DNA of 64,000 nucleotides, from positions 1 through 64,000 of the forward strand of contig PKWM01000015.1 of NCBI GenBank assembly GCA_003133245.1, read 5' to 3'. The DNA is from Rhodoferax sp. GTDB lineage: Bacteria; Pseudomonadota; Gammaproteobacteria; Burkholderiales; Burkholderiaceae_C. Below the pieces are notes generated by a model that was given only the letters and a program-made list of their open reading frames with translations, did no database searches and was not told the DNA's origin. Position 1 is the stretch's first letter. Each line of letters opens with the position of its first letter. This document shows positions 1-64,000 of this stretch, one piece after another. Position numbers and translations under genes: made by a program.

Positions 1-2
1 TT

Positions 3-947
3 GCGGCATGCTTGGGGGCGATATCTTGTCAACAAACCCTTGCGCAGGGAAACAATACACAGATTGTTGTCCCGTATGCCCCTGGTGGAACAACCGACAT
101 CCTGGGCCGCATCATTGCCCGCAACCTGGGAGAAACCCTTGGCACCCCGGTCATCATCGTAAACAAGCCCGGCGCAGGGACAGGCATTGCGGCCGCTTTT
201 GTGGCGCGCTCACCGGCTGACGGGAAAACCTTGTTGATGGCAACCAGCACGACGCTGGCGGTCAATCCCTGGCTTTACAAAAAGCTCAACTACAACCCTG
301 TGACTGATTTCGCGCCTATTGCCCAAGTTGCGTCAGTGCCGCTCGCTGTGGTTGTGAATCCGTCTGTTGAAGCTAAAACACTTGCCGATTTGGTCGCGCT
401 TGCCAGGGCCAGTTCTAGTGGATTGAACTACGCGTCCGCAGGCAATGGCAGCCCGCAACATCTTGTGGCAGAGATGTTCAGGAGCGCCACCGGCGCCAAG
501 CTTGTGCATGTTCCCTACAAAGGAAGTTCGCCGGCATTGACCGATGTTGTCGCGGGAAATATTTCGGTGATGTTTACGGACATTGCGCCGGCACTACCGT
601 TTATTCAGGCTGGAAAATTGCGGGTCCTGGCCGTGACGTCCTTAAAGCGCGTTTCGGCATTACCAAATGTGCCTACGATTGCCGAATCCGGAATATCTGG
701 AACTAAGAACTTCGATGCGGTTGCCTGGCAAGGCGTGGTTGCGCCAGCTGGCACCCCGCAAGCCACGATAAACAAACTAAGTGCCGAGATCGTCCGAATC
801 ATGTCACTTCCCGAAGTCAAAACCCTACTTGAGAGAGACGGTGTGGAGATATCCACGAGTACACCGACCCAGTTCTCGGCATACTTGCGTTCGGAGTTAT
901 CGCGCTGGGAAAAAGTTGTGAAAGACTCTGGCGCAACTATCGACTGA
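3..947 (+). CDS. Bug-family tripartite tricarboxylate transporter binding protein (5' end outside window)
   Basis: Periplasmic solute receptor of the TctC/Bug family that delivers a carboxylate (or related small acid) to a TctAB membrane channel. The reading frame is open to the left edge, so the start and part of the signal peptide lie outside the window; what is left of the export signal is the alanine-rich stretch ending near LAQG. Typical family motifs follow: VPYAPGGTTDILGR, then VNKPGAGTGIAA, and later VPYKGSSPALTDVVAG. About 314 residues are visible, close to a full mature Bug protein. tctB and tctA lie downstream on the same strand but are separated by an IS21 remnant, so this gene may once have been the first gene of that operon. 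The substrate cannot be told from sequence. Confidence 0.9.
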   Translation, partial: AACLGAISCQQTLAQGNNTQIVVPYAPGGTTDILGRIIARNLGETLGTPVIIVNKPGAGTGIAAAFVARSPADGKTLLMATSTTLAVNPWLYKKLNYNPVTDFAPIAQVASVPLAVVVNPSVEAKTLADLVALARASSSGLNYASAGNGSPQHLVAEMFRSATGAKLVHVPYKGSSPALTDVVAGNISVMFTDIAPALPFIQAGKLRVLAVTSLKRVSALPNVPTIAESGISGTKNFDAVAWQGVVAPAGTPQATINKLSAEIVRIMSLPEVKTLLERDGVEISTSTPTQFSAYLRSELSRWEKVVKDSGATID

Positions 948-956
948 GGCTGCTAA

Positions 957-1238
957 AAGACCGTAGCGGTCAACGAGGCCATTGCGCCGCTGCTGGTGTA
1001 ACTCAACAACAAGCCGTTTCAGAAGTTGCCCGGCTGCCGTGTCAGCGTCTTCGCTGAAATCGGCGTACCGGTCCTGCGCCCACTGCCCAGGCAAACCTGG
1101 GAGTTGGCCGTCTTCAAGACGGTCAGAGATCACATCGATCAGCACGTCGAGTTTGAGGGTCACCGCTACAGACTGTCCCGCCGGATCAAGGGCGTCTGCA
1201 GCAGACCAGTTCTATGGACTGGCCCTCTGCTCAGATGA
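957..1238 (+). pseudogene. IS21-family transposase (istA) C-terminal remnant
   Basis: In one frame the translation reads AIAPLLV, stop, LNNKPFQKLPGCRVSVFAE, then LRPLPRQTWELAVFKTVR and HIDQHVEFEGHRYRLSRRI. This is the characteristic C-terminal part of IstA transposases (the family usually reads RPFQKLPGSRASAFAE and HVEVDGHRYSVP). An in-frame TAA stands at 999-1001 and similarity ends near 1190, so it is a dead fragment. No istB and no terminal repeats are visible. It sits 10 bases after the Bug gene and points to an old insertion followed by deletion between the binding-protein gene and tctBA. Confidence 0.75.
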
Positions 1239-1586
1239 GCGCCAACGAGTTTCTTCGCGACCACCAGTCCTTAAAGCAATAAAACCGCCGAATGAGTACC
1301 TTGCGCAAGGCGCTGTTGATCGAACTTATACGGAAATCAAGCATGGGTTGGATTGTCGTTTACGCTTATTGCAACAGAACCCTTTTATGCGGACTAAGTA
1401 GTTTCCCTTGCGTAGTTCCCACATGCAAGGCTCCTCTATGGCTCCCTAAAATTGACATACAAGATTTCCCGTCAAGTAAGCCTTCCGTGATGATCTAAAA
1501 ACGAGGCGATGCATGACGCGAATATATTCATTGTTCAGATGGTATGAATCTGAATAGGCCTAGAAAAGAAAGAGGTTCGACAAAGT
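1239..1586. promoter_or_regulatory. Intergenic leader before tctBA with small palindromes
   Basis: No convincing gene. Two short symmetries lie just before tctB: GAATATATTC at 1520-1529, and an inverted repeat TTCAGA/TCTGAA (1534-1539 and 1549-1554, 9-nt spacer). A TTGACA hexamer is at 1452-1457 but has no good -10 box at normal spacing. The inverted repeat is a plausible operator, perhaps for the response regulator encoded downstream; this is inference only. Confidence 0.3.
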
Positions 1587-2009
1587 ATGAATAACACGAA
1601 TTTAGTCAGGGGCCTGGTACTCATGGCGATCGCCCTGATCTTTGGTATAGGGGCGTTGAATTACACCATCGGCCAATTCAGCCGGGCCGGCCCTGGCTTG
1701 TTTCCCCTGATGGTGAGTTGCCTGCTGTTTTTGATTGGCCTGGTCAGCGTGGTGCGTTCGCGCTTCGTCGCCGTCGTACCTTTGAGCTACAACATGAAGA
1801 ACATTGCCCTTGTCCTGTTGGGTCTGTGCGGGTTTGCGCTGCTCTCCCAGTACCTCAACATGATTTTGGGCATTGTGTTCCTGGTGTTTTGCTCCTCTTT
1901 TGCCGCCACTTCATATTCTGTCGTGCGCAACCTCAAAATCTCGGCTGGCCTGATTGCCATTGCCTTTGCGTTTCAATACGGGCTCGGCCTGCAACTGCCC
2001 TTATTCTGA
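1587..2009 (+). CDS. tctB: Tripartite tricarboxylate transporter small membrane subunit TctB
   Basis: Protein of 140 residues with four predicted membrane segments (about residues 8-26, 35-53, 69-87 and 95-135), the usual size and layout of TctB. It carries the family's early motif of a glycine-rich stretch after helix 1 (YTIGQFSRAGPGLFPLM). TctB is the small inner-membrane subunit that pairs with the large TctA channel. Its stop codon overlaps the tctA start as TGATG, indicating translational coupling. Confidence 0.9.
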   Translation: MNNTNLVRGLVLMAIALIFGIGALNYTIGQFSRAGPGLFPLMVSCLLFLIGLVSVVRSRFVAVVPLSYNMKNIALVLLGLCGFALLSQYLNMILGIVFLVFCSSFAATSYSVVRNLKISAGLIAIAFAFQYGLGLQLPLF

Positions 2010-3508
2010 TGGAAATCCTACACAACCTCGCGTTTGGTTTTGAACATGCACTCACCCTGCACAACCTCATGTACTGCGCCATCGGCTGCGTCCTCGGCAC
2101 AATGGTGGGACTGCTACCTGGACTAGGCCCCTTGGCTACCATCAGCCTGTTGCTACCCTTGACCTATTCCATTCCCCCCACGGGCTCGCTCATTATGCTG
2201 GCTGGTATTTTCTACGGCGCCCAATACGGCGACAGCGTGAGCGCCATCACCATGAAAATTCCGCACGCCAGCAGCATCGTGGCCTGTATCGATGGCTACC
2301 AGATGACGCTCAATGGCAAATGCGGTCTGGCCTTGTTCACCGCGGGCATTTCCAGCTTCATTGGGGGTACCGTGGCCATTGTGGTGTTGGCGACGATGGC
2401 CCCGGCACTGGGCGAAGTGGCGTTTTTATTTGGCCCGGCCGATTACTGTGCCCTCATGTTGTTCGGGTTCATGTGCGTGAGCTTTGTCACCACCGGCAGC
2501 CTGCTCAATGGTCTTGCCATGGCCTTTATAGGCGTGCTGCTTGGGACCGTCGGCACCGATGTGAACAGTGGCATTGCGCGCTTCACCATGAACTTTACCT
2601 TTCTGATGGACGGCGTTGGCTTGATCAGCGTCGCCTTGGGGCTCTTCGGCATTGCCGAGGTCGTGAAAAACCTCGACAGCGGCAGTCAGCTCACGCCATT
2701 CAACGGCAAGATCAAACTCATGCCGACCTGGCCCGAGTTCAAACGCATCATTCCCAGCGCCTTGCGTGGCAGTGTGATTGGCTCGGCGCTAGGCCTTTTA
2801 CCTGGCGGGGGGCCCACGATCGCCCAGTTCGCAGCCTATGCCGTCGATAAGCGTTTCAGCAAATACAAGGATGAGATCGGCCACGGCGCCATCGAGGGCG
2901 TTGCCGGGCAGGCTGCCGCTGACGAAGCGGCCGCGCGCACCAGCTTTATCCCACTCATGGCCATCGGTATTCCCGAGAACGCGGTCATGGCCCTCATGAT
3001 GGGCGCCTTCATCATCCAGGGCATCCAGCCCGGCCCGAACATGATCGCAAGTCACCCCGAATTGTTCTGGGGTCTGGTGGCCAGTATGTGGGTGGGCAGC
3101 TGCTTTTTGGTCATTCTCAACGTGCCTCTGGTGCGCTACTGGCTGTCGTTGTTCAAGATTCCCTTCAATGTGCTGTTTCCGGCCATCCTTTTTTTCTGCT
3201 GCGTCGGGACTTACAGCATCAATAACAGCTTGGATGACATCTTCATTACCGCCCTCTTTGGCTTCTTTGGCTATCTGTTCATGCGCGTGGGGCTGGAGGC
3301 CGCGCCGCTCATCTTGGGCTTCATCCTGGGTCCCATGCTGGAAGAAAACTTCCGGCGCGCCATGCTGCTCAGTCGGGGAAATTTCAGCATATTCATCACT
3401 CGCCCCATCAGCGGCATCTTGCTCGGCTTGATTGCCCTCTTCATCGTGTGGCAGGTGTCGTCGTTTTACTTTCAGTCGCGCAAAGTAACGGCTCCGTTAG
3501 CAGCCTGA
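2009..3508 (+). CDS. tctA: Tripartite tricarboxylate transporter large permease TctA
   Basis: Large inner-membrane subunit (499 residues, about twelve hydrophobic segments) of the secondary TTT carboxylate transporter. The N-terminal signature GTMVGLLPGLGPLATISLLLP is split over the first helix pair, and the second half repeats it as GSALGLLPGGGPTIAQF, as expected for the internally duplicated TctA fold. The ATG at 2009 is chosen over upstream starts because it overlaps the tctB stop and begins the conserved N-terminus. A strong hairpin follows the gene at 3585-3612. The neighbouring DctS/DctR-like pair suggests induction by an external dicarboxylate or tricarboxylate. Confidence 0.93.
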   Translation: MEILHNLAFGFEHALTLHNLMYCAIGCVLGTMVGLLPGLGPLATISLLLPLTYSIPPTGSLIMLAGIFYGAQYGDSVSAITMKIPHASSIVACIDGYQMTLNGKCGLALFTAGISSFIGGTVAIVVLATMAPALGEVAFLFGPADYCALMLFGFMCVSFVTTGSLLNGLAMAFIGVLLGTVGTDVNSGIARFTMNFTFLMDGVGLISVALGLFGIAEVVKNLDSGSQLTPFNGKIKLMPTWPEFKRIIPSALRGSVIGSALGLLPGGGPTIAQFAAYAVDKRFSKYKDEIGHGAIEGVAGQAAADEAAARTSFIPLMAIGIPENAVMALMMGAFIIQGIQPGPNMIASHPELFWGLVASMWVGSCFLVILNVPLVRYWLSLFKIPFNVLFPAILFFCCVGTYSINNSLDDIFITALFGFFGYLFMRVGLEAAPLILGFILGPMLEENFRRAMLLSRGNFSIFITRPISGILLGLIALFIVWQVSSFYFQSRKVTAPLAA

Positions 3509-3584
3509 ATACGCCTCCATTGTGTTCAGCCGAGCGCCACCGGCACCCACGGTGGCCCCGCTACAGGTTTGAGAAGGCAACCCG

Positions 3585-3612
3585 AACGCCAACGGGAAAA
3601 CCCGTTGGCGTT
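3585..3612 (+). terminator. Hairpin terminator after tctA
   Basis: Perfect 12-bp stem AACGCCAACGGG / CCCGTTGGCGTT with an AAAA loop, followed by a short T run. It lies 77 bases after the tctA stop. The rest of the 256-base gap to the kinase gene holds only a weak CCACCG/CGGTGG repeat. Confidence 0.65.
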
Positions 3613-3764
3613 TGAACTGCTAGCCGCAGGATTCAAGAGCTGTTCAGTATGACAAAATTAATTGCTTCTTACAAACTTAGCATGTTCTAGTCCGCGATGA
3701 AATTTGTTCGTGACCGACGCGTCCTCCTAGTGTCCACTGTACCGATTGCTTCGAGGACGCCTGG

Positions 3765-5825
3765 GTGAGACAGGAATTTCAAGCTCAAAGCGCGAACGTT
3801 GGCTCGTTGCAGGTGTTGCTGCCGGCGGAGCGTTCCCCATCGACCGTGCGTCGGCGCACCCTCTGGAGTTCGCTGGTGTTGCTGGTGGCGGCCTTGCTCG
3901 CCATGCTGGTCTGGCTGGCCGGCATCTATGAGGCCAACCAGGTGCAGGCCCGGCTCGATCGCGATGTGGCCGAGGCCGTGAGCGACGTCCGGGCCGTCTT
4001 CGCGCACAACGCTCAGGAACTACAGGCGCTTCAGTACACTCACCCAACACCCAACACATGGATGATCGATGCCGGCACCATGCTGCGTGAACACCGCGAA
4101 ATCCTGCGCATCGAATGGCGCGACAGCACGCTGCGGTTGCAGGCTCATGTGGACACTCCGTTTCGCGTGCCCGCGTTTGATCACCAGGGGCGCAGCGACG
4201 TTCAGTCGGAGGTCGCTGCGGCCTGCGCCAACGCCCGGCGCTTCAGCGGACCGGCCTATGCCAGCAGTTATTTCGTGCCCATGGTCGATGGCCTGGGACT
4301 GGAAGTCATGGAGTTCTGCCTGCCCCTGCAAAGCGGCGCCAATGTGACCGGCTATCTGATCGCCTCCTACGCCTTGCGTGACGTACTTGAGGGTTCGCTG
4401 ACGCGTCCGATGACGAAAAACTACCAAGTATCCTTTACCGAGGGCGACGGCACCCGGCTCGCCGTGTTTGGCTCGATCGGGCGCGGCAGCCGCATCTTCA
4501 CGGCGCGCCAACTGATGAATTTGCCGGGAACGTCCATGGTGCTGCGCATGGACAGTTGGCGCGCTACCCCCGACCTGTTTCCCAATGTGCTGACGGCGCT
4601 GGTGACCGCGATGTCGATCGCCCTGGTTTCGGTGCTGGCGCTGCTGGGCGAGGACATGCGCCGGCGTTTCAAGGCGGAGCACGATCTGGCCGATATGCTG
4701 GCATTTCGCAAGGCGATGGAGGATTCGCTGGTGACGGGTTTGCGCGCACGCGATCTACAAGGCCACACCACCTATGTCAATCCGGCCTTTTGCCAGATGG
4801 TCGGATTCTCGGCTGACGAATTGCTGGCGCCTGGCACGCCAGCGCCATACTGGCCGCCGGAATGCAGTGAAGAATACCGGCAGCGCCAGCTTGTTCGCCA
4901 CGCTGGAAACCTGCCGCCGCGCGAGGGCTACGAGTCGGTGTTCATGCGCAAGGACGGCTCCCGCTTTCCGGTCCTTGTTATTGAAGCGCCGCTCATCAAC
5001 GCGCAAGGTGCGCAGAGCGGATGGATGAGCGCGCTGCTCGATATCAGCGAGCAGCGCCGCGTGGAGGAGTTGTCACGCGCCGGACTGGAGCGCCTGCAGG
5101 CCACCGCGCGCCTGGCGACCGTGGGGGAAATGGCTTCCCTGCTGAGTCACGAACTGAACCAGCCCCTGGCCGTCATTTCGGGCTATGCCGCGGGTTCCCT
5201 CAATCTGTTGCGCGCAGATCCGCAGGGAGCCGTACCAATTGGCTCCGAGGTGAGATTGGCGCTACAGCGTATTGCCGAGCAGGCCGAGCGCGCCGGCAAG
5301 GTCATTAAAAGCGTGCATGACTATGTGCGCCGACGCGACCAGGTGCGTGAGGCGGTGGCCCCGCAGGCCTTGCTCGATGCCATCCTGCCGCTGGTTTACC
5401 TACAGGCGCGCCAATTGTCGGTCCGGGTGCAGGCCGAAGTGGAACCGGGAACGCCGTCCGTGCAGTGCGACCGGACCATGGTTGAGCAGGTCCTGCTCAA
5501 CCTGGCCCGCAACGCCATGCAGGCCATGGATTCGCCGAAGATTCTGGAGCGCAGCCTGCTGATCGACGTGCGCCTCGCCAACACCCATGGCACCAGCAAG
5601 AAATGGGTTGAATTCTCGGTAGCCGATCTTGGCGGGGGCATCGGGCCTGAGGTGCAGCAGCAACTGTTCAAGCCGTTCTTCACCACCAAGACCGAAGGCA
5701 TGGGTCTGGGCCTGAGTCTTTGCCGCACGGTTGTGGAGCAACACGGCGGCGCCCTAGAGTTTGCGGCCAATTCTCCGCACGGCACCGTTTTCACTTTCAC
5801 CTTGCCGGCCGCCGGCGTGGCATAA
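3765..5825 (+). CDS. Membrane sensor histidine kinase, DctS/FixL-like, with PAS domain
   Basis: A 686-residue sensor kinase. Visible parts in order: membrane segment at about 26-48; periplasmic region to about 270 (a DctB/DctS-type extracellular sensor); second membrane segment at about 272-295; PAS domain at about 310-430 (VNPAFCQMVGFSADEL); dimerisation/phosphoacceptor helix with His462 in LLSHELNQPLAVIS; and an ATPase domain with N-box LLNLARNAMQAM, G1 box DLGGGIG and G2 box GMGLGLSLC. It starts at GTG 3765. The response regulator gene follows after 9 bases. Family logic and position next to tctBA suggest that it senses a carboxylate and controls that transporter. Confidence 0.9.
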   Translation: MRQEFQAQSANVGSLQVLLPAERSPSTVRRRTLWSSLVLLVAALLAMLVWLAGIYEANQVQARLDRDVAEAVSDVRAVFAHNAQELQALQYTHPTPNTWMIDAGTMLREHREILRIEWRDSTLRLQAHVDTPFRVPAFDHQGRSDVQSEVAAACANARRFSGPAYASSYFVPMVDGLGLEVMEFCLPLQSGANVTGYLIASYALRDVLEGSLTRPMTKNYQVSFTEGDGTRLAVFGSIGRGSRIFTARQLMNLPGTSMVLRMDSWRATPDLFPNVLTALVTAMSIALVSVLALLGEDMRRRFKAEHDLADMLAFRKAMEDSLVTGLRARDLQGHTTYVNPAFCQMVGFSADELLAPGTPAPYWPPECSEEYRQRQLVRHAGNLPPREGYESVFMRKDGSRFPVLVIEAPLINAQGAQSGWMSALLDISEQRRVEELSRAGLERLQATARLATVGEMASLLSHELNQPLAVISGYAAGSLNLLRADPQGAVPIGSEVRLALQRIAEQAERAGKVIKSVHDYVRRRDQVREAVAPQALLDAILPLVYLQARQLSVRVQAEVEPGTPSVQCDRTMVEQVLLNLARNAMQAMDSPKILERSLLIDVRLANTHGTSKKWVEFSVADLGGGIGPEVQQQLFKPFFTTKTEGMGLGLSLCRTVVEQHGGALEFAANSPHGTVFTFTLPAAGVA

Positions 5826-5834
5826 CATCGCACC

Positions 5835-6473
5835 ATGCAACCTGTGATCGACGCCCGTACCTTTATCGTGGACGATGACGCCAGCGTGCGCGAAGCGTTG
5901 GCCTGGCTGCTGCGCTCACGGCGTTTGCACAGCGAGGTTTTCGACAGCGCCGAAGCGTTTCAGCAGCAGTTCGTTGGCGCGCCGGGTGCGGCATCGGACC
6001 AGCCCTGCTGCCTGTTGCTCGATGTGCGCATGCCGGGCTTGAGCGGGCTGGCGCTGTTTGACTGGCTGATCGAGCGCCAGTTGCACCTGATCATGCCGGT
6101 GATATTTCTGACCGGTCACGCTGACGTGCCAACGGCGGTGGATGCGGTCAGACGTGGCGCTTTCGATTTCTGCGAAAAGCCGTATTCCGGCAATGCATTG
6201 GTGGACCGGGTGGAACAGGCGCTGGCGCAATCAGCGCTATTGCTGCAGGCACGTCGCCAGGCGGTCCGGGTACGCACGCGCCAGGCCGATTTGACCGAGC
6301 GCGATCGCGACGTGATGCGTCTGGTGGTGGAGGGCTTGCCCAACAAACTGATTGCCGACCGGCTCAACATCAGTATCCGGACCGTCGAAGTGCACCGCTC
6401 GCGCGTCTTCCACAAAATGGAAGTCACGTCGGCGGTAGAGCTTGCCAACCTGCTGCGCGATGAACCGGGATGA
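5835..6473 (+). CDS. FixJ/DctR-family two-component response regulator
   Basis: Response regulator of 212 residues: an N-terminal receiver domain with acidic pocket DDD near residue 12, phosphoacceptor Asp63 in LLLDVRMPGLSG, switch Thr in FLTGHAD and Lys in CEKPYSG, then a LuxR/FixJ-type helix-turn-helix at about 150-205 (LTERDRDVMRLVVEGLPNK, then SIRTVEVHRSRV). Same operon as the kinase, with a 9-base gap. It probably activates the TTT transporter genes. A GC-rich hairpin at 6505-6523 ends the operon, and the integrated element begins immediately beyond. Confidence 0.92.
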   Translation: MQPVIDARTFIVDDDASVREALAWLLRSRRLHSEVFDSAEAFQQQFVGAPGAASDQPCCLLLDVRMPGLSGLALFDWLIERQLHLIMPVIFLTGHADVPTAVDAVRRGAFDFCEKPYSGNALVDRVEQALAQSALLLQARRQAVRVRTRQADLTERDRDVMRLVVEGLPNKLIADRLNISIRTVEVHRSRVFHKMEVTSAVELANLLRDEPG

Positions 6474-6504
6474 AGCATTCTTGAGAATTGGAGTATCGGG
6501 CTGT

Positions 6505-6523
6505 GGCCCGCGTGGTGCGGGCC
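6505..6523 (+). terminator. Terminator after the two-component operon
   Basis: Perfect 7-bp GC stem GGCCCGC / GCGGGCC with a 5-nt loop followed by TTT, 31 bases after the response-regulator stop. Confidence 0.6.
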
Positions 6524-6564
6524 TTTGCCAAAAAAGAACCTCTCACTCGGAAGGGTTCATACTC

Positions 6565-6580
6565 ACTGGCGGAGAGAGTG
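6565..6580. repeat. Left attachment repeat (attL)
   Basis: Sixteen bases identical to 11093-11108, the CCA end and acceptor/T-stem of the tRNA-Ser gene. It marks the left boundary of the element, 145 bases before the integrase start. Confidence 0.85.
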
Positions 6581-6660
6581 TCCTTTCCGTCTAACTTGCA
6601 CGTAATCCCGATTTCTATCATTCTCCTGTTTTTACCAATGAAAATAAATAATTGATTGTC

Positions 6661-6689
6661 TTGCGTGGCATCACGTAACCCCATATAAT
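6661..6689 (+). promoter_or_regulatory. Integrase promoter
   Basis: TTGCGT at 6661-6666, exact 17-base spacer, perfect TATAAT at 6684-6689, 35 bases before the integrase ATG. A purine-rich ribosome site AAAGGGG lies just before that ATG. Confidence 0.6.
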
Positions 6690-6724
6690 CGCACTCAACA
6701 ACATGGGTAAGAAAGGGGTCACAA

Positions 6725-7957
6725 ATGACACGTCGAGTTCGAATCCTGAATGCGCGACAGGTGGAAACGGTCAAAACGCCGGGTTATTTTTTCGATGGTG
6801 CTGGCCTGTACCTGCAAGTTGCCAAAGGCGGCAGCAAGTCCTGGGTACTGCGCTATGCCGTCAACAAGCGGCCGCGTGAAATGGGTTTAGGTTCACTGGT
6901 CACCTTCACGCTGGCAGAGGCGCGAGACCGTGCTACCAAGTACCGGCAGATGGTGGCTGACGGTATCGACCCGATTGATGATCGCAAGGCGTCCCTACTG
7001 ACCCGGCGCATGGCTGAGGCCAACGTCATCACGTTCGATAAAGCGGCCGACAAGTTCATTCAAGCCAACAAATCCGGCTGGCGCAATGCCAAGCATGAAG
7101 ACCAATGGCGCAACACCTTGAAAACTTATGCCAGTCCGGTGATCGGTGATCTATCGGTGGCACTGGTAACGACCGCTCACGTTATGCGGATTTTGGAGCC
7201 GATATGGACAACCAAAACCGAGACGGCAACGCGGGTTCGCGGCCGCATTGAAAAGATTCTCGATTGGGCAAAGGTGCAAGGCTATCGCAGCGGAGACAAC
7301 CCGGCCGCATGGCGTGGACACTTAAGCGAAGCCTTACCGAAGCCGTCCAAGGTGGCAACAGAGGCACATCATGCAGCCCTGCCCTGGCTTGAAATCGGCG
7401 CGTTTATGGTGGCTTTGCAGGCTATGCCTGGGCTTGCTGCAAGGGCGCTGGAGATCATCATTCTCTGCGCTACCCGTACCAGTGAGGCGCTTAACGCCAA
7501 GTGGACAGAGTTCGACCTGGACGCTGGATTGTGGACTATCCCCAAAGAACGAATGAAGTCTTTTCGTGAACACCGAGTCCCATTGTCCGCATCGGCAATT
7601 CGAATCCTGCGTGATCTGCCACACGTAAATGAGTTTGTATTCCCTGGCGCAAAAGAAAACACGGCGCTATCGAATATGAGTTGTCTCGCAGTTCTTAAGC
7701 GCATGGATCGCGCTGATCTGACTGTGCATGGATTTAGATCGACTTTTCGTGATTGGGTATCGGAGTCAACCGCTTACCCCCGCGACGTGGCAGAGATGGC
7801 CCTGGCCCACACCATCGAGGATAAATCCGAAGCCGCTTACCGGCGCGGCGACTTACTCGAAAAACGACGCGCCATGATGCAAGCCTGGGCGAAATTCTGC
7901 GACCTACCCGCCAAGTCTGGCGACGTGGTGGCGATACGGGCGAAGGTGGCAGCATGA
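6725..7957 (+). CDS. int: P4-type tyrosine integrase (DUF4102 arm-binding domain)
   Basis: A 410-residue site-specific recombinase. The N-terminal arm-binding domain (about 1-100) contains GAGLYLQVAKGGSKSWVLRY, the P4/DUF4102 signature. A core-binding domain follows (about 100-210). The catalytic domain has Arg near 250 (CATRTSEALNAKW), His-x-x-Arg near 336 (HGFRSTFRDW), a second His in LAHTIEDKSEAAY and the nucleophile Tyr near 371. All catalytic residues are present, so it may be active. The family recombines at tRNA 3' ends, matching the att repeat. The gene sits at the end of the element away from the intact tRNA, the less common arrangement. The stop overlaps the next gene by 4 bases (ATGA). 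Confidence 0.95.
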   Translation: MTRRVRILNARQVETVKTPGYFFDGAGLYLQVAKGGSKSWVLRYAVNKRPREMGLGSLVTFTLAEARDRATKYRQMVADGIDPIDDRKASLLTRRMAEANVITFDKAADKFIQANKSGWRNAKHEDQWRNTLKTYASPVIGDLSVALVTTAHVMRILEPIWTTKTETATRVRGRIEKILDWAKVQGYRSGDNPAAWRGHLSEALPKPSKVATEAHHAALPWLEIGAFMVALQAMPGLAARALEIIILCATRTSEALNAKWTEFDLDAGLWTIPKERMKSFREHRVPLSASAIRILRDLPHVNEFVFPGAKENTALSNMSCLAVLKRMDRADLTVHGFRSTFRDWVSESTAYPRDVAEMALAHTIEDKSEAAYRRGDLLEKRRAMMQAWAKFCDLPAKSGDVVAIRAKVAA

Positions 7958-8676
7958 AACCGATTGACTGGCGAAAGCTTGAAAATTATCCCGGCTTGCC
8001 ACACTGGGCGGACTCATCAAGTCGGTGGGCTTGGGAATTTATGCGACGCAATGCCGAGTATGAAGTTGACCGCGAGCGCTGGCCCGCAGCTTGGGGCGAT
8101 GGGCTTGACCCGGCTGATGAGGCGTATCAGTTACGGCGCGAACTCGCGGACAAGTGGGGTGTTACCTGTCGCGCAAAGCATTGGCCTGAATCAGATAATG
8201 CACAAGGCTGGCAACGGTTTATTTTTGGATTGCATCAACTGATGGGGTTTGCCGGTGCAGACGCTGGCGAACCGGGACACGTTCGGCGAAGCGGAGAGCA
8301 ATGGGAAGAATATTTGCAAGTGAGACGAAGCGAAGTGTGGGTGCGTTTCGATCTTGAGGAAAAACTAGATCAACAACTTCAACACGCCGGAAAATATTTG
8401 AAAGATGTTCGGGAATATTTGGGGATAACGCCGCCTATACATCGGCTTCGTAAACCTGAAAAATTGCAGCAATATTTGAGGGTTTGGGACGCGACACAAG
8501 CCAATACGACAAGCGCGGAAATTGCAAAGGAACTGTATCCTGGAATGCCAAATACCTACCCGGAATTTTCTGGAAACGATCAAGTACGCAAAGACTTGAG
8601 CGCAGCTAACAAATTGATCGACTTCGGATTTTTAGCGCTGAAAATCACCCCCCCGGAAGCTAATAGGGTGCGTTAG
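7954..8676 (+). CDS. DUF6499-like protein of the satellite
   Basis: A 240-residue protein. Near residue 20 it has SSSRWAWEFMRRNAEYEVD, the pattern of DUF6499 (a short N-terminal domain found next to DUF2285 in proteobacterial mobile elements). The C-terminal third (about 165-235) contains TSAEIAKELYPG and reads like a helix-turn-helix. A DNA-binding regulatory role is possible but unproven. It starts inside the integrase stop (ATGA overlap), so it is co-translated with int. The last 400 bases are richer in A/T than the integrase, consistent with foreign origin. Confidence 0.7.
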   Translation: MKPIDWRKLENYPGLPHWADSSSRWAWEFMRRNAEYEVDRERWPAAWGDGLDPADEAYQLRRELADKWGVTCRAKHWPESDNAQGWQRFIFGLHQLMGFAGADAGEPGHVRRSGEQWEEYLQVRRSEVWVRFDLEEKLDQQLQHAGKYLKDVREYLGITPPIHRLRKPEKLQQYLRVWDATQANTTSAEIAKELYPGMPNTYPEFSGNDQVRKDLSAANKLIDFGFLALKITPPEANRVR

Positions 8677-8710
8677 ATTCCTTATACACGCCAGAAAATA
8701 CGACGTTTAC

Positions 8711-8759
8711 TCGCTTTCATTACGCAAGCCAATAGGCAACGCGGGACACATGAAAGCGA
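8711..8759 (+). promoter_or_regulatory. Inverted repeat over the alpA leader
   Basis: Perfect 10-bp arms TCGCTTTCAT (8711-8720) and ATGAAAGCGA (8750-8759) separated by 29 nt. The right arm ends three bases before the alpA ATG and covers its only purine-rich ribosome site. It could be an operator for AlpA autoregulation or an RNA stem that hides the ribosome site. Confidence 0.45.
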
Positions 8760-8762
8760 TAA

Positions 8763-8954
8763 ATGGCATCACAAAGTTACCGGCCAAAACAAGCCGCCGA
8801 ATTATTGGGCATCGGCACCGCGACACTCTGGCGCTGGATTAAAGAGAGGCCGGATTTTCCTCGTCCAATTCGACTGAGCGCACGCTGCACCGTCATACCC
8901 GGTGATAAATTGATTGAATGGCGTGACGCGCAGGGCGCAAAGGTGGCAGCTTAA
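8763..8954 (+). CDS. AlpA-like excisionase/regulator
   Basis: A 63-residue winged-helix protein of the AlpA/MerR-like group: PKQAAELLGIGTATLWRWI, then a wing with FPRPIRLSAR, the usual AlpA pattern. In P4-like islands AlpA proteins control integrase expression and excision. It overlaps the next gene by one base (TAATG). The leader carries the inverted repeat described at 8711-8759. Confidence 0.85.
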   Translation: MASQSYRPKQAAELLGIGTATLWRWIKERPDFPRPIRLSARCTVIPGDKLIEWRDAQGAKVAA

Positions 8955-9208
8955 TGAGCGGCCACGAAAAAGCGGCCGGGATGCTGGACACATCCGGGGC
9001 CGCTCAGGAAACAAATCAACACGCCGATTCTAGCCACTTTCGCCAACACGAAGCAACCACGATCGCGCAACTGGCGATGAAAGGCCAAGTCGTTACTCGC
9101 GGCAGCAACAATGATTTTTTTGTAGGCAAGTGGGGCCTGATCCGGCACTGTCCGAGCTACGCTGATCTGGTGGCGTTCGCTCTGATGGTGGGGGTCAATC
9201 ATGGGTGA
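8954..9208 (+). CDS. Small satellite protein of unknown function (84 aa)
   Basis: No named domain recognised. The C-terminal half (TIAQLAMKGQVVTRGSNNDF, then a WGL-x-RHC segment) looks like short proteins found between alpA and primase genes in Burkholderiales islands, from recall only. It overlaps alpA by one base and the HNH-fusion gene by eight, so it is surely translated with them. Function unknown. Confidence 0.7.
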   Translation: MSGHEKAAGMLDTSGAAQETNQHADSSHFRQHEATTIAQLAMKGQVVTRGSNNDFFVGKWGLIRHCPSYADLVAFALMVGVNHG

Positions 9209-9659
9209 ATATCTCCGCGACAACCTGCCCGATCCAATCGCCTATTTTGAAGGCGAAGGCTTGAAACTTGATGGCCGTGGAAAGTGGCGCACCACTGAAT
9301 GCCGGTTTCATGGTGGCAGTGATTCCATGCGCGTCAACACAGCATCAGGTGGGCACGCGCAGTGTGGCTTGTCAGTCCTAGTGCGCTCGCGCAGTTGGCA
9401 GCAGGCGCGTGAAGGCTGGCTACGCAAGCATCCATTGTGCGAGATGTGCATGGCTGAGACACCACAGCGGTTAACGGCAGCAACTTTGATAGATCACATC
9501 ATTCCCCATCGTGGGGATAAGGTTCTATTCTGGGCGGCCGATACGAATTGGCAAAGTTTGTGCAGGCAGCATCACGACGTCAAGACAGCACAAGAGGATG
9601 GCAAGACGATCAAGCCGCGCGTGACAATTTCAATTGACGGCTGGCCAATGCACCAATGA
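9201..9659 (+). CDS. Primase zinc-finger N-terminus fused to HNH endonuclease
   Basis: A 152-residue chimera. Residues 1-52 (DPIAYFEGEGLKLDGRGKWR, then CRFHGGSDSMRVNTASGG) match the start of a P4-type satellite primase with its CHC2-type zinc finger: Cys34 and His37 are present but the later CxxC pair is gone. From about residue 62 the protein becomes a phage HNH endonuclease: SWQQAREGWLRKHPLCEMC, Asp98-His99 in LIDHIIPHRGD, Asn116, and His124-His125 in LCRQHHD, so the nuclease residues look complete. Phage HNH proteins of this type sit beside terminase genes and assist cos cleavage, and a small-terminase-like gene follows here. Best explained by a deletion that removed the primase body. Confidence 0.8.
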   Translation: MGEYLRDNLPDPIAYFEGEGLKLDGRGKWRTTECRFHGGSDSMRVNTASGGHAQCGLSVLVRSRSWQQAREGWLRKHPLCEMCMAETPQRLTAATLIDHIIPHRGDKVLFWAADTNWQSLCRQHHDVKTAQEDGKTIKPRVTISIDGWPMHQ

Positions 9660-9694
9660 TGGGCAGGGCTATCGCAAAGTGCTATTTGCCTCGA

Positions 9695-9713
9695 CTCTAG
9701 ACCGCATGGTCCC
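9695..9713 (+). repeat. Intergenic repeat, copy 1
   Basis: CTCTAGACCG, two bases, TGGT, one base, CC. The same pattern recurs at 10391-10409. A GGGCAGG heptamer lies about 34 bases upstream, directly after the preceding stop codon. GACC/GGTC inside the repeat can pair. Confidence 0.6.
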
Positions 9714-9744
9714 ATTACTTTCACCAACATGGAGATTTTCAACA

Positions 9745-10173
9745 ATGAAAAAGCCTACCCTGCTGCACTTCAAAGCTCTGGCTGATCGCGCCAACCCGCG
9801 TTTACAGCCGCCTGACACCCTCAACGACGCTCAGAAGGTGATCTGGCACCAGACCGTCGATAACCTGCCCGATGACTGGTTTTCGTTGGAGCAAACCCCG
9901 ATGCTGGTGGCGTATTGCCAGCACGTTGCCCGCGCCGCTCAGATCGAGGCGGCACTGGCTACGCTTGATCCGTTGAGTGACCTGGACACGTTCGATAAGT
10001 TGGCAAAACTCGCCGCTGGTGAATCAGCAAAAGTTGCCATGTTCGCCCGTTCAATGCGGTTGACGCAACAGTCAAGGCTTAAGGCAGAGACAGCACAGAG
10101 CCATGGTGCTGGTGCTGCGAGCGCCGCCGCCGTTGGCGCAGACAAATACTTTGATGATCTGATCGCACATTGA
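9745..10173 (+). CDS. Phage terminase small-subunit-like protein
   Basis: A 142-residue protein starting at ATG 9745. The N-terminal half (LNDAQKVIWHQTVDNLPDDW, then PMLVAYCQHVARAAQIEAAL) is the helical pattern of phage terminase small subunits of the P27 type, and the Lys/Ala/Gln-rich tail is also typical. It follows an HNH gene as in cos-type phages, but no large terminase follows. In satellites a private TerS can redirect a helper phage's packaging to satellite DNA; this role is inferred. Confidence 0.75.
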   Translation: MKKPTLLHFKALADRANPRLQPPDTLNDAQKVIWHQTVDNLPDDWFSLEQTPMLVAYCQHVARAAQIEAALATLDPLSDLDTFDKLAKLAAGESAKVAMFARSMRLTQQSRLKAETAQSHGAGAASAAAVGADKYFDDLIAH

Positions 10174-10183
10174 GAGGCACACC

Positions 10184-10360
10184 ATGACACTCGAAAAACT
10201 TCACGAAGCCACAAAAGCCGCCTTGACCGACCTTGAACGACGGATCCGTGAATTACGCGACCAAGCGCACATCGACCGCGCTGAAATTGGTGATCTATGC
10301 GACCGGCTTGACGCATTCGAGCAACGCCTTGCTGCACCCGCCGCTGACGGCACAGACTAG
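10184..10360 (+). CDS. Small coiled-coil protein (58 aa)
   Basis: ATG at 10184, ten bases after the terS-like stop with a GAGAGG ribosome site, TAG at 10358-10360. The product is highly charged with heptad-like spacing (LTDLERRIRELRDQAHIDRA, then EIGDLCDRLDAFEQRL), so probably one long coiled-coil helix. No family recognised. Tight spacing and good codon use support a real gene. Confidence 0.65.
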   Translation: MTLEKLHEATKAALTDLERRIRELRDQAHIDRAEIGDLCDRLDAFEQRLAAPAADGTD

Positions 10361-10390
10361 GGGCAGGCAATAAGAGTGCAGTTCCTATTG

Positions 10391-10409
10391 CTCTAGACCG
10401 ACTGGTTCC
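10391..10409 (+). repeat. Intergenic repeat, copy 2
   Basis: CTCTAGACCG, AC, TGGT, T, CC: second copy of the motif at 9695-9713, again about 30 bases after a GGGCAGG that directly follows a stop codon, and again ahead of a small-terminase-like gene. Confidence 0.6.
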
Positions 10410-10447
10410 GCATACAGACAATAAAAACCGTTTTCAAAGGAAATCAA

Positions 10448-10747
10448 ATGAGTGGAAAACCCGGTAGAAGTGGTGGCGCTCGCCCTGGTGCCGGACGGCC
10501 AAAAAAGCCACCCGAGAAAAATATTCTGATAAAGGGCAGCGACATGCTCAAACTATTGCAGGATGTAGCACTTGGCCGGATCGATGCCAGCGCGCTACAG
10601 GTGCGGGCGGCCATTGCAGCGGTGCAGTACACGCACACGAAAAAGGGCGACGGCAAAAAAGCAGACAAGCAGGACGCTGCAAAGGTGGCCAGTGTTGGGA
10701 AATTCGCACCGGCCGCGCCGCCTAAACTGGTTTACAGCAACAGGTGA
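10448..10747 (+). CDS. Second small-terminase-like protein (99 aa)
   Basis: N-terminus GGARPGAGRPKKPPEKN is the basic, Gly-rich lead common to many phage small terminase subunits, followed by a helix with LQVRAAIAAVQYTHTKKGDG and a C-terminal KFAPAAPPKL segment, a combination recalled from Burkholderiales prophage terminase small subunits. It is separated from the first terS-like gene by a 58-aa gene and repeat copy 2. A hairpin terminator follows at 10777. Confidence 0.65.
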   Translation: MSGKPGRSGGARPGAGRPKKPPEKNILIKGSDMLKLLQDVALGRIDASALQVRAAIAAVQYTHTKKGDGKKADKQDAAKVASVGKFAPAAPPKLVYSNR

Positions 10748-10776
10748 CGATCGCCGCAACCTGGACGCACAGACAG

Positions 10777-10800
10777 ACCCGCCATTGCGCGGGTTTTCTT
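10777..10800 (+). terminator. Terminator at end of the satellite gene block
   Basis: ACCCGC / GCGGGT stem with a six-base loop followed by TTTCTT, 30 bases after the last satellite gene. Confidence 0.7.
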
Positions 10801-11092
10801 TGGCCTGGTGCAACCACTACCGCGCGCGAGGGGTGACCTTTTGACCTCTTCGCATCATGGGAAGAGGTTAAGGTACGGCCGCACGCGTGATGGTAAAACG
10901 GAGTCGCACGATGCAACCCCGTTACCGCCCGCCTGATGATCCGGCACCGAGGGGCAGTGTCAAAGTTGACAACCCGATGGCACGGGACCGCAGCTCAGCT
11001 AAATTTTTGCGCGTGCGAATCAGAAAAATGGTTTTTCACTGCATGGGTGAAAACGTGGGTAAATCGCTATTTTTTCAAATTCTCAGAGGGGA
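10801..11092. other. Non-coding right end of the satellite
   Basis: No supported gene in 292 bases. It holds an interrupted hairpin (ACCTT and ACCTCTTC at 10836-10851 against GAAGAGGT and AAGGT at 10861-10874), a palindrome TGTCAA-AG-TTGACA at 10958-10971, and the repeated words ATGGGTGAAA and GTGGGTAAA at 11043-11063, which resemble integrase arm-site spacing near attR. An origin or integrase/Xis binding region is possible. Confidence 0.45.
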
Positions 11093-11108
11093 ACTGGCGG
11101 AGAGAGTG
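11093..11108. repeat. Right attachment repeat (attR) inside tRNA-Ser
   Basis: Sixteen bases identical to 6565-6580. It covers the encoded CCA, discriminator, acceptor 3' strand and first T-stem bases of the minus-strand tRNA-Ser. Confidence 0.85.
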
Positions 11109-11182
11109 GGATTCGAACCCACGGTACCTTGCGGTACGCCTGATTTCGAGTCAGGTACATTCGGCCACTCTGCCATCTCTCC
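11095..11182 (-). tRNA. tRNA-Ser (anticodon CGA)
   Basis: Read on the minus strand: acceptor GGAGAGA pairs with TCTCTCC, anticodon arm CCTGA-CTCGAAA-TCAGG gives anticodon CGA (codon UCG), a long serine-type variable arm GTACC-GCAA-GGTAC, T arm GTGGG-TTCGAAT-CCCAC, discriminator G and encoded CCA; 88 nt in all. Its 3' end is the integration site of the element to its left. trpS lies upstream on the same strand. Confidence 0.95.
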
Positions 11183-11311
11183 AGCGTCAAGCAGGGCGCA
11201 TTGTATCAGCCGACTCTCGGCTTTACGATGCTGTGCGTTCGCGTAGTGCGCGGCGTGCTTGCCCCGTTTTTTGCAAGGATGTGCGCGGTTTATCGCGACA
11301 CACAGCAAGCC

Positions 11312-11325
11312 AGTCTGGCCAGACT
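11312..11325. other. 14-bp perfect palindrome after trpS
   Basis: AGTCTGGCCAGACT, perfectly self-complementary, 25 bases after the trpS stop and upstream of the tRNA-Ser. It has no T run on either strand, so it does not look like a standard terminator; it may be a protein site or a processing hairpin. Confidence 0.35.
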
Positions 11326-11349
11326 TCCTGCTGACACGCTGAGGTTGGT

Positions 11350-12645
11350 TCAAGCGCTCGCTGCAAGTTGATCCAAGGCGGCGCTGATGTCGCTTTCGGT
11401 GACCCCGTTTTGCGCTTGCAACCGGGCTTGCAGCGACGGTAACGCCAGGCCGGCGGGTGTCTGCAGAGCGGCGATGGCGGCAGCAGCCTCCTGATGGGTA
11501 TCAAAGCCAAGACTTTGCAGCAGCACGCGACCGACGGGCTCAACCAGCTTGAAGTAAAACTTGCCGTCCTTTTCGCGGTATTGCTTGAACACCGGCAACG
11601 CCGCTTTGGCAGTCTTGGCGGCCTTGTTGCTGGCCTGGGTGCGCAGATCACGCAAGCCCACGGCCTGGCGTAATTGACCCATAAAAGGCGTGGCGATTTT
11701 TCGCGCCTTGGCAGCGCCCGAGAGCAATATATTTTCGATTTTGGCCGGATCGTTCAGGAGTGCCAGGTAGGTCTCGCGCATGGGGGTAATTTCGCGGTCG
11801 ATGCGCTCAAACACCAACTGTTTGGCATCAGCCCAGGCAATGCCTTGCAAGTAGGCCTGGCGCAGCGCAGCGGTTTCTTCGGATGTGGCAAAAGCCTGAT
11901 AAATCTGGAACAGGGCCGAGCCTTCGGTTTCTTTGGCTTGCCCGGGCGCGCGTGAGTCGGTCACGATGCCAGCGATCAGTTTTTGCAATTGCGCACGCGG
12001 CGCAAACAGTGGAATGTGGTTGTCGTAGCTCTTGCTCATCTTGCGGCCATCGAGCCCAGGCAGGGTGGCCACGTTTTCTTCAATGGCAGCCTCGGGCAGA
12101 GTGAAGTGCTGGCCGTAACGGTGGTTAAAGCTTTGCGCCATATCGCGTGCCATCTCGATGTGCTGCACCTGGTCGCGACCCACGGGCACCTGATGAGCGT
12201 CGAACATCAAGATGTCAGCCGCCATCAACACCGGGTACATGAACAGGCCCGCCGTCACGTCGGATTCCGGGTCCAAACCGGCATTGGTGTTCTTGTCCAC
12301 GATGGCCTTGTAGGCGTGCGCCCGGTTCAACAGGCCCTTGCCGGTGAGGCAGGTTAGAAACCAGGTGAGCTCGGGGATTTCAGGAATATCCGATTGACGA
12401 TAAAAAGTCACGCACTGCGGGTCCAACCCGGCGGCCAGCCAGCTTGCAGCAATCTCCAGCGTCGAGCGCTGGATGCGCGAAGGTTCGTCAATTTTGATCA
12501 GGGCATGGTAGTCCGCCAGAAAATAAAAACCCTCGACATCTGGGCGAAGGCTGGCCCGTACCGAGGGCCGGATCGAGCCCACATAATTGCCCAGATGGGG
12601 TGTGCCGGAGGTGGTGATGCCGGTCAGAAAACGCGTTGAAGTCAT
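11350..12645 (-). CDS. trpS: Tryptophanyl-tRNA synthetase
   Basis: Class I aminoacyl-tRNA synthetase that charges tRNA-Trp in the cytoplasm. The HIGH-type motif appears as GTPHLGNYVG near residue 16 and the KMSKS loop as GRKMSKSYDN near residue 212. At 431 residues it is longer than the short bacterial TrpS (about 330) and matches the longer betaproteobacterial form with a C-terminal extension. It ends the PHP/Sua5/M50/trpS cluster; the protease gene is 33 bases upstream. Confidence 0.96.
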   Translation of the reverse strand: MTSTRFLTGITTSGTPHLGNYVGSIRPSVRASLRPDVEGFYFLADYHALIKIDEPSRIQRSTLEIAASWLAAGLDPQCVTFYRQSDIPEIPELTWFLTCLTGKGLLNRAHAYKAIVDKNTNAGLDPESDVTAGLFMYPVLMAADILMFDAHQVPVGRDQVQHIEMARDMAQSFNHRYGQHFTLPEAAIEENVATLPGLDGRKMSKSYDNHIPLFAPRAQLQKLIAGIVTDSRAPGQAKETEGSALFQIYQAFATSEETAALRQAYLQGIAWADAKQLVFERIDREITPMRETYLALLNDPAKIENILLSGAAKARKIATPFMGQLRQAVGLRDLRTQASNKAAKTAKAALPVFKQYREKDGKFYFKLVEPVGRVLLQSLGFDTHQEAAAAIAALQTPAGLALPSLQARLQAQNGVTESDISAALDQLAASA

Positions 12646-12678
12646 GGCAAGAAAAGTGGATGAAATAAAAGGTCCGGC

Positions 12679-13347
12679 TTACGTAAACAGCATGGCCAGC
12701 GGGGTCAATAAAAGATTCAAAAACCAAAGGGTCAAGGCCATCACTGGTTGCAGCCATAGCGTGCTGACCACTCCGGCGATCACCAACGCCATCACAATGA
12801 AAAATCCCCAGGGTTCAAGGCGCGATACCAGTTCTGCCTGACGGTAGGGCAACAGACCGACCAGAATGCGCCCACCGTCCAGCGGCGGCAGCGGGAACAG
12901 GTTGAAGGCAAACATCACCACGTTGACCAGCACGCCGCCCTGGCACATTTTGAGGAAGAATAATTCCTCGACACCGGCACCCTCAAGCAGGATCAACAAG
13001 GCTCCCCAGATGAATGCCTGAATCAGGTTGACAGCGGGCCCGGCCAGCGCTACCCAGATCATGTTGCGCTTGGGGTTGCGCAGCTTGCCAAAGCGCACTG
13101 GAACCGGTTTGGCGTAGCCAAACAGGAAGGCACCCGAAGTGGCAAAGTACAACAACAACGGCATCAGAATGGTGCCCACCGGGTCAATGTGCTTGAGCGG
13201 ATTGAGCGTGACGCGCCCAAGCACGTAGGCGGTGTCGTCGCCGAAATGGCGCGCGGCATAACCGTGGGCGGCCTCATGCACGGTGATGGCAAACAGTACC
13301 GGCAGCGCATAAATCGCAACGGTTTGAATCAGGTGGGCAATATCCAT
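12679..13347 (-). CDS. Site-2 protease family (M50) membrane metalloprotease
   Basis: A 222-residue polytopic inner-membrane protein with zinc motif HEAAHG near residue 24 and the second conserved motif NLFPLPPLDGGRI near 148, the hallmark of compact S2P/M50B proteases without a PDZ domain. Natural substrates of this small form are unknown. It lies between the Sua5-like gene and trpS, all in one direction. Confidence 0.92.
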   Translation of the reverse strand: MDIAHLIQTVAIYALPVLFAITVHEAAHGYAARHFGDDTAYVLGRVTLNPLKHIDPVGTILMPLLLYFATSGAFLFGYAKPVPVRFGKLRNPKRNMIWVALAGPAVNLIQAFIWGALLILLEGAGVEELFFLKMCQGGVLVNVVMFAFNLFPLPPLDGGRILVGLLPYRQAELVSRLEPWGFFIVMALVIAGVVSTLWLQPVMALTLWFLNLLLTPLAMLFT

Positions 13348-13385
13348 TGGGTGATTGTCTCAGAGCGGGCTAACCGCGTTGTAAA

Positions 13386-14009
13386 TTAAAGACCAAGCGC
13401 TGCCAGCGTTCCGCGTCCCTGGCGAATCAGCACCGGCTCGTCGCCGCTCAAGTCAAGCACCGTGGTAGGCTCCAGCGTGCAGGCACCGGCGTCGATGACA
13501 CCGGATATCTGGCCCTTGTAGCGCTCACGGATGTCGGCGGCCTGATTGAGTGGTTGGGTCTGGCCCGGCTCGATCAAAGTGGTGGCCAGCAGCGGTCCGT
13601 TGTGCAGTGTCAGCAGCGCTTGCAAGACCTTGTGCTCTGGCACGCGCAATCCGATGGTCTTGCGCGACGGGTGGCTCAGGCGGCGTGGCACTTCCTTGCT
13701 GGCTTCGAGAATAAAAGTGTAAGGCCCAGGTGTACCGAGCTTGATGCGTCGAAACTGCTGGTTATCCACCTGGGCATAGTTGGCCAGTTCCGAGAGGTCG
13801 CGGCACAACAGCGTCAGGTGGTGCTTGTCATCAACGCCCCGGATGCGGCGCAGTTTGTCGGCTGCCGCCTTGTCGTCCAAATGACAGACCAGCGCGTAAC
13901 TGGAGTCGGTCGGCACCGCCAACACGTCGCCTTTGTCAAGCAAGGCAATGGCTTGCTTGAGTAAACGAGTTTGCGGGTTGGTCGGGTGGACTTCAAAGAG
14001 CAGGGGCAT
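13386..14009 (-). CDS. Sua5/YciO/YrdC family protein, probable threonylcarbamoyl-AMP synthase
   Basis: A 207-residue single-domain protein. The N-terminal region (GDVLAVPTDSSYALVCHLDD) and later RKTIGLRVPEH and GPLLATTL follow the YrdC fold that makes threonylcarbamoyl-AMP for t6A modification of tRNA. The loop DSSYALVC differs from the usual TDTVYGL of TsaC, as in the YciO-like subgroup, so it may be a paralogue rather than the main enzyme. Co-directional with its neighbours at 18-40 base spacing. Confidence 0.85.
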   Translation of the reverse strand: MPLLFEVHPTNPQTRLLKQAIALLDKGDVLAVPTDSSYALVCHLDDKAAADKLRRIRGVDDKHHLTLLCRDLSELANYAQVDNQQFRRIKLGTPGPYTFILEASKEVPRRLSHPSRKTIGLRVPEHKVLQALLTLHNGPLLATTLIEPGQTQPLNQAADIRERYKGQISGVIDAGACTLEPTTVLDLSGDEPVLIRQGRGTLAALGL

Positions 14010-14027
14010 GAGCGTATTGTCTGCGAA

Positions 14028-14888
14028 TCAAACCACGCTGGCGGTTTGAATGCGATCAGCCAGCAGCTCCCAAACCGGAGTCAGATCGCCCGGCAGATCG
14101 GGCAGGGTGCCGATCTCGGTGCGGCTCTCGTCCGGGCTGTGAAAGTCGCTGCCACGGGACGCCGCCAGACCAAACTCGCGCGCGCTGTCGGCGTAGCTGA
14201 TGTATTCAGCCGGGCTGTGGCTACCGGTGACGACCTCAACACCCTGGCCCCCGTGGCCTTTGAATTCCGTAAACAGTGCAAATTCTTCGGTGCTGCTCAA
14301 TTTGTAGCGGGCCGGATGCGCAATCACCGCCATGCCGCCAGCCTGGGTAATCCATTGCACGGCGTTTTTTAGGCTAGCCCAATGGTGTTCAACAAAACCG
14401 GGTTTGCCGGGGGTGAGGTATTTGCGAAACACCTCATTGGTATCGCGGCAAACGCCGCGCTCGACCAGAAAGCGGGCGAAATGGGTGCGCGAGATCAAAT
14501 CATGATTGCCGGCAAATTTGAGTGCCCCTTCATAAGCGCCTGCTATTCCCGCCTTGGCCAGGTCGTCGGCCATTTCCACGGCCCGCTGACCACGGCCGCC
14601 CCGGGTCTTCTGGAGTCCAATTTTGAGAGCCAGGTTTTCGACATCAAAACCCAAACCGACGATATGAATTGTTTGATGCAGAAAGCTGACTGAAATTTCA
14701 ACGCCGGTAAGGTAGTTCAGGCCCGCTGCCCGTGCCGCCGCCGCAGCGCGCAGCTGTCCGCTAATTTCATCGTGGTCAGTCAGCGCCCACAGTTGCACCC
14801 CATTGGCCTTGGCACGGATGGCTAGTGCCTCAGGTGTGAGAGTGCCGTCTGAGATGACGGAATGGCAATGGAGGTCGGCGTTGAGCAT
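14028..14888 (-). CDS. PHP-domain phosphoesterase (YciV/RNase AM type)
   Basis: Metal-dependent PHP phosphoesterase of 286 residues. The N-terminal motif NADLHCHSVISDGTLTPE, then TDHDEISG, a mid HPARYKL and a late GSDFHSPDE supply the metal-binding His/Asp set. Family members act on 3',5'-nucleotide bisphosphates and trim the 5' ends of RNAs. The ATG at 14888 is preferred because the conserved region begins three residues later; a GTG nine bases further upstream is the alternative. First gene of the cluster leading to trpS; a palindrome at 14957-14972 lies in its promoter region. Confidence 0.88.
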   Translation of the reverse strand: MLNADLHCHSVISDGTLTPEALAIRAKANGVQLWALTDHDEISGQLRAAAAARAAGLNYLTGVEISVSFLHQTIHIVGLGFDVENLALKIGLQKTRGGRGQRAVEMADDLAKAGIAGAYEGALKFAGNHDLISRTHFARFLVERGVCRDTNEVFRKYLTPGKPGFVEHHWASLKNAVQWITQAGGMAVIAHPARYKLSSTEEFALFTEFKGHGGQGVEVVTGSHSPAEYISYADSAREFGLAASRGSDFHSPDESRTEIGTLPDLPGDLTPVWELLADRIQTASVV

Positions 14889-14956
14889 GGAGGTCACGGG
14901 TTGATTCTAAAACCTTGCGAATCAACCCGGTTTAGGCCTCTAACCGGCCAAGGTAA

Positions 14957-14972
14957 TTGTGGTCAACCACAA
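14957..14972. promoter_or_regulatory. Palindromic operator candidate before the PHP operon
   Basis: TTGTGGT-CA-ACCACAA, perfect 7-bp arms with a 2-base centre, extended by AA/TT pairs. It lies 69 bases upstream of the PHP gene and 51 bases beyond the MarR stop. The GGT..ACC core resembles sites of GntR/FadR-type regulators. No T run, so a protein site is more likely than a terminator. Confidence 0.4.
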
Positions 14973-15023
14973 ATTGAGTTGAAGAAACCCAGCTCGAAAA
15001 CATCACCCGACCGCAGATGCTCG

Positions 15024-15542
15024 TCAGGCGGCTTGTGACTGGGTGGTGAGATGTAGTTTCAGCTTGCCCAGCACATCGTGAATCTCATGAAGTTCGGTTT
15101 CATCTAGATCACCGAGCAGCGAGGTAATCCATCGCTCGTGCTGAACGGCCATTTTCTGGAAAAGCTTCTTTCCCTTGGGAGTCAAACTGACATGGTAGGC
15201 GCGACGATCTTTCGGATCGTCAAACCGTTGGATCAAACCTTCAACAACTAGGCGGTCGGTCATTCCAGTCATGTTACCGCTGGTCACCATCAACAGTCGC
15301 GACAGGTCACCCATCTTGAGACCTTTCGGATGGCGGTAGAGTTGTGACATCAGGTCGAAGCGTGGTAGGGTGTTGTCAAAGTTAGTGCGCAACTCGGTGC
15401 GCAAACGAATTTCCATCAAGTGGTAGCAGGTCACCAGGCGTATCCACATGCGTAGGGGAATGTGGTCGTCGCTACTGAGGGTGGGTGGGTGCAACCCGTC
15501 AGAAGTTGGCTGGCTGTTGGATATTCGATCACTTTTTGGCAT
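15024..15542 (-). CDS. MarR-family transcriptional regulator
   Basis: A 172-residue winged-helix regulator: dimer helix at about 25-60, DNA-binding helices at about 75-110 (PKGLKMGDLSRLLMVTSGNMTGM), wing at about 118-135 with DPKDRRAYHVSLTPKG, the MarR signature. MarR proteins of this size usually repress aromatic or CoA-thioester catabolic genes and are released by a ligand. It is the last gene of the operon headed by the 60-aa gene. The palindrome at 18753-18765 over that operon's promoter is a natural candidate for its operator. Confidence 0.9.
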   Translation of the reverse strand: MPKSDRISNSQPTSDGLHPPTLSSDDHIPLRMWIRLVTCYHLMEIRLRTELRTNFDNTLPRFDLMSQLYRHPKGLKMGDLSRLLMVTSGNMTGMTDRLVVEGLIQRFDDPKDRRAYHVSLTPKGKKLFQKMAVQHERWITSLLGDLDETELHEIHDVLGKLKLHLTTQSQAA

Positions 15543-15578
15543 GCGCTTTGTCCGGAAAATTAAAATTAATAATGGTAA

Positions 15579-17492
15579 TCACGTATTTCCAAGGATTCCC
15601 CTTTCGACAAAATCTTCCTTGACATACGACAAATCAAGTTTGTCCAAGGTTGGACCCGTTGGAATGCCATCGCTATTCCATCCCTTGAATCCATAGTAGG
15701 CGTCAAGCAACTGTTGCTCGGCCTCGGGATCGCGTTTTTTCCACTGGTCGGCGGGAGGTGCCTCATCGACTCGTCTCAGGCCTCTGCGTACATTGATGGC
15801 TCTTACCAAATTGCGGTTTCTGGCAGCGATCTTCCATAGCCCGTCCGAGTCAAGAACCATGCCGGTTGCTAGCGAAATCAACTCTGGCAGATTATGAATG
15901 TGGTAAGGAGGCCTGCCGCCAAATTGGCCTCTGAATGACGACAGGAAGGCACAGCTACCAATGGCGTCATCCACATAATGCATGGCCTCGTTCCAGTGGG
16001 CTATGTTGATGGACGCTTCCGGGGAGGGATGTTGGCGTGGCTCCCATTCCAGGAACCATTTCTTGAACCGTTCATCAGGCGCTGCGTCCCAACCCTTGAC
16101 GAATTCCTCTCGCTCCGCCTTGTCAGCAATGGACACTTGAGGGTAGGATCCTTCAATCTGATTGATGGCCATTTTCTCGCCGGTGGCATACATCAGGAAA
16201 TACGGGTAATTGACCATCGACAGTTTGATGGGCACCTGTTCGAATTTCTTCATGGTGTTGTGGTCGTAGGCCTCTGCGCCCTTGCCGATTTGACGGGCGG
16301 CGTGATAAACACCATTTGCGAGTACATCGCCGATCCCTTCCCGGCGGACAATTTTCTCTAGCAAATAAAAGAACCTATCCGCGCCTGTTGGTGGAAATTC
16401 AGGCAGGTCCTGATCGGTCAAGATGCCCGCTTCATAGAGCTCAATGGCAAAGGCCATGGCTTGCGGCGTCGAGTAGGCATCCAGACCATACTCCTGGGTA
16501 AGTCCGATGATGTCGTAATCGAATTCCAGATCTTCGAAAGCAGCCATTGCATAGGTCAGCTTGCTGTAACACTTCTGAAAATAAGGAGGCCGACCAGGAA
16601 AATTCATCGCCTGGTGGCAATCCTTGGGGCAGTTGTAGCAACCGGTCCAACGCACTCGCAGTTTCTTTTCTAGTGCGAGCCAATTTTCTTCGCGCTCTTT
16701 GCTCCAGAAATCTTTTCTCCGCGCCCGCGCATTGCCCCAGGCGAAGTTATCGACATGAAATTCGTCGCCTTCCCCCTTTGCCATAGTGTCACCCGCATGG
16801 GGGTTGGCATGGATTTCCTTGACCATGCGGTTGCATATCTCAAACAATTCCGCCGGTCTGGCCGTATAGATATCCTTGGTGCCACGAACCGCGATCGCCT
16901 TGAGTCGCTTGTCTCCCATGATCACGCCGACCCCACGAGAAGCGCTGGAGTTGGCATGTTCAATGGATGCCATATAGACCCTGTTTTCACCAGCCAGGCC
17001 GATAGCGGCCACCTGGATTGCGGGATCTTTCAGCTCGCCTACGATCAGTTCGGCTGTTTCAGAAGCCCCTTTTCCCTGGAGGTGGCTGGCATCCCGGATT
17101 TCAACTTTGTCATTATGGATATACAAATAGACCAGACTGGGCGCCTTGCCTTGAATGATGATCTTGTCGTAACCGGCATGTTTGAGTTCGGGCCCGAAAA
17201 AACCACCGAATATCGAATGGGAATAACGGTCTGTCTGGGGAGAAATGGTATTTACCATAGTGCGATTGGCGCCGACAACCGGCGTACCAACCAATAGACC
17301 CGTGCTGAAGATCAATAAATTGTCCGGAGAAAATGCATCGACTTCAGGCGGCACCCGGTCCCAGAGTATTTTCGCGGCAGTGCCTTGTCCGCCAAGGTAA
17401 AGTTCGGTCAATTTCTCTTCGGTGGCTTCTCTCTCGATGCTTCCGGTGCTCAGGTCAATTTCGAGGTTAAATCCGGTTTGCGCGTACTTCAT
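15579..17492 (-). CDS. Tungsten aldehyde:ferredoxin-oxidoreductase family protein, BamB-like
   Basis: A 637-residue AOR-family oxidoreductase expected to bind tungsten-bis-pterin and one [4Fe-4S] cluster. Cluster cysteines are visible as CYNCPKDC (Cys285, Cys288, Cys292) plus a distal Cys in DDAIGSCAFLSSF. By recall the whole sequence follows BamB, the active-site subunit of class II benzoyl-CoA reductase, more closely than simple AOR: LEIDLSTGSIE at the start, KILWDRVPPEVDAFSPDNLL, GNARARRKDFW, TQEYGLDAYSTPQAMAFA and the C-terminal YYGFKGWNSDGIPTGPTLD. The BamC-like gene lies 21 bases upstream and a clear AAGGAG ribosome site precedes this ATG. The substrate may be an aromatic acyl-CoA or an aldehyde; sequence alone cannot decide. 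Confidence 0.85.
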   Translation of the reverse strand: MKYAQTGFNLEIDLSTGSIEREATEEKLTELYLGGQGTAAKILWDRVPPEVDAFSPDNLLIFSTGLLVGTPVVGANRTMVNTISPQTDRYSHSIFGGFFGPELKHAGYDKIIIQGKAPSLVYLYIHNDKVEIRDASHLQGKGASETAELIVGELKDPAIQVAAIGLAGENRVYMASIEHANSSASRGVGVIMGDKRLKAIAVRGTKDIYTARPAELFEICNRMVKEIHANPHAGDTMAKGEGDEFHVDNFAWGNARARRKDFWSKEREENWLALEKKLRVRWTGCYNCPKDCHQAMNFPGRPPYFQKCYSKLTYAMAAFEDLEFDYDIIGLTQEYGLDAYSTPQAMAFAIELYEAGILTDQDLPEFPPTGADRFFYLLEKIVRREGIGDVLANGVYHAARQIGKGAEAYDHNTMKKFEQVPIKLSMVNYPYFLMYATGEKMAINQIEGSYPQVSIADKAEREEFVKGWDAAPDERFKKWFLEWEPRQHPSPEASINIAHWNEAMHYVDDAIGSCAFLSSFRGQFGGRPPYHIHNLPELISLATGMVLDSDGLWKIAARNRNLVRAINVRRGLRRVDEAPPADQWKKRDPEAEQQLLDAYYGFKGWNSDGIPTGPTLDKLDLSYVKEDFVERGILGNT

Positions 17493-17513
17493 TTCGTCTC
17501 CTTTTTGGGGAAT

Positions 17514-18053
17514 CTAGCGCTGCGCCACTCTGGCGATCGTTTCCAGCACCTCTTGCCGACCGTACTTGGCAATCATTGCAGCGACGCTGATTTGGACTTC
17601 GCCCAATTGCGGCGCTTCTTCCTCGATTTCCTCCTCGCGCTCCTCGTAGATCAGCGCGTCGTTGGGGCACCACTCGACACACTTTGGCAGCGCCAGCGCT
17701 GGAGTGTCCTCGCACATGTCGCATTTCAGCGGCAGGCCGGAGTCGGGTTCCTTGAACAGGTCACGTGACGGACAGGAGGCACGGCAGAAATCGCAATTGC
17801 TGTATTCCTTGCCATCCAGGATGTAGCTCGTCCGTCCGGCACATTCCGCAGCGGTGTATTGGCCGGCAAAGACAGGCAGGTATATGTTCTTCAGCAGATC
17901 GCGCACGATTTGAATCCGCGCACGCTTTGGGTTGATGCTGCTGTAACGCGGCTTGGCGTGAAAAGCGGAACATGCCATTTCACAGGCCCGGCAACCGATG
18001 CAATTGTTGGCATTGATGGTGATGTGCTTGCCGAGCTTTTTGACCTTGGCCAT
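17514..18053 (-). CDS. Polyferredoxin electron-transfer subunit, BamC-like
   Basis: A 179-residue ferredoxin-type protein with twelve cysteines: 18, 21, 24, 28 (CIGCRACEMAC), 71, 87, 90, 94 (CDFCRASC), 111, 114 (CDMC), 125 and 129, enough for three [4Fe-4S] clusters. The run SNCDFCRASCPSRDLFKEPD followed by SGLPLKCDMCED matches the BamC subunit of class II benzoyl-CoA reductase as recalled, with the acidic EEREEEIEEE stretch near the end. It presumably passes low-potential electrons to the tungsten enzyme next door. No transmembrane or Tat signal is visible, so it is cytoplasmic. Confidence 0.85.
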   Translation of the reverse strand: MAKVKKLGKHITINANNCIGCRACEMACSAFHAKPRYSSINPKRARIQIVRDLLKNIYLPVFAGQYTAAECAGRTSYILDGKEYSNCDFCRASCPSRDLFKEPDSGLPLKCDMCEDTPALALPKCVEWCPNDALIYEEREEEIEEEAPQLGEVQISVAAMIAKYGRQEVLETIARVAQR

Positions 18054-18083
18054 GACGCTAGACCCCGCCGAAAGATAGGAATT

Positions 18084-18503
18084 TCAAGCTTCGAGCTCGG
18101 GCCACTTGTAGTCGATCACCTCGAGCAGGACTCCGTTCATCTTCTTCGGGTGCACAAAGGCGAACTGGCAGTCCCGGAATGAGCGCAGGCCACCGATCAT
18201 CGGGTAACCTTTGCTGGCAATCTCCTCGACGGCTTCGGGCGTGCTGTCGACGTTGAGGCTGAGCAGCATTACTCCTTCGCCGCGACGCTCAATGAACTTC
18301 GCGACATCGCCGTCCGCCGTGAGCGACTCCATCAGTTCGAAGCCGACGCCGCCAAGCCAATACCGTGCCACCCGGATTTTCTCGGGTTCGTCGACATAGG
18401 CGTCGTCCGGAGCGGTCTTGCCGAGCATCGGTTCCCATATCTTGCGCGCTTCGTCGAGATTGCGCACTGCGATGCAGATGTGATCGAGTTTGTTGACTTT
18501 CAT
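18084..18503 (-). CDS. VOC-family protein, methylmalonyl-CoA epimerase-like
   Basis: A 139-residue vicinal-oxygen-chelate protein: DHICIAVRNLDEARKIWE at the start with the metal-binding His, GVGFELMESL in the middle and GVLLEVID near the end, the layout of methylmalonyl-CoA epimerases. The AGGAGAAAAAA ribosome site sits just before ATG 18503. Family members epimerise or isomerise acyl-CoA thioesters, glutathione adducts or catechols; in this operon an acyl-CoA intermediate is the likeliest substrate, which is inference. Confidence 0.85.
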   Translation of the reverse strand: MKVNKLDHICIAVRNLDEARKIWEPMLGKTAPDDAYVDEPEKIRVARYWLGGVGFELMESLTADGDVAKFIERRGEGVMLLSLNVDSTPEAVEEIASKGYPMIGGLRSFRDCQFAFVHPKKMNGVLLEVIDYKWPELEA

Positions 18504-18529
18504 TTTTTTCTCCTAATTGGGTTCAGTGA

Positions 18530-18712
18530 TCAGTGGCACTGAAAGGCCGGGTGATATTTTTGCGGCTGACCGGCATAGTACTTGGCGTACTCCTTGGTGG
18601 TGCCGTCGATCAGGTGTGCAGGGCGATTCTCAAACTTGACGAAAAGCTTAGAAATATCATTGACCAGATCGTGGTTCTTCAATTCTCTTAAGGTGTTCGG
18701 GATATCCATCAT
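18530..18712 (-). CDS. Small operon-leading protein, unknown (60 aa)
   Basis: First gene of the BamBC-like operon. The product is soluble and charged, with an N-terminal amphipathic region (NTLRELKNHDLVNDISKLF), a TTKEYAKYYAG segment and a C-terminus ending FQCH. No family recognised. An AGGA ribosome site precedes the ATGATG start and the predicted promoter is only about 15 bases further up. Position suggests a small subunit or accessory factor of the tungsten enzyme system. Confidence 0.65.
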   Translation of the reverse strand: MMDIPNTLRELKNHDLVNDISKLFVKFENRPAHLIDGTTKEYAKYYAGQPQKYHPAFQCH

Positions 18713-18733
18713 GATTCCTAGTAGGGAGTTGGA

Positions 18734-18765
18734 AGTTTAGAGTTGTATGCATGTATTGTCAATAC
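18734..18765 (-). promoter_or_regulatory. Promoter and overlapping operator of the BamBC-like operon
   Basis: On the minus strand TTGACA (18762-18757), 17-base spacer, TAAACT (18739-18734), with the start codon of the 60-aa gene 22 bases further on. The palindrome GTATTGTCAATAC (18753-18765) covers the -35 box, an ideal position for a repressor such as the MarR protein of the same operon. ATGCAT words flank it on both sides (about 18747-18752 and 18775-18780). The rest of the gap to 18968 shows no gene. Confidence 0.6.
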
Positions 18766-18968
18766 TTAAACTATATGCATTTCAACTAAAATCGATCAGT
18801 TTAATGTGCACAATGCCTATCAGTAGTTATGGTTGCAGAAAGTTAACCAGTTGATCACTTCGTCCATGCTCTCACCTTGAAATTCGCGGCTTCAATTCTG
18901 ACTGCCACAGTCCGGGGGAAAGAGCAACCTAGGTGGCGGTCTGCGCTGCGATACCCTAAACCCGGTGC

Positions 18969-20531
18969 TTAACCTTCAGGCAGGCCCAGCAACGCCCATC
19001 GCTGCTGAAGTTGTTCGCCATGCGTGTCTGCTAATGCAGCCTTGCGCAACGCCACCAAGTCATCAGCGGCGCTGGCGCGGCCGTTGAGCAAGTTTGCCGC
19101 AAGAAGCAGGCGGTCAAATTTGCTGTTACCGCGAACATGGGTGTCGCTGTAACCCTTCACCAACCGTCGGCAGCGTATCAGTTCCAGGCCCAGTTGGTAG
19201 TCAACGCTGAGCAGAGTTTTCACCTGTTCGAGCCACTGGACTATGTGTGTCGTTTCATTGACATGCCGCAAGCTGCGACGACGCCAGTGGCGCAGGCAAG
19301 CAATGAACTGCAACGTCAGGTGACCGCGAACGGTGTGCGGACGAATACGCTTTCCGTTGCCGATGCGTTTGACCAGTTGCGCACGCACCAGGGGACTGCT
19401 TTCTATCCACGTGACCAAGCCGGGGGGCATCAGACCATAAATTTCCTCCAGCCGGGGGTGGAAGTATTCGGTCGTGCCCACCACTTCGCCTGCTGGCGCG
19501 CCAATTTCCTCGCGTACCCGCTCGAAGCGCTCGACACGGATCTTGAGATCGGCGACTCGGATGACGTCGTCATAGGCCATCGCCACAGCCAACCAGCGCG
19601 CAGCCTCCACCGTGGTGGCATATTCGTTCTGGGCATCGCCGCACCGTAAAGCGTGCGCATGCAGGTCTGCCATGCGATCTAGGTATTCGCTGCCGTAGGC
19701 CACGTCCTGGAACTCGATCACGCGCTGCAGCCCCGCGCCGAGCATGGCGTGCGTAGGTTGCGGGAACCCGCGCTCAATGCGCGCGCGCAGGGGCTCCACT
19801 TCCGGGCTGGCCGCACGGGCAGGAAGCGGCTGCGGCGCAGTGCTCATGGGATTGACGGGCACCTGGGCTTTGAAGGACTGGCGCGCTGACGCAGCGCCAG
19901 CACGGAAGGCACGCAGGCTGGCTTCAACACCAACACCACCGCGCTTTACGGTGGCCTCAAAAGCCTCATCGTTAAACGACAACTCACCGCAGCCCGCCAA
20001 TGCGCCAAACAGGACGGCCGAGACCACGCTGCCCGACTGATGTGCCAGCGCCTGCATATCGTCATGAAGGAAGCGTTGGGCGTATTTCTGTGCCAACTCG
20101 AACACTGCCTGGGCATCAGCCACGCCGTTGCCTGGCACCACCTTTTCCACGGTCGCGTAATCGCGGTGGCTTGAGGTGATGAGCGTCGTGCGGTCGGGCG
20201 ACACAAAGCCGCGCAGCATGGCCCGGCCAGCTTCCATCAGTTCAGAAGTTATGACCAAGTCCACCTCGCCAGGCATTGGCATGAGCGCTAGCACTGGTGC
20301 CTGACCCTTGAACTTGGCGTGGCTCTGCGCGTAAAGTTCGATGTAGTAGATAGTGGCCCCGGTGCGCTGAGCGACACCTGGAACCGAGGTGGATTGCGCG
20401 ATATAGCCGTTGTGTTCGGCCATGTCCACAATCCAGTCAACCAGCACGCCACCGCCTTGCCCGCCCATGGCGAGAATGGCGATGGAGATGGGTCGGCGCG
20501 GATCGGCACCTAGCCTGCGTGTGGTTATCAT
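18969..20531 (-). CDS. iorB: Indolepyruvate:ferredoxin oxidoreductase beta subunit with DUF6537 region
   Basis: A 520-residue subunit. The N-terminal part (about 10-200, AILAMGGQGGGVLVDWIVD) is the gamma-type pyruvate:ferredoxin-oxidoreductase domain that handles CoA; the C-terminal 250 residues match the DUF6537 extension of proteobacterial IorB. The enzyme oxidatively decarboxylates arylpyruvates to arylacetyl-CoA and reduces ferredoxin. The start is placed at ATG 20531 because it forms an ATGA overlap with the iorA stop and begins the conserved domain. It sits directly upstream of the BamBC-like operon and could supply it with reduced ferredoxin. Confidence 0.9.
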   Translation of the reverse strand: MITTRRLGADPRRPISIAILAMGGQGGGVLVDWIVDMAEHNGYIAQSTSVPGVAQRTGATIYYIELYAQSHAKFKGQAPVLALMPMPGEVDLVITSELMEAGRAMLRGFVSPDRTTLITSSHRDYATVEKVVPGNGVADAQAVFELAQKYAQRFLHDDMQALAHQSGSVVSAVLFGALAGCGELSFNDEAFEATVKRGGVGVEASLRAFRAGAASARQSFKAQVPVNPMSTAPQPLPARAASPEVEPLRARIERGFPQPTHAMLGAGLQRVIEFQDVAYGSEYLDRMADLHAHALRCGDAQNEYATTVEAARWLAVAMAYDDVIRVADLKIRVERFERVREEIGAPAGEVVGTTEYFHPRLEEIYGLMPPGLVTWIESSPLVRAQLVKRIGNGKRIRPHTVRGHLTLQFIACLRHWRRRSLRHVNETTHIVQWLEQVKTLLSVDYQLGLELIRCRRLVKGYSDTHVRGNSKFDRLLLAANLLNGRASAADDLVALRKAALADTHGEQLQQRWALLGLPEG

Positions 20532-22789
20532 AATTTCTCCGAATACAAGGCGCGGGCGTTCAGCGAGCGGTGTTGGCGGGACTGGAACCAGCTCACAATG
20601 GTCTTGCGCCAGCCGTGCAGGCGGCGCTCCCAGGCGCTGGCATTGCGCACCCACTCGGTGCGATAGAAAGAGGGGCACAAGACAGCAGCATCAGCCACTT
20701 CGCCACAGTGGCCACAAGCCACGCAGCCGTCGTCCACATAGGCCACCGGATCGGGTTTGAGCGGATCGCCGCTTGACTTGAGCGTGAGCGACGGACAGCC
20801 AGACACCCGCATGCAGGCGTGATCGCCGTTGCACACAGCCGCGTCCACTCCAAATTTCTCCTTCACCGAACGCTCGCCGCGCATGACGGCCGCCGCTACT
20901 TGCGGCTTGACGCGGCGTTGTTTGTTGAGCATGCACTCGCTTTGCGCGATGATCACCTTCGGACCTTTGTAGTCCGAAGTCAACGCATCCTTGAGGGTGA
21001 CCAGCATGCGGTTTACGTCATAAGTGTGGTCCACCGTGCGCACCCACTCCACTCCCACGCCGCGTACCGCCGCTTCGATCGGGTGGAACGTGCTGCGGTG
21101 TTCATTCTCGGCGCGGGAGGACAGGATGTCCTGCCCCCCGGTGGCGGCGGCATAGTTATTGTCAACGATGATGATGACTCCGTCGGACTTGTTAAACACG
21201 GCGTTACCAATCCCGCTGGTCAAACCGTTATGCCAGAAGCCACCATCGCCCATGATAGCGATGGAACGTTTGCCGGCTGCCACGTTCAGCGCCGAAACGC
21301 TCGACACGCCAAGGCCATAACCCATGGTGGAAGCCCCCAGATTAAACGGAGGCAGCGCGGCAAACAAGTGGCAACCGATGTCGCCCGCGATGTGGTGCAT
21401 TCCCAGGTCCTGCTGGACCAACGTGAGCGCAGAGAAGATCGGACGCTCGGGGCATCCGACGCAAAAGCCCGGTGGTCGGACCGGCACCACCGAAGACAAT
21501 TCTGTAGCGCCAATCATCACGGTGGCAGTGGCAGCGGCAGCGGCCGCTGTGGAGGTGAATGGGATCTGCCCGACCGTGCCGACCTGCCGCGAAACTTGTG
21601 CGGCTGCTGCCTGGGCTGCCACAGTCGGCATGCCCAAGGGCACTGCATTGGCTAGGGCTGCGGGGTAGTAGCGCGCCAAGAACTTGCCAACGCCCTTCTT
21701 GAGTGCTAATCCGGTGTATTCACCTGCGCGCGGCAACATGTCTTTTCCGTGAATCGTGGTGCGTACACCCGCGCGGCCCAGTATGGTGTGGATGTTTTGC
21801 TCGTGGTACTCCGGCTGGCCTTCTTCCACCACCAAAATGGCGATCTTGCCTTCGCAAAAGCGCAGCACCTCGGACTCGATCACCGGATAGGCAACATTCA
21901 GCACGTACTGTGGAATACGGCTATTGCCGAACACGTCGGCCATGTCGTATGCCGTCAGCGCTCTTTGTACGCTGTTGTACATTCCGCCGAGCATCACAAT
22001 GCCGATATCGTTCAGGTCGCCATCGAAGAACTCATTGAGTTTGCGCTCTTCAATAAAGCGCACGGCAGCGGGCCAACGGTCGACGATTTTTTCATGCTCG
22101 TGCAGGTAGGCCGCTGGAGGCAGCACGATGCGACTGGTATCACGCACGGGATTTTCCATCGCCTGACGCAACGAGAATTTTGGCCGTATATTGGCCTGTG
22201 TCATGAAGCTGCCATGTAGGTGGCAGCTACGAACACGCAGTTCCAGCATCACTGGCGTGCGGCTGGCTTCAGACAACTCAAACCCGTCGTGTACCGCCTT
22301 GACGATGGCAGGCAGATTTGGACGCGGATCCAGCAACCACATCTGCGACTTCATCGCAAAAGCGTGGCTGCGCTCCTGCATGATGGATGAGCCTTCGCCG
22401 TAGTCTTCTCCCAGAATTATGAGCGAACCACCAGTGACCCCGCACGAGGCCAAATTTGCCAGTGCGTCAGACGCCACGTTGGTTCCCACTGTGGATTTCC
22501 AGGTCACAGCGCCACGGATTGGATACATAACAGAGGCTGACAGGGAGGCCGCCGCCGCAGCTTCGCTGGAGCTTGGTTCGAAATGCACACCCAGTTCTTC
22601 CAGAATGGGTTGTGCGTCTGACAGCACATCCATCAGGTGCGAAATGGGCGAACCCTGGTAGCCAGCGATGTAGCCTACGCCGCACTCCAGCAAGGCCTTG
22701 GTCACGGCCAAGATGCCATCGCCCCTGAACAGCGTGCCCGCTGGCACCGTCAACTGCTTTACTTCGGCAGCAAATGATCTTTCAGCCAT
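20528..22789 (-). CDS. iorA: Indolepyruvate:ferredoxin oxidoreductase alpha subunit
   Basis: A 753-residue thiamine-diphosphate enzyme subunit. Order: N-terminal pyrimidine-binding domain (FRGDGILAVTKALLECGVGY), central domain, PP-binding domain with GDGGFWHNGL and VDNNYAAATGGQD (the TPP-Mg motif), and a C-terminal iron-sulfur region with CMRVSGCPSL and CVACGHCGEVADAAVLCPSF. Longer than archaeal IorA (about 620), as usual in proteobacteria. A clear AAGGAG ribosome site precedes ATG 22789. Together with iorB it converts arylpyruvates to arylacetyl-CoA plus reduced ferredoxin, fitting the amino-acid uptake genes nearby. Confidence 0.93.
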   Translation of the reverse strand: MAERSFAAEVKQLTVPAGTLFRGDGILAVTKALLECGVGYIAGYQGSPISHLMDVLSDAQPILEELGVHFEPSSSEAAAAASLSASVMYPIRGAVTWKSTVGTNVASDALANLASCGVTGGSLIILGEDYGEGSSIMQERSHAFAMKSQMWLLDPRPNLPAIVKAVHDGFELSEASRTPVMLELRVRSCHLHGSFMTQANIRPKFSLRQAMENPVRDTSRIVLPPAAYLHEHEKIVDRWPAAVRFIEERKLNEFFDGDLNDIGIVMLGGMYNSVQRALTAYDMADVFGNSRIPQYVLNVAYPVIESEVLRFCEGKIAILVVEEGQPEYHEQNIHTILGRAGVRTTIHGKDMLPRAGEYTGLALKKGVGKFLARYYPAALANAVPLGMPTVAAQAAAAQVSRQVGTVGQIPFTSTAAAAAATATVMIGATELSSVVPVRPPGFCVGCPERPIFSALTLVQQDLGMHHIAGDIGCHLFAALPPFNLGASTMGYGLGVSSVSALNVAAGKRSIAIMGDGGFWHNGLTSGIGNAVFNKSDGVIIIVDNNYAAATGGQDILSSRAENEHRSTFHPIEAAVRGVGVEWVRTVDHTYDVNRMLVTLKDALTSDYKGPKVIIAQSECMLNKQRRVKPQVAAAVMRGERSVKEKFGVDAAVCNGDHACMRVSGCPSLTLKSSGDPLKPDPVAYVDDGCVACGHCGEVADAAVLCPSFYRTEWVRNASAWERRLHGWRKTIVSWFQSRQHRSLNARALYSEKL

Positions 22790-23050
22790 AGTGGCTCCTT
22801 GCGTTTTCAGTCATGAGGCTAACTCAGTCCCTCCTTCAGTCTGCGCGCAAAGGCGAACTGAAGGAGGCGAAAATATGGAACGAAGCGGCGAGTGCGATGT
22901 CAGTGCTGTAACGCAAGATCGGAGCCTTGTCGCCCATACTGGAACATCATTGACAAGCACTGCCTGCTCATGAGTCATTTCAGTTCGGCGCCGCCGCATC
23001 GTTCGCCTCGGTGATCGTAAGAAACGATTGCCGAGAGTGTGAAGAAGAAA
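22790..23050. promoter_or_regulatory. iorAB upstream region with 10-bp inverted repeat
   Basis: No supported gene. A perfect inverted repeat CTCCTTCAGT (22831-22840) / ACTGAAGGAG (22857-22866) with a 16-nt spacer lies 42 bases upstream of iorA. In the mRNA leader it would form a stable hairpin containing an SD-like GGAG; alternatively it may be a terminator for the cyclase gene. No T run seen. Confidence 0.4.
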
Positions 23051-23833
23051 TCAGTCCGCAACCAATGCCATCACGCGCAACGGGCTACCTGAGCCGCCCT
23101 TGATTTTGAGGGGGGCCGAAACGATCATAGTGCCGGTAACGGGCAATAGATCCAGGTTCTTCAGGCACTGTAGTCCGTACTTGTTGGCACCATGCATAAA
23201 CGTATGGCATGGGTAGGCCACAGGCCAGGCGTAAGACTGTCCTGCATCTGTGTTAATAGTCTCGACGCCGAAACCATGCACATCGCGCTCCTTGATCAGC
23301 CACTCAACTGCTTCTTGCGTTGGGCCTGGAGTGTGGGCGCCGTCTTCCTTCATGTTGACAAAGGCTGTAGGGTCGTGGATGCGTTTGGACCAGTCGGTGC
23401 GAAAAAACAGCCATGCACCCTTCGGGATATGACCATGCTTGACTTCCCATGCCTTGAGAAATTCGACAGTCAACAACCAGTCGGCGTTGGCGGCGACCTC
23501 AGCGCTGGCATCCACCACCACGGCGGGAGCAATAAAGTTCTCAGTAGCAATTGTGTCCACGGTGTTGTTCGGGAAATCCTTGCCACTGATCCAGTGCACA
23601 GGCGCATCAAAGTGAGTACCACTGTGCTCGCCGCATGAGAAATTGTTCCAGTACCAGCCTGGTCCGGCATCGTCGTACTGGGAGATGCGCTCCATCTTGA
23701 AGGGCCACACTTGGCCAAACTGCGACGGTAGTTCCAGCGCAGGAAACTCGGATGAGAGGGTTTGCGTCAGGTCGACAATGCGGATTTTCCCGCTGGCTAG
23801 TTCAGTGGCAAGTTGGGCAAGTGCTTGACTCAT
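23051..23833 (-). CDS. Cyclase-family metal hydrolase (kynurenine formamidase / isatin hydrolase type)
   Basis: A 260-residue member of the cyclase family (PF04199). The metal motif HSGTHFDAPVHW supplies His70, His74, Asp76 and His80. Family members hydrolyse N-formylkynurenine, isatin or similar cyclic or formyl amides. An AAGGAGAT ribosome site fixes the start at ATG 23833. The class V aminotransferase and amino-acid transporter on the same strand make a tryptophan-derived or related substrate plausible, but the exact reaction cannot be read from sequence. Confidence 0.88.
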   Translation of the reverse strand: MSQALAQLATELASGKIRIVDLTQTLSSEFPALELPSQFGQVWPFKMERISQYDDAGPGWYWNNFSCGEHSGTHFDAPVHWISGKDFPNNTVDTIATENFIAPAVVVDASAEVAANADWLLTVEFLKAWEVKHGHIPKGAWLFFRTDWSKRIHDPTAFVNMKEDGAHTPGPTQEAVEWLIKERDVHGFGVETINTDAGQSYAWPVAYPCHTFMHGANKYGLQCLKNLDLLPVTGTMIVSAPLKIKGGSGSPLRVMALVAD

Positions 23834-24007
23834 GGTGATCTCCTTGTGGTTGTGTAAACATTTTCCGTAAATTCTCATTTAGAGCCTTCAATCGGCGTCT
23901 GCAATAAAGAGGTGTTGTTGAATAATTCTGACTCGGGGTAAGGCGCCCCAATTTCGCCATTTTTCATATTTTCATCGACACCGGCATACAAAGATTTGTC
24001 ATCATGT

Positions 24008-24751
24008 TCAGTGCACCAACTGCCCTAAAAACGCTTTGACCCTTTCATGGCTGGGGCAGGTGAAAAATGCCTCAGCAGTGTTGCTTTCCAATATCTGGCC
24101 TGCGTCCATAAAAATCACGCGGTCCGCGACTTGGCGTGCGAATCCCATCTCATGGGTTACGCACAACATCGTCATTCCAGTTTGCACAGCCAAGTTAACC
24201 ATGATCTCCAACACCTCGTTAACCATTTCCGGGTCCAGCGCGGAAGTGGGCTCATCAAACAACATGATCTTGGGGCGCATGCACAGGGCACGGGCTATGG
24301 CTACACGCTGTTGCTGCCCACCCGACAATTGGGCCGGGTACTTGTGCACATGGTCGGCCATACGGACTTGCGCCAAGCTTTGGTATGCCGATTCCTGGGC
24401 TTCAGAACGAGAGGCCTTGCGCACTTTGCACGGGGCCAGCATGCAGTTTTCCAGCACGGTCAAATGCCCAAACAAGTTGAAGTTTTGGAACACCATGCCC
24501 ACATCTTGACGCACCTGGTGGGTAACACGCTTGTCGGGTCCCATCTCCATTTGATTCACCTTGATCTGGCCGCTTTGATGCGCTTCAAGCTGGTTAATGC
24601 AGCGTATCAGGGTCGATTTGCCTGACCCAGAGGGACCGCATAGCACAATTCGTTCGCCGTCTTTGACTTGCAAGTTGATGTCTCGCAGGGCGTGGTAATC
24701 GTTGCTGTACCACTTGTTGACATTATTCATTTCAACCGCAAACTTTGACAC
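24008..24751 (-). CDS. Polar amino-acid ABC transporter ATP-binding protein
   Basis: A 247-residue ATPase of the GlnQ/HisP type: Walker [11 protein letters not shown]-loop [10 protein letters not shown], signature [15 protein letters not shown], Walker [13 protein letters not shown] and H-loop CVTHEMGFA are all intact. It is the last gene of the binding protein-permease-ATPase set. Such systems import polar or aromatic amino acids and related compounds. Confidence 0.95.
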
Positions 24752-24771
24752 GGGCGTCTCCCAATTTCATT

Positions 24772-25446
24772 TCAACGTCGAGTGCTGCGGTTGGCTCTTT
24801 TTTCAAGCAAACCTACCAGCCGCACCAAAGGCAATAGCAACAACACATAAATTATCGCGGCACCAATCAGCGGGGTGGGATTGGCATGGTAGGCCTGTGC
24901 ATCCAAGGCTTCCTTCAAAAGCTCGGGCAAGGCCACGGTAGATGCCAGCGAGGTGTCTTTAATCAAAGACACCCAAGTGCCGGTGAGCGGCGGTATCACG
25001 ATGCGCCAAGCTTGGGGTAACACCACATGCCGAAACTGCTGAAAAAAACTCAGACCCAAGGCATTGGCTGCCTCGGTCTGCCCACCCGGCACAGACTCAA
25101 TACCGGAGCGAAAGATCTCAGCCGAATAAGCCGCCATCACCAGTGACATCGCCAGCCCGGCCGAGGTCATGGACGAGAGCCGGATATCCAGAAACGGCAG
25201 CGCGTAATAAATCAATATCAACACCACCAGGATAGGCGTCGCACGCAGCAAGTCAATGTATGCAACGGCTAACCAGCGCAGGGGTTTGGGTGCATACAGA
25301 CGTACCATGCACACCCCCAAGCCTGCAAGAGTACCGAAAACGATGCCCATGACACCAAGTACCACGGTCATCAGAAGCCCGCGCAGCAAGGCGGGGATGG
25401 AGATCACGAGAATCTCCCAATTGAAGAAAGTGTCAACTAGATTCAT
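24772..25446 (-). CDS. Polar amino-acid ABC transporter permease
   Basis: A 224-residue HisM/GlnP-type permease with five predicted membrane helices and the EAA-type loop EAANALGLSFFQQFRHVVLP that docks on the ATPase. It lies 20 bases upstream of the ATPase gene. Only one permease gene is present, so the channel is probably a homodimer. Confidence 0.93.
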   Translation of the reverse strand: MNLVDTFFNWEILVISIPALLRGLLMTVVLGVMGIVFGTLAGLGVCMVRLYAPKPLRWLAVAYIDLLRATPILVVLILIYYALPFLDIRLSSMTSAGLAMSLVMAAYSAEIFRSGIESVPGGQTEAANALGLSFFQQFRHVVLPQAWRIVIPPLTGTWVSLIKDTSLASTVALPELLKEALDAQAYHANPTPLIGAAIIYVLLLLPLVRLVGLLEKRANRSTRR

Positions 25447-25516
25447 ACAAGTTTCTGGGCAGTTGGTTGGCCGCTACTGGGGTATGGAAGGCCAACCCCA
25501 GCAATCAACAGGCCGC

Positions 25517-26320
25517 TCAATGAGGGATCGGAAATTCTTTGAGAGTGGACGAGGATGACGACGCGTCAACACCGAAATATTTCTTATGAATTGCGGCCAT
25601 CGTTCCATCTTTTTTCATCGCTGAAATTGCGGCATTGATCTTTCCAAGCAAGGGATGGTTTTTACGCATCATCAAGCCGTAGCGCAGCTCACTAGGCATG
25701 CTGTCGCTCACAACCAAGCCCTTCATTTTCGCAAAGGTGTACTGCAAGGTGGGTACATCGCTTAAGGCCGCATCGATTCGTTCGGCATTGAGGTCTAAAA
25801 CCATGTCTTCTAGCGTTTTGTAGCTCTTTGTGCTGAAACCCATGCTGGTTTCGTTGGCCTTGACCCAGGCTTCACCGGTAGTTCCGCTAATGTAGCCAAC
25901 GGTTCTCCCCTTGAAATCAGCCACCTTCTTCACTGGCGAATTCAATCTTGTACCAACACCGGCATCGGCATCGTAATAAGGCTGCGTGAACGCCAGACTC
26001 TTCAAACGCTCCGGGGTGATCGAAATGGAGGAAATAGCCAGATCTATCCGGGAGGAACTGACTGCGGCAAACAGGGGTTGAAAGTCTAACGGCACGAATT
26101 CCACTTTCAGGTTCAGCCGCTTGCCTACCTCATTCACCACATCAACCTCAAATCCCACGTACTTGCCGTCCGGTGTATGGGTTTCCCAGGGAGGGTTAGA
26201 GGGATAGGCACCGACCACCAATTTATCTTGTGCCAAAACATTGGGGCTGCTCAGCACAACGCCGGTCAGCACAAGAGCACTTCCAATGGCACGTCCCCAA
26301 GCACATATCTTTTTTAACAT
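25517..26320 (-). CDS. Polar amino-acid ABC transporter substrate-binding protein
   Basis: A 267-residue periplasmic binding protein (PBPb family). The ATG at 26320 is chosen because it follows a GAAGGAAAT ribosome site and begins a proper signal peptide (basic MLKK lead, hydrophobic core, VLAQDK cleavage region). Mature motifs DKLVVGAYPSNPPWETHTPD and SSISITPERLKSLAFTQPYY are typical of type 3 amino-acid receptors. It starts the transporter gene set; the ligand is unknown. Confidence 0.92.
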   Translation of the reverse strand: MLKKICAWGRAIGSALVLTGVVLSSPNVLAQDKLVVGAYPSNPPWETHTPDGKYVGFEVDVVNEVGKRLNLKVEFVPLDFQPLFAAVSSSRIDLAISSISITPERLKSLAFTQPYYDADAGVGTRLNSPVKKVADFKGRTVGYISGTTGEAWVKANETSMGFSTKSYKTLEDMVLDLNAERIDAALSDVPTLQYTFAKMKGLVVSDSMPSELRYGLMMRKNHPLLGKINAAISAMKKDGTMAAIHKKYFGVDASSSSSTLKEFPIPH

Positions 26321-26564
26321 ATCAATTTCCTTCAGGTTTTTACAATAAAAAAATTTTTCCGCCCATGAGCTGAAATATTGGATACACAGCGTCTCGCACG
26401 CTTCGCTGTTCAACTTTGTTTTACACCGCCCACCCGATACTGCATCTATTCGTACGCCCTAATAGCCGGGGAATTGACTTCCTCTCTGCTTCAAACCAAA
26501 GGCCGCACATTCGTACCAAGCGCGTGTAGGTCACGTGGAGTGGCTTTACACCATAAGGGCCTCC

Positions 26565-27182
26565 TTACGTTCCAAGGACAAAGCCGCGGGCTTTGGCGCG
26601 AGCCAAGACCCGGTCAATGGTGACACCTGCCAGATACATCGAGATGATGGACCCCATCGAACTCGCCCATCCCAGCGACCATCCGGCCAATAGAACAATT
26701 ACAGTGTTAATGGCGAACATGAAGCGCCCTACACCAAATCGAGGAAACAATTTTGCCAGCACCACACATACCACATCCAAACCGCCGGTGGCTCCCTTGA
26801 ACAGGAGCACCCAAGCGATAGCGAGCCCATTGATCAAACCACTTGCAACCGTTCCCACCCACCAATTGGGGAAACCAGTAAGCGCGTCAAAGACATACAA
26901 AAACAGCGACATACACACCGCACCCACCACGCTCAGCACTAAGAACCGAACGCCCACAAAATGCAGCCCCAGCAAAAATATGGGCAAATTGGCCAGCGCA
27001 TTGACCAAGCTCATGGGTTGATGCGCCCACAGAGAAAATAAGGCAACCAAGCCGCCCAAACCCGGCGGAAGAATGCCGTTTGGCAGCATGAATGCATAGT
27101 AGTTGAAAGAAATCACGGCTGCACCCAGTCCCACCATTGCACTTTGCAATACCCACGCGTTCTTTGATGGTTTATCCAGCAT
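26565..27182 (-). CDS. YitT-family membrane protein
   Basis: A 205-residue polytopic membrane protein with about six hydrophobic segments and the YitT/DUF161 motifs: NYYAFMLPNGILPPGLGGL near the start and FKGATGGLDVVCVVLAKLF in the fifth segment. Function of the family is unsettled (proposed transporters). It overlaps the aminotransferase gene end by 11 bases, so it is co-translated with it and may serve the same pathway, for example by exporting a product. Confidence 0.88.
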   Translation of the reverse strand: MLDKPSKNAWVLQSAMVGLGAAVISFNYYAFMLPNGILPPGLGGLVALFSLWAHQPMSLVNALANLPIFLLGLHFVGVRFLVLSVVGAVCMSLFLYVFDALTGFPNWWVGTVASGLINGLAIAWVLLFKGATGGLDVVCVVLAKLFPRFGVGRFMFAINTVIVLLAGWSLGWASSMGSIISMYLAGVTIDRVLARAKARGFVLGT

Positions 27183-28308
27183 GGTGCGCCAATTCCCGCA
27201 GGGCCATCACCACTTCTTCTTCCGTGTTGTAAAAGTGCGGTGCGATACGTATGACATCGTTACGCGCAGACACAATGAACCCCGCTTGAGCCATCTTGTA
27301 CTCCACGCCAAGGGAGTCGCTAACGTACACGGCGGTGTTGGACGCTTTTATCGCAGGGTTATCCGGACTGGCGCAGCGTAGGCCCAAACGCTTTACTTCT
27401 TGCAACGCTACTGACGACAAATGGGCAAGGTAAGGCGCTACCTTGTCCATGCCCAAGCTGTTTAGCAATTGCATTCCCGCCCGCACCGCGTAGGCATTCA
27501 CCATGGGTGGTGTACCGGTGTCAAACCGTGGAGCGCCGGGGGCGTAATCCAACGCACGTATATCAAAAGCAAAAGGGTTAACGCGGCCAAACCAGCCCGT
27601 GTTGCTGGGCCGCAAGGTATTGGCCAGTTCAGGGCGAATGTAGGCAAATGCAATGCCCGGGCAGCCCAGCAAAAACTTCTGTGCTCCACAGGCCAACACG
27701 TCGATTCGGTCACGCACCACATCAATTTGCAAGGCGCCGACTGACTGATAGGCATCCACGAACATCAGCGCATCATGTTTATGTGCTATGTCGGCAATAG
27801 CTCGAATATCTTGTATGAACCCGTTGTAGTACGACACATGGGATACCGATACCAGGCAGGTGCGGTCGTCAATGGCGCTTTGGTAGGACTGCAAGTCAAT
27901 GCAGTGGTTATCATCTGCCTTTACAAATTGCACTGCTGCACCTTTGCGTTCATGTGCCAACCAAACATGGCCCAGAGAGGGGAAATCAATTTCACCCACA
28001 ACGATCCCGTTTTTCTCGGCAGTAAATTCCATGGAACTTCCTATCGATGAGGCAATGTCCGAGACACAAGACATCACAAAAATGTCTTTGGCTTCGGCAT
28101 GAATCAGGCGCGCAAACTCTGCCTTTGCGGCATGCACAGTCTCCATCCAGCCGGCCCAATCCATGCCACGCTCCAACCAGCCAGTGGTGTAGTCCGTAAT
28201 AGCCTGCGCCACGGGCATACTCAAGGCGCTTTGGGAGCAACTGGAGAGTTGTGCCTTTTTAGCCAAGATCGGGAACAGTGCGCGCTGTGATTCAAAGTTA
28301 AATGTCAT
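27172..28308 (-). CDS. Class V aminotransferase, kynureninase-like
   Basis: A 378-residue PLP enzyme of fold type I. The Schiff-base lysine is in CGAQKFLLGCPGIAF near residue 217 and the cofactor Asp in ALMFVDAYQSVGAL. The group includes kynureninases, cysteine desulfurases and isopenicillin-N epimerase-like lyases; the CGAQKFLLGCPG loop is closest to the kynureninase-like side but the protein is clearly different from the kynU at the right end of the window. First gene of a minus-strand block with YitT and the ABC transporter. Confidence 0.85.
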   Translation of the reverse strand: MTFNFESQRALFPILAKKAQLSSCSQSALSMPVAQAITDYTTGWLERGMDWAGWMETVHAAKAEFARLIHAEAKDIFVMSCVSDIASSIGSSMEFTAEKNGIVVGEIDFPSLGHVWLAHERKGAAVQFVKADDNHCIDLQSYQSAIDDRTCLVSVSHVSYYNGFIQDIRAIADIAHKHDALMFVDAYQSVGALQIDVVRDRIDVLACGAQKFLLGCPGIAFAYIRPELANTLRPSNTGWFGRVNPFAFDIRALDYAPGAPRFDTGTPPMVNAYAVRAGMQLLNSLGMDKVAPYLAHLSSVALQEVKRLGLRCASPDNPAIKASNTAVYVSDSLGVEYKMAQAGFIVSARNDVIRIAPHFYNTEEEVVMALRELAHHAG

Positions 28309-28460
28309 AAGAATTAGTTTTGATTAGTAAGTTGTTTCAGTCGCACGCAATTCCAGCCTTGAAAAGGTTTTTATGAAAACATGCCGGTTCGTTGGTCCTG
28401 CAAACGGACAGTAAACCATCATGGGGACCATGAAGATAACTGCCGGGCGTCAGCGCAGGA

Positions 28461-29441
28461 TTAGAACAAGTAGATCACGCCCAGTGCAGTGGCGTTACCC
28501 TTGGCAAAATATGCATTTGCCTTGTTCAGGTTGCCGTTTTGAAGGTAGGCGTAAGTATTCTTGAAGATTTCACGATTGATCCAGACCTCGGTTGCAGTAG
28601 CGCCAGCAGCGTCGCTGTTCTTCGCATACGTGAGGCCGATGTTGAATCCAGCCACGGGAGCCTGGAACCCCACGGTGGTGCCCTTGAAGCCGACACCGCC
28701 ATCTGCATAGCTGATCTCGGCCTTGACGACGCCGAAGTCATAACTGCCTGCCACGGAATAGAAACTGGAACCGGGATCGGTGCGAGCAGACTCTGTTACG
28801 AAGCCGATGAGCAACTTGTCAGCCTTGTATTTCAAGCCCAGCGAGTAGTTTGCTTGGTTACCCGTAGTGCCGGTGTAATCATTGCTTTCAGGCTGGAAAC
28901 CCGCTTGTACGCTCAGGCCGCCCATCGCTGGCGAGATGTACTGAAGCGAACGCGATTGGCGACTATTGAGTGAGCCCGGATGGGTCAGTGCGAGCAGCCC
29001 CGCAGATGATGCGTTGGAAGACCAGTTGAAGTCGAAGTCACTCATTACCTGCAATGGGACGTTGTCCTGACGTCCGAGACGAATTTCGCCGAAGTTACCG
29101 GAAAAACCAGCCCAGGCCTGGCGGTTGAAGAAGTAGCCGCCGGGGTTTACTTCGCCGTTGCTGGTAATGCCGCCAGTTTCGAACTTAAAGTTGGCTTTTA
29201 CGCCGGAACCAACGTCCATGCTGCCCTTGAGGCCAACGCGAGTGGTCGAATTGCCTTCTGAACTGCCGTTGTCGCCGCCAGAATGAAAATCGAACTTTTT
29301 GTCGCCAATCGTTTCGTTCTTTCCGTAGCTCATGTCAATCAAGCCGTAAAAGGTGACCGCCGGAGCGGCGACCTGCGCTTGTGCCGCTCCCATCACCGTC
29401 AGTAAGACAGCGGCCGGAATCAGTTTCTTAATCATCATCAA
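28461..29441 (-). CDS. General porin (Gram-negative porin family)
   Basis: A 326-residue trimeric outer-membrane porin of the betaproteobacterial OmpC-like family. Signal peptide of about 22 residues ending AAQAQ, then VTFYGLIDMSYGK, a long alternating beta pattern with SRVGLKGS-type turns (here TTRVGLKGSMDVGSGVKANF), and a C-terminal phenylalanine (GVIYLF), the signal for outer-membrane assembly. It faces the Crp/Fnr gene across a 211-base divergent region and probably lets the substrate of the neighbouring uptake genes through the outer membrane. Confidence 0.93.
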   Translation of the reverse strand: MMMIKKLIPAAVLLTVMGAAQAQVAAPAVTFYGLIDMSYGKNETIGDKKFDFHSGGDNGSSEGNSTTRVGLKGSMDVGSGVKANFKFETGGITSNGEVNPGGYFFNRQAWAGFSGNFGEIRLGRQDNVPLQVMSDFDFNWSSNASSAGLLALTHPGSLNSRQSRSLQYISPAMGGLSVQAGFQPESNDYTGTTGNQANYSLGLKYKADKLLIGFVTESARTDPGSSFYSVAGSYDFGVVKAEISYADGGVGFKGTTVGFQAPVAGFNIGLTYAKNSDAAGATATEVWINREIFKNTYAYLQNGNLNKANAYFAKGNATALGVIYLF

Positions 29442-29576
29442 TATCTTTCAATGGAGGGTTAATGGAGTGTCGCGATCAGATGAAAGATCAGATGCAATCC
29501 ATGCGGCTTCCATTGACCTCGCTTCCTATGATGGATCGTAGTGAGGTCTCTGACTGCAAGATGTAAGGCACTTTAC

Positions 29577-29605
29577 TTGACACCACAGTTTTTCATGGGT
29601 GTAAA
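29577..29605 (+). promoter_or_regulatory. Candidate promoter of the Crp/Fnr regulator gene
   Basis: TTGACA at 29577-29582, 17-base spacer, TGTAAA at 29600-29605, 48 bases before the ATG. A TACAAT at 29609-29614 is an alternative -10 but lacks a -35. A GACCTC/GAGGTC inverted repeat lies further upstream in the porin-crp gap. Confidence 0.4.
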
Positions 29606-29652
29606 CCCTACAATCCTGCAAAATCCACCACGAGTTCACAACAGCTCATGCC

Positions 29653-30390
29653 ATGACACCCGACTCAAATGACGCTCCTTTAGCAAACGCTCTGCAACAA
29701 GCCAGCGGCGGGCAATACTCGGGCAGCGCCATTGTGTCTCCGTGGTTGGCCAACTTGCAATTTGATTGGAAGGATGTCACCCAAGGAACCCGCAAACGTC
29801 AAATTGCCACCGAAGAAATGCTTTTTTTGGAAGGCCAAGTCGCTGATACGGTGTATGTTGTAGAGAAGGGCCGTATTCGGCTCACCGCCTATTCACCTGA
29901 CGGAAAAGATCGACACCTGATGATTGTTGGGACCAATGGCATCTTGGGGGACTGTGGGCTGGTTTCGACCAAGCACTACGTACTGTCAGCGGTGGCAGCT
30001 ACCGACTCGGTGGTGAGTACGGTGCAAACCAGCACTTTTTTGCGGGCTTTGGATGGCAACCCGCGCCTGCTGCGGCAGCACCTTGAGATGTCAAGCACGC
30101 GCTTACGAATCATGATGCAGCATTTGGCAATGCAAGGCCCCAACTCGGGTCAACGCCGGGTCTGCCACTATCTTCTGGGCCTGATGAACAGTTATGGCAG
30201 AGCGAATCCGCAGGGCATTCTCATTTACATCACATTCACGCAGCAGGAGATGGGCAATATTTGTGGACTTTCGCGTGTGAGTGTGTCCCAGATTTTCACC
30301 AACTTGGAGCGCGAGAGGATCATCGCGCGCGGTGGGCGCTTGGTTCTGATCCTAAGCCCAGAAAAGCTGACGCATTTGTCCAACGCATAG
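29653..30390 (+). CDS. Crp/Fnr-family transcriptional regulator
   Basis: A 245-residue regulator: cyclic-nucleotide-type beta barrel at about 45-150 (LFLEGQVADTVYVVEKGRIR, then GTNGILGDCGLVS) and a C-terminal winged helix at about 175-240 (TFTQQEMGNICGLSRVSVSQ). There is no N-terminal Cys cluster, so it is not an oxygen-sensing FNR. The effector is unknown. Divergent from the porin gene, which is its most likely target along with the catabolic block. Confidence 0.9.
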   Translation: MTPDSNDAPLANALQQASGGQYSGSAIVSPWLANLQFDWKDVTQGTRKRQIATEEMLFLEGQVADTVYVVEKGRIRLTAYSPDGKDRHLMIVGTNGILGDCGLVSTKHYVLSAVAATDSVVSTVQTSTFLRALDGNPRLLRQHLEMSSTRLRIMMQHLAMQGPNSGQRRVCHYLLGLMNSYGRANPQGILIYITFTQQEMGNICGLSRVSVSQIFTNLERERIIARGGRLVLILSPEKLTHLSNA

Positions 30391-30499
30391 AATTTTCCGT
30401 GCAAGCTCAAGGAGTGCCCCCATATGATGGACTCAAATGAACCTTGATATTCAGTCGGTGCCAAAAATTCGGTGATCCCCAAACATGAGAGACATGTTT
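30391..30499. other. Convergent gap between crp-like gene and recJ
   Basis: Contains an AAACATG-AGAGA-CATGTTT inverted repeat (30481-30499) directly against the recJ stop codon. It may end transcription from one or both sides, although no T run follows. Confidence 0.35.
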
Positions 30500-32239
30500 C
30501 TAGAATAACTCCGCCGCTTCCACCAAGAACCGGACTCGGCGCACTCCGCCCCAGGCATCGGCATCGAGTCGAAATGCTAGTTTGACGCGCGCTGGCAATG
30601 GCTCTGTACGGCCAAACCAGATGCCATCGACCGGTTGGCCCTGATGTTTGAGCTTGAGGGCCAAGTGTTTTTCGCCCACCAGTCGTTGCGACAGCACTTC
30701 GACTTCTTCGCTGAACGTGGGCGCTGCAAAGCCCTGGCCCCAAACCTCCTGGTGCAGCATGTCCACCAATTCGACGCGGCGGTATTCGGGTTTCAAGGGG
30801 CCATCGGTATCGAGGCAACGCAGCAGCGTGGCGGCGTCCAGCCATTCTTTCGCAACCTGGTTCAAGCTCTGCTCAAAGGCGGCAAAGTTTTCTGCTGCAA
30901 TGGTGCAGCCTGCCGCCATGGCATGGCCGCCAAAACGCAGCAACACGCCAGGCTGTCGCTTGGCCACCAGGTCGAGCGCGTCGCGCAGGTGAAATCCTGC
31001 AATGGACCGACCCGAACCCTTGAGCTCATGCGCGCGCCCCGGTGCGCCACTTTGCGCAAAGACAAAGGTCGGGCGATGCAGCTTGTCTTTGATACGCGAA
31101 GCCACAATGCCGACCACACCCTCGTGAAAATCGGCATTGAAAACACAGATTGCCGGCGGTGCCTCCAAACCTCCCTTGGCCGCATCGTCAAATAACGACT
31201 CGGCCACTGCCAACGCCTGTTCGCGCATGCTGCCTTCGATATTGCGGCGCTCGCGGTTGATGCCGTCGAGCATTTTGGCCAGCTCTGCGCCCCGTGTTGC
31301 ATCGTCAGTGAGCAGACATTCAATGCCCAGCGTCATGTCGGCCAGCCGACCGGCGGCGTTGATGCGCGGACCCAGGGCAAAGCCAAAATCAAAGGTGGTG
31401 GCCATTGGCGCGCTGCGAGCGGATGCCACGAACAGACTGGCCAGCCCGACCGGCATGGCACCCGCGCGCACCCGTTTGAGTCCTTGCGCCACCAGGCGGC
31501 GATTGTTGGCGTCTAGCTTGACCACATCGGCCACCGTGCCCAGGGCAACGAGCGGCAGCAGGGTATCGAGTTTGGGTTGCAAGGCGGCGGTAAACGCGCC
31601 GCGTTCGCGCAACTCGGCGCGCAACGCCAGCAGAACGTAAAACATGACACCGACACCCGCGATGGATTTGCTGGCAAAAGTGCAGCCGGGCTGATTCGGG
31701 TTGACGATGACGTTGGCCTCGGGCAGCACGATCAGTCCATCGCGACTGGCGGGCAGGTGATGGTCGGTCACGAGCACCTGCAAGCCCAGTGCGCGCGCCC
31801 GGGCCACGCCCTCGAAGCTGGCGATGCCGTTATCGACTGTGATCAGCAGGTCAGCGCCGCTGGCTTTGACGCGCTCGGAGATCGGCGCGGTCAGGCCGTA
31901 GCCATCAACCACGCGGTCGGGCACGATGTAGCTGACGTATTGGGCACCGAGCAGGCGCAGGCCGCGCACGGCCACGGCGCAGGCGGTTGCGCCGTCGCAA
32001 TCGTAATCGGCCACGATGCAGAGTTTTTGGTTGGCGCCAATGGCATCAGCCAGCAACGTGGCTGCCGCATCCAAACCCAACATCTCGGCAGGCGCAATCA
32101 GACGCGCCAGCGCGTTGTCAAGTTCCTGCGCGCTTTGCACCCCCCGCGCCGCATAGAGTTGTGCCAGCAAGGGGTGAACGCCAGCCTGCTCAAGTGCCCA
32201 GGCGCTGCGCGGTGGAATCTCGCGGGCAATGATCTTCAT
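30500..32239 (-). CDS. recJ: Single-stranded-DNA-specific exonuclease RecJ
   Basis: A 579-residue 5'-3' exonuclease used in recombination and mismatch repair. DHH-family motifs are in place: VADYDCDGATACAVAVRGL near residue 78, ITVDNGIASFEG, TDHHLP near 161, and GRINAAGRL in the middle; DHHA1 and OB-like regions fill the C-terminal half (GGHAMAAGCTI). Length matches the family. The start overlaps the preceding gene's stop as ATGA. Confidence 0.95.
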   Translation of the reverse strand: MKIIAREIPPRSAWALEQAGVHPLLAQLYAARGVQSAQELDNALARLIAPAEMLGLDAAATLLADAIGANQKLCIVADYDCDGATACAVAVRGLRLLGAQYVSYIVPDRVVDGYGLTAPISERVKASGADLLITVDNGIASFEGVARARALGLQVLVTDHHLPASRDGLIVLPEANVIVNPNQPGCTFASKSIAGVGVMFYVLLALRAELRERGAFTAALQPKLDTLLPLVALGTVADVVKLDANNRRLVAQGLKRVRAGAMPVGLASLFVASARSAPMATTFDFGFALGPRINAAGRLADMTLGIECLLTDDATRGAELAKMLDGINRERRNIEGSMREQALAVAESLFDDAAKGGLEAPPAICVFNADFHEGVVGIVASRIKDKLHRPTFVFAQSGAPGRAHELKGSGRSIAGFHLRDALDLVAKRQPGVLLRFGGHAMAAGCTIAAENFAAFEQSLNQVAKEWLDAATLLRCLDTDGPLKPEYRRVELVDMLHQEVWGQGFAAPTFSEEVEVLSQRLVGEKHLALKLKHQGQPVDGIWFGRTEPLPARVKLAFRLDADAWGGVRRVRFLVEAAELF

Positions 32240-33186
32240 AGCCGTTCAAGTACTGCGCAAGCAGCTTGTTGGTTGCCAAAAAAATTGATGACACGGTGCC
32301 GGATGGACTGTGGTTTGGCGACAAAGGTCTGGGCGTTGCGTTCGCCGCAGAGGGTGATTTGTACCGACTCACCGCGCGCTTGCGCGCTCAGCAAAGCCTG
32401 ACACACGGTCGCGTCGATCACTTGCCAGGCGCTGACCCAGGCCGACCAGTCTTGGGCCAGCGCCGCCGCGCGCAAAGTGGCAACAACGGTCGGAGCATTT
32501 GCTCCCACTGCCTGCGGGAGCGGGCAGGGGTGAGGGCCGGTGCCACTGATCCAGAATGAATTGACCGTTGCCACGCCGCGCGCTTCGCGGGCGTCGTTGA
32601 CCGGATGGTTGTAGAGCAGCATCTGCATTTCGCCTTGCAGACGCTGTAGCGCGATGGCGCTACTTGCATGTGGCAACCAGGTTGCCACACTACAGCCGGC
32701 GACGCGGTCCAGCGAGGCCGTGGCGAGTCCCTTGAACGCGTCGCCACAAGCCAACCAGCGGGTTGCTTGGTCATAGCGCAGCACGATTGCGTCCTCGGCA
32801 AAGTAGGGCTGCATCGCCGCCAAAAGGGTTTGCGACTCCTGCGCCGTGAAGTCGGGCAGCTCCTCCGCGCTCATCGCCACCTGCCTGGAACTCGTTTGCC
32901 AGTGGCAGGGGGTAATGAAAGCCCAGGCACTATCGGCCTCATGCGCTTGCCATGCCGCCCAGGGAATCAGCCCGTCTTTCACCGGCAGGTCCAGCGCACG
33001 CGCCAAAGCCCGTTCATGCGGCGGTGACAGGCTGCTTACGTCACCCGTGTCGGTCGCTTCTGGGGTCAGTCTAGGCAGCAGTTTTTCAAGGTGCGGCAGT
33101 TTGAGGATTGTCAACGCTTGACGGCAACCCGCCGAGCTGCAAAAGGCGAAGGGGATGAGGAGGTGTTGTGGGCTCAGGTCTTGCAT
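32236..33186 (-). CDS. Conserved Burkholderiales protein next to recJ, unknown
   Basis: A 316-residue soluble protein that overlaps recJ by four bases. The segments WAFITPCHWQTSSRQVAM, EGEMQMLLYNHPVND-like LQGEMQMLLYNHPVND and VNSFWISGTG recall a Burkholderiales family sometimes labelled phosphoglycerate-mutase-like, but no catalytic motif of that enzyme is visible to me. Residues directly after SGTG (PHPCPLPQAVG) come from a palindromic DNA repeat inserted in frame at 32501-32535. Function unknown; a role tied to RecJ is not shown. Confidence 0.75.
   Translation of the reverse strand: MQDLSPQHLLIPFAFCSSAGCRQALTILKLPHLEKLLPRLTPEATDTGDVSSLSPPHERALARALDLPVKDGLIPWAAWQAHEADSAWAFITPCHWQTSSRQVAMSAEELPDFTAQESQTLLAAMQPYFAEDAIVLRYDQATRWLACGDAFKGLATASLDRVAGCSVATWLPHASSAIALQRLQGEMQMLLYNHPVNDAREARGVATVNSFWISGTGPHPCPLPQAVGANAPTVVATLRAAALAQDWSAWVSAWQVIDATVCQALLSAQARGESVQITLCGERNAQTFVAKPQSIRHRVINFFGNQQAACAVLERL
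32501..32535 (-). repeat. In-frame palindromic repeat, copy in the recJ neighbour
   Basis: Contains a GGGAGCGGGCAGGGGTGAGG core preceded by GCTCCC; read with the gene it encodes PHPCPLPQ. Related to copies in proA (33964-34000) and in the restriction-methylation gene (45259-45289). Confidence 0.6.
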
Positions 33187-33195
33187 TGATTTGTG

Positions 33196-33522
33196 TTACC
33201 TGGCACCTTCGACCAGCCAGTGAATCAGGGCCTTGGCGGCTTCGGCGCTGAGTCGCTCATGGGCATCGATGTGACCAAACATTTGACCCGTGCGAAAGCT
33301 TTCCACAAATTTCTGCTCGGCAACTGCGTCGCCTTTGTATTTGGCGAGCCTGGACGATGTATGTTCAAAATTTGGCGCTTCGTCTCGTAAGTAGAGACCA
33401 TGGCAACTGTAGCAACCGTGCTCGACGGCCAGCGCAGTGCTGGCTTGCGCTGCCATGGGCGAAACCAGCGTGAGCAGCAGCGCACACGTCAAGGTGCTTT
33501 TGAGAGAGCTAGAGCAAGGCAC
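33196..33522 (-). CDS. Small c-type cytochrome
   Basis: A 108-residue exported cytochrome c. The GTG at 33522 is chosen because AAGGAT precedes it and a signal peptide (about 24 residues ending AQAST) follows at once. Single heme motif CYSCH near residue 35 and a candidate axial Met in TGQMFGHID. Class I, periplasmic; electron partner unknown. It lies between proA and the recJ neighbour on the same strand. Confidence 0.85.
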   Translation of the reverse strand: MPCSSSLKSTLTCALLLTLVSPMAAQASTALAVEHGCYSCHGLYLRDEAPNFEHTSSRLAKYKGDAVAEQKFVESFRTGQMFGHIDAHERLSAEAAKALIHWLVEGAR

Positions 33523-33583
33523 AGTGATCCTTTCAAATTGATAAAGATGGCGTTGGTAAGCCAAAGAAGTCACGGCAACAGGT

Positions 33584-34915
33584 TCAAGCGCGCAACTCGC
33601 CCTCTCCCAGCACCACGTACTTGAGCGAAGTCAGCCCCTCCATCCCGACCGGTCCACGGGCGTGGAACTTGTCGGTACTGATGCCAATCTCCGCGCCCAG
33701 CCCGTACTCAAAGCCATCGGCAAAGCGGGTGCTGGCGTTGACCATGACACTAGCCGAATCCACTTCACGCACGAACGCCTGCGCATGGTTATGGTCGCTG
33801 GTGAGGATGGCATCGGTGTGGTGGCTGCTGTAATGGTTGATGTGCGCGATCGCCACATTCACATCGGCCACGACTTTGATGCTGATGATGGGCGCCAGGT
33901 ATTCCTCAAACCAATCCTGCTCGGTGGCGAGCTGCAACTTGGCTGTGACAGACGAACGGCGCTTCACCCCCTCGCCCTTTGGGAGAGGGCCGGGGTGAGG
34001 TCTGCCCTTTAGCAGCGCCATTGCCTCAGCATCGCAGCGCATCTCGACGCCTTTGGCAGCATAGATGGCGCCGATTTGTGGCAAGAATTCTGCCGCAACG
34101 CCGCGCGCCACCAGCAGGCTCTCGGCCGCGTTGCACGGGCTGTACTTGTTGGTTTTGGCGTTGTCGGCCACGCGCACGGCCATGGCGATGTCGCAGGGGT
34201 CGTCCACATAGACATGGCAATTGCCGTCCAGGTGTTTGATGACGGGAATCTTTGCATCTCGGCTGATGCGCTCGATCAGGCCTTTGCCGCCGCGCGGAAT
34301 GATCAGATCGATATATTGCGCCATGGTGATGAGTTGCCCCACCACGGCGCGGTCGGTGGTTTGGACCAACTGCACCGCATCTGCGGGCAAGCCGCTTTGG
34401 GCGAGCGCTTGTTGCACCAGTTTGGCCAGCACCTGGTTCGATTCAATCGCCTCCGAGCCGCCGCGCAAAATGCAGGCGTTGCCGCTTTTGATCGACAGAC
34501 TGGCGGCCTCGATCGTCACGTTCGGACGGCTCTCGAAAATCATGCCGAAGACGCCAATGGGCACGCGCATTTGCCCGACCCGAATGCCGCTGGGTTGCTG
34601 CTTCAGGCCCGTGATTTCACCAATGATGTCCGGCATGGCGGCGATCTGCTCACAACCCTGGGCGCAGATCTCGATGATTTTGGGCGTGAGTTTGAGACGA
34701 TCCAGCAGCGGTGCGGTCAGACCGGCAGAGCCGGCGCGTTCAAGGTCGCTGGTGTTTGCCGATTGCAATGCGTCAACATTGGCGCGCAGCAGTTCGGCCA
34801 GTGTACGAAGAGCAAGGTTTTTGGTTGCTGTTTTGGCTTTGGCCATCAGCGTTGAAGCCACCTTGGCCTGGCGACCCAGGGCTTGCGAGTATTCGACAAT
34901 GTTGAGCGTGTTCAT
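33584..34915 (-). CDS. proA: Gamma-glutamyl phosphate reductase
   Basis: Proline-biosynthesis enzyme that reduces gamma-glutamyl phosphate to the semialdehyde with NADPH. Family motifs: [15 protein letters not shown], the catalytic Cys in [13 protein letters not shown], and [20 protein letters not shown]. At 443 residues it is about 20 longer than the common form (about 420); the extra residues are [16 protein letters not shown] after residue 295, produced by a palindromic repeat inserted in frame (33964-34000). The insertion falls in a variable loop between the catalytic Cys and the C-terminal domain, so the enzyme is probably still active. Confidence 0.94.
33964..34000 (-). repeat. In-frame palindromic repeat inside proA
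   Basis: TCACCCC at the left and GGGGTGA at the right enclose CTCGCCCTTTGGGAGAGGGC; encodes [11 protein letters not shown] in the proA frame. Nearly identical to the copy at 45259-45289. Confidence 0.75.
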
Positions 34916-34937
34916 TTATTTTTTGTTGGCTCGAGTC

Positions 34938-34968
34938 CGTCATTGCGAGCCAAGCGCGGCAATCCATG
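34938..34968. repeat. REP-like extragenic repeat before lolC
   Basis: CGTCATTGCGAGCC followed by AAGCGCGGCAATCCATG, a word familiar from extragenic repeats of many proteobacteria (recall). ATTGC/GCAAT arms can pair. It lies in the 209-base divergent gap between proA and lolC, which holds no other feature. Confidence 0.5.
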
Positions 34969-35124
34969 TGGTTCTGAGTCGCATGGCTGCATTTTGGCAG
35001 ATTCGCTGTCGTCATGGCCAAGCATGGGTTAATCATAGCCGTGGGCGATTGTGTTGAATGCCACAATCCGCAATCTGGCGTGCAGCCCCGTTTTCAGCGA
35101 AATTTGCTTTACAGTCAGCCATCC

Positions 35125-36381
35125 ATGCAACTCCCCTACGAACTTATTCTCGGCTGGCGCTACACGCGCGCTGGCCGCGCGACCCGGCGCAACGGCTTTA
35201 TCTCGTTTATTTCGGGTGTCTCGATGCTGGGCATTGCGCTGGGCGTGGCGGCGCTGATCATTGTGCTTTCGGTGATGAACGGCTTTCAAAAAGAGGTGCG
35301 CGACCGCATGCTCGGGGTGGTCTCGCACATCGAAATTTTTGCGCCGGGCGGTGGCGCACTACCCAATTTGGAACGCACGCTGGCTCAGGTCCGCGCGCAT
35401 CCGCAGGTGCTCGGTGCTGCCCCTTTCATCGCCGCACAAGCCTTGCTGGCCCGGGGCGAGGACATGAAGGGCACCATGGTGCGGGGCATTGACCCGGCGC
35501 GCGAGGCCGACGTGACCGATCTGGCCATCGGCCTGAAGAACGCCGCGCTGGCACGCCTGGTTCCGGGCGAATTTGGCGTTGTGCTGGGCATCGAGTTGGC
35601 GCGCAGCCTGGGCGTGCACCAAGGTGACAGGGTGACGCTGGTGGCACCCAGCGGGCAGGTCACCCCAGCCGGTATCGTTCCGCGCCTCAAGCAGATGACG
35701 GTGGTGGGCACTTTTGACTCGGGCCACTTCGAATACGACTCGGCGCTGCTGCTGATGCACATCGACGATGCCGCCAAGATTTTTCGCCTGGAAGGCCCGA
35801 CCGGTGTGCGCGTCAAGTTGCGCGACTTGCACCAGGCACCTGAGGTTGCGAGTGAGCTCTCCAGCAGCCTGGGGGGCGATCTGGTGGTACGTGACTGGAC
35901 ACGCCAGAACCGCACCTGGTTTGCCGCCGTGCAGGTCGAGAAACGCATGATGTTCATCATCCTGACCTTGATCGTTGCGGTGGCCGCTTTCAATCTGGTA
36001 TCGACGCTGGTGATGACGGTGACCGACAAGCGCGCCGACATTGCCATCCTGCGCACACTGGGTGCCAGTCCAAGTTCCATCATGGGCGTTTTTGTGGTGC
36101 AAGGCGCCCTGGTGGGGGTAATTGGCACTTTTGCAGGTTTGGCGTTGGGGCTGTGCGTGGCGTTCAACATCGACGTGATCGTGCCTGCGCTGGAGCATCT
36201 GTTCCATGCCAGCTTTTTGCCCAAAGACATTTACCTGATCAGCCGCATGCCGAGCGAGCCGCAGCAGGCCGACATCCTGCCGATTGTCCTCATCTCGCTG
36301 GTACTGGCTTTTCTGGCCACGCTGTACCCGAGCTGGCGTGCTTCCCAAGTGAATCCGGCCGAGGCGCTGCGCTATGAGTGA
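35125..36381 (+). CDS. lolC: Lipoprotein-releasing ABC transporter permease LolC/LolE
   Basis: A 418-residue inner-membrane permease with one N-terminal and three C-terminal membrane segments around a large periplasmic domain, the LolC/E layout. Diagnostic sequence: [20 protein letters not shown] then [12 protein letters not shown], and [18 protein letters not shown] in the C-terminal half. The start at 35125 is chosen because the conserved N-terminus ([12 protein letters not shown]) begins there. The end overlaps lolD by 8 bases. It extracts lipoproteins for transfer to LolA. A single permease gene is present. Confidence 0.92.
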
Positions 36382-37138
36382 TGTTGCCCCCACGCTTGCC
36401 ACTGCGTGTGTTGCGCTGCCCCCCGAGGGTGCTGCCATCGGCTTGGGGCGGCCCGGCACCGATGGCGTTATTGTCCTGAGTGCCCGCGGACTGACCAAGC
36501 GTTTCACCGAAGGTCGCCTGGACGTGACGGTGCTGCAAGGCGTTGACCTGGATGTGCGCGCTGGCGAGACGCTGGCCATTGTCGGTGCCTCAGGTTCGGG
36601 CAAAAGCACATTGCTGCATTTGCTCGGAGGCCTGGACGCGCCCAGCAGCGGTGTGGTGCATCTCAACGGCGTCGACCTGGCCAGCCAAAGTGCCGCCGCG
36701 CAGGGTCGGCTACGCAACCAGTACCTTGGTTTTGTTTATCAGTTTCACCATTTGCTCAATGAATTCAGTGCCATCGACAACGTCGCCATGCCTTTGTGGA
36801 TCAGGCGCCAGGCACCTCAGCAAGCGGCCCAAGCAGCGCGCAAAATGCTGACCGCGGTGGGCTTGCAAGAACGGCTGCAACACCGTCCGTCGGAGCTGTC
36901 CGGTGGCGAGCGCCAGCGCGTCGCCATCGCCCGCGCGCTGGTGACGCAACCGGCTTGTGTGCTGGCCGACGAGCCCACCGGTAACCTCGACCGCGGCAGC
37001 GCCAATGACGTGTTTGAATTGATGCTCGAATTGGCGCGCACGCAAGGCACCGCCTTCATTGTCGTTACCCATGATGAAACGCTGGCGGCGCGTTGTGGGC
37101 GGCAATGGCGGCTGGTGCAGGGCAAGCTGCAACCGTGA
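36374..37138 (+). CDS. lolD: Lipoprotein-releasing ABC transporter ATPase
   Basis: A 254-residue ATPase: Walker [19 protein letters not shown] near residue 74, signature [15 protein letters not shown] and Walker [13 protein letters not shown]. The N-terminus has about 35 extra residues before the usual LolD start ([10 protein letters not shown]); an internal start is possible, but the upstream ATG overlaps lolC and suggests coupling. Powers lipoprotein release with LolC. Confidence 0.93.
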
Positions 37139-38022
37139 TGCAGTGGATCGACACCCATTGCCACCTCGACGTAGCTGAATTTTTGCCAGACGCGCTGGCG
37201 GTGCGTGCGCGGGCGGCGTCTCGGGGTGTCGCACATTGCGTGTTGCCAGCGGTTGAGGTGGCCAACTTCGAGGCGGTGCGCAAGTTGGCATATACCACCG
37301 GCGACAGTTACGCGCTGGGCATTCATTCGCTTTACGTGAAGCAGGCCAAAGACGGCGATCTGGCTGAGCTGGATGCGGCCTTGCAGATGCACCGCACTGA
37401 TCCGCGCCTGGTTGCAATCGGTGAAATTGGTCTCGACTACTTTGTGCCTGAGCTGAGCACCAGCCCGCTGCGCGAGCGCCAGGAATACTTCTACCTGGAG
37501 CAGCTCAGACTGGCCCGTCGCCATGATCTGCCGGTGATCTTGCACACGCGGCACTCGGTTGATCAGGTGCTCAAAGGGCTGCGTCAGGTGGGCGGCAAGG
37601 CCGGGTGTTGGCATGGTATTGCCCATGCCTTTAACGGCAGCGAGCAGCAGGCGCAGGCCTTTATCGCGCTGGGTTTCAAGCTCGGCTTTGGTGGTGCGCT
37701 GACCTTTGAGCGCGCGCTGCAATTGCGTCGTCTGGCTGCCCGTCTTCCGTTGGAGTCGATCGTGCTGGAAACCGATGCCCCTGATATGCCGCCGCACTGG
37801 CTATATAAAACGGCGGAGCAACGCGCTGCGGGTTCGACACCAGCGCGTAACGAGCCCGCTGAGTTGCCGCGCATCGGGGCCGAACTGGCGGCGCTGCGAG
37901 GCATCAGTGCCGATGAACTGGCCGACGCCACCGTGCGCAACGCGCTGGCGGCCTTACCGCGTCTGCGCGGCCTGCTCGATGTGCTCCACCAGCAAGTCCA
38001 CAAAATTCCCGGAACCCAGTGA
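37138..38022 (+). CDS. tatD: TatD-family metal-dependent hydrolase
   Basis: A 294-residue TIM-barrel nuclease/hydrolase. Metal ligands appear as DTHCHLD at the start, IGEIGLDYF, ILHTRHS, HGIAHAFNG and LETDAPDMPPHWL. TatD proteins are Mg-dependent deoxyribonucleases. ATG 37138 shares a base with the lolD stop (TGATG). The 3' end runs 69 bases into the opposite-strand DUF3108 gene. Confidence 0.92.
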   Translation: MQWIDTHCHLDVAEFLPDALAVRARAASRGVAHCVLPAVEVANFEAVRKLAYTTGDSYALGIHSLYVKQAKDGDLAELDAALQMHRTDPRLVAIGEIGLDYFVPELSTSPLRERQEYFYLEQLRLARRHDLPVILHTRHSVDQVLKGLRQVGGKAGCWHGIAHAFNGSEQQAQAFIALGFKLGFGGALTFERALQLRRLAARLPLESIVLETDAPDMPPHWLYKTAEQRAAGSTPARNEPAELPRIGAELAALRGISADELADATVRNALAALPRLRGLLDVLHQQVHKIPGTQ

Positions 38023-39042
38023 AATCCGCAGCCGCACCGGCAGGTATTGCAGACTGGGCGCAAACCAGAGCTCGACCGTGATCACGCCACTGGGGTTGGC
38101 GATCGGCCGCGGCACCAGGTGAAACGCCGGCACTGGCCCGAGTTCAGGGGTTATTAACGTTTCCTCATCGGTTACGTCATAGGTCCACCAGGCCATGCCT
38201 TGTGGCCGTGCCAGCCAGACACTCACTTGGCCGCCCACTTTCAGAGCTTCACGCCCGCTGGAAAAGCGGTGGCTGAGTTCGACCAGCTGGCTGACAGTGT
38301 CTTGCAGCGCGGGTGGCGCAAGCACTTGGCTGCCGTCATGGAACTTGACCAGTCCGCCATTAAACGTCAGATGGCGCACGCTGCCGAGAAACTGTTCTTC
38401 ATAGACCTGGGGTCGCAAACCAGCGTCGCTAACTTCGCCTTGGCTGATCATCGACACGCCCAGCACCAGCGCCATGCGCAGATCGACCCGTACCTGGTAG
38501 CGGCTCTGCTCGCGCTGCCATTGCACGCGGGCGCTGCCATACAGCGGGCCACGGTAATTGCCAGTCAGTTGATAAGAGACGCGCGTGTCGGTGGGCCAAC
38601 TGTCCAGTGCGGGCGTTGATTCCTCGATCACGGGTGCGCTCGCTACAGTGGCTGGTGCCGCTGGCAGCGCCGCCTTTGTCGGGTCTGTTGGTTTTGCCAG
38701 GTCTGGCGCGGATGCGGCTTGGGCTACAGCTTGGGCCAGCGTATCGCTCGGGTGCGAATCACGTGGCCCGTCCGGTTGCTCTTGTCCCGGTGCAGGCTCG
38801 GCTGCGACATCAGCCTGTGTAACATTTGACACGGTGTTCTGAGGCACATGGGCCAGGTGCGTCTTGGGCGGAACCAGACGCGCTTGGATCGCGCGCGTCG
38901 GCACCACGATCCGCGTAAACAGGGGATCGACCATCGGGATCAGAGGCCGCACATCGGGCATCTGTCCGCGCAGCCAGACCAAGCCTGCCCAATGAGCCAG
39001 CAGCACAAACGCCAGCAAGAGCACGAGCGGTCTTGGTTTCAT
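37954..39042 (-). CDS. DUF3108 domain protein
   Basis: A 362-residue envelope protein: N-terminal membrane anchor (LVLLLAFVLLAHWAGLVWL), a low-complexity Ala/Pro-rich linker of about 100 residues, then a DUF3108 domain at about 150-355 (SYQLTGNYRGPLYGSARVQW, and LVPRPIANPSGVITVELWF). Probably periplasmic. Start taken at ATG 39042, immediately before the anchor. Its 3' end overlaps tatD by 69 bases on the other strand. Function unknown. Confidence 0.83.
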   Translation of the reverse strand: MKPRPLVLLLAFVLLAHWAGLVWLRGQMPDVRPLIPMVDPLFTRIVVPTRAIQARLVPPKTHLAHVPQNTVSNVTQADVAAEPAPGQEQPDGPRDSHPSDTLAQAVAQAASAPDLAKPTDPTKAALPAAPATVASAPVIEESTPALDSWPTDTRVSYQLTGNYRGPLYGSARVQWQREQSRYQVRVDLRMALVLGVSMISQGEVSDAGLRPQVYEEQFLGSVRHLTFNGGLVKFHDGSQVLAPPALQDTVSQLVELSHRFSSGREALKVGGQVSVWLARPQGMAWWTYDVTDEETLITPELGPVPAFHLVPRPIANPSGVITVELWFAPSLQYLPVRLRISLGSGNFVDLLVEHIEQAAQTR

Positions 39043-39169
39043 GTGGGACAGCGCGGCCCACAGGCGGGGGTCGATAGAACAGAGGTTGCGGATATCACAG
39101 TCCCGATTGTTACCGCCAGTTGACACCCAGCCTGGCTCAGCAAACTGTCCATGAATTTTTTAAAATTTA

Positions 39170-39979
39170 TTGACTCGAATATTCAATAAGGTCTTCATCG
39201 GGTTTGGGGATAATGCTTCAATCTTGAAAAAACGCACAAATACTCTTCCCGAGGTCAACTTCTCCGACCAAGGCTCGCTGCGGCACCTGCATCTGGGTAC
39301 CGAATGGATTCAGGGTTCGATGAATCTGGATCAGCCTAATGTTTTGGTGCATGAATACATCGAGCGCATGATGGCCTGGTTGCTGTTTGTGGAACCCGAC
39401 TCGGTGCCAGCGCGGCAAGCGCTACAGTTGGGCTTGGGCGCGGGCTCCCTGACCAAGTTCTGCAACAAGGAGCTGCGCATGAAAACTACCGCCATTGAGC
39501 TCAACCCGCAAGTGCTCACCGCTTGTCGCGGCTGGTTCAAGTTGCCAGCCGAGAACGCCCGCCTGCAAGTGGTGCTGGCCGATGCCGCCGTTGAAATTCA
39601 AAACCCCAGGTGGTGGGGCGCCGTCGATGCGTTGCAGGTTGATTTGTATGACAACCAGGCCGCTGCACCGGTGCAGGACAGTCTGCCTTTTTATTCACAT
39701 TGCAGACGGCTGCTGACGCCTGAAGGTTGCATGACAGTCAATTTGTTTGGTCGCGCTTCGAGCTTTGCGCGCACGGTTGAAAAAATCACCGCCGCATTTG
39801 GCGAACGAGCGGTGTGGGCGTTCAAGCCGACACGCGAAGGCAACACGGTGGTGCTGGCCCAGCACACACCGAGCAGGCCCAAGCGCGAACTGTTGACGAC
39901 GCGCGCTGACATCATTCAAACCCGCTGGGGTTTGCCCGCCACCAAATGGGTACGAGTTTTCAAACCGGTCTCGTCATGA
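39170..39979 (+). CDS. Spermidine-synthase-like SAM-binding protein
   Basis: A protein of up to 269 residues with a spermidine-synthase-type Rossmann fold: ALQLGLGAGSLTKF (SAM loop), TTAIELNPQVLTACRGWF, ADAAVEIQ and DALQVDLYDNQ. The start is uncertain: the frame opens with TTG at 39170, but homologues as I recall begin near NTLPEV, which would fit TTG 39224. Whether it makes polyamine or methylates something else is unclear. gspE-like gene overlaps its end. Confidence 0.78.
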   Translation: MTRIFNKVFIGFGDNASILKKRTNTLPEVNFSDQGSLRHLHLGTEWIQGSMNLDQPNVLVHEYIERMMAWLLFVEPDSVPARQALQLGLGAGSLTKFCNKELRMKTTAIELNPQVLTACRGWFKLPAENARLQVVLADAAVEIQNPRWWGAVDALQVDLYDNQAAAPVQDSLPFYSHCRRLLTPEGCMTVNLFGRASSFARTVEKITAAFGERAVWAFKPTREGNTVVLAQHTPSRPKRELLTTRADIIQTRWGLPATKWVRVFKPVSS

Positions 39980-41766
39980 ACAGCGCATCAACTGCAAAGT
40001 CACCGGCACGCAATGCGCACCACGGGCCGCTCGATTGGCGCTACCTGGTGCAGTGGTTGCGCAGCGACGGCGTGATCAGTGCCGAAGAAGCCCAGCGCAT
40101 CACTTCACGCTGTGCCCAGGCCGAGAGCGCGCAACACCCCCTGGTGCGCCTGGCCAGTGTTTCGGTGCGCCGCGCCCTTGATGACAAACCGATGGACATT
40201 GAGCAATTAACCCAATGGCTGGCGGCACGTGTCGGCCTGGACTATTTGCGCATAGACCCGCTCAAGGTGGATGTGGGCAAGGTGGCCGACACGATCAGCG
40301 CGGCCTATGCCGAGCGGCACAAAATTTTGCCGTTGCAAGTGAGCGCCAGTGAAGTGGTGATGGCTACCGCTGAGCCGTTTATGACCGACTGGGTGGCCGA
40401 AGTCGAGCGCCAGTCGCGTCGCAGCGTGCGCCGGGTGTTGGCCAATCCGCAGGAAATTCACCGCTTTACCGCCGAGTTTTTTGCCTTGGCCAAATCGGTG
40501 CGGGCTGCCAACAAGGCCGGGAGCAGCAGTGGCAGTGCGAGTTTTGAACAACTGGTGGAGCTCGGCAAAAGCAACAAGCAGCTTGATGCCAACGACCAGA
40601 GCGTGGTGCAGGTGGTGGACTGGCTCTGGCAATATGCGTTTGACCAACGCGCCAGCGATATCCATTTGGAGCCCAGGCGCGAACAGGGTGTGATCCGCTT
40701 CCGCATCGACGGGGTGTTGCACCCGGTCTATCAAATGCCGATGGGTGTTCTGGTGGCGATGACAGCGCGCATCAAGCTGCTCGGTCGCATGGACGTGATG
40801 GAAAAGCGGCGGCCGCAGGATGGCCGCATCAAAACCAGAAACCCCGGCGGCGATGAAATCGAGATGCGGATATCAACCTTGCCAACCGCTTTTGGCGAGA
40901 AGATGGTGATGCGCATTTTTGACCCCGACACCACTGTCAAGGACCTCGACGCGCTCGGCTTCTCGGCACACGATGCCCAGCGTTGGGAGACCCTGGTTAA
41001 GCGCCCCACCGGCATTATTCTGGTCACGGGTCCGACCGGTTCCGGCAAAACCACCACGCTTTACTCGACGCTCAAACGCATCGCCACCGAAGAGGTCAAC
41101 GTCAGCACGGTTGAAGACCCGATCGAGATGATTGAGCCCACGTTCAATCAGACGCAGGTGCAGCCGCAGCTCGATTTTGGTTTTCCCGAAGGCTTGCGTG
41201 CGCTCATGCGCCAGGACCCCGACATCATCATGGTGGGCGAGATCCGGGACCAGCAAACCGCCGAGATGGCAGTGCAGGCCGCCCTCACCGGGCACTTGGT
41301 TTTTTCCACGCTGCATACCAACGACGCGCCATCGGCGGTGACGCGCCTGCTCGAACTCGGTGTGCCCGCCTACCTGATCAACGCCACCCTGCTCGGTGTG
41401 CTTGCACAGCGTCTGGTGCGCACGCTGTGCAAGCAATGCAAGGTGCCCGACCCGGCCGCCAGCCGCGAAGCACTGGCCGAGGTCGTCAAGCCCTGGCAGC
41501 TCGATGGCGCTTACCAGCCTTTCAAACCAGTCGGTTGTGTTGACTGCCGCATGACTGGTTTCATGGGGCGCATGGGCTTGTACGAATTGCTGGTAGTGTC
41601 CGAAGCTTTCAAGGGGCAGGTTATCCGTGAGCCCAGCAGTACTGCGCTCAAACGTCAGGCCATCAGCGATGGCATGCGCCCGCTGCGGCTGGCTGGCACC
41701 TTGAGCGTGGCCGAAGGGCTGACCGTGCTGGAAGAGGTGTTGGCTTGCACACCGCCTTTGAGCTAG
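39976..41766 (+). CDS. GspE/PilB-family secretion or pilus ATPase
   Basis: A 596-residue hexameric ATPase: N-terminal GspE_N-like domain to about 180, then Walker A GPTGSGKTTTLYSTL near residue 350, Asp box EDPIEM, Walker B IIMVGEIRDQQTAEMA, His box LVFSTLHTND and a CKQCK...CVDC zinc motif near 490-525. The start is ATG 39976 (overlaps the preceding gene by 4). No other gsp or pil gene is adjacent, so its machine must be encoded elsewhere. Confidence 0.9.
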   Translation: MNSASTAKSPARNAHHGPLDWRYLVQWLRSDGVISAEEAQRITSRCAQAESAQHPLVRLASVSVRRALDDKPMDIEQLTQWLAARVGLDYLRIDPLKVDVGKVADTISAAYAERHKILPLQVSASEVVMATAEPFMTDWVAEVERQSRRSVRRVLANPQEIHRFTAEFFALAKSVRAANKAGSSSGSASFEQLVELGKSNKQLDANDQSVVQVVDWLWQYAFDQRASDIHLEPRREQGVIRFRIDGVLHPVYQMPMGVLVAMTARIKLLGRMDVMEKRRPQDGRIKTRNPGGDEIEMRISTLPTAFGEKMVMRIFDPDTTVKDLDALGFSAHDAQRWETLVKRPTGIILVTGPTGSGKTTTLYSTLKRIATEEVNVSTVEDPIEMIEPTFNQTQVQPQLDFGFPEGLRALMRQDPDIIMVGEIRDQQTAEMAVQAALTGHLVFSTLHTNDAPSAVTRLLELGVPAYLINATLLGVLAQRLVRTLCKQCKVPDPAASREALAEVVKPWQLDGAYQPFKPVGCVDCRMTGFMGRMGLYELLVVSEAFKGQVIREPSSTALKRQAISDGMRPLRLAGTLSVAEGLTVLEEVLACTPPLS

Positions 41767-41813
41767 CCCTTTGTCATCGATAGTGACGAAATAATGGATT
41801 TGTAGAAGCTCTG

Positions 41814-43100
41814 ATGAATCACCCCTTACCCCAGCACCCGCAACGCGCTGCGCTGCACAACGAAGTTCACGCCCGGCCGCCACAGGCCTTGCTGGCACCG
41901 TTGGCGATCTCGCATGTGGTGATGCTGTGCGACGGTGCCGAGCGCGAACTGAGCCGGGCGCACCTGTCAGCGTTATTGCGCGAGCGTCACCTGCCCTTGC
42001 CCGACGCGCAGTCGAGCCACTTCCGCATGGACCTGGGCGCATTTCATCTTCGCTGGGAGATGCACACCGAGTTTGTCACCTGGACTTTCATGTACCCGCT
42101 GGCGAGCGAGCGCCTGGGAGATGTTGATCCGGTGCGTGCTTTGGCGGTGGTGCCGCAAGACTGGTTTGCCAATTTGCCAGGCCAATGTTTGTCGAGTTTG
42201 CACCTGTGGGCTTTGCCGGCCGATGCCTCGGTTGCACCGATGCTGATCAAACAAATGCTGCAGGAAGACACGCTGGTGGCGTCGAGTGTGGCTGGCGGCG
42301 GGGCAGAGTTCTACACCGACTTTGCCATCCACGCCGATGGTTTTTCACGCATGGTGCTGTTGGTGAACGACTTGTCGCCAAGGCGCCTGGGGCGTCTGGT
42401 GCAACGTTTGCTGGAAATTGAAGGCTACCGCATGGCTGCCTTGCTCGGCCTACCGGCAGCGCGCGAAGCTTCCCGTATTTTGTCGCTGGCTGAGGGCGAG
42501 CTGGTCGATCTGGCCAGCGCCATTCGCAGCGCCACGCCGCAGGATGAACCGCTGCTGCTCGATCGTCTGACGCGTCTGGCTGGGCAAGTGGAGAGCCAGC
42601 ACGCGGCCACCCATTCGCGCTTCTCGGCCAGCGTGGCTTACTTTGAGCTGGTGGACAAACGCATCAGCCAGATCAATGAGTCGGCCCTGCCCGGCATGCA
42701 GACCGTTGGCGAATTCATGGATCGCCGCCTGAGCCCGGCGCGCAGCACCTGCGAGTGGGCCACACGACGCCAGGATGCGCTGTCGCAACGCGTTGCGCGC
42801 ATCAGCAACCTGCTGCGCACGCGGGTTGAGATTGAGCAGCAGCAAAGCAGCCAGGCGCTGCTCGCCACCATGAACCAGCGCCAAGGCTTGCAACTCAAGT
42901 TGCAGGCCACAGTGGAGGGTTTGTCGGTGGCGGCCATTACCTACTACATTGTGGGGCTGGTCAGCTACCTGGCCAAAGGCGCGAACGCTCTGGGCTGGCC
43001 CTGGAGCGCCGAGAGCACGGCGGCGGTTGCGATCCCGCTGGTAGCGCTGGGCGTCTGGTGGTCATTGCAGCGCTTGCATAACAAGGTTTTCAAAGGGTGA
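41814..43100 (+). CDS. DUF3422 family membrane protein
   Basis: A 428-residue protein starting NHPLPQHPQRAALHNEVHAR, the DUF3422 signature (HNEVHARP). The soluble N-terminal three quarters include a helical region (about 250-370) likely to form a coiled coil, followed by two membrane helices near 368-420. Conserved in proteobacteria, function unknown; redox or envelope roles have been guessed. Stands alone. Confidence 0.88.
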   Translation: MNHPLPQHPQRAALHNEVHARPPQALLAPLAISHVVMLCDGAERELSRAHLSALLRERHLPLPDAQSSHFRMDLGAFHLRWEMHTEFVTWTFMYPLASERLGDVDPVRALAVVPQDWFANLPGQCLSSLHLWALPADASVAPMLIKQMLQEDTLVASSVAGGGAEFYTDFAIHADGFSRMVLLVNDLSPRRLGRLVQRLLEIEGYRMAALLGLPAAREASRILSLAEGELVDLASAIRSATPQDEPLLLDRLTRLAGQVESQHAATHSRFSASVAYFELVDKRISQINESALPGMQTVGEFMDRRLSPARSTCEWATRRQDALSQRVARISNLLRTRVEIEQQQSSQALLATMNQRQGLQLKLQATVEGLSVAAITYYIVGLVSYLAKGANALGWPWSAESTAAVAIPLVALGVWWSLQRLHNKVFKG

Positions 43101-43174
43101 CAGGCCATGGGGTTGGCATTCAAGATTTGTGCGTCAAATGACCGCACAATATGGTTTTACTCGGGAGTATCGTC

Positions 43175-43444
43175 ATGCAGTCTGCCTCCAGTCGTGGGCA
43201 ATTCACTCGAATTAGCCTGCAAACTACACCACGTGTTAAGGCGACGATTGAACGGGCAGCCGCAATGGTGGGTCTGACGGTTTCCGACTTCGTGTTACGA
43301 CGCGTCTACGAGGCTGCAAGTCGCATCGTGGCAGATGACGATCCACTCATTTTGTCGCATCAAGCGTTTCAGTCCTTTGTAGCGGATTGTGAAAAGCCGT
43401 GTCGGCCCACGGATGCACTGCGCAATCTGATGGACAGACGTTAA
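43175..43444 (+). CDS. DUF1778 (TacA-type) antitoxin, no toxin partner visible
   Basis: About 89 residues starting at ATG 43175. N-terminal ribbon-helix-helix (RISLQTTPRVKATIERAA), then GLTVSDFVLRRVYEAASRIV and LSHQAFQSFVADCEKP, the DUF1778 pattern. Such antitoxins are normally followed at once by a GNAT acetyltransferase toxin; here a restriction-methylation gene starts 68 bases later and no GNAT reading frame exists. Either an orphan regulator or a relic. Confidence 0.8.
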   Translation: MQSASSRGQFTRISLQTTPRVKATIERAAAMVGLTVSDFVLRRVYEAASRIVADDDPLILSHQAFQSFVADCEKPCRPTDALRNLMDRR

Positions 43445-43512
43445 GTGAACGCTAGTCATCCAGCGAGCCTTTTCGTTCGACTAAGCTTCCTTACGCCTAC
43501 GCACCTTATGCC

Positions 43513-46500
43513 ATGAGTCAAATCCTCATCAACGAATACCTCAAGCAGCTTGACATCATTCGACGCGTCAGCGGGAGCCAGCGTGAAACCAACGTGCGCG
43601 AGGCGTTCAAGGACTTGCTCAAAAACTGGGGCAAAGAGAACAAGCTGATCTTTATTGCCGAATACGGCATGAAGACCGCGTTCAAGACCAACATCAATGT
43701 CGATGGCGTGCTGTTGCACGAGCTGCGCATGCCGCTGGGCTACTGGGAAGCCAAGGACGCGGCTGACGACCTGGACGAGGAGATCGTCAAGAAATTCAAA
43801 AAAGGCTATCCGCAAGACAACATCATTTTCAGTGACGATGCAGTTGCCGTGCTCTGGCAAAACCGCAATGAAGTTTTGCGTTGCGACATGACCGACACGG
43901 TGGCCCTGGCGAAGTTGCTCAAACTTTTTTTCAGTTTCGAGCGGCCCGAAATCGCGGGCTTTCGCGCTGCCGTGGAGCAGTTCAAGGCCGACTTACCCGC
44001 TGTGCTCAAGGCCCTGCGCGAAATGATTGAGCACGAACACGACAAGAACCCGGGCTTTCGCACCGCTGAGGCGAAATTCCTCGTTCATGCGCAGGAGGCC
44101 ATTAACCCCGGCCTGCTTGAGGCTGACGTGCGCGAGATGCTGATCCAGCACATCCTGACCGAAGAAATTTTTGCCAAGGTGTTTGACGATTCAGACTTTC
44201 ATCAGCACAACAACGTGGCGCGCGAGCTGTACGCGCTGGAGGCTGAGTTCTTCACCGGCAGCCTCAAGAAAGACACGCTCAAGGGCCTGGAGACCTACTA
44301 CGCCGCCATTCGCGCCGCCGCCGCGCAGATCAGCAGCCACAGCGAGAAGCAGACTTTTCTGAAAGTCATCTACGAAAACTTCTACAAGGTCTATAACGCC
44401 AAGGCGGCCGACCGTCTTGGCGTGGTCTATACGCCGGGCGAAATCGTGCGCTTCATGATCGACGGCGCCGACTGGCTGTGTGAAAAGCACTTCGATAAAA
44501 ACCTGATCGACCAGGACGTTGACATCCTCGATCCAGCCACCGGCACGGGCACTTTTATTTGCGAACTGCTGGAGCACTTTCGCGGCCAGCCGAAAAAACT
44601 GGCGCACAAATACAAGCATGAATTGCACGCCAACGAGGTTGCCATCCTGCCGTATTACGTGGCCAACCTGAACATTGAAGCCACCTACGCCGCCATCACC
44701 GGCAGCTACGAAGAGTTTCCCAACCTCTGCTTTGTCGATACTCTGGACAACGTCGGTCTGCACACTTCCGCACGGGGCGTGAACGCCGATCTGTTCGGTA
44801 GCGTGAGCGAAGAAAACGTGGCCCGCATCAAGCGCCAGAACAGCCGCAAGATCAGCGTCATCATTGGCAACCCGCCTTACAACGCGAACCAGGCCAACGA
44901 AAACGACAACAATAAAAATCGAGAATATCAGGAGATTGACAAACGCATCAAGCAGACCTACATCGCCGAGAGCACCGCGCAAAAGACCAAGCTCTACGAC
45001 ATGTATGCCCGCTTCTTTCGCTGGGCCAGCGACCGGCTCGATGATAACGGCGTGCTGGCGTTTGTCACGAACCGCAGCTTCATCGAGAGCCGCACCTTTG
45101 ACGGTTTTCGCAAAACGGTAGCGCAAGAGTTCTCCGACATCTATGTGGTGGACCTGGGCGGCGACGTGCGCGCCAACCCGAAACTCAGCGGCACCAAGCA
45201 CAATGTCTTCGGCATCCAGACCGGCGTGGCGATCAGCTTTATGGTGAAAAGGTCAAAGCCCTCGCCCTCTGGGAGAGGTGTGGGTGAGGTCAAGGCTCGT
45301 GTCTATTACCTGCGCCGCCCCGAAATGGAGACCGCCGAGGAAAAGCTCAGCTTTCTAGGCAACCACCCAATGCGTGGCCTGGATTTCGACGAGGTTCGGC
45401 CAGACAAGGTCGGCAACTGGGTCAATCTGACGAACAACGACTTTGACACGCTGCTGCCTTTGGTAGATATCAGCAATAGAGCAGGCAAATCAGGCTTTGG
45501 CATCACAAGTTTTTACAGCATGGGAGTTGTGACTGCTAGAGATGAGTGGGTATATGACTACGACCGTGAATCACTTGAGAAAAAGACTCGGTTTATGGTT
45601 GACGTTTTCAATAAGAATCGCGCGGCAGGCGCTCGAATAAATGCTTTTGATACATCGATAAAGTGGAGTGAGACGTTAAAAAGAAACCTTGGCACATTAA
45701 CCGCCGATCTCAAATTTGAGTCTTCGAAAATTGTTGATGCTGCATATCGACCATTTATTAAATGCAAGTTCTTTGCCGAAAAAATAACATCTGATCGACT
45801 TACCGCTCTTCACTATGAAATGTTCGGTAGCCAACTGTCGAATGCAAACAGATTGATTACCTTGATGGGTGACTCATCTGGCAAACCATTTTTCGCATTG
45901 GCCATTGATCAATTACCGGACTTGAACTTTGTGAGCCCAGCGTCAGGGGGAACCAGATGTATCCCATTTCAACGCTATGACAAAAGCGGAGGAACTCACG
46001 ACAACATCACCGATTGGGCGCTCAAGCAATTCAGCGCCCATTACGCCGATGAAATCGGCAAGGGCAGGGCGGCTCGCAAGATCAGCAAACAATCCATCTT
46101 CCACTACTGCTACGCCGTGCTGCACGACCCGCTGTACCGCGAGAAGTACGCGCAGAACCTCAAGCGCGAATTTCCGCGCATACCTTTCTATGCCGATTTC
46201 TGGCAATGGGCCGCCTGGGGCGAGGCGCTGATGCAGCTCCACATCGGCTATGAAAATGTGGCGCCATTCCCGCTCACGCGCACCGACACGCCCGACGAGA
46301 AAGTCCGCGCCGCCGGTATGTCGCCCAAAACCATGCTGCGTGCCGATCCAGCGGCGGGTTGCATCACGCTTGATACTGAGACCACGCTGCGCGGCATTCC
46401 CGCTGAGGCCTGGACTTACAGATTAGGCAACCGCAGCGCGCTGGAATGGGTGCTGGACCAGTACAAGGAAAAGAAACCCAAAGACCCCACCATCCGCGAG

Positions 46501-46623
46501 AAGTTCGACAACTACCGCTTCGCCGATTACAAGGAAAAGGTCATTGACCTGCTGGCGCGCGTGACCACGGTCAGCGTGGAGACCGTGCACATCACCGGCG
46601 CGATGGCCAAGGCCAGCCGATAA
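43513..46623 (+). CDS. Single-chain restriction-methylation enzyme (type IIG/ISP-like)
   Basis: A 1036-residue fused enzyme. N-terminal nuclease with the PD-(D/E)xK pattern: Asp in NVDGVLLHELR and ExK in GYWEAKDAADD (about residues 60-85). Helical spacer, then N6-adenine methyltransferase at about 300-560 with motif I DPATGTGTFICELLEHF and motif IV NPPYNANQ. The C-terminal 450 residues serve target recognition. No helicase domain, so closer to type IIG/IIL than to the translocating type ISP. Two oddities: a palindromic repeat inserted in frame at 45259-45289 (PSPSGRGVGE), and an AT-rich stretch of about 45,450-45,980 inside an otherwise GC-rich gene, as expected for a swapped specificity domain. 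Confidence 0.88.
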   Translation: MSQILINEYLKQLDIIRRVSGSQRETNVREAFKDLLKNWGKENKLIFIAEYGMKTAFKTNINVDGVLLHELRMPLGYWEAKDAADDLDEEIVKKFKKGYPQDNIIFSDDAVAVLWQNRNEVLRCDMTDTVALAKLLKLFFSFERPEIAGFRAAVEQFKADLPAVLKALREMIEHEHDKNPGFRTAEAKFLVHAQEAINPGLLEADVREMLIQHILTEEIFAKVFDDSDFHQHNNVARELYALEAEFFTGSLKKDTLKGLETYYAAIRAAAAQISSHSEKQTFLKVIYENFYKVYNAKAADRLGVVYTPGEIVRFMIDGADWLCEKHFDKNLIDQDVDILDPATGTGTFICELLEHFRGQPKKLAHKYKHELHANEVAILPYYVANLNIEATYAAITGSYEEFPNLCFVDTLDNVGLHTSARGVNADLFGSVSEENVARIKRQNSRKISVIIGNPPYNANQANENDNNKNREYQEIDKRIKQTYIAESTAQKTKLYDMYARFFRWASDRLDDNGVLAFVTNRSFIESRTFDGFRKTVAQEFSDIYVVDLGGDVRANPKLSGTKHNVFGIQTGVAISFMVKRSKPSPSGRGVGEVKARVYYLRRPEMETAEEKLSFLGNHPMRGLDFDEVRPDKVGNWVNLTNNDFDTLLPLVDISNRAGKSGFGITSFYSMGVVTARDEWVYDYDRESLEKKTRFMVDVFNKNRAAGARINAFDTSIKWSETLKRNLGTLTADLKFESSKIVDAAYRPFIKCKFFAEKITSDRLTALHYEMFGSQLSNANRLITLMGDSSGKPFFALAIDQLPDLNFVSPASGGTRCIPFQRYDKSGGTHDNITDWALKQFSAHYADEIGKGRAARKISKQSIFHYCYAVLHDPLYREKYAQNLKREFPRIPFYADFWQWAAWGEALMQLHIGYENVAPFPLTRTDTPDEKVRAAGMSPKTMLRADPAAGCITLDTETTLRGIPAEAWTYRLGNRSALEWVLDQYKEKKPKDPTIREKFDNYRFADYKEKVIDLLARVTTVSVETVHITGAMAKASR
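45259..45289 (+). repeat. In-frame palindromic repeat inside the restriction-methylation gene
   Basis: CCCTCGCCCTCTGGGAGAGG then TGTGGGTGAGG. Differs at only a few bases from the proA copy (33964-34000). Encodes PSPSGRGVGE at the end of the methyltransferase domain. Confidence 0.75.
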
Positions 46624-46685
46624 ACTGTTCATCACCATGGATACTTTCCGAAATGATGACAGTGCAAACCCCGTTTGGCATGGCG

Positions 46686-46787
46686 GAAGGATCAGGCTGA
46701 CGGGGCACTCCGCTCCGCGGCTGTCCCCCGGCCTTCGGCCTCCGCCTTTATGCCGCTGCGCTGAGCGCCCCGTCAGCCTGATCCTTC
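46686..46787. repeat. MITE- or BIME-like element with 21-bp inverted ends
   Basis: Arms 46686-46706 and 46767-46787 are perfectly complementary over 21 bases (the left arm begins GAAGGATCAGGCTGACGGGG). The 60-base centre holds further symmetry (CCGCGG, GGCCTTCGGCC). No gene inside. It looks like a short non-autonomous or extragenic palindromic element. Confidence 0.65.
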
Positions 46788-46834
46788 AAACAGCGGTGGT
46801 GTGCGAGCAGCGCAAACCACAGACGCTTGTTGCC

Positions 46835-46922
46835 GAGGGCGCTGCAGTGGGTGGCGTAGTGAAATCAAGGAGGAGCCCAAGGGGCGGGGGACATTCGCGG
46901 AGCCATCCACTGCGGCGCCCTC
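46835..46922. repeat. Second imperfect inverted repeat before the ORF6N gene
   Basis: 21-base arms at 46835-46855 (GAGGGCGCTGCAGTGGGTGG plus C) and 46902-46922 match in 19 of 21 positions when one is reversed. It lies between the 21-bp element and the ORF6N start, so the whole 340-base gap is made of inverted repeats. Confidence 0.5.
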
Positions 46923-46963
46923 GACCCAATTTGTGATCTCAAGTTGAACTCGGAGATGACACC

Positions 46964-47524
46964 ATGACTCAAAAAATATTGCGTGGCACAGCCAAGGCGG
47001 CCTTGTCTCCTCAGGCGCTGGCCGGGCGCATTCTGGTGATTCGTGGGCAACGGGTCATGCTGGACGCGGATTTGGCAGAACTCTACGAGGTGGAAACCAA
47101 ACGCCTGAATGAGCAGGTTAAGCGTAATTCTGGAAGATTCCCAGCAGACTTCATGTTTCAGTTAAGTACCGAAGAGTTTGCCAACTTGAAGTCGCAATTT
47201 GCGACTTCAAGTTGGGGCGGTCGGCGCACGTCGCCCTATGTCTTCACCGAACATGGTGCGATCATGGCCGCCAGCGTGTTGAACTCCGATCGCGCCGTGG
47301 AAATGAGCGTCTATGTGGTGCGTGCCTTTGTGCAGTTGCGAGAACTGATGGGCAATCACAAGGCGTTGGCGCAAAAACTGGCAGAACTGGAGCGTCGGGT
47401 CGGCGACCACGATCATTCACTCGCAGAAGTAATCGACGCCTTGCGTGCATTAATGGCGACGCCAAAAACAAGAAGTCGCCCTATCGGGTTTACCGTTGAT
47501 GTCATTGAAAAAGATGACGCGTAA
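46964..47524 (+). CDS. ORF6N-domain protein
   Basis: A 186-residue protein with an N-terminal ORF6N domain (about 20-110): ILVIRGQRVMLDADLAELYE, then VKRNSGRFPADFMFQLSTEE, and PYVFTEHGAIMAASVLNSDR. The C-terminal part is a helical/coiled region (about 125-165). ORF6N domains occur in phage antirepressors and mobile DNA-binding proteins; function here is unknown. Codons for the conserved LKSQFATSSW stretch form a 35-bp perfect palindrome at 47181-47215. It lies in the same accessory patch as the restriction enzyme. Confidence 0.85.
   Translation: MTQKILRGTAKAALSPQALAGRILVIRGQRVMLDADLAELYEVETKRLNEQVKRNSGRFPADFMFQLSTEEFANLKSQFATSSWGGRRTSPYVFTEHGAIMAASVLNSDRAVEMSVYVVRAFVQLRELMGNHKALAQKLAELERRVGDHDHSLAEVIDALRALMATPKTRSRPIGFTVDVIEKDDA
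47181..47215. repeat. 35-bp perfect palindrome inside the ORF6N gene
   Basis: 17-base arms around a single central T: left arm CCAACTTGAAGTCGCAA (47181-47197), right arm TTGCGACTTCAAGTTGG (47199-47215). It encodes the end of EEFANLKSQF and ATSSW. Confidence 0.85.
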
Positions 47525-47567
47525 CGTCCCAAGCCGTCCGGATGGTTTGGATTTATCTATTGTTCCC

Positions 47568-48470
47568 ATGCAGCAAGCGCCAGAAGTTTCCAAGAGCATA
47601 GTTCCCGGTCTGCTGCTGGCCACCCTGGGTGCCATCGCGTTCAGCGGCAAGGCGATCATCGTCAAGCTGGCTTACCGCTATGGCGTCGATGCGGTCACGC
47701 TCATCATGTACCGCATGTTGTTTGCACTGCCTATATTTGCCCTGATGGCCTGGTGGTCGAGCCGGGGTAAAGCGCCGCTGCGGCGCAAAGATTGGCTTGG
47801 TATTGTGGGTCTGGGTGTTACGGGCTATTACCTGGCGAGCTTTCTGGATTTTGCGGGTTTGTCTTACGTCAGCGCTTCGCTGGAGCGGCTGATTTTGTAC
47901 CTTTGCCCGACCCTGGTGCTGGGGCTGGGTTGGTTGCTTTATCAGCGTCGGATTCGCCGAGCGCAGGTCTTTGGCATGTTGATCAGTTATGCCGGTGTAT
48001 TTTTGGTGTTTGGCCAGGAGATCAAACTTGAAGGCGTCGACGTGGCACTGGGTGCCTTGCTGGTTTTTCTCAGTACCGTCAGCTATGCGATCTATTTGAA
48101 TTTCAGCGGCGAGCTGGTGCAACGCCTGGGCTCCTTGCGGCTGGCCGGACTGGCGACCACGGTGGCCTGTGTGTTGTGCATCGCGCAGTTTGTGTTGCTG
48201 CGGCCCTGGAGTGCTGCGCTGGTGGCGCCCGAGGTGATCTGGCTTTCGCTGCTCAACGCCACGTTGTGTACCGCCGTGCCGGTGCTCATGGTGATGATGG
48301 CCATTGAGCGCATCGGCGCCAGTCTGGCCTCGCAGGCCGGCATGGTGGGGCCGATGTCCACCATCCTGATGAGCATCGTGATTCTGGGCGAACCTTTTAC
48401 CGTCTGGGTGGCGGCGGGCACCTTGCTGGTGATTGCCGGAATCTTTGTTTTTAGCCGCAACGCTCGATAA
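47568..48470 (+). CDS. EamA/DMT-family permease
   Basis: A ten-helix drug/metabolite transporter of about 300 residues (two EamA repeats: helices at about 12-150 and 160-300). Motifs such as FSGKAIIVKLAYRYG and GPMSTILMSIVILGEPF are typical. The start is uncertain: ATG 47568 sits just before the first helix; ATG 47514 overlaps the ORF6N stop and would add 18 residues. Substrate unknown. Confidence 0.85.
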   Translation: MQQAPEVSKSIVPGLLLATLGAIAFSGKAIIVKLAYRYGVDAVTLIMYRMLFALPIFALMAWWSSRGKAPLRRKDWLGIVGLGVTGYYLASFLDFAGLSYVSASLERLILYLCPTLVLGLGWLLYQRRIRRAQVFGMLISYAGVFLVFGQEIKLEGVDVALGALLVFLSTVSYAIYLNFSGELVQRLGSLRLAGLATTVACVLCIAQFVLLRPWSAALVAPEVIWLSLLNATLCTAVPVLMVMMAIERIGASLASQAGMVGPMSTILMSIVILGEPFTVWVAAGTLLVIAGIFVFSRNAR

Positions 48471-48551
48471 AAGTCTTTCTGACTTGCGTCCTGGCTTTGG
48501 GTTTCGCCACTATCATGGCGGGAAACTGTTCTAACTGATGGAGTATTTGTT

Positions 48552-49346
48552 ATGGATTTAGGCATTGCCGGTAAATCGGCTCTGGTCTGTGGCGCTAGCA
48601 AGGGGCTGGGTTTTGGTTGCGCCCAGGCGCTCTTACGCGAAGGCGTGAATGTGCTGATCGTGGCACGGGGCGACGAGGCATTGCAGAACGCTGCCGCACA
48701 ATTGATGGCCGACAGCGCACGCCCAAAGGGTACGAGCGTGCAATCGGTTGCCGCCGACATCACCACGGTGGCGGGACGTCAGGCCGTATTTGCGCTGCGC
48801 AGCGACTATGACATTGTGGTGACCAACGCCGGTGGCCCGCCGTCCGGCGACTTTCGCGATTGGGACCGGGACGCCTGGATCAAGGCGGTGGAGGCCAACA
48901 TGCTGACGCCGATTGAGCTCATCAAAGCCACGGTTGATGGCATGGCAGCACGCGGCTTCGGTCGCATCATCAACATCACTTCCAGCGCCGTGAAAGCGCC
49001 GATTGAAATTCTGGGCCTGTCCAATGGTGCGCGCAGCGGCCTGACAGGTTTTGTGGCCGGCGTGGCGCGCGGCAAGATCGCCGCGCAGGGAGTCACCATC
49101 AACAATTTGTTGCCCGGTGCTTTTGATACCGACCGGCTCAAGGCGTTGATGCAAGGTGCGGCGCAAAAAACCGGCCAGGCGCTGGACGCCGTCACGGCAG
49201 CGCGACGCAATACGATTCCGGTCAGGCGCTTTGGCACGCCCTCTGAATTTGGTGCCATTTGCGCTTTTTTGTGCAGCCAGCAAGCCGGCTACATCAATGG
49301 GCAGAACGTGCTGGCCGATGGCGGTGCTTACGCCGGGGTGTTTTAA
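48552..49346 (+). CDS. SDR-family oxidoreductase, atypical active site
   Basis: A 264-residue Rossmann protein: cofactor motif GASKGLGFG, TNAGGPPSGDF, NITSSAVKAPIEILGLSNGA and GQNVLADGGAYAGVF at the end. The Ser of the catalytic set is present (TSS), but the expected Tyr-x-x-x-Lys is replaced by LSNGAR, so it belongs to the divergent FabG-like group that lacks the canonical pair. The gene is followed by a Bug protein, a quinone oxidoreductase and an acyl-CoA dehydrogenase on the same strand, which may form a catabolic block. Confidence 0.88.
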   Translation: MDLGIAGKSALVCGASKGLGFGCAQALLREGVNVLIVARGDEALQNAAAQLMADSARPKGTSVQSVAADITTVAGRQAVFALRSDYDIVVTNAGGPPSGDFRDWDRDAWIKAVEANMLTPIELIKATVDGMAARGFGRIINITSSAVKAPIEILGLSNGARSGLTGFVAGVARGKIAAQGVTINNLLPGAFDTDRLKALMQGAAQKTGQALDAVTAARRNTIPVRRFGTPSEFGAICAFLCSQQAGYINGQNVLADGGAYAGVF

Positions 49347-49382
49347 GTCACGTTTGTCCACTTTGATCCGATGGAGTAACCA

Positions 49383-50369
49383 ATGGCTAATTCGTTTTTG
49401 CAGAGCTGCGCTCAAACGCTTCGCACCACCCTCATGCTGGGCGCCTTGTCGCTCGCTGGCATGGCCCAGGCACAGACCGGCACCATCAAACTCATCGTCG
49501 GGTTTCCGCCCGGTGGCGGCACCGATGCCATTGCCCGCATACTGGCTGATAAATTGAAAGACCAGTTGGGCACCACCGTCATTGTTGAAAATCGGGCGGG
49601 TGCGGGCGGCCAGATTGCAGCGCAAGCCTTGAAAGCCGCTGCGCCTGACGGCACGACCTATTTCCTCTCGCACGACCATACCATTTCGATCCTGCCGCTG
49701 GTTGTGAAAAACCCCGGTTTTGACCCGGCCAAGGACTTTGTGGCGGTGGCCGGCATTGCTACTTTTGTCAACGCGCTGGCGGTCTCCGGCGGTACCCCGG
49801 CCAAGTCCATGAACGAGTATGTGGCCTGGCTGCGCAAACAGGGCGGCGGCAAAGGCACGGTTGGGGTACCGGCGCCAGCCTCGGTGCCCGAATTTCTGGT
49901 CAAACTCATAGGCCAGAAATACAAGCTCGATTTGCAGGCCGCTCCGTACCGCGGTAGCGCGCCGATGATGGTTGACATGCTGGGCAACCAGATCAATGCC
50001 GGGATTGGCTCGGTGCCCGATTTCATCGAGAACCACAAGGCGGGCAAGATTCGCGTGGTGGCCGTGTTGGGCGGTGCACGCCAGGCGCTGCTGCCCGATG
50101 TGCCGACTTTCGCGGAGTTGGGGCTGGCGGGGTTTGAAGACATACCGTACTACGGCATTTTTGCGCCCGTTGGCACACCGCATGCGGTCCTTGACAAATT
50201 CTCCGCCGCCGTGGCCAAAGTGATTGCCTTGCCCGATGTGCATGAGCGGCTCACTGCCATGGGACTGACGGTGGGCTACATGAGCGCCCAGCAACTCGCC
50301 AGCCGTGAGCGGGCCTACAGTCAAACCTGGAAACGCATCATCCAGGCCAGCGGCTTCAAGGCGCAATAA
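49383..50369 (+). CDS. Bug-family tripartite tricarboxylate transporter binding protein
   Basis: A 328-residue periplasmic binding protein. Signal peptide of about 27 residues ending AQAQT, then VGFPPGGGTDAIARILADKL, VENRAGAGGQIAAQA and PYRGSAPMMVDMLGNQINAG, all Bug hallmarks. No TctA/B gene nearby, typical for the many orphan Bug genes of Burkholderiales. It lies between SDR and quinone-oxidoreductase genes with gaps of 36 and 33 bases, so it is likely in one operon with them. Confidence 0.93.
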   Translation: MANSFLQSCAQTLRTTLMLGALSLAGMAQAQTGTIKLIVGFPPGGGTDAIARILADKLKDQLGTTVIVENRAGAGGQIAAQALKAAAPDGTTYFLSHDHTISILPLVVKNPGFDPAKDFVAVAGIATFVNALAVSGGTPAKSMNEYVAWLRKQGGGKGTVGVPAPASVPEFLVKLIGQKYKLDLQAAPYRGSAPMMVDMLGNQINAGIGSVPDFIENHKAGKIRVVAVLGGARQALLPDVPTFAELGLAGFEDIPYYGIFAPVGTPHAVLDKFSAAVAKVIALPDVHERLTAMGLTVGYMSAQQLASRERAYSQTWKRIIQASGFKAQ

Positions 50370-50402
50370 TTTTTTGCCGGTTCAAATCTCAGGAGACCCA
50401 AT

Positions 50403-51398
50403 ATGACCCAATTCACTTCCCGCGCCGTTCGCATTGATCAAAACGGCGGCCCCGAGCAACTCAAGCTGGTTCAGGTTTCGGTGGGCGAACCTGGCCCGGG
50501 TGAAATCCGCATCCGCCACCACGCGGTGGGCTTGAACTTTATTGATGTCTATCAGCGCAGCGGTCTTTATGTAATGCCTATGCCCTTGCAACTGGGCATG
50601 GAAGCAGCCGGTGTGGTTGAAGCGGTGGGGGCGGGCGTCACCCATTTGAAGGTGGGTGACCGCGCGGCCTACGCCAGTCAGCCACCCGGCAGCTACTGTG
50701 ACCTGCGCGTGATGCCGGCCAAATGCGTTTGCAAGTTGCCTGATGCTATTTCGTTTGAGACCGGCGCCGCCATGATGCTCAAGGGCTTGACGGCGCAGTA
50801 CCTGCTCAAGCGCACGCAACCGCAGGGTGGCTTGCACGCGGGCGACTTTGTGCTGTTCCACGCCGCCGCCGGTGGTGTCGGTTTGATCGCTTGCCAATGG
50901 GCGCGCGCGCTGGGTTTGCAGTTGATCGGCACGGCCGGGTCGGCAGCCAAATGTGCTTCGGCCAAAGAAAACGGTGCCGCCTTTGTCATCAACTATGCGA
51001 CCGAAGACTTTCTGGCCCGGGTGAAAGAAATCACCCAGGGCAAAGGTGTCCGCGTCGTCTTAGACTCGGTCGGCAAAGACACCTGGGACAAATCACTCGA
51101 CTGCCTGGCGCCGTTTGGCTTGATGGTCAGTTTTGGCAATGCTTCCGGCGCCGTGCCACCGTTTGCGCCCGGTTTGCTCGGCGTCAAGGGCTCACTCTAT
51201 CTGACGCGTCAGACGCTGTTCAGTCACATTGTCACCCGCGAGATCACGCAGGCGATGGCCGATGATTTGTTTGAGGCGGTGACCAGCGGCAAAGTCAATA
51301 TCCGCATCGGGCAACGCTTCAAGCTTGAAGAGGTGCAACAGGCGCACCGTGCCCTGGAAGCGCGTCAGACGACCGGGTGCTCGATTTTGACGCTGTAG
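50403..51398 (+). CDS. NADPH:quinone oxidoreductase (zeta-crystallin type)
   Basis: A 331-residue medium-chain reductase without the zinc ligands: GLNFIDVYQRSGLY at the start, GAAMMLKGLTAQYLLKRT, cofactor motif HAAAGGVGLIACQWA and the C-terminal ALEARQTTGCSILTL. The pattern is that of Qor, which reduces quinones with NADPH by one electron. AGGAG ribosome site precedes the ATG. Downstream acyl-CoA dehydrogenase gene is 27 bases away. Confidence 0.92.
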   Translation: MTQFTSRAVRIDQNGGPEQLKLVQVSVGEPGPGEIRIRHHAVGLNFIDVYQRSGLYVMPMPLQLGMEAAGVVEAVGAGVTHLKVGDRAAYASQPPGSYCDLRVMPAKCVCKLPDAISFETGAAMMLKGLTAQYLLKRTQPQGGLHAGDFVLFHAAAGGVGLIACQWARALGLQLIGTAGSAAKCASAKENGAAFVINYATEDFLARVKEITQGKGVRVVLDSVGKDTWDKSLDCLAPFGLMVSFGNASGAVPPFAPGLLGVKGSLYLTRQTLFSHIVTREITQAMADDLFEAVTSGKVNIRIGQRFKLEEVQQAHRALEARQTTGCSILTL

Positions 51399-51425
51399 GG
51401 ATGAGCTCTTGGTGGCTATAAAACC

Positions 51426-53282
51426 ATGAAACACCGTACCATTCTTGATTTCCTTCTGTACCAATGGTTGAACGTTGAGTCGCTCAATCAACGCACCCGT
51501 TTTGCCGATCACAATCGTGAGATCTTCGATGCAGTGCTTGACACCTGCGAGCGCATTGCGCGCGAGAAATATGCACCGTTCAACCGCGTAGTCGATATCC
51601 AGGAGCCGCGCTTTGACGGTGAGCACGTCATCCTGCCGCAAGCTACGCATGAGGCGCATAAAGCCTATGCCGAATCGGGCATGTTGAGTGCGGCGCAAGA
51701 CTATGAGATGGGGGGCATGCAATTGCCTTACACGATTGAGGCAGCGGGGAACTCATTCTTTGCGCTGGCCTCGGTCAGCATCGGTTCCGGCATGTTGACC
51801 ACCGGCAACGCCAACTTGCTGATGGCGTATGGCACGCCCGTGCAAAAGGAAGTTTTTGCCAGGAATGAATTTTCAGGGCGCTTCTCGGGCACCATGTGCC
51901 TGTCGGAGCCGCAAGCAGGTTCAAGCCTGGGTGATATCGCAACCCGTGCCACACCCGACGGTGCGGATTTTCAGAATGATCCGCTCGGGCCGCGCTACCG
52001 CCTGCGCGGCAACAAGATGTGGATTTCAGCCGGCGACCATGAGCTCACCGAGAACATCATTCACCTGGTGCTGGCCAAAATTCCTGGGCCGGACGGCAAG
52101 CTGATGGCAGGCACACGCGGCATTTCACTGTTTATTGTTCCAAAGAAATTGGTGGATACGACTGGCCAACTTACCGGCGAGCGCAATGACGTGGCACTGG
52201 CGGGCTTGAATCACAAATGCGGCTGGCGCGGCACTGTCAACACCTTGCTCAATTTTGGCGAGGGCAAGAATCCGGTGCGCAGCACGAGTGCTGGGCTGGA
52301 CGGTCATGGTGCCGGTGCGATTGGCTACCGGGTGGGTCAGCCGGGCGATGGTCTGCGCTGCATGTTTCACATGATGAACGAGGCGCGCATCGGCGTTGGC
52401 ATTGCGGCGACCATGCTCGGCTTGGCGGGTTATGAGGCATCGCTTGACTATGCCAAAACCAGGCTGCAGGGGCGCGCTTTAAGTGCTGCCGGCAAAGACC
52501 CGGCCATGGCGCAAGTGCGCATCATTGAGCATGCCGATGTCAAACGCATGTTGTTGGCGCAAAAGTCTTACTGCGAAGGCGCTTTGGCGCTGGAGTTGTA
52601 TTGCGCCCGCCTAGTCGATGAGCAACACAGCGGCGCGCCCGAGGCGGCCGATGAAGCCCGTCTGCTGCTTGAAGTGCTGACCCCCATCGCCAAGAGCTGG
52701 CCGAGCGAATGGTGTCTGGAAGCCAACTCGCTGGCAATCCAGATTCACGGCGGCTACGGCTACACGCGCGACTTCCCGGTCGAGCAATACTGGCGCGACA
52801 ATCGCTTAAACATGATCCACGAAGGCGCACATGGCATTCAGGCGCTGGACTTGCTGGCCCGCAAGGTGTTGCTGGAAAACGGGCGTGGCCTGGCGCTGCT
52901 GGCGGCGCGCATCGGGGCGAGCGTCGAGCGGGCCGAAAAAGTGCCTCTTCTGGCAGGGCATGCGACTGACTTGACGCTTGCGTTAGAGCAGTTGATTGCC
53001 GCCACTCAAGCCGCCTGGTCAACCGGCAATCCTGGCGCTGCGCTGGCCAATGCCGTGCCCTATATGCAGGCCTTTGGCCACACCGTGCTGGCCTGGATCT
53101 GGCTGGATGTGAACTTGGCTGCCTTGAGTGCAGATGCCGACCCATCGAGCGCCATGACCATTGGCCAGATCAGCGCGGCGACCTATTTTTACCATTACGA
53201 ATTGCCAAAAATAGGTGCCTGGTTGAAAGTCGTGGCAGATCGTGACCTGACTTGTGCCGCTATGGTGGAAGCGGCGTTTTAG
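51426..53282 (+). CDS. Long acyl-CoA dehydrogenase (DmdC/FadE-like)
   Basis: A 618-residue flavin acyl-CoA dehydrogenase. N-terminal domain to about 150, FAD motif MCLSEPQAGSSLGDIATRA, WISAGDHELTENIIHLVL, and the flavin-pyrophosphate segment QIHGGYGYTRDFPVEQYWRD near 445; an extra C-terminal helical domain of about 130 residues is typical of the 590-620-residue group that includes 3-methylmercaptopropionyl-CoA dehydrogenase. The particular acyl-CoA is unknown. Last gene of the SDR-Bug-Qor block. Confidence 0.9.
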   Translation: MKHRTILDFLLYQWLNVESLNQRTRFADHNREIFDAVLDTCERIAREKYAPFNRVVDIQEPRFDGEHVILPQATHEAHKAYAESGMLSAAQDYEMGGMQLPYTIEAAGNSFFALASVSIGSGMLTTGNANLLMAYGTPVQKEVFARNEFSGRFSGTMCLSEPQAGSSLGDIATRATPDGADFQNDPLGPRYRLRGNKMWISAGDHELTENIIHLVLAKIPGPDGKLMAGTRGISLFIVPKKLVDTTGQLTGERNDVALAGLNHKCGWRGTVNTLLNFGEGKNPVRSTSAGLDGHGAGAIGYRVGQPGDGLRCMFHMMNEARIGVGIAATMLGLAGYEASLDYAKTRLQGRALSAAGKDPAMAQVRIIEHADVKRMLLAQKSYCEGALALELYCARLVDEQHSGAPEAADEARLLLEVLTPIAKSWPSEWCLEANSLAIQIHGGYGYTRDFPVEQYWRDNRLNMIHEGAHGIQALDLLARKVLLENGRGLALLAARIGASVERAEKVPLLAGHATDLTLALEQLIAATQAAWSTGNPGAALANAVPYMQAFGHTVLAWIWLDVNLAALSADADPSSAMTIGQISAATYFYHYELPKIGAWLKVVADRDLTCAAMVEAAF

Positions 53283-53303
53283 TCCCTATTCCCAACCACC
53301 AAC

Positions 53304-54125
53304 TCAATAGTCAAGTTGAGCGGGTTTGATTTCTTGCAGGATGGTGGTGGCAATTTCTTCGATCGACTTGGTCGTGGTCGAGAGCCAGCGGATGCCCGAG
53401 CGACGCATCATGGCTTCGGCTTGACTGACCTCCATGCGGCAGTTTTCCAATGAAGCGTACTTGGAGTTGGGGCGGCGTTCATTTCTGATTTCACTCAAGC
53501 GCTCAGGTGCAATCGTCAGTCCAAACAGCTTGTTCTGATGCGCTTTGAGCGCAGGCGGTAATTGCTGGCGCTCAAAGTCCTCTGGAATCAACGGGTAGTT
53601 GGAAGCTTTGAGCCCGTATTGCATCGCCAGGTAAAGCGAGGTGGGTGTTTTGCCGCTACGGCTGATACCCACCAGAATGACGTCAGAATGATCCAGATCG
53701 CTGTGGGATTGGCCGTCGTCATGGGCCAATGAGAAATTAATGGCTTCAATGCGTGACTGGTAGGCCTGACTCTTGCTGGCATCGCTAAAGCGGCCAATGC
53801 GGTGGCTGGATTTGACATTCAGCTCGTTTTCCAGGGGCCGCACGAAAGTACCGAACATGTCAAGCAGCATGCCCTGGCAACTTTCGGTGATAACTTCTAA
53901 CACCTCCATATTCACCAGCGTTGTGAAAACGATGGATTTTTTGCCATCGACACTGCTGGCATGGTTAACCTCGCGTACAGCTTGATGTGCTTTGTCAACC
54001 GAGTCAACAAAAGGCAGTCGTACACGTCTGAATTTGTTTTCAAATTGGGCCAGAATGGCGTTGCCAAAGGTTTCGGCAGTAATGCCGGTGCCGTCAGAAA
54101 TAAAAAATACAGTTCGATGGGACAT
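53304..54125 (-). CDS. ppsR: PEP synthase regulatory protein (bifunctional kinase/pyrophosphorylase)
   Basis: A 273-residue DUF299 protein that inactivates or reactivates PEP synthase by ADP-dependent phosphorylation and phosphate-dependent dephosphorylation. N-terminus RTVFFISDGTGITAETFG and P-loop ILVGISRSGKTPTSLYLA near residue 150 are diagnostic. ATG 54125 begins the conserved N-terminus. Divergent from ppsA, the usual partnership. Confidence 0.95.
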   Translation of the reverse strand: MSHRTVFFISDGTGITAETFGNAILAQFENKFRRVRLPFVDSVDKAHQAVREVNHASSVDGKKSIVFTTLVNMEVLEVITESCQGMLLDMFGTFVRPLENELNVKSSHRIGRFSDASKSQAYQSRIEAINFSLAHDDGQSHSDLDHSDVILVGISRSGKTPTSLYLAMQYGLKASNYPLIPEDFERQQLPPALKAHQNKLFGLTIAPERLSEIRNERRPNSKYASLENCRMEVSQAEAMMRRSGIRWLSTTTKSIEEIATTILQEIKPAQLDY

Positions 54126-54345
54126 TGTTGGTATGAATGAGATTACTGTTGAGTTTTGTCCAGGCGTGCGCTTTATTACCGCCAATTTCCCAGTCTACAA
54201 TGCCGATCACCAACCCCAAATTCACCATGTACTGCACTGACCGACTAAAACAACGACAAAGTCACGCTGCTGACATAAGCATAGCCTATGCGCCGCCGCG
54301 CGCGGGCTTATGCCTTGATCCGGTTTTAACTTCTGGAGCTTTCCC

Positions 54346-56739
54346 ATGTCTGCACTTTTCACTCCGACCGCCCTGGTCGTTCCGTTTGAAAACCTGAGAA
54401 TGACCGACGTCGAGTCGGTTGGCGGCAAAAATGCCAGTCTCGGCGAGATGATTTCAAATCTACCTTCGGGCGTTAAGGTACCCGGCGGTTTTGCGACAAC
54501 GGCGCATGCCTTTCGAGAATTTCTTGGCCACGGTGGTTTGGCAGACAAGATCAAGGCTCGCCTCAGCAACCTTGATACCGAGGACGTGCGAGCGCTGGCG
54601 CAGGTGGGCGCTGAGATTCGTGCCATGGTCGAGGCGCAACCCTTCCCGGCCGATCTTGAGCAGGCCATTCGTGCATCCTTTGCCAGCCTGAGTGCAGGCA
54701 AGGGCGATGTTTCGTTTGCGGTGCGCTCTTCGGCTACTGCCGAAGATTTGCCCGATGCGTCATTCGCCGGTCAGCAGGAAACTTTTTTGAATGTGATCGG
54801 CATTGACGAGATTCTTTTAAAAATCAAGGAAGTCTTTGCCTCCTTGTACAACGACCGCGCCATCAGCTACCGGGTGCACAAAGGCTTTGCCCATGAGCAA
54901 GTGGCCTTGAGTGCCGGCATTCAACGCATGGTGCGTTCCGACCTGGGGGCGGCCGGCGTCATGTTTACCATCGATACCGAGTCGGGATTTCAAGACGTGG
55001 TGTTCATTACTTCCAGCTACGGACTCGGTGAGACGGTGGTGCAGGGTGCCGTCAATCCGGACGAGTTTTATGTGCACAAGCCCATGCTCAGGGCTGGCAA
55101 ACGCGCCGTGATTCGCCGCAGTCTGGGCTCCAAATTGATTCAGATGCAATTCACCACGGCAGCCGAAAAAACCCAAAGTGGCAAACTGGTTAAAACCACG
55201 GAGGTTCCGACCGAACTGCGCAACCGCTATTCGCTCACCGATGCCGAAGTGGAAAAGCTGGCGGCTTATGCGCTGGTGATTGAGCAGCACTATGGCTGTG
55301 TGATGGATATCGAATGGGGAAAAGACGGGCTCGATGGCGAGCTCTATATCCTGCAGGCGCGCCCGGAGACGGTCAAGAGCCAGGCTGTCGGCAAGGCCGA
55401 GTACCGGTACAAACTCAAGGGCAAAAGCGCCGTGATTGTCGATGGCCGAGCGATTGGCCAGAAGATTGGTACGGGTCGGGTGCGCGTTGTGCATAACATT
55501 AGCGAGATGGACACAGTGCTGGTCGGCGATGTGCTGGTGACAGATATGACAGACCCCAATTGGGAACCGGTCATGAAGCGCGCTTCTGCGATCGTGACCA
55601 ACCGGGGCGGGCGTACTTGTCACGCCGCCATCATCGCGCGCGAGCTCGGTATTCCGGCAGTGGTCGGCTGTGGCCATGCAACCGAAGTCCTCAAGGATGG
55701 CATGCTGGTCACGGTCAGTTGCGCCGAGGGTGACACCGGTTTTGTTTATGACGGTCTGCTGGAAACCGAAATTACCGAGGTTGAACGCGGTGCCATGCCC
55801 GAAATTCCGGTCAAGATCACGATGAACATAGGCAACCCGCAACTGGCTTTTGATTTTTGTCAGTTGCCCAATGCCGGCGTCGGTCTGGCGCGTCTTGAAT
55901 TCATCATCAACAACAATATCGGCGTCCATCCGAAAGCCATTCTGGACTACCCCAATATCGATCCCGATCTCAAAATAGCGGTCGAATCGGCGGCCCGCGG
56001 CCATGCTTCACCGCGTGCCTTTTACGTCGATAAAGTGGCTGAGGGGGTCGCAATGATTGCTGCTGCTTTCTGGCCCAAACCGGTAATTGTTCGCTTGTCT
56101 GACTTCAAGAGTAATGAGTACCGCAAGCTGATGGGCGGCAGCCGCTATGAGCCGGAGGAAGAAAACCCGATGCTGGGTTTTCGTGGTGCGGCGCGCTACG
56201 TCAGTGCCGATTTTGGCGAGGCCTTTGCCATGGAGTGTGAGGCAATGTGCCGGGTGCGACAAGAAATGGGACTCACCAATGTCGAGTTAATGGTGCCGTT
56301 TGTGCGAACCCTCGGACAGGCCAAAAAAGTGACGGACTTGTTGGCCGCACAGGGTCTCAAGCGCGGTGAAAACGGCCTCAAAATAATCATGATGTGCGAG
56401 GTGCCGAGTAACGCCATTCTGGCCGAAGAATTTTTGGCGTATTTTGACGGCTTCTCAATCGGCTCCAACGATCTGACCCAACTCACGCTCGGGCTCGACC
56501 GGGATTCGGGGCTGGAATTGTTGGCGGCTGATTTTGATGAACGCGACCCGGCCGTCCAAGCCCTGATCAAACTCGCCATCGATGCATGCCGTGCCCAGGG
56601 CAAGTACGTTGGTATTTGTGGCCAAGGGCCCAGCGATCATCCTGATTTTGCCCGCTGGTTGGTGGATCAAGGCATTGAATCGATGTCACTCAACCCGGAC
56701 TCGGTGATCGCGACGTGGCGCCAACTCGCCAGTCAGTAG
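54346..56739 (+). CDS. ppsA: Phosphoenolpyruvate synthase
   Basis: A 797-residue PEP synthase making PEP from pyruvate and ATP. N-terminal ATP-grasp domain ([12 protein letters not shown], then [20 protein letters not shown]), swivelling phosphohistidine domain with His426 in [14 protein letters not shown], and C-terminal TIM barrel ending [20 protein letters not shown]. Full length. Divergent from its regulator ppsR across a 220-base gap that shows no other gene. Supports growth on carboxylates, fitting the TTT and acetate-type transporters. Confidence 0.96.
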
Positions 56740-56786
56740 CCAACGTCAGGGGCGTCTGGCAACGCCAGGTGTCGTGATGTAGCGAA

Positions 56787-59126
56787 ATGGCTAATCCAAC
56801 GCTGGCACCGTCTGCACTCCAACCGCCTGCTGGCGGTCTTGGTTTGCATGGCTGGCTACTGGCGATCTGGTTTGCAGCGTCATTCGGCGTTGTTTTTTTT
56901 GCTCGCGATTTGCAGATGATCGTTGCCGGTTGGCCTTTGGACTACTGGTTTGCAGCCCAGGGTAGCGTTTTCATTTTTATTGCGATCGTCGCCGTTTTCG
57001 CCTGGGTTGCCAATCGGCGCGACGGCCCAAGCGCCGCTCAGGATTTGGTTTATACGGCTTACAAGCTCCGTCTGCATCGTAAATTTGCCACTTATGTTGC
57101 CTGCCTGCTGCTCTTTTTGCTGATACTGGCACTGGCAGAGCGATTTGGGCTAAAAAAGACCTGGATTGGTGCTATTTTTCTGCTTGCCACGCTCGCTATG
57201 TATGCCGTCATCGGCATCTATGGTCGTACTTCAGATGCCGACGAGTACTACGTTGCCGGGCGCAGCATTCCGGCGTTTTACAACGGAATGGCAGTGGCGG
57301 CCGACTGGATGAGTGCGGCCTCGTTTATCAGTATGGCGGGTGGGCTTTATCTACAGGGTTTTGCCGGCACACCGACGCAGCCTGGAGGGCTGGTTTACGT
57401 GCTGGGTTGGACGGGTGGATTCTGTCTGGTTGCGCTGCTGGTGGCGCCCTATTTGAGGCGGCTCGAGCTTTATACCATTCCCGATTATTTCGGCGTTCGC
57501 TTTGGTGGTCGCTGGCCACGTATCATTGCCGCGTTGGCTGCGGTACTGTGCTCCTTTACTTATGTTGTGGCACAGATATATGGCGTCGGCTTGATTACTT
57601 CACGCCTGACCGGTGTCCAGTTTGAAATCGGCATTCTGCTCGGACTGGGGGGTGTTCTGGTGTGTTCGTTTTTGGGCGGCATGCGGGCGGTGACCTGGAC
57701 TCAGGTGACCCAATATGTCGTTTTGATCCTGGCGTTTCTGATTCCCGTTTCGTGGCTGGCATACAAACAGCTTGGCAATCCGTTAGCGCCTTTCGTTTAC
57801 GGCCAGCAATTGCAAAAAATAACTGAATTGGAACGCCAACTTATTGATTCACCCGCCGAATTGCAAGTGATCCACGAATACGCCAGAAGAGCTGAGGGCT
57901 TTGCGCTCAAGCTGCAAAACGTCGAAGCATCGTTGGCAAGCGAACGCAAGATACTCAAAGATCGGATTCGCTTTTTGAATGAACGCCAGGCCGATGAATC
58001 CATCATCATTTCGGCAAGACGTGAACTGGCCAACTTGCCCAGGGATCCCGCTATTGCACGCGAGCGCTGGACGCAAGCGATGCAGGATAACCTGGAGCGA
58101 TCCAAGCCTTTGGCCGGCATGCCTGAGCACGCCAAGCCTTTTGCTGGTGATCCTAAAGGCAACGCGACGGAACGTCAGGCGTTTGAAGTTTCCCGGCGTA
58201 ACTTTCTGGCCTTGATGTTTTGCCTGATGGTGGGGACAGCCGGGCTGCCCCATTTATTGACTCGTTTTTACACTACTCGCTCGGTCGCCGAGGCGCGCAC
58301 CTCGGTGGCCTGGTCACTGTTTTTTATTGCGCTTTTGTACTTGTCAGCACCGGCTTTGGCGGTGTTGGTGAAATTTGAAGTGATGAGTCAATTGGTGGGT
58401 CAAAATTTCGATTCTTTACCAGGCTGGATCGCCCAATGGGCCAAGGTCGATCCAACACTGGTTTCGGTCACCGATATCAATGGTGACCATATTCTCCAGT
58501 TTGCCGAACTCAATCTGGGTGCGGACATTGTGATGTTGGCTACGCCCGAAATTGGCGGCTTGCCCTACGTTGTGTCAGGTTTGGTGGCAGCGGGCGGACT
58601 CGCTGCTGCTCTCTCCACGGCGGACGGCCTTTTGTTGACCATCGGCAGTGCGCTGGCGCATGATTTGTTTCCCCCAAAAGACGGCGACCCGACCAGCGCA
58701 GTGCACAGGGTGATGTTGTCAAAGTTCGCTCTTTTGCTGGTGGCTCTGGTGGCCGCTTACGTGGCGGCGCAGCGACCCGCTGACATCTTGTACTTGGTGT
58801 CAGCTTCGTTTTCACTGGCTGGAGCGGCTTTTGTGCCAGCCATGGTGCTCGGAATATTCTGGCCCAGAACGACACGCCCAGCCGCTGTTGGCGGCATGGT
58901 CACGGGTCTGGGCTTGACGGTTTACTACATGGTTGTGAACGCGGCACCGCTTCGAGTCGCTTTGGGTTTAAGTGGCAGTGGCTTGTGGTTTGGGATTCAG
59001 CCAGTTTCGGCCGGCGTATTTGGTGTTTTTGCTGGTACTGTCGTCACTCTCCTGATAAGCCTGTTGACCCGCTCTGAGCCGATGTCTCCTGATCGGCTCA
59101 TCTGCGGAACCAGCAATCACCTATAA
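56787..59126 (+). CDS. Sodium:solute symporter, VC_2705/ActP-like with long cytosolic insert
   Basis: A 779-residue symporter of the SSS family. Membrane helices begin near residue 20; DADEYYVAGRSIPAFYNGMA and AADWMSAASFISMAGGLY are typical of acetate/pyruvate permeases. Between about residues 335 and 455 a charged helical segment (TELERQLIDSPAELQVIHEY, then RKILKDRIRFLNERQ) is inserted, probably a coiled coil in the cytoplasm; the later motifs RNFLALMFCLMVGTAGLPHL and GLAAALSTADGLLLTIGSAL resume the transporter. Likely imports a short monocarboxylate with sodium. Lies between ppsA and the ribosomal operon. Confidence 0.9.
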   Translation: MANPTLAPSALQPPAGGLGLHGWLLAIWFAASFGVVFFARDLQMIVAGWPLDYWFAAQGSVFIFIAIVAVFAWVANRRDGPSAAQDLVYTAYKLRLHRKFATYVACLLLFLLILALAERFGLKKTWIGAIFLLATLAMYAVIGIYGRTSDADEYYVAGRSIPAFYNGMAVAADWMSAASFISMAGGLYLQGFAGTPTQPGGLVYVLGWTGGFCLVALLVAPYLRRLELYTIPDYFGVRFGGRWPRIIAALAAVLCSFTYVVAQIYGVGLITSRLTGVQFEIGILLGLGGVLVCSFLGGMRAVTWTQVTQYVVLILAFLIPVSWLAYKQLGNPLAPFVYGQQLQKITELERQLIDSPAELQVIHEYARRAEGFALKLQNVEASLASERKILKDRIRFLNERQADESIIISARRELANLPRDPAIARERWTQAMQDNLERSKPLAGMPEHAKPFAGDPKGNATERQAFEVSRRNFLALMFCLMVGTAGLPHLLTRFYTTRSVAEARTSVAWSLFFIALLYLSAPALAVLVKFEVMSQLVGQNFDSLPGWIAQWAKVDPTLVSVTDINGDHILQFAELNLGADIVMLATPEIGGLPYVVSGLVAAGGLAAALSTADGLLLTIGSALAHDLFPPKDGDPTSAVHRVMLSKFALLLVALVAAYVAAQRPADILYLVSASFSLAGAAFVPAMVLGIFWPRTTRPAAVGGMVTGLGLTVYYMVVNAAPLRVALGLSGSGLWFGIQPVSAGVFGVFAGTVVTLLISLLTRSEPMSPDRLICGTSNHL

Positions 59127-59209
59127 TCACCGGCTTGCCTTATCACACCTCTATGAGACGCTGAGGGTGATTTTTCTGCCCAAACCCGGGCTATCCACAA
59201 GGAGTATCA

Positions 59210-59575
59210 ATGCGTCATTATGAAATCATACTTATGATCCATCCGGATCAGAGCGAACAGGTTCCGGCGATGCTGGAACGCTACAAGGGCATGGTTACCG
59301 CTGGTGGCGGTAAAGTGCACCGGGTTGAGGACTGGGGCCGACGCCAATTGGTTTATATGATCAACAAGCTTTCCAAAGCCCATTATTTGTGCGTCAACGT
59401 TGAAGCCAGCCAGGCGGTGATGGCAGATCTTGAGCATGCCTTCAAGTTCAACGATGCAGTGTTGCGCCATCTGACGGTTTTGAAGAATAAGGCTGACACG
59501 GATCCTTCTTCGATGATGAAAACTGTCGAACGTGAAGATGCCCGCAAGGTCCAGCAGCCTGAGTACCAGGCCTGA
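59210..59575 (+). CDS. rpsF: Ribosomal protein bS6
   Basis: A 121-residue small-subunit protein: [20 protein letters not shown] and [20 protein letters not shown] are standard bS6 sequence. AAGGAG ribosome site before the ATG. A TATAAT at 59122-59127 may be the -10 of the operon promoter, but no good -35 is seen. First gene of rpsF-priB-rpsR-rplI. Confidence 0.97.
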
Positions 59576-59610
59576 GGCTTGGTGTAACGGCATTTTTGTC
59601 AACGAGGAGT

Positions 59611-59919
59611 GTGGAACACGTTGCTAACCACCTTGTTTTGACGGCTTGTATCGCACAGATTGATGCTCTGCGTTACACACCAGCCGGATTGCCCGCACTC
59701 AATTTGCGTCTCGAACATGAGTCAGACCTTGAAGAAGCAGGCCAAACAAGACAGGTCAAGGCAAGCATCAAAGCACTGGCTTTGGGTACATTGGCGGAGC
59801 GGCTTGCTCAGCAAGCCATTGGCAGTGACTCAATCTTCAGTGGTTTTTTGATGACACCTCGCAATGGCAAACAGCTTGTGTTTCACATTCAAGAATTTCA
59901 AAGATTAACTAATTCGTAA
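59611..59919 (+). CDS. priB: Primosomal replication protein PriB
   Basis: A 102-residue OB-fold single-strand DNA-binding protein that helps restart stalled forks with PriA: NHLVLTACIAQIDALRYTPA and GLPALNLRLEHESDLEEAGQ. The start is taken as GTG 59611, with GAGGAG unusually close (one base); TTG 59596 is an alternative. Its place between rpsF and rpsR is the conserved betaproteobacterial order. Confidence 0.9.
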   Translation: MEHVANHLVLTACIAQIDALRYTPAGLPALNLRLEHESDLEEAGQTRQVKASIKALALGTLAERLAQQAIGSDSIFSGFLMTPRNGKQLVFHIQEFQRLTNS

Positions 59920-59937
59920 AAATTTAAGGAGTCCATC

Positions 59938-60222
59938 ATGGCCGGACCAAAACGTTTCAATAACAAAGACAAGCGCCCCAAACGCCCCGCTCAGAACCTG
60001 CTGTTCAAGCGCAAGCGCTTTTGCCGCTTTACAGTGACGGGTGTCGAAGAGATCGACTACAAAGACATCGATACGCTGCGCGATTTCATTGCCGAGAACG
60101 GCAAGATCATCCCGGCGCGGCTGACTGGCACGCGTGCCATATTCCAGCGCCAGCTCAACACTGCGATCAAGCGCGCACGGTTTCTCGCAATGTTGCCCTA
60201 TAGCGACCAGCACAAGATCTAA
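59938..60222 (+). CDS. rpsR: Ribosomal protein bS18
   Basis: A 94-residue small-subunit protein: [20 protein letters not shown] and LPYSDQHKI end are typical; the region [20 protein letters not shown] binds rRNA. Follows priB by 18 bases with an AAGGAG site. Confidence 0.97.
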
Positions 60223-60233
60223 GGACTATGACT

Positions 60234-60686
60234 ATGCAAATTATTCTGCTCGAAAAGGTCGTCAACCTTGGCAATCTTGGTGAAGTCGTGCGAGTCAAAG
60301 ACGGTTATGCCCGCAACTTCCTGATTCCCGCAGGCCACGCTCGCCGCGCTACGGCAGCGGCAAAACTTGAATTTGAAGTGCGTCGCGCCGAACTCGAGAA
60401 AGCCGCCGCTGCCAAGCTGGCCGAATCGCAAACCGTGGCTGAAAAGCTCGCCGGAATGATCATCAAACTGACGCAAAAGGCTGGTGTCGATGGCCGTCTG
60501 TTTGGTTCTGTGACCAATGCTGACATTGCTGAAGAATTGTGCAAGAACGGCTTTAAGGTCGTCAAGGCGCAAATTCGCATGCCCAACGGCCCGGTCAAGG
60601 TAGTGGGTGATAGCACCGTTGGCGTTGCATTGCACACTGACGTGCTGGTCGATATCACGGTCTCGGTGTACGGCGAAACTGCCTAA
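60234..60686 (+). CDS. rplI: Ribosomal protein bL9
   Basis: A 150-residue large-subunit protein with N-terminal [19 protein letters not shown], central helix and C-terminal domain. The ATG at 60234 is preferred over 60228 because spacing to the AAGGA site is better and it matches the usual N-terminus. A strong terminator follows. dnaB, often the next gene, is absent here. Confidence 0.96.
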
Positions 60687-60729
60687 GCAGGCTTGACTCC
60701 GCCTTGATGCGGGAGTTGAATTTCAAACG

Positions 60730-60765
60730 AAGGGCGATGAATTTTTTTCATCGCCCTTCATTTTA
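60730..60765 (+). terminator. Terminator of the rpsF operon
   Basis: Perfect 12-bp stem AAGGGCGATGAA (60730-60741) / TTCATCGCCCTT (60747-60758) with a T-rich loop and a following ATTTTA. On the minus strand it can also end transcription of the convergent cytochrome gene. Confidence 0.8.
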
Positions 60766-60863
60766 TCTTGTGGGACAGACCGCAGTAGTGTGTCATCGGC
60801 TCCGGCCGATGCCAGGCGCAGCGAACCAGCCCTGTCACCAACTAATTGTCGGATGTTTACCCT

Positions 60864-61169
60864 TTACTTCAAGGACAATATCCAGTCCACCAGTTTCCTG
60901 GCTTCAGCTTCGTTAACCTGCGTATTGGCTGGCATTCGTGTTGTACCCCAAACGCCAGAGCCACCTTTCATGACTTTGATCACTAGTTGGGCGCTTGCGT
61001 CTTTTTGACCGGCATACTTCCTGGCAACGTCTTTGAAGGCTGGGCCGAGCACTTTTTTATCAACGGTATGGCAAGCCATGCAATTTTTGGAATTAGCAAG
61101 CGCTTGATCGGCCATAGCAGGAGTGGCTAGAGCGATTGTGGTCGCCAATGAAAAAAGAATGCGGTTCAT
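60864..61169 (-). CDS. Cytochrome c-551/552-type protein
   Basis: A 101-residue periplasmic class I cytochrome c. Signal peptide of about 20 residues (ending AMADQ), heme motif CMACH near residue 32, and axial Met in GTTRMPANTQV near 77, all as in c-551/c-552 electron donors. Stands alone, convergent with rplI. Confidence 0.93.
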   Translation of the reverse strand: MNRILFSLATTIALATPAMADQALANSKNCMACHTVDKKVLGPAFKDVARKYAGQKDASAQLVIKVMKGGSGVWGTTRMPANTQVNEAEARKLVDWILSLK

Positions 61170-61274
61170 CGGTGTCTCATCCGGGGGTTGGTTTACAGTT
61201 GACTCGTATCATTGTATTGATAGCTTCAAACCACTGTGCCGCGAACTCTTTTTTGCAAATAGCAGGAGATTAAC

Positions 61275-61520
61275 ATGTACTTATTGGGACTTGGACTGGT
61301 TTTACTGGTTATGAAATACCTTGCCGTTGGCCCCGTTGCCACGTGGAGTTGGTGGCTGGTATTGTTACCCTTTGGTTTGGCGGTGCTGTGGTGGGCCTGG
61401 GCGGACAAGTCCGGCTACACCAAAAGAAAAGCAATGGAGCGCGAGGACCAACGCCGCCAGGATCGCATCGATAAAAACCGCGAAGCACTGGGAAACCTGC
61501 CCAACAAGAAGCAGCGTTAA
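61275..61520 (+). CDS. Small Trp-rich protein (TIGR04438)
   Basis: An 81-residue protein with two hydrophobic segments rich in tryptophan (TWSWWLVLLPFGLAVLWWAW) and a charged tail (KAMEREDQRRQDRI). The pattern is that of TIGR04438 proteins, found in betaproteobacteria; function unknown. Confidence 0.88.
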   Translation: MYLLGLGLVLLVMKYLAVGPVATWSWWLVLLPFGLAVLWWAWADKSGYTKRKAMEREDQRRQDRIDKNREALGNLPNKKQR

Positions 61521-61563
61521 TAAAAAACGCCATCCAGCAGCGGTTATTTGATTGGAGACTTAC

Positions 61564-63111
61564 ATGTGGCACTTCTTTGGATTGCGTGTCGTGCGGGCGG
61601 TGGTGGGCACGGCGTTGCTTGGTACCCTGGCCTCAGCTTGCGCTACAGCGCCAGTGGCAACGGGCAAGAGTGCGGCCCTGCAGCGCATTCAAACCGTCGT
61701 GGTGATTTACGCTGAAAATCATAGCTTTGATAATTTGTATGGCCTGTTCCCCGGTGCCAATGGCATCAGTCAGGCGACATCCACACAGAAGACACAGCTT
61801 GACCACAATGGCGAACCGCTGCCTGAGTTGTTGGTGTTTGGACGGGACGGCAAACCCGACGCAAACTATCCACGTCTGCCCAATGCCCCATTTCGCATTG
61901 ATGCAGCACCGGTGAACCGGCCGCCAACCGTGATCGTGCCAAGTCCTATCCATGACTTTTTCTACCATCAGGAACAAATCAACGGCGGCCAGAACAACAA
62001 GTTTGCCGCCATGTCCAATGTCGGTGGCTGGACCATGGGCTACTACGACGGCAGCCGCTTCAAGCTGTGGCAGTGGGCCCGGGAGTACACCTTGGCCGAC
62101 AACTTCTTTCAAGCTGCTTTTGGTGGCTCTTACCTGAATCATCAATGGCTTGTTTGTGCCTGCACACCCGCGTATGCCGATGCCCCTGCCAGCATGCGAG
62201 TGCGGCTGGATGCGGCTGGCCACCTGGAGAAGCGAGCGGATTCGCCGTCAGCTGCGGTGGCGGCGGTTCAAATCATCAGTGACAGCCTGGGCCGCAGCGT
62301 GACGCCCGATGGCTGGTCGGTCAATACCTCGCAGCCACCGTACCAGCCCAGTGGCATTCCGCCTGCGCCCGACGGACCTGCAACCTATGCCAACCTGCAG
62401 GGCTTCAAGATCGGCAGCTTCGATCTGGGCCAACCGGTGCCAGCACAAACCAGCACGACCATTGGCGACACACTCTCTGCCAAAGGTGTTTCCTGGGTCT
62501 GGTACGCAGGAGGTTGGAACGCCGCGCTGGCCGATGGCATGCAAGCGCCCGACGCCAAACGAGAGGTGATTTACCAGAGTAGCGGGGGTTCGGTCAACTT
62601 CCAGCCGCATCACCAACCGTTCAACTATTTTGCCCGCTTTGCCCCTGGCACACCAGACCGCGCACGCCATCTCAAGGACGGTGACGACTTTATGGCCGCC
62701 ATCGCCGCTGGCAATCTGCCTGCCGTGTCTTTTTACAAACCGGCCGGACGTGACAGCCAGCACCCGTCCTACACCGACATCATGACCGGTGACACCCACT
62801 TGGCCGATGTGCTGGAGAAACTGCGTGCCAGCGCACAGTGGAAGGATATGCTGGTGATCCTGACTTACGACGAAAACGGTGGCTACTGGGACCATGTGCC
62901 GCCACCGCAAGGGCCGGGTTGGGGCGACCGTTGGGGCCCCGGTTCGCGCGTACCCGCGCTGCTGATTGGCCCGCATGTGAAACGCGGATTCATTGATTCG
63001 ACTTCTTACGACACCACGTCCATCCTCAAATTCATCAGCAAGCGTTTTGATTTGCCGGCCTTGCCGGGCGTGCGCGCCAAGGCGGGAGACTTGACGCCAG
63101 CGCTGAATTGA
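61564..63111 (+). CDS. AcpA/phospholipase-C-family phosphoesterase, probable acid phosphatase
   Basis: A 515-residue secreted phosphoesterase (PF04185). Start at ATG 61564 after a GGAG site. The leader ends LASAC, so it may be a lipoprotein. Conserved motifs: VIYAENHSFDNLYGLFPGAN near residue 50, DIMTGDTHLADVLEKL, TYDENGGYWDHVPPP and SRVPALLIGPHVKRG. The family includes AcpA acid phosphatase and phospholipases C; acid phosphatase is likelier at this length. The stop TGA abuts the opposite kynU stop, both read from the palindrome TGATCA. Confidence 0.88.
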   Translation: MWHFFGLRVVRAVVGTALLGTLASACATAPVATGKSAALQRIQTVVVIYAENHSFDNLYGLFPGANGISQATSTQKTQLDHNGEPLPELLVFGRDGKPDANYPRLPNAPFRIDAAPVNRPPTVIVPSPIHDFFYHQEQINGGQNNKFAAMSNVGGWTMGYYDGSRFKLWQWAREYTLADNFFQAAFGGSYLNHQWLVCACTPAYADAPASMRVRLDAAGHLEKRADSPSAAVAAVQIISDSLGRSVTPDGWSVNTSQPPYQPSGIPPAPDGPATYANLQGFKIGSFDLGQPVPAQTSTTIGDTLSAKGVSWVWYAGGWNAALADGMQAPDAKREVIYQSSGGSVNFQPHHQPFNYFARFAPGTPDRARHLKDGDDFMAAIAAGNLPAVSFYKPAGRDSQHPSYTDIMTGDTHLADVLEKLRASAQWKDMLVILTYDENGGYWDHVPPPQGPGWGDRWGPGSRVPALLIGPHVKRGFIDSTSYDTTSILKFISKRFDLPALPGVRAKAGDLTPALN

Positions 63112-64000
63112 TCAGGTCACCGCGTGCTTTTGGTTGAACTCCGGGCGTTTCCATTCGCCGCTGTCCAGCACCTGTTTCAAGTGCTCCACCGCCCGCCAGA
63201 CATCTTCAAAGCCGAGGTACAAAGGCGTACAGCCAAAACGCAGGATGTCTTGCTGCAAGTTGCCGTCGCCGGCCCGGAAGTCGCCAATCACGCCACGGGC
63301 AATCAGGGCTTGCATGACGGCAAAGGCGGTCGAACCATCTGCGCTGACGGGCTGCCATTGCAGGCACACTTGCGAGCCGCGTTGGGCGTGCGCGCGCGGC
63401 GTCGCCAGCGCCAGGGCATCACCGGCACAACGCTGCTCTACCAGTTCAATGAACAAGTCCGTCAGTGCCAGTGACTTGGTTCGCAGCGCCGCCATGCCGC
63501 CCAGCGTTTGGGCTGCTGCAAAGATGTCGAGACCACATTCCAGCGCGACCATGCTCAAAACCGGCTGCGTACCGCACAGGTAGCGGTTGATCCCGGCCGC
63601 CGGGCGGTAGTCGGCGCTGAATTCAAAAGGCGCGGCGTGGCCCCACCAGCCGGCCAGGGGTTGCCAGAAGCGCTCGGCATGTCGGGGGTTGACCCAGACA
63701 AAAGCGGGCGCACCGGGGCCGCCGTTCAAGTATTTGTAGCCACAACCCACCGCAAAGTCTGCTTGCGCGCGTTTCAGTTCAACGGGCACCGCACCTGCGC
63801 TGTGCGCCAGATCCCACACCGTCAGTGCCCCGGCTGCGTGCGCCGCCGCCGTCATGGCCGCCATGTCGTGCATGGCGCCGGTGCGGTAGTTCACGTGGGT
63901 GAGCAGCAACACGGCAACCTCCTTGGTCAGGCTGGCACTGAGGTCACCCGGCTCCACCAGTTGCAACTCAAAACCGCGCTCCTGGCACAGCGCCTGGGCA
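63112..64000 (-). CDS. kynU: Kynureninase (5' end outside window)
   Basis: About 296 C-terminal residues of a PLP kynureninase that splits kynurenine into anthranilate and alanine. The cofactor region reads [17 protein letters not shown], and the lysine lies in [40 protein letters not shown] closes the protein. The reading frame is open to the right edge, so about 120 residues lie beyond. Distinct from the class V enzyme at 27172-28308. Confidence 0.93.

Follow-up and report, generated by a model that had tools for sequence, protein, structure and literature searches.

A 4.5-kb satellite-like element with two terminase small-subunit genes at tRNA-Ser(CGA) in Rhodoferax, apparently without its replication module

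The window analyzed here is a 64,000-nucleotide stretch of DNA from Rhodoferax sp. Within it, an exact 16-bp direct repeat, ACTGGCGGAGAGAGTG, occurs at 6565-6580 and 11093-11108 and encloses an element of 4,544 bp. Any given 16-mer is expected by chance ~3e-5 times in 64 kb, both strands counted. The sole tRNA that ARAGORN finds in the window, tRNA-Ser(CGA), lies at 11095-11182 on the minus strand (Rfam tRNA match at 11098-11182), and the right-hand repeat consists of the final 14 nt of this gene plus 2 nt, in agreement with a first-pass annotation that had placed exact 16-bp repeats at both ends in tRNA-Ser(CGA). The element is present once in its own genome (1 match, 1 genome). Between the repeats lie, in order, int, a regulator-like gene, alpA, an 84-aa ORF, a CHC2/HNH ORF, TerS1, a 58-aa ORF and TerS2, all transcribed rightward in one direction; the eight ORFs, every one of them open, take up 83% of the element. 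The features are listed below, with L numbers denoting compared loci.

6529..6558, minus strand: terminator-like hairpin with T6, left of attL (stem 5, loop 13)
6565..6580, no strand: attL, 16-bp direct repeat (exact repeat)
6725..7957, plus strand: tyrosine integrase, 410 aa (Pfam, PHROG)
7954..8676, plus strand: DNA-binding regulator-like gene (RovC_DNA-bd 2.6e-6, over cut-off)
8763..8954, plus strand: AlpA-like regulator/excisionase (AlpA/HTH_17 5.8e-5 and 1.6e-7; PHROG)
8954..9208, plus strand: 84-aa ORF (relatives in elements L008, L009 and L107)
9201..9359, plus strand: 5' piece, 53 codons long, from a CHC2 primase Zn-finger gene of 153 aa (profile match)
9348..9380, plus strand: putative junction region left by deletion or recombination within the fused ORF (DNA and homolog comparison)
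9381..9659, plus strand: HNH nuclease core, in one ORF with the CHC2 piece (phrog_2323, PDB 5h0m)
9661..9713, plus strand: cos-like site 1, G-rich tract ... CTCTAGACCGCATGGTCCC (upstream alignment, motif)
9745..10173, plus strand: TerS1, satellite-clade terminase small subunit, 142 aa (phrog_12559 2.8e-19)
10184..10360, plus strand: 58-aa ORF (same place directly after TerS1 in L013)
10354..10409, plus strand: cos-like site 2, GGGGCAGG ... CTCTAGACCGACTGGTTCC (upstream alignment, motif)
10448..10747, plus strand: TerS2, phage-type terminase small subunit, 99 aa (phrog_18735 2.4e-19)
11093..11108, no strand: attR, 16-bp direct repeat, 3' end of tRNA-Ser(CGA) (exact repeat, ARAGORN)
11095..11182, minus strand: tRNA-Ser(CGA), integration target (ARAGORN, Rfam)

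The tyrosine integrase has three Pfam matches (2.6e-32, 9.6e-21 and 8.6e-13) and, aligned with 7 relatives, has the R, HxxR, H and Y positions, presumably its catalytic residues, all present. The regulator-like gene overlaps int by an ATGA and also matches Trans_reg_dom at 1.5e-4, slightly below cut-off. The AlpA match to PF05930 is above its cut-off, and locus L091 carries an AlpA relative (7e-38). As had been reported earlier, no replicase gene was recognised among the element's ORFs by Pfam or PHROG, and queries for TerL, portal, protease and capsid gave 0 matches among them.

The first-pass gene list stood for the integrase, AlpA and the two TerS genes. Its primase fragment and HNH gene, by contrast, form a single ORF at 9201-9659, and on coordinates and homolog alignment we rejected their reading as two separate genes. 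Residues 1-53 of the CHC2 fragment match profile positions 1-53 of 153 (E 1.3e-29), and DNA similarity to intact CHC2 genes stops at 9332-9347. The HNH half matches phrog_2323 (6.8e-25), PDB 5h0m and, slightly below cut-off, Pfam HNH (7.9e-4); its relatives have ~30 extra residues ahead of the core. The two pieces are joined in frame and the HNH core is kept. Among the 120 of 614 homologs of the fused ORF that were listed, 44 match the N-terminal half and 77 the C-terminal half, and the window's own protein is the only one to match both. The fused protein is tabulated on one contig of 2,472 bases and each of TerS1 and TerS2 on two, the longest of 122,413 bases, against 98,908 bases for contig C24; these observations weigh neither way on the junction. 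In all eight loci listed, an intact CHC2 gene is followed by an ORF of 399-670 aa, and the six of these ORFs that were tested all match primase/helicase families; no helicase/primase ORF was found in the element, where the CHC2 remnant amounts to 53 codons only. Judged from sequence, the replication module has been deleted or recombined away between the CHC2 and HNH genes. The lost stretch would be the rest of the CHC2 gene and the primase/helicase, possibly with capsid genes besides. The idea that the element is minimal by design is not borne out: it reads as descended from a larger element, with loss of the replication module.

TerS1 and TerS2 each lack a Pfam match at 0.1 and a PDB relative by sequence. 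The predicted structure of TerS1 is all-helical (pLDDT 82), and that of TerS2 is poor (pLDDT 70, pTM 0.36). A search of plasmids with TerS1 gave no match, and a search of phages gave PAJU2 only (2 records, one phage). In a midpoint-rooted tree the TerS1 clade comprises 22 of 42 leaves with no phage locus (support 0.86), gene context being known for the window and four other leaves only. Among distant viral loci (L014-L043), 28 of 30 have TerL beside TerS, and in 74 of 80 viral loci a TerL follows the TerS2 relative.

The regions upstream of TerS1 and TerS2 align with each other (0 of 5,000 shuffles), and each contains a cos-like site, with its core 46 nt upstream of the TerS1 start and 53 nt upstream of the TerS2 start. 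The deposited ends of PAJU2, HK97 and D3, which we take to be their physical genome ends, fall in the same core or 14 nt past its start, and there too the core is situated between HNH and TerS. The HNH-cos-TerS order and core motif of the HK97/D3-type cos module appear to recur in the element. The core [AGT]GACCG occurs in 17 of 26 TerS1-type upstreams against 3.1 expected, related rows being counted repeatedly, and in 19 of 55 TerS2-type upstreams against 9.6 expected, at the right distance in 15 of the 55. With a motif trained on viral TerS2 upstreams, the TerS2 site ranked 1st, the top-scoring site in the window, and the TerS1 site 13th of 128,000 positions. The motif score is not decisive by itself, because the maxima of 60 shuffled windows (mean 12.9) go up to 22.0, above the 16.5 of the TerS2 site, and both element sites score lower than the phage sites. 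The end region of PAJU2 aligns to the TerS1 upstream, with a score attained in 12 of 1,000 shuffles, and shows no alignment above shuffles to the TerS2 upstream (193 of 1,000); the upstream of L092, a tRNA-Asp locus of the same genus, aligns significantly with neither (72 and 112 of 1,000). In a helper search, the exact 20- and 19-nt cos strings had 0 matches each in viral contigs. Searching the own genome for CTAGACCGNNTGG gave 2 matches, both inside the element, a count that proves nothing alone because the reversed control gives 5.

Relatives of the integrase or of TerS1 are found in other tRNA-bounded elements of 4.5-10.5 kb, which bears out the satellite-like character first proposed for the element. 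A tRNA-Ser adjoins 5 of 17 same-clade integrase loci (L091, L094, L106, L107 and L108), four of them with a 14-17-bp repeat and L108, on a short contig, with none; L107 uses the same tRNA-Ser(CGA), beside trpS. Ten of the remaining loci have no tRNA and one has tRNA-Asp. TerS1 relatives 58-75% identical lie in L007-L010, from Rhodoferax, Polaromonas (two loci) and an uncultured betaproteobacterium, and metagenome contigs carry TerS1 relatives that are 81-85% identical (P0002-P0005). Each of L007-L010 has an integrase, TerS1 and a primase/helicase, which is split over two ORFs in L009 and is otherwise a single ORF of 833-961 aa; L008 also carries an HK97-type capsid protein, and the three with both ends measure 8.2-8.9 kb. 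In L013, a junction lies inside HNH just upstream of TerS1, joined there to an 834-aa gene. Five TerL and two portal queries gave 0 matches in L007-L010 and in L013; among the loci with close TerS1 relatives, these are the longest. L092 spans 10.5 kb between its att repeats and encodes a 50% identical integrase, helicase, MCP, protease, portal, HNH, TerS and a TerL 63% identical to that of HK97; the interval from CHC2 to HNH holds helicase, capsid, protease and portal. Because L092 is only 10.5 kb and no tail gene was recognised in it, it is itself like a capsid-forming satellite. CHC2-helicase genes occur in satellite-size elements and, as in L139, in longer elements that have TerL and tape measure.

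The search for the same gene order elsewhere, a check named in the first-pass annotation, had a negative outcome: 89 genus genomes yielded no second such element, with TerS1 in 3 and TerS2 in 2 of them, own included. Nor did synteny in genus relatives reveal an orthologous empty site. The response regulator left of attL is 73-86% identical in 16 relatives among the matches listed, and in 16 of 16 it lies on a different contig from trpS; none of 29 genus trpS loci (flank ~1.5 kb or less) has the response regulator or its kinase, and in the genus loci scanned the left-flank genes do not adjoin tRNA-Ser. When the flanks were joined in silico, the T6 hairpin began 8 nt past the tRNA-Ser(CGA) 3' end. 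By the same rule a hairpin is found in 12 of 21 genus tRNA-Ser rows (11 with stem score at least 5) and in 1.6% of random window stretches. A stricter promoter/terminator scan returned nothing above shuffles and did not include the left-flank hairpin among its calls. The whole case for the empty site is this terminator argument, and it is a weak one.

Among known satellites, the Gram-negative PICIs (EcCICFT073) share with the element an attachment site with direct repeats, an own integrase, an AlpA-type regulator, rightward transcription and, as far as TerS and cos-like sites in the sequence suggest, cos-type packaging. They differ in having a pri/rep-ori replication module, which the element lacks; EcCICFT073 has no TerS homolog, whereas the element has two. 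The available text of PMC6092414 reports that EcCICFT073 carries two cos sites, both functional. PICMI, as portrayed in the available portion of PMC10803314, has in common with the element int, its ATGA overlap with the next gene, alpA, very small size and short direct repeats (17 bp versus 16 bp here), and our regulator-like gene resembles PICMI iolg in position and int overlap. The two differ in packaging and replication genes: PICMI has prim and, in that text, no recognised terS, cos or pac, and the element has two TerS and cos-like sites without a primase. PICMI integrates at fis and the element at tRNA-Ser(CGA). The cfPICI-like island L092 shares the related integrase, an HNH directly before TerS and a weak CHC2 relative (7e-13), but keeps helicase and the capsid, portal, protease and TerL genes that the element lacks. 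The TerS1 satellites L007-L010, like the element, have an integrase and no TerL match but have kept primase/helicase. No Rhodoferax TerS satellite is named in titles and abstract openings, mostly of the open literature, among the matches listed.

Our preferred reading, to which we assign a probability of about 0.77, is that the element is a PICI-like satellite of the cos type, carrying TerS and integrated at tRNA-Ser(CGA) in a host of the genus Rhodoferax, with its replication module lost. As far as sequence can tell, the excision and packaging modules are intact, and the two TerS, the HNH core and the two cos-like sites fit the earlier proposal that the element brings its own packaging specificity. 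After deletion or recombination between the CHC2 and HNH genes had removed the replication module, helper infection would turn on AlpA, and Int and AlpA would excise a 4,528-bp circle. TerS1 or TerS2, together with the HNH core, would then bring the HK97/D3-like TerL of the helper to the cos sites, and element DNA would enter helper heads. Having no replicase, the element would depend on helper functions or recombination for concatemers, unless its packaging began in the chromosome.

Whether such a satellite still moves divides the readings. That mobility ended with the loss of replication, leaving a slowly decaying chromosomal remnant of the same origin, has in our estimate an even chance. 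Primase, described as a core satellite function in the available text of PMC10803314, is missing; the CHC2-HNH fusion is unique among the homologs listed; the host genome gave no match to TerL_ATPase (PF03354) or HK97-capsid (PF05065), the two families searched; the cos-like sites are weaker than those of phages; and no second element of this gene order was found in the genus genomes. Against decay stand the eight open ORFs, the key integrase residues, the exact att repeats and a fusion that is in frame with the HNH core kept. At the other extreme, a living, packaging-only satellite of 4.5 kb would have no replication gene of its own and would move by virtue of two complete and distinct cos-TerS cassettes, one of satellite and one of phage type, through which terminases of two unrelated HK97-like helper groups could package it; replication would fall to the helper, or packaging would begin at the chromosomal copy. 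We consider this rather unlikely.

The junction also admits a different history, in which a left half (int to CHC2') and a packaging cassette (HNH-cos-TerS1-cos-TerS2) came from two elements and were joined at HNH. The similarly placed junction of L013 fits such a chimera, as does the report, in the available text of PMC10448857, of nuclease genes lying where stretches exchanged between phages begin or end. The order follows equally well from one deletion in an ancestor like L092, because CHC2 to HNH is one interval in L092, and we hold the chimera tentatively, at somewhat less than an even chance. Very unlikely, in our view, is a full temperate prophage whose head and tail genes were deleted. 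The linear genomes of HK97, D3 and PAJU2 also have HNH at one end and TerS and TerL at the other, L092 combines its related integrase with head and terminase genes, and TerL usually follows TerS2 relatives in viral loci. L092, however, is satellite-like in size and in lacking a recognised tail gene, and CHC2-helicase genes occur in satellite-size elements, though also in the longer L139. The remains of a full prophage in relatives, which the first-pass annotation had named as the outcome that would speak against a satellite, were not seen, with no TerL in L007-L010 or L013, and we disfavour this origin.

Should the PICI-like satellite be mobile, its size would fall below that of PICMI115 (6,110 bp), for which the available text of PMC10803314 claims the smallest size among satellite elements with characterised activity, and a satellite could dispense with its own primase provided that it supplies packaging specificity. 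A dead element would still point to a family of cos-type satellites with TerS in Rhodoferax and Polaromonas. This family would be marked by the TerS clade seen here in satellite-like elements together with HK97/D3-type cos-like sites, and helper prediction by cos sequence is therefore testable. Two different TerS genes in tandem, with a cos-like site in front of each, are found in the window and in L013 and pose a concrete question of packaging biology.

The element is bounded by an exact 16-bp repeat (6565-6580 and 11093-11108), bearing out the first-pass annotation, which had placed both ends of a 4.5-kb phage-satellite-like element in such repeats at tRNA-Ser(CGA). The right copy comprises the final 14 nt of that tRNA gene (11095-11182, minus strand; the sole tRNA in the window by ARAGORN) plus 2 nt. 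The element is 4,544 bp long, is single-copy in the host genome and has a predicted excised circle of 4,528 bp. All genes between the repeats are on the plus strand and fill 83% of the element:

6725-7957, plus strand, integrase gene (int)
7954-8676, plus strand, regulator-like gene, ATGA overlap with int
8763-8954, plus strand, alpA
8954-9208, plus strand, 84-aa ORF
9201-9659, plus strand, fused CHC2/HNH ORF
9745-10173, plus strand, TerS1 (satellite-clade terminase small subunit)
10184-10360, plus strand, 58-aa ORF
10448-10747, plus strand, TerS2 (phage-type terminase small subunit)

Judged by its sequence, the element appears to work like a cos-type PICI without the replication module. Its identity and history are well supported; any present mobility is putative. 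We leave it outside the PICI, PICMI and cfPICI classes, each of which has a defining feature that we looked for here and did not find.

The "primase fragment" and "HNH" gene that had been annotated separately proved to be a single reading frame. Residues 1-53 match positions 1-53 of a 153-residue CHC2/primase zinc-finger family, and the remainder forms an HNH nuclease core with relatives in phrog_2323 and PDB 5h0m; DNA similarity to intact CHC2 genes ends at 9332-9347. Among the best 120 of 614 homologues of the fused protein, 44 match the N-terminal half, 77 the C-terminal half and only the window protein both. By sequence comparison, HNH relatives have ~30 extra residues ahead of the core; if these went by a second event, we infer that it was in frame too. 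The CHC2 profile matches 23 of 89 genomes of the genus (host counted), several of them partially. In each of the eight loci listed, L134 and L138 among them, the gene after CHC2 encodes 399-670 aa, and in all six examined for family matches this ORF matches primase/helicase families: DUF3987 in L132, AAA_25 in L107 and L142, and primase PHROGs in L133, L135 and L139. Because intact CHC2 genes precede primase/helicase-type ORFs that are absent here, a replication module has been lost from the element. In PICMI115, int, the gene overlapping it and AlpA serve excision and a primase serves replication (PMC10803314). By analogy, the element has the excision set and lacks the replication gene.

A larger relative from the host's genus, L092 (6438-16997), is a 10.5-kb island with a 17-bp repeat that carries int, a weak CHC2 relative, a DUF3987 helicase, an HK97-type capsid gene, protease, portal, HNH, TerS and a TerL 63% identical to that of HK97. 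From this gene content it looks like a capsid-forming PICI. Its CHC2-to-HNH interval, missing in the window, comprises the helicase, capsid, protease and portal genes. HK97-type capsid proteins (PF05065 or phrog_10) also occur at L008 8659-9786 and L132 7315-8373, where TerL and portal queries found no match; these two elements recall a lone capsid-homolog strategy like that of SaPIbov5 Ccm (PMC8569155).

The close relatives of TerS1 whose ends are known lie in satellite-like elements. L007 (tRNA-Lys, 8.9 kb), L008 (tRNA-Arg, 8.2 kb), L009 (tRNA-Thr, 8.2 kb) and L010 (left end beyond the contig) each carry TerS1 together with an integrase and a primase/helicase. None of five TerL and two portal queries matched in these loci or in L013, a 12.6-kb contig; the fragments L011 and L012 also lack TerL. 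Among the 30 viral loci that are more distant (L014-L043), 28 have TerL beside TerS; the exceptions are L015 and L014, the latter with little sequence 3' of TerS. In a midpoint-rooted FastTree tree, the window TerS1 falls within a 22-leaf clade (of 42 leaves) that holds no phage locus (support 0.86), context being known for the window, L008, L010, P0016 (L007) and P0054 (L009) only. The TerS1 profile matches 3 of 89 genus and 3 of 399 order genomes, host counted in both; a search with the single sequence hit 5 of 399 family genomes, and the four besides the host were partial or at most 31% identical.

Both TerS genes are preceded by cos-like sites. Their 90-nt upstream regions align throughout, and none of 5,000 shuffles attains the score; each holds a G-rich tract, ~30 nt and CTCTAGACCG, the cores lying 46 nt (TerS1) and 53 nt (TerS2) ahead of the start codons. 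The deposited PAJU2 genome breaks within TCTAGAC^CGC, with TerS at 51 and HNH near the opposite end; those of HK97 and D3 end 14 nt past the start of TGACCG and ACACCG, respectively, and these ends, too, follow a G-rich tract and have HNH on one side and TerS on the other. The deposited ends are presumably physical cohesive ends, as in D3 and HK97. Alignment of the PAJU2 end region with the TerS1 upstream region beats 988 of 1,000 shuffles; with that of TerS2 it is not above chance (193 of 1,000 reach the score).

We trained a two-block matrix on the regions ahead of viral TerS2 genes, leaving the window out: 80 loci gave 55 with enough upstream sequence, 39 after removal of near-duplicates and rows with uncertain starts, 36 from an iterative fit, which selects for fit, and 35 after one duplicate was dropped. 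Over 128,000 positions the TerS2 site ranked 1 and the TerS1 site 13. Shuffled-window maxima average 12.9 and reach 22.0 against the 16.5 observed, so that position rather than score supports the cos reading. On the plus strand, sites before TerS ranked 1-6 in L013 (two), L092, L008, L010, L007 and L009. The simple core is less frequent, occurring in 17 of 26 TerS1-type upstreams (3.1 expected; rows related) and in 19 of 55 TerS2-type upstreams (9.6 expected), 15 of the 55 at the correct distance; the TerS2-type consensus instead reads GGAAACC. In 74 of 80 viral loci a large ORF comes after the TerS2-type gene, and a TerL query likewise finds a downstream match in 74 of the 80. L013 repeats the arrangement: behind TerS1 and the 58-aa ORF stand a cos-like site and a further TerS, from a different family (phrog_83). 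This region (5982-7306) is a second tandem of two TerS, its TerS1 81% identical and with a truncated HNH directly upstream.

EcCICFT073 is reported to have two cos sites, both functional (PMC6092414). By analogy, packaging of the element would proceed via cos: the satellite-type TerS1 would recruit a helper TerL, and the phage-type TerS2, which has a cos of its own, may act for a different group of helpers. By arithmetic, the 4,528-bp circle would fill an HK97-size head at 8 or 9 copies (36.2 or 40.8 kb). The host genome has no match to the TerL_ATPase or HK97-capsid families, and a helper of such type would therefore have to infect.

Among 17 fetched loci with same-clade integrases, five adjoin tRNA-Ser (integrase identity 46-53%): L091 (GGA; 17-bp repeat, 7.8 kb), L094 (6568-11065; GCT; 14-bp repeat, 4.5 kb), L106 (TGA; 14-bp repeat, 8.8 kb), L107 (5959-13452; CGA, beside trpS as in the window; 15-bp repeat, 7.5 kb) and L108 (TGA), a short contig in which no repeat was found. 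L092 lies at tRNA-Asp and L098 has a distant tRNA-Met; no tRNA was found in the other 10, several of which are short contigs. L107 is another element, with a same-clade integrase, CHC2 and an AAA_25 helicase; since it occupies the same site, tRNA-Ser(CGA)/trpS is an integration hotspot. L094 is a second 4.5-kb element; it shares the integrase clade and alpA, and neither Pfam nor PHROG gave a match to its 348-aa ORF at 0.01. L139 (1786-14949) holds int, CHC2, primase, TerS, TerL, head protease and tail tape-measure protein genes, few of its other ORFs having been examined.

The joined flanks give a complete tRNA-Ser followed, 8 nt past its end, by a hairpin and T6. The same rule finds a hairpin in 12 of 21 genus tRNA-Ser rows (stem score at least 5 in 11) and in 1.6% of random window stretches. 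This hints that insertion fell between the tRNA and its terminator, a weak argument because the hairpin has a 5-bp stem and 13-nt loop, a stricter promoter/terminator scan does not list it, and the left-flank response regulator sits elsewhere in relatives. None of the relatives scanned has the histidine kinase/response regulator pair (3765-6473, left of attL here) next to tRNA-Ser(CGA), and the flank thus differs in this host. Within the element, 48 bp at the beginning of the 84-aa ORF (8964-9011) are 94% identical to L009 6936-6983, and around them L008 and L091 share 33-40 bp at 88-90%; this stretch is possibly a cis site or a conserved peptide.
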